This document shows positions 1 through 21,071 of a stretch of DNA of 21,071 nt, piece after piece. Positions within the stretch are counted from its first letter, which is position 1. Each line of letters begins with the position of its first letter. A program made the position numbers and the translations under genes. Source of the stretch: a virus; IMG/VR virus record IMGVR_UViG_3300025667_000269, positions 1 through 21,071 of that record. One strand, given 5' to 3'. Under the pieces are notes generated by a model. The model made no database searches. It had not been told where the DNA came from and saw only the letters and a list, made by a program, of their open reading frames with translations.

Positions 1-458
1 CTTTTTGAGGTATAATCCCCTGTACCAAATGTGAAATAATCATTATTATATTCGATGGTAATGGCATTAATTTCCCCATTAGCCTTTTCTGGATATGGAA
101 ATCCACCCTCCGGCGGTTGCATAGTTTCAATATCGAAATTGAGTACCCTGATATCTTCGGCATTAAATTCAATATCATCTTCCCAGTTCTCAGCTATATA
201 TTTGTACTGATTTGGAAAATCCCCGTATACAGGGAATACATCTTTGAATTGATTAAAATACTCACGGGATTTCTTAATGGTTTTAAATTCTTTTTTTATT
301 AAAGATTTTTCCCCACTTAGATCTTTATATGACCCTTCTCCCTCAATCCAAAGAGATGGTTTGTATCTTATTTTTCGGAAATATTGTTTACCAGAATCGT
401 ATCCTCTGGTATAAATCATTCCATTTTGTTGAATGGTATTTGTATAAAAACAACTCAT
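1..458 (-). CDS. 43: DNA polymerase gp43, N-terminal part (gene runs off the left edge)
   Basis: This is the 5' part of the T4-type family B replicative DNA polymerase; 152 codons are open from ATG 458 to the window edge. Around residue 107 the protein reads LNFDIET, the Exo I motif (DxE) of the 3'-5' proofreading exonuclease, preceded by about 105 residues comparable to the N-terminal domain of T4 gp43. The start is supported by GAGGG six bases upstream of the ATG and by an early-type promoter at 518-490 that gives a leader of about 25 nt. It lies downstream of regA and the Sm-like gene, the usual T4-like order. The polymerase palm motifs fall outside the window, so the assignment rests on the exonuclease motif, N-terminal similarity and gene order. 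Confidence 0.9.
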   Translation of the reverse strand, partial: MSCFYTNTIQQNGMIYTRGYDSGKQYFRKIRYKPSLWIEGEGSYKDLSGEKSLIKKEFKTIKKSREYFNQFKDVFPVYGDFPNQYKYIAENWEDDIEFNAEDIRVLNFDIETMQPPEGGFPYPEKANGEINAITIEYNNDYFTFGTGDYTSK

Positions 459-489
459 GAAGAACCCTCAATTTGCAGATCATAATAAT

Positions 490-518
490 ATTATATATTA
501 AATTCGGGGAATTGTAAA
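490..518 (-). promoter_or_regulatory. Early-type promoter for gene 43
   Basis: On the minus strand there is TTTACA (518-513), a 17-bp spacer and TATAAT (495-490), close to sigma70 consensus. The -35 box starts two bases after the stop codon of the Sm-like gene. Predicted transcript start is near 483, about 25 nt before the gp43 ATG. Confidence 0.85.
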
Positions 519-520
519 CT

Positions 521-817
521 TTATGATAGAATTTGTGATTTTGGTGCGTATATTTTAGAATACATACTCGAATAAGAAGAAAGGATATCTTCTGTTGGGC
601 TGGCTGAGGTTACAACAAAATCTTCAGGAATTGTGAATTCTGTATTTGTTGAATACGGCATCCACGGAGATAATGCCATTTGCATTGCACCATCATCATT
701 TCTACCAACCGGCATAACCACAGCGGGGTTTTCCACCACATATTTACCATCAACCTCGGTAATAACATCACATAAAATATCTTCACCACTTCTCAATCTT
801 AAAATCTCAACGCTCAT
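521..817 (-). CDS. Small Sm/Hfq-like phage protein
   Basis: A 98-residue protein whose first 50 residues look like an Sm-type beta barrel: LRLRSGEDILCDV followed by GKYVVENPAVVMPVG. Similar small proteins sit next to regA and the polymerase gene in marine T4-like phages and, as I recall, are annotated as Hfq-related; I cannot confirm this by search. A role in RNA binding is therefore inference. Its ATG overlaps the regA stop as ATGA (814-817), so it is probably translated by coupling with RegA, itself an RNA-binding repressor. The C-terminus (about residues 60-98) is not recognised. Confidence 0.75.
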   Translation of the reverse strand: MSVEILRLRSGEDILCDVITEVDGKYVVENPAVVMPVGRNDDGAMQMALSPWMPYSTNTEFTIPEDFVVTSASPTEDILSSYSSMYSKIYAPKSQILS

Positions 818-1200
818 TTAATTCCTCCTATGTTATATTTCGCTATTAATTCCCAATTACCTTTATCTTTATGGGAAATAACCTTTATCTGGTTCATTGG
901 TGCTAAATTTCCCAGTTCATATTTAACTTTCAAGAGACCCCAATCTGATAATAATTTAGCGATAGCATTTCTTCTTTCGAGATCGTTATCGGATATATCA
1001 GTAGGTTTACCATCAAGTTTAAATAATTCCTTAAAATGAACAAGGTAATATTTATTTTGTTTATGAAGGATATGGCAAGACTGATAAAGTTTATTATCTT
1101 TTCGAGATGCCACACCAATCCTTGTCAATGTCTCTTTAATTTTTAGAAAATCATCAGCTTGTCCGAAAGAAATTTCTAATAATGAATCTACGTCACTCAT
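814..1200 (-). CDS. regA: Translational repressor RegA
   Basis: RegA binds the start regions of many early phage mRNAs and blocks their translation. The 128-residue product matches T4 RegA (about 122 residues) along its length: DDFLKIKETLTRIGVA, LYQSCHILHKQNKYY, VHFKELF and a C-terminal WELIAKYNIGG resembling the T4 ending. The start at 1200 is the only reasonable ATG; the ribosome site is weak (GGA nine bases upstream). A TATAAATA late promoter lies at 1235-1228, between the gp62 stop and this gene, so regA and the coupled Sm-like gene can be expressed late apart from the clamp loader genes, as well as by read-through. Confidence 0.95.
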   Translation of the reverse strand: MSDVDSLLEISFGQADDFLKIKETLTRIGVASRKDNKLYQSCHILHKQNKYYLVHFKELFKLDGKPTDISDNDLERRNAIAKLLSDWGLLKVKYELGNLAPMNQIKVISHKDKGNWELIAKYNIGGIK

Positions 1201-1227
1201 AATATTTAATCCGTTATAAAATATTGA

Positions 1228-1235
1228 TATTTATA
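1228..1235 (-). promoter_or_regulatory. Late promoter (TATAAATA) before regA
   Basis: An exact match to the T4 late promoter -10 element on the minus strand, three bases after the gp62 stop codon. Predicted start is near 1221, giving a leader of about 20 nt to the regA ATG. The sigma factor that reads such elements (gp55) is encoded in the same window. Confidence 0.65.
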
Positions 1236-1238
1236 AAA

Positions 1239-1610
1239 TCAAGTTCCACCCTTGTATAAGGATTTTTTGATTTCACTGAGATGATCAATAGATAACAAAT
1301 CAAGTACAGCCTTAGCCTTTTTATCAGAATAATTATAATATTCTTTTATTGCAGAAATATTATCATCCTTCGTAGATTTTAGCCACGGTGCATATCGTCT
1401 CTTCTTTTTAATCACCTTCAAATAATATTTATATTGAATATCTTTATCAAGAAAATGGAATCTATTTAACTCGTTGGCAAAAAATAAGGTATCAATATAC
1501 CCAGACATGGCCTTATTAATAATAAAAGGGCTATAGTTATCTATATTCTCAATTAAATCGTTCTTCCCGAAATTGATAGAATTAAGCCAATCTGATAACT
1601 TTAATTTCAT
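1239..1610 (-). CDS. 62: Clamp loader small subunit gp62
   Basis: gp62 joins gp44 to form the ATP-driven loader that places the gp45 clamp on DNA. The 123-residue protein is shorter than T4 gp62 (about 187) but is the size I recall for marine T4-like phages. Features resembling that group are YSPFIINKAMSGYIDTLFFANELN near residues 26-49, a basic KKKRRYAPWLK segment near 68-78 and an ending SEIKKSLYKGG. It overlaps the gp44 stop by ATGA (1607-1610), so translation is coupled, as for the T4 44/62 pair. Identity rests on position and partial sequence resemblance. Confidence 0.88.
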   Translation of the reverse strand: MKLKLSDWLNSINFGKNDLIENIDNYSPFIINKAMSGYIDTLFFANELNRFHFLDKDIQYKYYLKVIKKKRRYAPWLKSTKDDNISAIKEYYNYSDKKAKAVLDLLSIDHLSEIKKSLYKGGT

Positions 1611-2539
1611 TTGAATTCACACCTAAGCATAATTTCTGTTAGAGCTGCAAGAATATTAATCTCAGGATCAGCAACAAATGCAGACTTATATTGATATTCA
1701 GCTATGATAACAACGGCTTCTGGAATAGATCCAGGTTTTAAATAATCATAGAGGGAATCATAAACCGATCTGTAGATAGCATCACTCTCATTATCAATAT
1801 TATCTACAACCCATTTTCTAACATTAGTAAATTCCTTCCTCGAAAGAAACCCAACGAGTTCATTAATTCGAATTGAATTCACAGACAAAATACCAGAGTT
1901 TATTCCACCAGAACTAGAATACCTTTGAAGTTCATTAATAAGTCTTCTGAAATCTGGAAAGAATTTCATAATGAGGTGAACCAGAACCTCTTTATCATAC
2001 TTAACAGATTCCGTGGTTAGTATATACTCGATACGGTCAAGAAGTTTAAGAGCTAATGCTGGTTTATTTGAGGGTGTAATTGAAAAGTCTATTACAGAAC
2101 ATCTGGAATGTATAGGTTCAATGAGTTTATTTTTATAGTTACATGTCAGTATAAATCTACAGTTCCTATAAAATTCCTCAAATACTCCACGAATAGCTTT
2201 TTGAGCCTCAGGCGTCATGGAATCTGCTTCATCTAGGATAATAACTTTACCCGCAGAAGAAAATGATTTAGTTGATGCGAATTGTTTTACTTTATTTCGG
2301 ATTGTATCAATACCACGTTCATCCGAGGCATTAATCATTATGAAATCAGATTTAATTTCAGTACATAGTATTTTTGCTATGGTGGTTTTACCTATACCAG
2401 CAGAACCAGTCAGCATAAGGTGTGGTATTTCTTTATTTTTGATAAATCCATCAAATATATTAGAAGATGATTCCTCTAATATACATTCTGAAATTTTGGT
2501 TGGTCTATACTTTTCTACCCATAAAAAATCGTTACTCAT
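1607..2539 (-). CDS. 44: Clamp loader ATPase subunit gp44
   Basis: An AAA+ ATPase of the RFC/gp44 type, 310 residues, close to T4 gp44 (319). Visible motifs: VEKYRPTKISE near residues 8-18, typical of RFC-type loaders; Walker A GSAGIGKT at 45-52; Walker B ILDEAD around 101-106; sensor region ILTCNYKNKLIEPIHSRC with the SRC arginine finger at 145-147. It works with gp62 to load gp45. The start at 2539 has GAGGTG about five bases upstream. It lies downstream of gp45 and a small membrane protein in the same transcription unit; no promoter is visible directly in front of it. Confidence 0.96.
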   Translation of the reverse strand: MSNDFLWVEKYRPTKISECILEESSSNIFDGFIKNKEIPHLMLTGSAGIGKTTIAKILCTEIKSDFIMINASDERGIDTIRNKVKQFASTKSFSSAGKVIILDEADSMTPEAQKAIRGVFEEFYRNCRFILTCNYKNKLIEPIHSRCSVIDFSITPSNKPALALKLLDRIEYILTTESVKYDKEVLVHLIMKFFPDFRRLINELQRYSSSGGINSGILSVNSIRINELVGFLSRKEFTNVRKWVVDNIDNESDAIYRSVYDSLYDYLKPGSIPEAVVIIAEYQYKSAFVADPEINILAALTEIMLRCEFK

Positions 2540-2559
2540 TCACTCACCTCATAATAATA

Positions 2560-2904
2560 TTATAAATCTATCACCATATAATATATTGCTAGGGGGATTG
2601 CTATTCCCACTATTATTGGAATTATTGGAATAGCTACCACATAATTCCATATATTAACATTCTCCGAGTTCATGGAAGTCCATCTCATCATAGTATTCCC
2701 CCTACACGGTTTGAGTTTCCATTTGTTTACCCTGTTTACCCTGTTCTTGTATTTTTCTATTTTAGTATCAGTATATTTCGGCGCTGAATATGTTCTCCCA
2801 TTTGAATATCTATAGATATTGTATCCAAAGAGAAGACATACTATTATAGCTCCCCCAAATGTACCAGCACTTATTAATAATATTGTTGTGTATAATGATA
2901 ACAA
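2560..2904 (-). CDS. Small two-segment membrane protein of unknown function
   Basis: A 114-residue protein, not recognised. It has a hydrophobic N-terminal segment (about residues 5-29), a polar basic middle (YKNRVNRVNKWKLKPCRG near 50-70) and a second hydrophobic segment (about 87-110), which suggests an inner-membrane protein with a charged loop. The start is uncertain: the frame has no early ATG and the proposed TTG at 2904 follows the gp45 stop directly, without a clear ribosome site, so it may rely on translational coupling. It sits between the clamp and clamp loader genes, where a membrane protein is unexpected. Confidence 0.6.
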   Translation of the reverse strand: MLSLYTTILLISAGTFGGAIIVCLLFGYNIYRYSNGRTYSAPKYTDTKIEKYKNRVNRVNKWKLKPCRGNTMMRWTSMNSENVNIWNYVVAIPIIPIIVGIAIPLAIYYMVIDL

Positions 2905-3555
2905 TTAATTTTCTGTTGTCACCCAATAGGTGACATCCTCGTTTTCAAATTTAGCTATACCCTCTTTCGAAATTGATAGGGTGTAATCATTTGGAATCAT
3001 TTTAAGATTTTCATACTTAAAATAAAATTCATACTCTGTAGTTGGATCAGCATTGTCAATTACCGTGAGATGTGAATTTTTATTACCATCTTTTTTATCA
3101 ATGACACCAAACGTTGTGGTAATCCCATCTGATTTTAAAACAATATCCGACAACTGAAGAACAGCGGCAGACTTCACTGTATCCGATAACAGATCCTTTG
3201 GTAGTTTGATAGATACAAAAAAATCTTCAATATCGATCGTTTTGTCTGATACTGTTAAAATGTTTTTTGCAGCAAAATGGAAACGAACCACTGTATTTAC
3301 TTTATCTTTCCATGAAATATCAACATAATCCTTGGAGAAGTCAATACAGGGTGATCTATATAAAGACAGAACAGAAAGGAATTCGGATAAATCATATATA
3401 CCAAATTCTGGAAGATCTTCCTCGATAGTAGAATTGGCCAATATATTTTTCATTGGGGATATAGTTTTAATTGTCCCCTCACCCGAATAATAAAAATTCG
3501 AATTGATAGTCGCAAAGTTTTTTAAGACCTCTAGAGTCTTTTTTGATAAATTCAT
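2905..3555 (-). CDS. 45: Sliding clamp gp45
   Basis: The DNA polymerase processivity clamp, 216 residues compared with 228 in T4. It resembles gp45 through the N-terminal LSKKTLEVLKNFATINSN, the domain around GIYDLSEFLSVLSLY near residues 52-66, and the C-terminal part with EYEFYFKYENLKMIPNDY. In T4 gp45 also activates late transcription through gp55, and gp55 is encoded in this window. The start at 3555 is chosen because GAGGTG lies six bases upstream; the ATG four bases earlier is out of frame. It has its own early-type promoter at 3613-3585 and leads the run 45, membrane protein, 44, 62. Confidence 0.95.
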   Translation of the reverse strand: MNLSKKTLEVLKNFATINSNFYYSGEGTIKTISPMKNILANSTIEEDLPEFGIYDLSEFLSVLSLYRSPCIDFSKDYVDISWKDKVNTVVRFHFAAKNILTVSDKTIDIEDFFVSIKLPKDLLSDTVKSAAVLQLSDIVLKSDGITTTFGVIDKKDGNKNSHLTVIDNADPTTEYEFYFKYENLKMIPNDYTLSISKEGIAKFENEDVTYWVTTEN

Positions 3556-3584
3556 TCATTTCACCTCTTTTTAAATATAATTCA

Positions 3585-3613
3585 ATTATATAACATTAAT
3601 ACATAATTGTAAA
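3585..3613 (-). promoter_or_regulatory. Early-type promoter for gene 45
   Basis: TTTACA (3613-3608), 17-bp spacer, TATAAT (3590-3585) on the minus strand. The -35 box starts two bases after the stop codon of the small peptide gene at 3616-3768. Predicted start near 3578, leader about 23 nt. Confidence 0.85.
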
Positions 3614-3615
3614 CT

Positions 3616-3768
3616 TTATTCATGCGTGTGCCCATCAGAACTATGGGCGTTCCCCGAAGGAAAGGTCGCGCAATAGGATATGTCGGGAATATGATTCAAA
3701 CACCTCTTAAAATCTGTATAATAATTCATAAACACAACAAATAATACAATATACAACAATAATTTCAT
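3616..3768 (-). CDS. 50-residue peptide with hydrophobic N-terminus (probable small gene)
   Basis: A short open frame: MKLLLYIVLFVVFMNYY followed by a polar tail with three cysteine-free His residues at the end (HSSDGHTHE) and two cysteines at residues 23 and 33. The N-terminus could be a signal peptide or membrane anchor. GGGAAG lies six bases before the ATG, and the frame fits exactly between the hsp20 stop (3803) and the gp45 promoter (3613), ending two bases before the -35 box; this fit is the main argument that it is real. Function unknown. It would be read from the hsp20 transcript. Confidence 0.6.
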   Translation of the reverse strand: MKLLLYIVLFVVFMNYYTDFKRCLNHIPDISYCATFPSGNAHSSDGHTHE

Positions 3769-3802
3769 AATAATCTTCCCATCGCCATTGCGCGATTAAT
3801 TT

Positions 3803-4243
3803 CTATTTAATATCCATAGTTCTTCGTTTTTTGTTTTCTGGTATGATTTTCTCAAGGTCGATATATAACATACCATTTTCCATCTTAACTGATGATATTT
3901 CTATATTTTCTGAAACTTTAAAAACTCTTTCAAATTTACGTTTCGATATACCACGATGGAGATATTCCACAGATTTCTCATTGTTTTTTAATTCTGGTTG
4001 ATCTTTAGATTTAATGATAACATTTGAATCATAATATTCAACCTGAATTTCATCTTTAGCGAAACCAGCGAGTGCCAGTTCGATAACATATATATCATCG
4101 GATTTTTCTACGATATTATATGGAGGATATTTGGGTTGATTTAGATTGGAAATGTTTTCAAGTTCATGAAAAACCTTATCCATCCCAACAGAGAATTGGT
4201 TGTAGGGAAATCCTAAAAGTGGTCTAGTAAATTCGTTTAACAT
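3803..4243 (-). CDS. hsp20: Small heat shock protein, Hsp20/alpha-crystallin family
   Basis: A 146-residue chaperone of the IbpA type that holds unfolded proteins in soluble complexes. The alpha-crystallin domain spans about residues 40-135, with PPYNIVEKSDDIYVIELALAGF at the start, the strand EIQVEYYDSNVIIKSK, then YLHRGISKRKFERVFKV and the conserved MENGMLYIDLEK. Marine T4-like phages commonly carry such a gene near cobS and gp45. AAGGAG lies about eight bases upstream of the ATG. A TATAAATA element at 4322-4315 suggests late expression, possibly to assist capsid or tail folding; that purpose is inference. Confidence 0.95.
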   Translation of the reverse strand: MLNEFTRPLLGFPYNQFSVGMDKVFHELENISNLNQPKYPPYNIVEKSDDIYVIELALAGFAKDEIQVEYYDSNVIIKSKDQPELKNNEKSVEYLHRGISKRKFERVFKVSENIEISSVKMENGMLYIDLEKIIPENKKRRTMDIK

Positions 4244-4271
4244 AGTAGCTCCTTATTAAGCAAGTTGTAAT

Positions 4272-4285
4272 GACCAATATTGGTC
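4272..4285. repeat. Perfect 14-bp palindrome in the hsp20 leader
   Basis: GACCAATATTGGTC is a perfect palindrome lying between the predicted late start (about 4308) and the hsp20 ATG. As RNA it would form a five-pair hairpin with an AUAU loop about 29 nt before the start codon; as DNA it could be an operator. Confidence 0.6.
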
Positions 4286-4314
4286 GGCGTAATCCCTTTC
4301 GGCAATTACAGTAT

Positions 4315-4322
4315 TATTTATA
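4315..4322 (-). promoter_or_regulatory. Late promoter (TATAAATA) before hsp20
   Basis: Exact T4-type late -10 element on the minus strand, downstream of the small CxxC gene. Predicted start near 4308, leader about 65 nt. The hsp20 gene could also be read from the cobS-like promoter at 5833. Confidence 0.6.
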
Positions 4323-4406
4323 ACACTTACACAAACCTATATGTAAATGTTAATAATAAATACATCATTAATAACACCATGAAAACAAATGTTAATAATA
4401 AATTTC

Positions 4407-4583
4407 TCATATATCTTCTGTTCCTATTCCATGTCGGTAATTCTCAACCCTTTTGGATGACATCAGACCCATATTTCTCGAGTCTGAATGTTTCCGTCTT
4501 CCTTGGTTATTGCCAAGCCATCTAAGATCCGTGCAAAGGGTACATCTTACATTACGTCTTGCTTTTTTTCTTTTATAATTCAA
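4407..4583 (-). CDS. 58-residue basic CxxC protein starting at TTG (probable small gene)
   Basis: The frame from TTG 4583 codes for a very basic N-terminus (MNYKRKKARRNVR), a CTLC pair at residues 14-17, then DLRWLGNN and a polar basic tail ending GTEDI. AAGGA lies six bases upstream of the TTG, and the start is ten bases after the stop of the cobS-like gene, so it would be translated from that transcript. The short basic CxxC plus RWLGN layout reminds me of tiny phage and bacterial proteins with a zinc-knuckle-like pair, but no family can be named. The alternative is an untranslated structured region: the same stretch contains complementary segments (CTTGG/CCAAG, TCAGAC/GTCTGA, ACCCTTT/AAAGGGT). 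Confidence 0.6.
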   Translation of the reverse strand: MNYKRKKARRNVRCTLCTDLRWLGNNQGRRKHSDSRNMGLMSSKRVENYRHGIGTEDI

Positions 4584-4593
4584 ATTCCATCCT

Positions 4594-5772
4594 TTATGTT
4601 AATGATACATCATCATAATAATCTGATTTTTCAGCTGTTTCTTCCAGGGAAGTATTATTTTCTCTTTCAATATTAGCTGAAGCATCGAACTTGGTATATA
4701 ACTCTTTGAAAGTGTTTTTAGTATCTTCATCAAAACGTGAGATAGCTAAATCAATTGATTTCATACGATCACCGAAAATAGCGAAGGTTTGAACAATGTG
4801 AGCTAAACGACGGGTTGAAATAACATCATCAACACCTTCATCATAAAAGGTTTTACGAATACCGTCTGCCCATGAGACTAGAAGTTTAGCAAATTCTTCA
4901 TCAACTGAACCAAAGACTCTCATGTGATTCATAATGATTTTCTCTTCTGTTGCCGCTGGAGCAAAAGGTTGTTCAATAGTAATGGAAAATCTCTCCAGAA
5001 ATGCCTCATCGATGATAGTAGCGGCTGAGAATTTACCAGACTCCGAACCTTGACCCTTGGTATTAGCAGTAGCAATAACATTGAAACCTGGTTTAGGTTC
5101 AATAAGTTCACCAGTCTTTTTAATAACAATTGGTTTACCTTCTAAAACACCTTGAAGAGCCATGATCTTATTAGAACCACGATCGATTTCATCAATCAGG
5201 AGGACTGCGCCAAGTTCCATGGCTTTAACAATAGGTCCTTTCTCAAAAACTGTTTCACCATCAACGAGACGAAAACCACCAATTAAATCATCTTGATCCG
5301 TTTCTGGTGAGATCTGAACACGAATGAACTCACGTTTAGCATTAGCAGCAGCTTGTTCTACCATCATTGTTTTACCATTACCAGATAAACCAGTAACGAA
5401 GATAGGGTAGAAAAATTCGGTTTTAATAATTTTAAGAACATCTCTATAAGCACCCCATTTAACGAAGTTAGGATCAATCTGCGGTACATAAGATGATTTA
5501 AATTCATCAACAAAAACCGTTTTTCTTACCTCACGAACTAAGGTTTTCTCAACAATGTTATCCATTTCCTTTCTTTCTTGAAGAGGAAGCGGAATAATAA
5601 CACCAGATATGTCATATGTACCGCGGGAAACTCTGAGAATCTCATTCGTAGTAGGACCCATATTTTTATAACCAGAAGCTATAGCGGCATCATTTAGTTC
5701 GGACGAAGAATAAATGGTTTTATTCGGGTCCTGAGATTGTAGATAATCAACAATCTTTTGTAATTTCTTCAT
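4594..5772 (-). CDS. cobS-like: CobS-like AAA+ ATPase (MoxR/CobS type)
   Basis: A 392-residue AAA+ ATPase with Walker A GLSGNGKT at 128-135, Walker B VLLIDEID around 190-197, sensor NVIATANTKG near 231-240 and a late STRRL arginine motif. This matches the CobS-like proteins common in T4-like marine phages, named after the cobaltochelatase subunit; the partner CobT is not seen, so a role in cobalamin synthesis should not be assumed. The first 125 residues form an extra domain unlike the ATPase core. The ATG at 5772 is preferred over an in-frame TTG at 5793 because GAGGT lies between them at good spacing. It has its own early-type promoter at 5833-5805. Confidence 0.9.
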   Translation of the reverse strand: MKKLQKIVDYLQSQDPNKTIYSSSELNDAAIASGYKNMGPTTNEILRVSRGTYDISGVIIPLPLQERKEMDNIVEKTLVREVRKTVFVDEFKSSYVPQIDPNFVKWGAYRDVLKIIKTEFFYPIFVTGLSGNGKTMMVEQAAANAKREFIRVQISPETDQDDLIGGFRLVDGETVFEKGPIVKAMELGAVLLIDEIDRGSNKIMALQGVLEGKPIVIKKTGELIEPKPGFNVIATANTKGQGSESGKFSAATIIDEAFLERFSITIEQPFAPAATEEKIIMNHMRVFGSVDEEFAKLLVSWADGIRKTFYDEGVDDVISTRRLAHIVQTFAIFGDRMKSIDLAISRFDEDTKNTFKELYTKFDASANIERENNTSLEETAEKSDYYDDVSLT

Positions 5773-5804
5773 AATATAGTACCTCTTTATCAATTTATAG
5801 TTAC

Positions 5805-5833
5805 ATTATATCATATCCTCTCGGTGTTGTAAA
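5805..5833 (-). promoter_or_regulatory. Early-type promoter for the cobS-like gene
   Basis: TTTACA (5833-5828), 17-bp spacer, TATAAT (5810-5805) on the minus strand. Predicted start near 5798, leader about 26 nt. It separates this unit from the long operon ending with panD. Confidence 0.85.
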
Positions 5834-5836
5834 CAC

Positions 5837-5866
5837 TTATTTTCATTTATTTTCATTTATTTTCAC
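5837..5866. repeat. Three tandem copies of a 10-bp AT-rich unit
   Basis: The unit TTATTTTCAT is repeated three times head to tail, the last copy differing in its final base. It overlaps the panD stop codon and ends four bases before the -35 box of the cobS-like promoter. It may act as an AT-rich upstream promoter element, or be simple slippage. Confidence 0.8.
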
Positions 5867-6438
5867 ATATTACTCATATCTGTTCGGTATGTTGATGGAT
5901 GTACATCATCTACTTCATCTATGCGAGGATAACTATTCCTAGGATGTACATCCTCAGTTTCTGTCACGCACGTTAGGGATTCTATTGTAACTTCTCCTTT
6001 GTACGGCCAAGTCTGACGAGGGGGTAGTTTTCCAACCATGCTCCCATTGTCATACCACCGTTTGCCCTGTGCCATCTGGTTAACTGGATCACTGGTATCA
6101 AGGAAAGTAACTACAGTCGGTTTATATCCAAGTTCTGTTAATTCCAGATGACGAACCCATGTAACAGTACCATAGGCAACTATTATAATTTCATCAGACA
6201 CATCACACATTCGTGCAGCAGCTCCATTTACAGAAATTGTAAAGGATCTAGGATCTGGAATTGCATATGTTGTAAACCTATTACCATTTGTAATGTTGTA
6301 TATTTCAATTTGCTGATATGGTAATATATTCGCCTTCTCTAATATATCATTCGAAATTCCACAGGATCCCTCATAATTAATGTCGCATTCTGTGACTATT
6401 GCACCATGTATTTTTGATTTTAATATTTTTATTTCCAT
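5863..6438 (-). CDS. panD: Aspartate 1-decarboxylase (PanD) with C-terminal extension
   Basis: PanD converts aspartate to beta-alanine, the precursor of pantothenate and coenzyme A. Residues 1-115 align with E. coli PanD almost without gaps: K9 and H11, the self-cleavage pair G24-S25 in YEGSC (Ser25 becomes the pyruvoyl group), R54 and Y58 in TNGNRFTTYAI, and ISVNGAAA at 68-75. All these functional residues are present, so the enzyme should process and work. The protein is 191 residues against about 126 normally; the extra tail contains two similar segments (EDVHPRNSYPR and DDVHPSTYRTD). The ATG lies one base after the lipoprotein stop, with GGGGTG upstream. It ends the long operon that begins at gp55. 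Confidence 0.93.
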   Translation of the reverse strand: MEIKILKSKIHGAIVTECDINYEGSCGISNDILEKANILPYQQIEIYNITNGNRFTTYAIPDPRSFTISVNGAAARMCDVSDEIIIVAYGTVTWVRHLELTELGYKPTVVTFLDTSDPVNQMAQGKRWYDNGSMVGKLPPRQTWPYKGEVTIESLTCVTETEDVHPRNSYPRIDEVDDVHPSTYRTDMSNM

Positions 6439-6439
6439 A

Positions 6440-6901
6440 TCACACCCCTAACAAATCAAACGCTGGGCCATCTCTTCTTGAAACAAATGATTCCATACAA
6501 GTTAACACAGACTCACTAAAATTCTTATGAGCCTCGCTTAATCCCCTCTGACCAAATTCACGCTTTAATTTATACCATAGATCTTTTGGGGTAAGTTCTT
6601 CCATAGTATGAAGTTCTTTATTGAATGTGGTAGAATAGTTGGATGTAATTGTTTTGAATTTAACCAAATCAGAATATAATTCATAATATTCTGCACGCCG
6701 AGGATCAAATTTAAATAATCCTGGCATATTGTTACCCGATACATCAACGACACATTTGGAGAATGATCTCGGATCGATCGAATAATCTACGAGATCTTGC
6801 TCATTCTCGAATAATCCGAATACACCTTCTTCATACCTATCTTTGGATTCGGAGCATCCGACCAAAAATAAGACGGATAATAATAACATAAATTTTTTCA
6901 T
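6440..6901 (-). CDS. Predicted lipoprotein of unknown function
   Basis: A 153-residue protein with a lipoprotein signal: MKKF, hydrophobic core LLLSVLFLV and a lipobox LVGC with Cys16, followed by SESKD. It is therefore probably exported and lipid-anchored in the envelope. The mature part is polar with two further cysteines (CVVDVSG near 50 and LTCMES near 134) that could form a disulfide. The start at 6901 has GAGAG about eight bases upstream. It follows two tiny membrane proteins and precedes panD in the same run. A lysis (outer spanin) or host-envelope role is possible, but there is no sequence support for either. Confidence 0.8.
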   Translation of the reverse strand: MKKFMLLLSVLFLVGCSESKDRYEEGVFGLFENEQDLVDYSIDPRSFSKCVVDVSGNNMPGLFKFDPRRAEYYELYSDLVKFKTITSNYSTTFNKELHTMEELTPKDLWYKLKREFGQRGLSEAHKNFSESVLTCMESFVSRRDGPAFDLLGV

Positions 6902-6911
6902 ATCAAGTCTC

Positions 6912-7064
6912 TCATTTATTTAATATAGTTCTATATAATATATATAAAGCTGCAATAATCATAATAGGAAGCAATAGTATATAACTAATTGCTTCTAGAA
7001 ATGTTACTTCTGATGCAAATAAAACCAAAACCTCGAGGTTAGTTTTATCTGGCATTATCCTCAT
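6912..7064 (-). CDS. 50-residue single-span membrane protein
   Basis: The frame from ATG 7064 starts MRIMPDKTN and carries a long hydrophobic stretch (about residues 24-44, AISYILLLPIMIIAALYILY) before a short basic tail. The ATG overlaps the stop of the preceding 38-residue gene as ATGA, which favours this start over upstream TTG codons in the same frame. Function unknown; the position between a second tiny membrane protein and a lipoprotein suggests an envelope-directed group. Confidence 0.65.
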   Translation of the reverse strand: MRIMPDKTNLEVLVLFASEVTFLEAISYILLLPIMIIAALYILYRTILNK

Positions 7065-7177
7065 TGCTGAATATAATATCCAAGAACCCACCAAGCAATG
7101 AAAGGTAATGTGATTATCATGTTCGATAGGAATGTGGATTTATTGAGCTTTAAAATATATAACTTTTGTTTCTTCAT
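7061..7177 (-). CDS. 38-residue membrane protein (small gene after mdh)
   Basis: The product is MKKQKLYILKLNKS followed by a hydrophobic span around residues 17-36 (LSNMIITLPFIAWWVLGYYI). Its ATG overlaps the mdh stop as ATGA (7174-7177) and its own stop overlaps the next ATG in the same way, so it is locked into a coupled series. This double ATGA overlap is the evidence that it is a real gene. Function unknown; a holin-like or regulatory membrane peptide is possible but unsupported. Confidence 0.65.
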   Translation of the reverse strand: MKKQKLYILKLNKSTFLSNMIITLPFIAWWVLGYYIQQ

Positions 7178-8151
7178 AGTAAATGTCTAATTTCATCTCT
7201 CTCTGATATCAATTCCATCTCTGTCAATCTTAGCATGGACCCTGAATATTCGTCAATCTCGAGATCATCAACAACAAAGAGTTTACCTCTCGCGTGATAA
7301 ACAGGAAATGAAAATATTAAATCCGATTCAATACTATATTGCCCGGATGATAATACTGCCATTGATTCCCAGAGTTGTGAGCCTCCTCTTCCAGACCAAA
7401 TTTTCATTTGTTGAATTGCAGCATTAGCGGCAGAGGCGGCAGACGACACGCCAAGCCATTCAATGACAGAAGCACCTCTATTTTGTACAGAAGGTATATA
7501 ATCTTTAACATACCAATCATTCTCAATAACATCCATCGCCTTAAATCCTTTAACTTGTGCATGATTTAAATCCGGATATAATGTTGGAGAATGATTACCC
7601 CATATAATGAGGTCATTAATTGTATCGTGAGGAGCTCCACAATATTTGGATACAATAGCCTTAGCACGATTAACATCGAGTTGCATCATTCCACTAAAAT
7701 TGGTTGAATTTAATCCGACCGCATTGGATAAGGCTACAAGGGTATTGGTATTGCTTGGATTACCTGCAATTAATACCTTAACATCTTTTGATGCGACCTT
7801 ACCAAGAATACGCCCATGGGAAGCAAATATCTTTGCATTATCTTGTAGGAGGTCAGATCGTTCCATTCCCTTTAGTCTGGGTTTAGCTCCCATCATAAAC
7901 ACATATTCAGCATCTCCAAATGCAACTTCCGGATCGTCGGTGATAACCACATCACCCAATGTTGGAAAATTACAATCATCAAGTTCCATTTGTATACCGT
8001 GTAAGGTTTTCATTGCCGATGGAACTTCTAGGAGTTTAAGATTAACCTTTACATCCTCACCAAACAAATCCCCATTTGCCAAACGGAATACTAAAGCATA
8101 CCCAATTCTACCAGCAGCACCGGTGATTGATATGTTAACCGATTTACTCAT
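7174..8151 (-). CDS. mdh: Malate dehydrogenase (NAD-dependent)
   Basis: MDH interconverts malate and oxaloacetate with NAD. The 325-residue protein belongs to the type with the N-terminal NAD motif ITGAAGRIGYAL (residues 7-18). Substrate arginines are seen in GAKPRLKGMER, the catalytic pair D and R in LDVNRA, and the proton-relay histidine in IIWGNHSPTLYPDL. Length fits the family. The ATG at 8151 is chosen because the motif starts a few residues later, the usual distance, and because it overlaps the ald stop by eight bases; upstream in-frame codons are not needed. Its C-terminus overlaps the 38-residue gene. All active-site residues I can place are intact. Confidence 0.95.
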   Translation of the reverse strand: MSKSVNISITGAAGRIGYALVFRLANGDLFGEDVKVNLKLLEVPSAMKTLHGIQMELDDCNFPTLGDVVITDDPEVAFGDAEYVFMMGAKPRLKGMERSDLLQDNAKIFASHGRILGKVASKDVKVLIAGNPSNTNTLVALSNAVGLNSTNFSGMMQLDVNRAKAIVSKYCGAPHDTINDLIIWGNHSPTLYPDLNHAQVKGFKAMDVIENDWYVKDYIPSVQNRGASVIEWLGVSSAASAANAAIQQMKIWSGRGGSQLWESMAVLSSGQYSIESDLIFSFPVYHARGKLFVVDDLEIDEYSGSMLRLTEMELISERDEIRHLL

Positions 8152-9229
8152 AATATTCCACCAAGTCCAATGATTCTGCAACATTTAAATTAGTTATTTT
8201 ACCACCATGCACATAAACCCCCTTTTTAAAATTTGAATCTAATTTATCAATACCAGTACTAGCTAACCTTGTTATATATGGTAATGTCGATTCGGTTAAT
8301 ATATCTGTAGCAGATCTTGGATATGTACCAGGCATATTAGATACACAATAATGAATGACCCCATGTTTAGAATAAATTGGGTGTTTGTGAGTTCTCATAC
8401 GTGAAGTTTCTATACATCCACCTTGATCTATAGAAACGTCAACAATAACCGACCCATTCCTCATGGATTTTACCATATCTTCTGTAACAACAACAGGGGC
8501 TTTCATTCCCGGTATTGAAACTGCACCAACAACCAAATCTGCATCTTTAATATAATGCTCCAGATTTTCTTTATTTGATTTTCTATATATTACATCACTT
8601 CCATCACCGAAATATTTTTGACATTCGACATCGAGACCAAGAAGCACAACATTAGAACCCATACCCGAAGCCATTTTGGCAGCATGTCTTCCAACAACCC
8701 CATCTCCCACAACAACTACATTACCAGAAGTATTACCGTTAATATCTCCAAGTTGTACACCCGAACCTCTGAGATCCCCTGCATATTGAAGATAATAAGA
8801 ACCAATGGTAATAGCCATATTACCAGCAATTGCTGACATTGGCGATAGGAGAGGAAGATTTCCATGTTCATCCGCAACAGACTCATATGCTATGGCGGTG
8901 GTATTGGTGCTCAATAATTTGAGTGTGAGATTTTTATCCACACCAGCGAGATGAAGATAAGTAAATAATATTTGACCATTAAAATATTTGTATTCTTCCT
9001 CGAGAGGTTCTTTAACCTTAACCACAAGATCCGAATCCCATGCATAAAAGTCATGACATATAGTCGCACCGGCAGCTATATAATCATCATCCGAATAACC
9101 AGAACCAACCCCAGCTTCAAATGTTACGCATACCGAATGACCCGCATTAACTAATGCCCGAACCCCATCAGGAGTTATTGCTACTCTATTTTCATTGTCT
9201 TTTATTTCTTTAATTAAACCGATTTTCAT
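8144..9229 (-). CDS. ald: Alanine dehydrogenase
   Basis: Ald interconverts alanine and pyruvate plus ammonia with NAD(H). The 361-residue protein starts MKIGLIKEIKDNENRVA, with the substrate arginine at R15; KVKEP (K73) and TYLHLA (H93) carry the catalytic lysine and histidine; GDGVVGRHAA is the NAD fold; VDVSIDQGGC carries the conserved aspartate; NMPGTYPRSAT is the typical C-terminal motif. The ATG at 9229, with GAGGTG upstream, gives the usual family N-terminus; a start farther upstream would add 24 residues unlike the family. It overlaps the next gene (mdh) and starts two bases before the end of the metallopeptidase gene. Confidence 0.95.
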   Translation of the reverse strand: MKIGLIKEIKDNENRVAITPDGVRALVNAGHSVCVTFEAGVGSGYSDDDYIAAGATICHDFYAWDSDLVVKVKEPLEEEYKYFNGQILFTYLHLAGVDKNLTLKLLSTNTTAIAYESVADEHGNLPLLSPMSAIAGNMAITIGSYYLQYAGDLRGSGVQLGDINGNTSGNVVVVGDGVVGRHAAKMASGMGSNVVLLGLDVECQKYFGDGSDVIYRKSNKENLEHYIKDADLVVGAVSIPGMKAPVVVTEDMVKSMRNGSVIVDVSIDQGGCIETSRMRTHKHPIYSKHGVIHYCVSNMPGTYPRSATDILTESTLPYITRLASTGIDKLDSNFKKGVYVHGGKITNLNVAESLDLVEYYE

Positions 9230-9230
9230 T

Positions 9231-9602
9231 TTACACCTCGTTAAGCTCAACCATAAAATCGTAATACAATACATATTCAGAAGAATATGCATACTCTTCA
9301 TCGAGGTCTCTGTAATTTATATATTGATATACATGAACCATCTCATGTATTATGGTAGAAATTATCCCGTTCCTGTGCATATCATTATCAATATAGATGT
9401 CATAGTAACCTCTATTAGAAGGATCACATATTGTATATCCTCGAAGTGGTCCTTCTGCTACGTCAGATTTATTAGACAGATCGTCAATAAAAAAACATAT
9501 ATCTATCTCATCTGGTATTCCTAATCGTTCACATACCCAAGGGGTTATAGATTCAAATGTGGATTTATTAAATGCATCAACTGTATCATCATATATTATC
9601 AT
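9231..9602 (-). CDS. Small HExxH zinc metallopeptidase-like protein
   Basis: A 123-residue protein with IIHEMVHVYQY near residues 87-97: an HExxH zinc site followed by a conserved-looking Q, then a second acidic patch (DEEYAYSSEYVLYYDF) that could supply the third ligand. This is the layout of minimal zincin peptidases, but it does not match a named phage family that I can recognise. It has GGGGGGAAAG directly before ATG 9602. It lies between ppa and ald. Substrate unknown; processing of a host or phage protein is a guess. Confidence 0.7.
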   Translation of the reverse strand: MIIYDDTVDAFNKSTFESITPWVCERLGIPDEIDICFFIDDLSNKSDVAEGPLRGYTICDPSNRGYYDIYIDNDMHRNGIISTIIHEMVHVYQYINYRDLDEEYAYSSEYVLYYDFMVELNEV

Positions 9603-9615
9603 GCTTTCCCCCCTA

Positions 9616-10107
9616 TCATTTTGTATAAGGATTTATATTATCATATTTTTTAATTACTTTTCTTGCAGAGTCTCCATCCTCCCATCCAATAACATTAACC
9701 CATTTATCACGATCTAGATCTTTATAATGTTCAAAAAAATGTCTAATGCATGACAATAATCTTCTCGGAATATCTTCAAGATCATTATAATCAGCATAAT
9801 AATCCCCAATTGGTACAGTTAATATTTTATGATCCTCACCCTCCTCATCAACCATTCTGAGAACGCCTATCACCCTACATCTAGCAACACATCCAGCTAA
9901 GAGGGGATACGGACTCAAAACCAATACATCTAATGGATCACCATCTGGTGCTAATGTATCTGGCATAAATCCATAATTAGCGGGGTAATACATTGCAGTA
10001 TCAAGAAATCTATCTAAATAAATATCCCCAGTTTCCTGATCGACCTCATATTTAACGGGGTCTGATGCCATAGGTATTTCAATTTTAACCTTTATTATTT
10101 TTTCCAT
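9616..10107 (-). CDS. ppa: Inorganic pyrophosphatase, family I
   Basis: The enzyme splits pyrophosphate released by nucleotide polymerisation and biosynthesis, pulling those reactions forward. The 163-residue protein has the family signature DGDPLDVLVL at about residues 57-66, the metal and substrate residues in KYEVDQETG, YYPANYGFMP and VDEEGEDHK, and HFFEHYKDLDRDKWVNVIGW near the C-terminus, resembling E. coli Ppa throughout. The ATG at 10107 is preferred over a TTG at 10116: GAGGG lies nine bases upstream of the ATG. The gene overlaps the preceding small membrane protein by 23 bases. Confidence 0.95.
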   Translation of the reverse strand: MEKIIKVKIEIPMASDPVKYEVDQETGDIYLDRFLDTAMYYPANYGFMPDTLAPDGDPLDVLVLSPYPLLAGCVARCRVIGVLRMVDEEGEDHKILTVPIGDYYADYNDLEDIPRRLLSCIRHFFEHYKDLDRDKWVNVIGWEDGDSARKVIKKYDNINPYTK

Positions 10108-10291
10108 TATTAACAACCCTCACTATAATTTCGTTACCGTCTTTATCGACTTTGAAATCAATGATATTTGATTCGTGGAGATTATCTAAACAATAATTAA
10201 CCCCGAACTCTAATCCTGCCTTGGCTCCTGCAGAATAAGAAAATTTTACCGCTAAAGCAATAACAATTCCATATGCAACATATTCTATCAA
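10085..10291 (-). CDS. 68-residue protein with N-terminal membrane segment, TTG start
   Basis: A small protein of unknown function. Residues 3-22 (EYVAYGIVIALAVKFSYSAG) form a weak membrane span or export signal; the rest is a polar domain (NIIDFKVDKDGNEIIVRVV). The start is TTG 10291, one base after the gp46 stop, with GGAG about eight bases upstream. Its end overlaps ppa, so it is part of the same unit. Nothing in the sequence identifies it. Confidence 0.6.
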   Translation of the reverse strand: MIEYVAYGIVIALAVKFSYSAGAKAGLEFGVNYCLDNLHESNIIDFKVDKDGNEIIVRVVNNGKNNKG

Positions 10292-10292
10292 C

Positions 10293-11999
10293 TTATACTC
10301 TCCTACTAAAGTTACCAGTTTTTTTAAATTTTATTACTTCGTCGAACCTTTCTGCCATATGATTTTTATGGGATATGACAAATACATTTTCATTTTCTAA
10401 CGTATAAAGGATTTTCATAAACTCTTCCGTACCATTATCATCAAGAGAAGAATCAAATATCTCATCTATTATCAGGAGATTAGTATTCCCTGAATTTTTC
10501 ATTTTAGCAATCTTACGCCAAGTGAATAATAATGCAAGATCAATTCTTTGTTTTTCTCCCTCTGAGAAATTATCATAATTAAACTTATCTATGTATCTCG
10601 AAAAGATAGATTCATTGAATTCCTCATCTAATTCGAATCTTGCATGAAATTCCATACTAGATAGATAACTATTTATTGTTTTATTTATTAAGGGAACATA
10701 CTTCTTAATAATGGAAGCCTTGACTCCCTCGTCCGAAAGAAGATTCTTCATTACAGCCATATATTCTTTATCCTGAATAGATACCTGTAATTTATCTTTT
10801 ATTTTGGTGAGAGTGGAGTTTTTAGACTTTATGGATTCTTTTAATTCTGAGATTTCAGTATTTCCATTCTCATCAATTAATATATCCCTTTCAATCTCAG
10901 AGTTATTCGACATGAGGGATTGTATCATAGCATTATTTGTTTTGATGAGGGATTCATTGTGTATTACATCCATATCAATTGATATGATATTATCGAGTTT
11001 AGCTTGTGTCGTTTTTAATCTACATGATAATTCATTTAGGGCAGTAGAGATTTCATTCTTTAAATTACCCTGAGTTGTAAACATAAAATCTTTAAATGTT
11101 CTACTGATGTCCTGTTCACATTCCGGACAGGAATCATTATCAGAATAAAAATCTATAGATTTGTCTACAGACTTAAGTTTGTTTTTAAGCTGTCCATGAA
11201 GAACAGAGAGTTTTTTGTTATGCTTTTGTACATCCACAACATTCCCAATAGCTCCGTGAAGTTTAGAATTAATGGATTCAAGTCTCTCGATGTCATAGTT
11301 CAATTCCTCAATTTTAGAGTTATTATTCTCAATCCGTTTATTATTTTTATCATCATTAACCTTCGCACGTCTTTTTAATGATTTAAGAGAAAGAACGTTC
11401 ATTTTAATCGTTTCATTTAGAAGATTAACCCCATTACTGAGTTCCTTGTGTTCCTCAAGAGTTTTACGAATGTTAATCTTGAGAAGTAAATTCATGAGAC
11501 TGAATATTTTAATATCCAATAATTCTTCAACAACCTCCCTTCTTCTGGATGTTGATAGCCTCATAAACGGAACATAGGAACTTGATCCAAGAACAACAAC
11601 CTGTGTAAATGCTTGATAGTTCATTTTAAGGATATTACGTTCGAGGAACTTTTGATAATCCCTAACCTTAGCATCTTGATTTATAAGAACAGAATCCTTG
11701 TAGATTTCAAACCTGTTAGGTTTTATGGCACGAATAATATTGTATTTTGAATTACCTACATCAAATCGAATATGTACTTCAAGATCCTTTTTATTAATTG
11801 AATTAACAAGATTATCTTTCCTAACGGATCGAAATGGCTTGCCATACAACCCAAACGTAAGAGCATCAATCAATGTAGATTTACCATGACCATTTTTACC
11901 AATGATCATAGTTCTATGATGAGCTTCGAAATCAATCTCTTGGAACTCATTACCCGTAGATAATAAATTTTTCCATTTTATTCGTTTAAATTTAATCAT
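10293..11999 (-). CDS. 46: Recombination endonuclease ATPase subunit gp46 (Rad50/SbcC type)
   Basis: The ATPase partner of gp47; the complex resects DNA ends for recombination-dependent replication and helps degrade host DNA. The 568-residue protein matches T4 gp46 in length (560). Walker A GKNGHGKS lies at 34-41, the central coiled coil carries a zinc hook CPEC at 291-294, and the C-terminal half has the ABC signature NFSEGEKQRIDLALLF and Walker B LLIIDEIFDSS followed by a switch histidine (FVISHK). Its ATG overlaps the gp47 stop (11996-11999), so the two subunits are translationally coupled. Confidence 0.97.
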   Translation of the reverse strand: MIKFKRIKWKNLLSTGNEFQEIDFEAHHRTMIIGKNGHGKSTLIDALTFGLYGKPFRSVRKDNLVNSINKKDLEVHIRFDVGNSKYNIIRAIKPNRFEIYKDSVLINQDAKVRDYQKFLERNILKMNYQAFTQVVVLGSSSYVPFMRLSTSRRREVVEELLDIKIFSLMNLLLKINIRKTLEEHKELSNGVNLLNETIKMNVLSLKSLKRRAKVNDDKNNKRIENNNSKIEELNYDIERLESINSKLHGAIGNVVDVQKHNKKLSVLHGQLKNKLKSVDKSIDFYSDNDSCPECEQDISRTFKDFMFTTQGNLKNEISTALNELSCRLKTTQAKLDNIISIDMDVIHNESLIKTNNAMIQSLMSNNSEIERDILIDENGNTEISELKESIKSKNSTLTKIKDKLQVSIQDKEYMAVMKNLLSDEGVKASIIKKYVPLINKTINSYLSSMEFHARFELDEEFNESIFSRYIDKFNYDNFSEGEKQRIDLALLFTWRKIAKMKNSGNTNLLIIDEIFDSSLDDNGTEEFMKILYTLENENVFVISHKNHMAERFDEVIKFKKTGNFSRRV

Positions 12000-13048
12000 T
12001 CTATATTACTTGCCTCAACATATAATTCATGCATTCTATTCGAAAGATCGTCATTCTCAATACCACTTATTGAAATAGATTCTATGTACTTAGAAATCAG
12101 GGAAGAGGTATCATCGCTTGAATTGACTTCTTCAATTATTCCGGAATCTAGATCGTTTGATTCTATAATTTTAAGATCTATGACATTGATATCATTATAT
12201 AGTCTCGAGAGGAATCTGTCAAATTTATATAGATCTTTTTTATTAATTACAACCAATTTAATTATCTTAGAGTCGTATTCAGATACGTCTACCGTCTCAT
12301 AGTCAATTTTGGAATCATCGTAATATATCTTTTCAAGGATTGTATATGTATTGGGAATGAACTCCATTTCTAATGTTTCGGTGTCAAATACATGGAAACC
12401 TTTAGTCTCACCATAATCTGACCAATTAATCTGGTAAGGTGTACCCAAGTAATATATGGTAGAATTGTCTGATCTCTTATGGAAGTGACCGGAATACATA
12501 GCTTCAAATCCGGAAAATATGGAAGGATTTAAACCAGATCTAGCAATTATTTGGGAGTTTAAATAAAACCCATTAACCTCTAGATGTCCAAAACCAATTT
12601 TACACTTGGTCTGATCGATAATGTTTAAAGAAGATTTTGAATTCTGTGTATTAATCCACGGAACAAAAATCATATTCAGTCCACCGATATTAACCTCTTC
12701 AACTTCTGAATAAGATGTTACATTGGGATAAAGTTCTGTTAACAAATCTATTGAATTAATTGAATTAGTATTTTTAAAATAAGTTGAATGATTACCTACT
12801 ATACAATGAAGTGCTATATCATTTTCACTTAATTTATCAAACCACATCTTCTTAGTAAGATTAAGTATATTATAATTAATATACTTCCTATGATCAAAGG
12901 TATCCCCAAGATCAATAACTGTTGATATATTATTTTCTTTTAAATAAGGGAAAAAGATATTGTCATAAAACTTTTTAAAATATTCTGAAAAATGTATACT
13001 ATCATTTCTTGCACCGAAATGCTGATCAGTTATACAAGCAATTTTCAT
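11996..13048 (-). CDS. 47: Recombination endonuclease nuclease subunit gp47 (Mre11/SbcD type)
   Basis: The Mn-dependent nuclease of the gp46/gp47 complex. The 350-residue protein (T4: 339) shows all phosphodiesterase motifs in order: D8-Q-H10 (TDQHFG), IDLGDTFDH, VGNHSTY, GFGHLEVNG and YSGHFHKR. Beyond about residue 240 comes the cap and gp46-binding region, which is not highly conserved. The ATG overlaps the gp55 stop (13045-13048). Confidence 0.97.
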   Translation of the reverse strand: MKIACITDQHFGARNDSIHFSEYFKKFYDNIFFPYLKENNISTVIDLGDTFDHRKYINYNILNLTKKMWFDKLSENDIALHCIVGNHSTYFKNTNSINSIDLLTELYPNVTSYSEVEEVNIGGLNMIFVPWINTQNSKSSLNIIDQTKCKIGFGHLEVNGFYLNSQIIARSGLNPSIFSGFEAMYSGHFHKRSDNSTIYYLGTPYQINWSDYGETKGFHVFDTETLEMEFIPNTYTILEKIYYDDSKIDYETVDVSEYDSKIIKLVVINKKDLYKFDRFLSRLYNDINVIDLKIIESNDLDSGIIEEVNSSDDTSSLISKYIESISISGIENDDLSNRMHELYVEASNIE

Positions 13049-13521
13049 TGAAAGTAATCCTTTAGTATTTCATTATAATATTCTTGCAGTTCAGCATTAG
13101 TATTAGATACATCGATGTTAAAAAGCTGTGATATATCTGCTCTATGAATTATACCTTTTTTAACATCTCTCTGCTTATTTTCTTTTTGGATTCTACGAAT
13201 GAAGGCATAATATATTATTTGAGTAAAATAAGAAAAGGGGTTACTTGATTTTTCCGGATTAAAATTATGTGCATATGCTATACAGTTTTCTATTCCATCT
13301 AGTATCATTTCATCTTTATAAGTATAGTTCCTAAAATTAGGTTTAGTTGCTAGATTCTTAGCTATCTTCATAAAACAGACTGCAGCCTTATTGGATATAG
13401 TAGGTCTTCTTTCTAGATCCTTATCTAGGTAATTCTGGTAGTTGATCCTATACTCAATCATTTCTTCTAGAAATTCTTTATTATCAACATAATGAACTGG
13501 CTTATCTTTAACTTTTGGCAT
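13045..13521 (-). CDS. 55: Late transcription sigma factor gp55
   Basis: gp55 directs host RNA polymerase to TATAAATA late promoters, with the gp45 clamp as activator. The 158-residue product is slightly shorter than T4 gp55 (185). It resembles the family across the sigma region 2-like part: AHNFNPEKSSNPFSYFTQIIYYAFIRRIQKE near residues 89-118 is typical of a DNA-melting helix, and the short C-terminal tail (EILKDYF) resembles the clamp-binding end. AAGGA lies seven bases before ATG 13521. It opens the long unit of recombination and metabolic genes and has its own promoter at 13576-13548. Confidence 0.92.
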   Translation of the reverse strand: MPKVKDKPVHYVDNKEFLEEMIEYRINYQNYLDKDLERRPTISNKAAVCFMKIAKNLATKPNFRNYTYKDEMILDGIENCIAYAHNFNPEKSSNPFSYFTQIIYYAFIRRIQKENKQRDVKKGIIHRADISQLFNIDVSNTNAELQEYYNEILKDYFQ

Positions 13522-13547
13522 TATATTTTCCTTTATCTTAATATTGT

Positions 13548-13576
13548 ATTATAACCTATTTTTCATTAATTGTAAA
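13548..13576 (-). promoter_or_regulatory. Early-type promoter for gene 55 and the long operon
   Basis: TTTACA (13576-13571), 17-bp spacer, TATAAT (13553-13548) on the minus strand. Predicted start near 13541, leader about 20 nt. A 14-bp palindrome, AAATACTAGTATTT (13573-13586), overlaps the -35 box, so a repressor could act here. No other promoter is visible before 5833, so this one may serve gp55 through panD. Confidence 0.8.
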
Positions 13577-13586
13577 TACTAGTATT

Positions 13587-13794
13587 TTAAGGGCAGGTTA
13601 CGATCCTACTGATCTTGTCCCTGTTGATTCAGGAATCCTTAATGGGCTCGTATTATCGCCCCGATCCGGTTACTCTATCACGTTTTGCTTGTACTGACTC
13701 AGTGAATGGATGCATCGAAACATGGGTTTCAATGGTAGCCTTTACAACCCGATAGCTTTCGACTCAGACGGTTGTTATAGTTTTGTGTACTTGT
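13587..13794 (-). ncRNA. Candidate structured small RNA between uvsW and gene 55
   Basis: This is the bulk of the 307-base gene-free stretch 13522-13828. It has its own consensus promoter (13828-13800), is richer in G and C than its surroundings, and codes for nothing convincing. On the minus strand it folds into a series of hairpins: ACAACC/GGTTGT (13775-13744), a nine-pair stem with loop CCAT (13734-13713), GGGC/GCCC (13661-13644), and a three-way junction at 13642-13587. In the junction, TTAAGG pairs with CCTTAA and encloses CCTG/CAGG and GTAGG/CCTGC, the latter with a seven-base loop. That last part resembles a tRNA acceptor and T arm without an anticodon arm. The 3' end is uncertain: no U-tract follows. 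Function unknown. Confidence 0.5.
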
Positions 13795-13799
13795 TTAGT

Positions 13800-13828
13800 A
13801 TTATATCAAATTAGCTTTCAATTGTAAA
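13800..13828 (-). promoter_or_regulatory. Early-type promoter upstream of the candidate RNA
   Basis: TTTACA (13828-13823), 17-bp spacer, TATAAT (13805-13800) on the minus strand; the -35 box begins directly after the uvsW stop codon. Predicted start near 13793, more than 270 bases before the gp55 ATG, which has a second promoter of its own. Confidence 0.8.
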
Positions 13829-15298
13829 CTATAAATTGATAATCTCAGTTGAAACATCAAACTCAGCTTCATTATAAATGTTGTAACGAGCATAGAAATG
13901 GTTGAGCGTGTAGTTTTTCTTCTTTCCCTTCCTGATATCATCTGCTATATCGTATACATTACATTTATCTTTGGAATCATGAAGACGAAGACCTCTACCA
14001 ATAGATTGAAGTACTCGTACTTGGGATTTAGTTGGGAATGCAAAGATGATATTATGGAGGTTCTTAATATTAATACCAGTTGAATATGTTTGATATGATG
14101 CTACAATAATGACATCATCATTAGCTTCTGTAACATCCCGGGTTTCCTCTCTTTCCTCAGCCTTAACCATACCAGAAATATATCTGACATTCTTTGTGGT
14201 TAATGATCTAATTTGTTTAGTTAATGGAATACCGTGTTTCTCGACGTACTGAAAGAGAACAAGCGTATTACCCTCAAGGGTTGTAGCAAGACGGGAAATG
14301 AACTGATTTCTTGCAGCATTAAGGACAAGATAATCACATTCCTCTTGATAAGTTTTAACCCGCATTGCTATCTTCTTATCCGAGACAGAATGATTTAGGA
14401 TGAGAGAATTGATTTTAAGTTTTGATATTGTGCCAGAATCCATTAATTCTTTGGTGGAAACAACCTTCTTGGGGACATCAAATAATCCAGAGAGAACTAG
14501 TTTATTAGATTCTGTTCCATCAAGAGTTCCAGTTAATCCAAACCTGTACTTACAGTCCGGAAGTTTTTCCATAATGGACTTGAGCGATGCTGCTTTAGCA
14601 AGATGCGCTTCATCAACGAATATAACACCAAACTTCTCGAAGTAGGGTCTCTTTTCTTTATATACAGATTGCCATGTTGAAATATATATTCTCTGCTGAG
14701 AATCTTTATCTTTACCACCGGTTATCATATGACAATTTGTCTCTGAATTAAACCCGTAGTCTTCAAAATCTTTAAACATTTGTGATACAAGAGATATTGT
14801 AGGTACTAATAATAATATCTTTTCCTCTTGTTTGAGTAGATAATATCGGATCAGACAATAAATAATTAAGGATTTACCCGAGGCTGTAGGACTTACTAGG
14901 AGAGCTCTATTCTGCTTTATTGAGTGATGTATAGCTTCAGTTTGATAATCCCTTAACTCGAGGGGAATATTTAAATATTTGATGAATTCTTTGACATCCC
15001 CTTTATCTGTCCCATTAGATTCATCAAATATAGAGAATGTATATCCTCTGGTATCAGCAAACCTAACCACCTCAAATTTAAGACCGTAATATATAAGAGA
15101 TGTCTTCATATTAAAGAGTCTTATTTTACCATCCCACGCTCTGGTCTTATATGCTGGCATGAACTTTGCACCAGGAACCTCGAAGGTGAAATGGTCTGAC
15201 AATTCCTGTGCTATACCCTTATCAGTAGATATAGACACAAAGATGTCATTTTTCTTGGTAATTATTATATCAGATTTATTATTTGTTATGTAATCCAC
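13829..15298 (-). CDS. uvsW: Recombination helicase UvsW
   Basis: An SF2 helicase that unwinds branched DNA and R-loops and turns off origin-dependent replication in T4. Motifs in order: SPTASGKS (Walker A), VPTISLVSQM, FVDEAHLA (DEAH-like box), LTGTLDG, ASYQTYSTGINIKN and QSIGRGLR (motif VI). The N-terminal FTFEVPGAKFMPAYKTRAWDGKIRLF matches the UvsW N-domain. I chose GTG 15298, giving 489 residues, because GGGGAA lies a few bases upstream and it overlaps the uvsY stop; the frame is open to another GTG at 15325. The N-terminus of T4 UvsW fits the shorter form. Confidence 0.93.
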   Translation of the reverse strand: MDYITNNKSDIIITKKNDIFVSISTDKGIAQELSDHFTFEVPGAKFMPAYKTRAWDGKIRLFNMKTSLIYYGLKFEVVRFADTRGYTFSIFDESNGTDKGDVKEFIKYLNIPLELRDYQTEAIHHSIKQNRALLVSPTASGKSLIIYCLIRYYLLKQEEKILLLVPTISLVSQMFKDFEDYGFNSETNCHMITGGKDKDSQQRIYISTWQSVYKEKRPYFEKFGVIFVDEAHLAKAASLKSIMEKLPDCKYRFGLTGTLDGTESNKLVLSGLFDVPKKVVSTKELMDSGTISKLKINSLILNHSVSDKKIAMRVKTYQEECDYLVLNAARNQFISRLATTLEGNTLVLFQYVEKHGIPLTKQIRSLTTKNVRYISGMVKAEEREETRDVTEANDDVIIVASYQTYSTGINIKNLHNIIFAFPTKSQVRVLQSIGRGLRLHDSKDKCNVYDIADDIRKGKKKNYTLNHFYARYNIYNEAEFDVSTEIINL

Positions 15299-15693
15299 TA
15301 ATTCCCCGCCTGAAACTTTTCCCACTCAATTATATTCCTAATGTGGAAAGACCTTGCCCCTATTTCTTTTAATTTTTTCTCGAGGTCTTTCTCCTGTATT
15401 TCAAGAGATATCATTTTTTTCTTAAGTTCTATGATATCTGAATCCCCCGAAATGTATAGGGAGACGTCTGATTTTAATATCTTTTCGGGGAGAGGGGATT
15501 TTAAATAAACGTCGGGATCAGCTTTACCGAGGAAATATTTCCATTTATCGAGATAAAGGATATCATATTCCATCCCATACCATTTAAGTTTAGCAAGAAT
15601 CTCATTGTATTGATTCATGTACTTTGAGTATATTAAGGGTGTCTCCGCTGATTCTATAGTAAGTTTAGTTACATCAATTTTATCTAGGTCCAT
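15298..15693 (-). CDS. uvsY: Recombination mediator UvsY
   Basis: UvsY loads the UvsX recombinase onto gp32-coated single-stranded DNA. The 131-residue protein (T4: 137) has ESAETPLIYSKYMNQYNEILAKLKW near residues 14-38, and the C-terminal ARSFHIRNIIEWEKFQAG matches the T4 ending, which has the same spacing and final EAG/QAG. Its neighbour is uvsW, as in T4. The start codon lies only six bases after the -10 box of its promoter, so the mRNA is probably leaderless or nearly so; no ribosome site can precede it on that transcript. The next in-frame ATG (codon 26) would remove conserved residues. Confidence 0.92.
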   Translation of the reverse strand: MDLDKIDVTKLTIESAETPLIYSKYMNQYNEILAKLKWYGMEYDILYLDKWKYFLGKADPDVYLKSPLPEKILKSDVSLYISGDSDIIELKKKMISLEIQEKDLEKKLKEIGARSFHIRNIIEWEKFQAGN

Positions 15694-15699
15694 TGGAGC

Positions 15700-15728
15700 A
15701 TTATACTACATTTCCAGTGAATTGTAAA
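15700..15728 (-). promoter_or_regulatory. Early-type promoter for uvsY-uvsW
   Basis: TTTACA (15728-15723), 17-bp spacer, TATAAT (15705-15700) on the minus strand, the -35 box immediately after the stop codon of the tail gene. The expected start coincides with the A of the uvsY ATG at 15693. Confidence 0.85.
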
Positions 15729-16187
15729 CTATTTTGCTCTCTCAAAATGGAATGAAGTATACTCAAAATCTACTGTAGCAACTGGAAATATTATGCCGGC
15801 ATCTGTTGAAGTTAATTCAAGAGAGCTGAGGTTAATGGGAAACGAATCCTTGAATGTGTAAGTTCCGATCAATTTATGGGAAGAGTTGTGTATTAATATC
15901 TTTGAGTCAGATATTACATCCCCAATTTTTTCATATTCCGTATCTCTTATTCCCATTAACCAATCAGAAATTTCAGCATAATTTAATAAATCCTCATCAA
16001 CAAGAAATGTTAATGATAACGGTGAAAATACTAATTTATCGCCGGGATGTTTCACATCGCTGAATCTAGTGATTTGAGGGGTAGCTTCCATTGATATAGA
16101 TGGAATTGACATCTCAGTACAGGAGAATTCTACTCGGGGAAACGATTTATTTACAAATTTAAAATGTGAATTATTATAAGGGTTCAT
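15729..16187 (-). CDS. Tail or baseplate structural protein of T4-like phages
   Basis: A 152-residue protein recalling the tail-tube-like virion proteins of marine T4-like phages: NSHFKFVNKSFPRVEFSCTEMSIPSISM at the start, then HPGDKLVFSPLSLTFLVDEDLLNYAEISDWLMGI and a closing VDFEYTSFHFERA. This is the tail tube/baseplate tube-initiator fold, but I cannot say which T4 protein it equals. Its position between gp23 and uvsY is where I recall a gp3 tail completion gene in related phages, so that is an alternative. A TATAAATA late promoter at 16223-16216 fits a structural gene expressed late. The ribosome site is weak. Confidence 0.75.
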   Translation of the reverse strand: MNPYNNSHFKFVNKSFPRVEFSCTEMSIPSISMEATPQITRFSDVKHPGDKLVFSPLSLTFLVDEDLLNYAEISDWLMGIRDTEYEKIGDVISDSKILIHNSSHKLIGTYTFKDSFPINLSSLELTSTDAGIIFPVATVDFEYTSFHFERAK

Positions 16188-16215
16188 GGTAATACCAAAT
16201 TAAGATAGAGAATAA

Positions 16216-16223
16216 TATTTATA
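16216..16223 (-). promoter_or_regulatory. Late promoter (TATAAATA) for the tail gene
   Basis: Exact late -10 element in the 37-base gap between pyrD and the structural gene. Predicted start near 16209, leader about 22 nt. Confidence 0.75.
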
Positions 16224-16224
16224 T

Positions 16225-17403
16225 TCAAAGGAGATCAGCGCCAATTGCTTGAGATATATTGGTGTACCCATCACGTTCAAGAAGTTCCGTGAGCCCCATA
16301 TTGATTTCTGCAGAAATTTGTGGACCATGAAAGATCATACCTGTGATAAGATGTATTAATGTTGCCCCATTTCGTATTTTATGATATGCATCCTCTGGTG
16401 TATCACAACCACCGATACCTATAACTATAAATTCATATTCAGAATCTTTAATATGTTGAGCACAAACTCTAATTATATGATTAGTCATAGGTCTAAGGAT
16501 GTGACCGCTTAACCCACCTCTATCATCAGGCATGACTCGTTTTTCTACCTTACCTTTATGGAAAACATATGTTGTCTTATCATTATCAGGTAATAATTCA
16601 CGTTTAGTTGTAAGATTACACGTTAATATACCATTGATACCATACTCAACCATAACATCAATCATTTCTCGAATCTCATCATCAGTATGATCTGGTCCGA
16701 TTTTACAATATAAAGGTACATCCTCAAGACCCATTAATTCCCTGAGTGATCTTAGTTTCAATAATAAATCTGCTAGGTTATCCATATTGAAAAATGGATT
16801 AGATACCCCTAGATTTGGGCAAGATAGGTTTATAGTAGTATAATCACCGAATGGTGCAAGTCTCTTATATGAGGTTGTTAAATCTTCAATTGCCTCATCA
16901 GAACCAGAAATACCGTTTGTTGCGGATACTGATACGCCACATACACCATCAATAGATTTCCAATCCGATGCGATAGTATCCTGTACATGCTTTGAACCAG
17001 AGTTGTTCAGACCGTACCACACATTAATGGATTGAGATTTAACTGCTCTCCATAGGCGAACTGGTGGATTTCCGGGGTGAGCGTTTTTTGAAAATGATCC
17101 AAGCTCAATACCAGAAAATCCAAGATCCTTAATAACAGGGGGAAGTACCCCATATTTATCAAACCCAGCAGAAATTAGAAGTGGATTGCTGTAATCGACA
17201 CCACCGACATTTTGAGATAATATAGGGTTATCATATCGATATAGGAATTTCAGCAGAGATTTCGAGCCAGGTACCTTCTGAAGCGATACCATAATATTTT
17301 TAACTACATCGTGCGCTGTCTCTGGGCAGAGCTTAAATAATATGGGTCTTAATAAAAATTTGTAAACATTCCTCTGTATCTTATATTTATTTCCACTTTT
17401 CAT
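16225..17403 (-). CDS. pyrD: Dihydroorotate dehydrogenase, class 2-like
   Basis: The enzyme oxidises dihydroorotate to orotate in pyrimidine synthesis; class 2 forms pass electrons to membrane quinones. The 392-residue protein has the class 2 amphipathic N-terminus (FLLRPILFKLCPETAHDVV, residues 16-34), AGFDK with the FMN lysine at 83, CKIGPD, LTCNLTTKR, GGLSGHILRP and VIGIGG. The catalytic-base segment reads NLSCPN with Cys195, where class 2 enzymes usually have Ser (E. coli NISSPN) and class 1 enzymes Cys. The gene overlaps the end of the 111-residue gene by 17 bases; AGGAA lies nine bases upstream. It is read from the promoter at 17777. It is longer than E. coli PyrD (336), with insertions in the middle. 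Confidence 0.92.
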   Translation of the reverse strand: MKSGNKYKIQRNVYKFLLRPILFKLCPETAHDVVKNIMVSLQKVPGSKSLLKFLYRYDNPILSQNVGGVDYSNPLLISAGFDKYGVLPPVIKDLGFSGIELGSFSKNAHPGNPPVRLWRAVKSQSINVWYGLNNSGSKHVQDTIASDWKSIDGVCGVSVSATNGISGSDEAIEDLTTSYKRLAPFGDYTTINLSCPNLGVSNPFFNMDNLADLLLKLRSLRELMGLEDVPLYCKIGPDHTDDEIREMIDVMVEYGINGILTCNLTTKRELLPDNDKTTYVFHKGKVEKRVMPDDRGGLSGHILRPMTNHIIRVCAQHIKDSEYEFIVIGIGGCDTPEDAYHKIRNGATLIHLITGMIFHGPQISAEINMGLTELLERDGYTNISQAIGADLL

Positions 17404-17722
17404 CTAGTCTATTTCCTGGGTTATGTTCTGATGGGAGTGCTTCGTATTTCTCTTTAGGTAGATGGTTAGCACCACAACCACCAGCTATATGATGATTAGC
17501 ACCGCAACCGAATTCTCCCTTCTGCGTGTAAAATTGTGTTGATGTGGTTTTATCTATTTCTTTAACATCAAATAATTGTTCTGGTCTATCTGTCCACACT
17601 TGTGGGCTTACAAGTTCCATTATAGATGCTGCTGAAATATCAATATCCTCTAGGATATTGATACCTCCTAAAACCGACGCTAATGTACCTACTGTTAATA
17701 GTGCTTTATTTCGTTTTTTCAT
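17387..17722 (-). CDS. 111-residue secreted-looking protein with GCGANH repeat
   Basis: Not recognised. MKKRNK followed by a moderately hydrophobic stretch (residues 8-23, LLTVGTLASVLGGINI) suggests a signal peptide or membrane anchor. The C-terminal half contains two copies of GCGANH nine residues apart (FGCGANHHIAGGCGANHLP), each pairing a Cys with a His, which could bind a metal. GGAG lies ten bases before ATG 17722, and the gene has its own early-type promoter. It overlaps pyrD, so the two are expressed together. Whether it helps PyrD at the membrane is unknown. Confidence 0.65.
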   Translation of the reverse strand: MKKRNKALLTVGTLASVLGGINILEDIDISAASIMELVSPQVWTDRPEQLFDVKEIDKTTSTQFYTQKGEFGCGANHHIAGGCGANHLPKEKYEALPSEHNPGNRLDEKWK

Positions 17723-17748
17723 GATATTTATACTCCAAGTAAAATTAT

Positions 17749-17777
17749 ATTATAATACATTTTCGTATAGTTGTAAA
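17749..17777 (-). promoter_or_regulatory. Early-type promoter for the 111-residue gene and pyrD
   Basis: TTTACA (17777-17772), 17-bp spacer, TATAAT (17754-17749) on the minus strand. The -35 box begins one base after the hydrolase stop codon. Predicted start near 17742, leader about 20 nt. Confidence 0.85.
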
Positions 17778-17778
17778 C

Positions 17779-18798
17779 TCAAATTTCAAATTTCCTTCGA
17801 TTCGCGGGATCATCAACGAATAATGTATTGTGAATCCACAGGTTTATGTCAGAAAGCACATTTTTAGCCTGAAGATCGTGAAGAAGCATATGATATCCAT
17901 TATCATATGTAATCTTTTTGAATGAGGATTTATCCTGTAGAGAATCGATCCATTTATTCATAGCATAAGGTGGAATAACCTCATCCTTTTCTCCGTATAG
18001 AAGAAGTGTATTGGTATTTAATTCTGGTGATGTAAGAAGAACATCATCCATTAAATTAACGAGACCCCAAGCGGTTGCGATTATCGTTTTTTTAATAATC
18101 ATTGGGTCTTGTCGCATAGATCTAAGCATGGGAATATTATCCGATGGGGTAATTGTTCTCCCTGCAATGGAAGCTCCACCACCGATTTGTACCCACGGAA
18201 TAGTATGTGCAGCAACCCAAAGAGTTATTCTCTGAAACCACGACATTACCGCTCTTCCACGTACCGCTGGAGCAACTAAAATTGCACCGTTGACCTTTAG
18301 ATCGGTTGATGAAAGTGTTTTGAGAACTACTCCGCCGCCCATAGAGTTACCGAGCACGAATATTGGTACATCCTCTTCTTGAGATTTTAAGAGAGTAACC
18401 AATGAAAATAGATCATCGGCCATTATGGATCCACCATCCCAGTAACCTCGAGAATTTGTACCACCAAACCCCCTTTGATCATAGGCTATGGTTTTAATAT
18501 CATATTTAGCAAGATATTTACCAAGTGTCCCAAACGAGGAAGAATAATCATTAAAGCCGTGAAGACATACGAGAATTGCTTTGGGTCTTGATGACTTAGG
18601 TACCCAAATTCTTAATGGGTGTTGATAACCGTCAGAAGCAATAAAAATACTATTCGTGAGAAATGCTGAATTTGTATTTTTATGTGCTTTTGGAATTGGA
18701 TTTAAAACTCTAGAATAATTGTAAATAGCCGCCACCCCTATCATGAGTATTAATAATGCCGATAGGTAAATAATAAAATGTTTAACTATCGAAACCAT
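17779..18798 (-). CDS. Membrane-anchored alpha/beta hydrolase (lysophospholipase / monoacylglycerol lipase type)
   Basis: A 339-residue serine hydrolase. Residues 7-26 form a membrane anchor (FIIYLSALLILMIGVAAIY). Then come the oxyanion-side LHGFNDYSSSFG (79-90), YDQRGFGGTNSRG, the nucleophile elbow GNSMGG with Ser152, the acid D272 in LYGEKDEVIPP and the histidine H303 in DNGYHMLLHD. This full triad fits the monoglyceride lipase/lysophospholipase group, and the layout recalls alphaproteobacterial enzymes. The likely target is membrane lipid at the inner membrane, for lysis or membrane remodelling; that is inference. Oddly, the ATG directly follows the T-tract of the gp23 terminator, leaving no room for a promoter or normal ribosome site. 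Confidence 0.9.
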   Translation of the reverse strand: MVSIVKHFIIYLSALLILMIGVAAIYNYSRVLNPIPKAHKNTNSAFLTNSIFIASDGYQHPLRIWVPKSSRPKAILVCLHGFNDYSSSFGTLGKYLAKYDIKTIAYDQRGFGGTNSRGYWDGGSIMADDLFSLVTLLKSQEEDVPIFVLGNSMGGGVVLKTLSSTDLKVNGAILVAPAVRGRAVMSWFQRITLWVAAHTIPWVQIGGGASIAGRTITPSDNIPMLRSMRQDPMIIKKTIIATAWGLVNLMDDVLLTSPELNTNTLLLYGEKDEVIPPYAMNKWIDSLQDKSSFKKITYDNGYHMLLHDLQAKNVLSDINLWIHNTLFVDDPANRRKFEI

Positions 18799-18830
18799 AA
18801 AAAAAAAGGGGGCACAAAGACCCCCCTTTT
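18799..18830 (-). terminator. Rho-independent terminator after gene 23
   Basis: On the minus strand AAAAGGGGG pairs with CCCCCTTTT around a nine-base loop, followed by a run of T (nine in all). It lies 20 bases after the gp23 stop and should end the late capsid transcript. The A-rich 5' arm would also make a weaker structure on the other strand. Confidence 0.92.
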
Positions 18831-18849
18831 CAAGTTATAGTATCTAAGA

Positions 18850-20208
18850 TTAGATAGCTACGACTCTAGTTCTACGATAGTACGGGTTGGTGTTAACAGA
18901 AGATGCATGATGTGGATCAGAATCAGTACCAACAAATGGGTTATTAACCATACCATAACGAGTTTTAAATGCAATTTTAGGTTGGAATGTATTTTCCCCA
19001 ACTGCTTTCATCATTTGTAATGGAACGTATGGGCAATAGAACATACCAGCATCATATTGTGATGAACCTTTATAACCAACTACAAAGTAATCAGAACCAG
19101 TTGCATATGGATCAACAAATACTTTGATAGTACCGTTTAAAGTACCAACAAAAGTGTTGCCAGTCGGATCAACTGTACCAGATAGGTTACCAGAAACTCC
19201 ACCAAAATCTAGGCTACCGACCATAGCTAATGCAGATGCAAGGTTTGAAGAACAAATAATGAAATTACCTTTACCACGACGAGTGGCAATAGCGATTTTA
19301 TTTGCTTCTTTTTCAATCCAGAACATCAATCCTTTGTATTTCTCAACAGACCAACGACCATCTAGATCATCAGACTGAAGTACACCAGGGGCAATAGCAT
19401 CGACCGAACCTGGTACAGCATTTACATAAACTGTACGAACCATTTCACGGTTAATCTCTCCAAGAATTTCTTGAGATAAGATATTCGCTAATTCTGATTC
19501 AGCATCAAGACCATGAACAGCTTTAAGATCCTGTGCTAATTCCATTGTGTACTCTGCTTTTAGGGCACGAGTTTTAACGGATACAGAAGTTGATTCAATC
19601 GAGAATGACATTTCTGGAAAATGGTTACCAGTAGTACCATCACCAAGAGCTTCAGCAGATGGAGTAGACATACCTTCGCCAGTATTGGTGTAGTTTGTAC
19701 TTGCATCTAATACTGGGTCTGCTATTGTTGGATCTACATAATCATTCAATACAGAAGGATCTGTACCGGTTGTAGCTTGACCACCTGCACCAGAAGCGAG
19801 ATTTTGAGCAGCATTATTACCAGACCAAGAAGTATCAGGTTCACCATGAAGTGCTTCTGCACCAGTTTGATTTTCGTATCTGGATTTCATTGCGAAGATA
19901 AGACCAGTAGGACCAGTCATTGGCTGTACACCAGCAATATCATATGCAATTAAATTAGGCATTGCACGGCGAACTAAGCTAATTAAAACTGGATCCCATG
20001 TTCTAATGTTACCAGCAGTTGAGCTTGAAGAACCTATGTTGTTAGTTGGTGACGCTTCTTGAAGATTGTTTTCTTCGCGAAATGCTTTTTCTTGGTTTTC
20101 TAGAATGACTGTAGTGACTGCACGCTTGTAAGTATCTTTGATCTCAGGAAGATCAGCATGCTCAAGAACTGGCTGCCATTTTTCATTCAATTGTTCTGTT
20201 TGGAACAT
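18850..20208 (-). CDS. 23: Major capsid protein gp23
   Basis: The main head shell subunit, 452 residues (T4 precursor: 521). The conserved N-terminal part reads RTWDPVLISLVRRAMPNLIAYDIAGVQPMTGPTGLIFAMKSRY near residues 69-112, and the C-terminus has the typical FVDPYATGSDYFVVGYKG and MFYCPYVPLQM. A likely prohead protease site is L49-Q-E51 before Ala52, fitting the T4 (L/I)-x-E rule; removal of the first 51 residues would give the mature form. AAGGAGA lies six bases before the ATG. It follows gp22 and ends at a strong terminator. A near-consensus late element (AATAAATA, 20235-20228) overlaps the gp22 stop. Confidence 0.98.
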   Translation of the reverse strand: MFQTEQLNEKWQPVLEHADLPEIKDTYKRAVTTVILENQEKAFREENNLQEASPTNNIGSSSSTAGNIRTWDPVLISLVRRAMPNLIAYDIAGVQPMTGPTGLIFAMKSRYENQTGAEALHGEPDTSWSGNNAAQNLASGAGGQATTGTDPSVLNDYVDPTIADPVLDASTNYTNTGEGMSTPSAEALGDGTTGNHFPEMSFSIESTSVSVKTRALKAEYTMELAQDLKAVHGLDAESELANILSQEILGEINREMVRTVYVNAVPGSVDAIAPGVLQSDDLDGRWSVEKYKGLMFWIEKEANKIAIATRRGKGNFIICSSNLASALAMVGSLDFGGVSGNLSGTVDPTGNTFVGTLNGTIKVFVDPYATGSDYFVVGYKGSSQYDAGMFYCPYVPLQMMKAVGENTFQPKIAFKTRYGMVNNPFVGTDSDPHHASSVNTNPYYRRTRVVAI

Positions 20209-20226
20209 TGTGTTTCTCCTTATGGA

Positions 20227-21071
20227 TTATTTATTTTTTGAAATTGCCGCCATATAAGCAGCCATATTATTACTCACTTCGGGTGATAGAGTTGAAGGAA
20301 CAGTTTCCTCCAGATCAGACACCTTTTCATCTTTAGGGAAATATTTTTCCTTAATAATGATGAGTTTCTTTTCATATAGTTCACTTGATTCAAAATCTAC
20401 GTTTTCAGCAAGTTCTTTAAATTTTTCTGTTTCTGTGACCGCAAGGTCTTCAGACAAACTTAAAAGAATTCGATCTTTCTTTGCTTCGTTAACTTGAGCG
20501 AAAAGAGCAACTTTTTCTTTTTCTACATCATTCAATGCAGAAGTTAGTTCTTCGATTTCGTCAAATTGACTTTCAACAATAGAAAGTTTTTCTTCTGGAA
20601 TGTCGATAAAATTCTCAACGAATAAATCGCGCATACCATTTAAGAATTGTTCAGATATTTCAGAACGAATACCGTGTTCTAATGCAATTGCATTATCCTT
20701 CGCCCATTCTTCAACAACATAATTTAAGTATTGATCAACTTTGTCTGATAAAGTTTCTTCAATTTCTTGAGTAGCTTCATCTAACTTAGTCTGAAATTTT
20801 TCTTCTAGTAAAGTTTTTTCTGATGCTAATTTAGCACCAATTGCAGCTTCAAAGATTGTGGTAGCTTTAAGTTTGAAATCTTCAGAAAAATCTTCACCTT
20901 CAAGAAGAGCATCTACATCAGCAGACATATCAACTCTATCCTCTTTTACAGGTTTCTTTTTTTCTTCAACTTCAGATTCAATAATAATTCCCTCTTTAGG
21001 AACAAAGCGAATTTCTAAATTCAAAGTACCACTACTTGAACCATCTTTATGAGATAATTCTGTTCGCATTC
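20227..21071 (-). CDS. 22: Prohead core scaffold protein gp22 (possibly 5'-partial)
   Basis: The internal scaffold of the T4-type prohead, degraded by the gp21 protease during maturation. The 280 visible residues are highly charged and mostly helical or coiled-coil. ATTIFEAAIGAKLASEK near residues 68-84, QYLNYVVEEWAKDNAIALEHGIRSEISEQFLNGMRDLFVEN near 113-153 and the ending AAYMAAISKNK resemble gp22. Several (L/I)-x-E sites (for example LLE near 55-57 and IPE near 157-159) are candidate protease cuts. An ATG lies at 21069, but the frame is open to the window edge, so the true start may be outside. It is directly upstream of gp23. Confidence 0.9.
   Translation of the reverse strand, partial: MRTELSHKDGSSSGTLNLEIRFVPKEGIIIESEVEEKKKPVKEDRVDMSADVDALLEGEDFSEDFKLKATTIFEAAIGAKLASEKTLLEEKFQTKLDEATQEIEETLSDKVDQYLNYVVEEWAKDNAIALEHGIRSEISEQFLNGMRDLFVENFIDIPEEKLSIVESQFDEIEELTSALNDVEKEKVALFAQVNEAKKDRILLSLSEDLAVTETEKFKELAENVDFESSELYEKKLIIIKEKYFPKDEKVSDLEETVPSTLSPEVSNNMAAYMAAISKNK
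20228..20235 (-). promoter_or_regulatory. Possible late promoter for gene 23 (one mismatch)
   Basis: AATAAATA differs from TATAAATA only in the first base; it overlaps the gp22 stop codon and would start RNA near 20221, 13 nt before the gp23 ATG. The position suits a capsid gene, but the match is imperfect in AT-rich sequence. Confidence 0.4.

Follow-up and report, generated by a model that had tools for sequence, protein, structure and literature searches.

A structured RNA, very likely of a new family, between uvsW and gp55 in T4-like phages

The 307-base gap between the uvsW-like gene and gp55 of a T4-like phage encodes a structured RNA, on the minus strand at 13587-13793, as is shown by covariation. 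That the RNA stands above chance rests on this covariation, on the conservation of its promoter in relatives and on its retention in whole clades. It very likely constitutes a new family, matching none that is known, and its function can only be inferred.

The DNA analysed, hereafter the window, is a stretch of 21,071 nucleotides (IMG/VR virus record IMGVR_UViG_3300025667_000269, positions 1 to 21,071). It was assigned to a T4-like phage by its gene content, i.e., UvsY, a uvsW-like helicase, gp55, homologues of gp46/47, the major capsid protein and a sliding clamp. It also carries metabolic genes unusual for a phage (lactate/malate dehydrogenase, alanine dehydrogenase, pyrophosphatase and dihydroorotate dehydrogenase; the four lie at 7174-8184, 8144-9301, 9616-10116 and 16225-17403). 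Both flanking genes are on the minus strand, with the end of uvsW at 13829 and the start of gp55 at 13521. No credible open reading frame was found in the gap: the only one of at least 40 amino acids is a 46-amino-acid TTG frame on the opposite strand. The main features of the region are as follows.

13829-15325, minus strand: uvsW-like DNA helicase (PHROG 16, E 2.3e-99; synteny with the annotated UvsW of S-SCSM1)
13800-13828, minus strand: promoter of the RNA, with -35 box TTTACA (13828-13823), 17-nt spacer and -10 box TATAAT (13805-13800); 11/12 consensus
13587-13793, minus strand: structured non-coding RNA; start predicted near 13793, last conserved helix ending at 13587 (cmsearch with model R1, 236 bits)
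13548-13576, minus strand: separate gp55 promoter, TTTACA-17-TATAAT; 11/12 consensus, visible in most close relatives
13045-13521, minus strand: gp55, late sigma factor (PHROG 234, E 1.7e-49)

The window taken alone does not establish the RNA. Its single-sequence folding energy is ordinary (z -0.71 on the minus strand, +0.59 on the plus strand), and the number of promoter-like matches in the region (96) is near that of shuffled sequences (83.5). The evidence of a preliminary description, made from the sequence alone, was therefore insufficient, and since the single-sequence fold is not significant, the claim had to be tested by comparison. A gp55 query gave 80 viral loci, among which those most similar to the window carry a closely similar element in the same gap. 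Further copies, some of them elsewhere in the genome, were found with a pattern of the P1 motif. All these relatives are metagenomic contigs. Across 16 distinct homologues, 45 nested pairs are supported, 22 of them with compensatory changes. With the addition of a four-pair pseudoknot (P4), the model has 49 pairs, 98.5% of cells paired and 24 covarying pairs. None of 500 shuffles scored as high, and 30-47% of cells were paired when the structure was slid. The identity of the RNA exceeds the third-position identity of gp55 in all eight pairs compared (e.g., 92 vs 84% and 62 vs 38%). The elements of the structure are listed below, all on the minus strand.

13691-13790, minus strand: P0, leader GUAC (13790-13787) with the GUAC of the P3 loop (13694-13691); supported by a permutation test
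13744-13775, minus strand: P1 (13775-13770 with 13749-13744); three of six pairs change on both sides
13713-13734, minus strand: P2, nine-pair stem with a CCAT loop; five of nine pairs change on both sides, 97.9% of cells paired
13678-13705, minus strand: P3, stem-loop, its loop being the partner of the 5' leader; covaries within type I and across both types
13611-13666, minus strand: P4 (13666-13663 with 13614-13611), pseudoknot with P8; 100% of cells paired, with compensatory changes
13644-13661, minus strand: P5, hairpin (13661-13658 with 13647-13644); 100% of cells paired, covarying, distal part variable in length
13587-13642, minus strand: three-way junction, P8 (13642-13637 with 13592-13587) enclosing P6 (13635-13618) and P7 (13609-13593); covariation

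P1 carries a GUCUGAGUC-NNAA-GCUAUC motif, with a mostly GNRA-like loop, that is invariant except at two loop positions. Invariant loops also include the P6 loop and the CGUAAC segment of P7. The helices P8, P6 and P7 covary both in the type I alignment, to which the pair counts for the 16 homologues refer, and in the joint core alignment described below. The claims of the preliminary description held up well against these data. Its nine-pair stem with a CCAT loop (13713-13734) is exactly P2 and its three-way junction (13587-13642) exactly P8 enclosing P6 and P7. The gap is without a credible gene, as it had stated (gene ends and reading-frame check), and the two flanking consensus promoters are there, both 11/12 with 17-nt spacers on the minus strand. 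Its central proposal, a new small RNA with its own promoter, held on the covariation, on the promoter kept in 46 of 48 homologues and on the absence of an Rfam match, with no transcript observed; the Rfam search likewise upheld its statement that no known family could be matched. The check for covariation and conservation in relatives that it had proposed was passed (24 of 49 pairs covarying). What it had not seen are the P4/P8 pseudoknot, the P0 pairing between leader and P3 loop, and a second subgroup of the family.

This second subgroup, type II, is larger, has a different 5' domain joined to the same 3' core and belongs to another clade. One homologue, L105 (L013), keeps the 3' half of the RNA and has an unrelated 5' half, and a pattern drawn from that 5' half led to other phages in which the RNA again lies before gp55. 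The gp55 of one such phage gave 78 newly numbered loci, 57 of which match the type I model significantly (E 1e-18 to 1e-8). The model had been built without those 78 loci, so these matches are independent support for the family. All the type II sequences inspected end in the same core, upstream of gp55. The RNA of L105 itself (1583-1787, minus strand) is a mosaic, with a type II-like 5' domain and a type I-like 3' core, in a phage of the type I clade, and a small extra reading frame lies upstream of it.

Type II analysed alone has 56 assigned pairs, of which 94.5% are formed and 33 covary. None of 500 shuffles reached these values, either in paired cells or in double-sided changes. The figure of 94.5% is lowered by one helix, P5i, whose placement is out of register, and the leaders of two further sequences were placed by hand in this alignment. 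The joint core of both types has 32 pairs, 93.2% formed, with P4 formed in 100%. The window matches the core model R2 (P3-P8 with the P4 pseudoknot) at 88 bits (E 1e-15) and R1 at 236 bits; it is present in both training alignments, so its own scores are so by construction. The window meets the definition of the family, i.e., a P3-P8 core with a covarying P4 pseudoknot and a match to R1/R2. The conserved element is about 200-290 nt long. A more distant T4-like contig (L119, 1201-1450) also has the invariant P1 motif, there in other surroundings, with a terminase-like gene nearby; it matches R1 over 67 nt (E 8e-7) and was not found by the core model. It could represent a third type of the RNA.

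In both types, the promoter is closely followed by a segment complementary to the P3 loop. The partners change together between phages, e.g., GCAC/GUGC, GUGC/GCAC, GACC/GGUC, UUGCAUC/GAUGCAA, UUACUC/GAGUAA and UUGGAC/GUCCAA, among others, and P0 comprises 4-7 covarying pairs that join a free 5' segment to the loop of a hairpin. When partners were exchanged at random, the observed score was reached in none of 20,000 permutations for type II and in 4 of 20,000 for type I, in which GUAC, a palindrome, is common to most copies. The test used alignment-defined segments, with two type II sequences placed by hand. We regard the P0 pairing as very probably real in both types; these data do not distinguish an intramolecular from an intermolecular contact. 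Two type II RNAs (L150 and L168) lack the P3 hairpin, and no pairing partner for their leader is apparent.

The promoter of the RNA is conserved with it. Of 48 homologues, 46 have a match to at least 10 of 12 consensus positions within the 65 nt that precede the leader, vs 3% of shuffled upstream sequences; these promoters are near-perfect sigma-70-type sequences, many of them 12/12. The end of the -10 box mostly lies 8-12 nt upstream of the 5' pairing segment in the homologues. The 5' end at about 13793 is inferred from the promoter and P0: the transcript is predicted to start at the P0 pairing segment or a few bases upstream, and none has been observed. The RNA is read from the minus strand, because G-U cells (71) far exceed A-C cells (5) among the pairs. 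No terminator was found after the RNA; the 3' end is thus undefined, and read-through into gp55 is possible. In type II loci (e.g., L180 and L163), the interval between the RNA and gp55 holds several more hairpins with CGAAG-type loops, which might belong to an extended transcript or serve as its terminator. The window as a whole has six promoters of 11-12/12 consensus with 17-nt spacers, all on the minus strand (5833, 12222, 13576, 13828, 15728 and 17777), and these are likely to be early promoters of the phage.

The distribution of the RNA follows clades. On the gp55 tree, type I is present in 14 of 14 members of one supported clade (13 and the mosaic) and type II in 40 of 41 members of another, the exception lying near a contig end. 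The RNA is thus kept in nearly every member of two clades, which suggests that it is probably important in infection. The two clades are not neighbours; the RNA may be ancestral and lost elsewhere, or it may have passed between clades. There is one significant copy per contig, on contigs of up to 124 kb. The regions checked in two cyanophages and in a cyanophage-like single-cell virus lack it, as do the other T4-like contigs checked; in the two cyanophages, both annotated, uvsW, an Sm-like or equivalent gene and gp55 follow one another without it. An independent third scan, with a pattern of the type II 5' motif, gave 36 contigs. In the new ones, the Sm-like gene once more immediately precedes the RNA; two of these contigs are not truncated, and both match the core model. 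Since the pattern scans used the very motif sought, they are not a full census. Searches of cultured phages (blastn with five different queries) gave chance matches only or none, and 274 gammaproteobacterial genomes gave no match, which is weak evidence in the absence of a positive control. Some candidates were discarded: relaxing the core motif at one position gave 20 matches in bacterial genomes that look fortuitous (in six of these genomes the models match nothing), and the matches of a P6-region pattern in L103/L104 are chance matches in coding sequence.

The position of the RNA varies between genomes. In L018, a methyltransferase-like gene lies between it and gp55; in L019/L088, it is in the opposite orientation, near the capsid gene; in L091, it lies among tail genes. 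These copies away from gp55 are full-length, keep P0 and mostly keep the promoter (in L091, only a weak one lies within the 65-nt stretch scored). In L091, a tRNA-Met gene (9147-9223) is about 160 nt from the RNA; GOLLD and ROOL RNAs also occur near tRNA genes. A second gene of possible relevance is that of the Sm-like protein, which in the window is the following.

521-817, minus strand: Sm-like protein gene (similar to PDB 3by7, E 5e-15; weak match to Pfam Sm_like, E 7.7e-4, below the curated cut-off)

In all 33 type II loci, the RNA is immediately preceded by a homologue of this gene, which ends shortly before the RNA promoter (e.g., L120, 4396-4698). By inference only, as no binding partner is known, the Sm-like protein is a natural candidate partner. 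The link may be merely positional, because cyanophages have the gene in the same place without the RNA.

Taken together, these data indicate that the element is very likely a free-standing RNA gene whose product acts in trans, the latter being inferred from its changes of position between genomes. The best overall explanation, which we consider likely, is an early, trans-acting RNA of a new family that works with a protein partner; no transcript, phenotype or partner is known. In the mechanism that we propose, the host RNA polymerase would make the RNA early, before gp55 acts, as inferred from the type of promoter. The first transcribed bases can pair with the loop of the P3 hairpin; this P0, if intramolecular, would shield the 5' end, and the sealed end may give a stable and abundant RNA. 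The 3' half folds into the conserved pseudoknotted core P4-P8, and the 5' half is an exchangeable domain of two types, as the sequence comparison supports. The core, to judge from its invariant loops (the P6 loop and the CGUAAC segment of P7), may dock a protein or a large complex, and the RNA would act in trans as a scaffold or decoy during host take-over. This docking mechanism is an inference without binding data, and we lean slightly against it. A bolder reading is also conceivable: an early RNA machine of two T4-like clades, with a pseudoknotted 3' core, swappable 5' domains and a sealed 5' end. Such a machine might capture or reprogram a central host complex (RNA polymerase, ribosome or nuclease), or might even be catalytic.

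The most obvious rival is a cis-acting leader, attenuator or riboswitch for gp55 together with the genes downstream. Most phages indeed have the RNA directly upstream of gp55, on the same strand and with no terminator between, so that it could be the start of a longer mRNA where gp55 follows. Yet in the window a separate gp55 promoter follows the RNA, and full-length copies that gp55 does not follow (opposite-facing or at tail-gene sites) keep P0 and mostly the promoter. A leader should always be upstream and on the same strand, which the copies in L018, L019/L088 and L091 do not satisfy. We thus consider this unlikely: several copies lie away from gp55, so the RNA is not a gp55 leader. The same copies answer the objection, named in the preliminary description, that there might be nothing beyond gp55 leader RNA; read-through into gp55 is still possible. 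The other extreme, a chance fold in a non-coding gap with no RNA at all, is supported by the ordinary single-sequence folding energy but is all but excluded by the covariation, which in each of three alignments (type I, type II and joint) greatly exceeds that of shuffled and slid controls.

Other rivals accept the RNA and differ in what it does. It might oligomerise, with P0 formed between molecules as in the packaging RNA of phi29 or the cages of GOLLD and ROOL, since a free 5' segment and a hairpin loop could pair in trans. We doubt this: at about 200-290 nt it is much smaller than GOLLD (many above 800 nt) or ROOL (659 nt), and no RNA is known to take part in the T4 packaging motor. The two type II loci without P3 have no apparent P0 partner, as expected for an internal contact, which does not exclude the alternative. 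A ribozyme or mobile-element RNA (group I-like, retron-like or a nuclease guide RNA) would fit the compact pseudoknotted fold, the invariant loops, the differing positions and the mosaic of two types in L105. It is improbable given that the window has no Rfam match even at E 10, that six long type II contigs have no reverse transcriptase and that no nuclease is consistently adjacent; moreover, unlike a mobile element, the RNA is single-copy and nearly always retained in its clades. Finally, it could regulate mRNAs by base pairing with the help of the phage Sm-like protein, like Hfq-dependent sRNAs, as might be read from the gene preceding it in all 33 type II loci and present in the window. 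This too is unlikely, as most of the sequence is in helices with no obvious conserved free seed and the Sm-like gene holds the same place in cyanophages without the RNA.

The early, trans-acting RNA that we favour matters because the non-coding RNAs of phages have been little charted, and comparative support of this strength for a structure is rare among them. A defined promoter and 5' end, two long-range contacts and two natural 5' variants make it a testable entry point, and the models derived here can detect it in further data sets.

No known RNA family accounts for it. Rfam 15 (4227 models) gave no match in the window at gathering thresholds, and still none over 13400-13950 when the cut-off was relaxed to E 10; for the elements of six relatives, a cut-off of E 1 likewise gave none, and L196 gave only implausible marginal matches. 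ARAGORN found no tRNA or tmRNA in the window or over any element (the tRNA-Met of L091 is unrelated). A literature search that did not cover subscription papers or preprints yielded no description of the RNA. For group I introns and other known ribozymes, the evidence is limited to the lack of an Rfam match. Membership of retron or defence-RT RNAs was rejected, as RVT_1 was absent from the six long type II contigs, which are incomplete, while positive controls were detected. GOLLD and ROOL were also rejected, having an expected length of about 600-900 nt, as was 6S RNA, given the branched covarying structure with the P4-P8 pseudoknot; none of the three gave an Rfam match.

The closest systems are nonetheless instructive. 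GOLLD is an RNA of phages and prophages with an elaborate structure, a 3' region that is conserved, a 5' region that varies and an unknown function (PMC12286853), all of which it shares with the new RNA, but it is far longer, often lies beside tRNA islands and matches neither in sequence nor in structure. ROOL is likewise phage-borne, with several pseudoknots and no known protein partner, and differs in its length, 659 nt in the solved example. The T4 RNAs C and D are small stable RNAs of unknown function encoded in the tRNA region of T4; they resemble the new RNA as small RNAs of T4-type phages without a known function and differ in that location, although no comparison was made. The packaging RNA of phi29 is a small phage RNA with covarying loop contacts. 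The new RNA has such contacts too, whereas phage group and motor differ and Rfam gives no match. 6S RNA is a single long bulged rod, unlike the branched, pseudoknotted RNA described here, but the two are of about equal length, and if the new RNA binds a large complex in trans, they may work in a similar way. Structured phage RNAs of unknown function are already known, and the novelty lies at the level of the RNA family.
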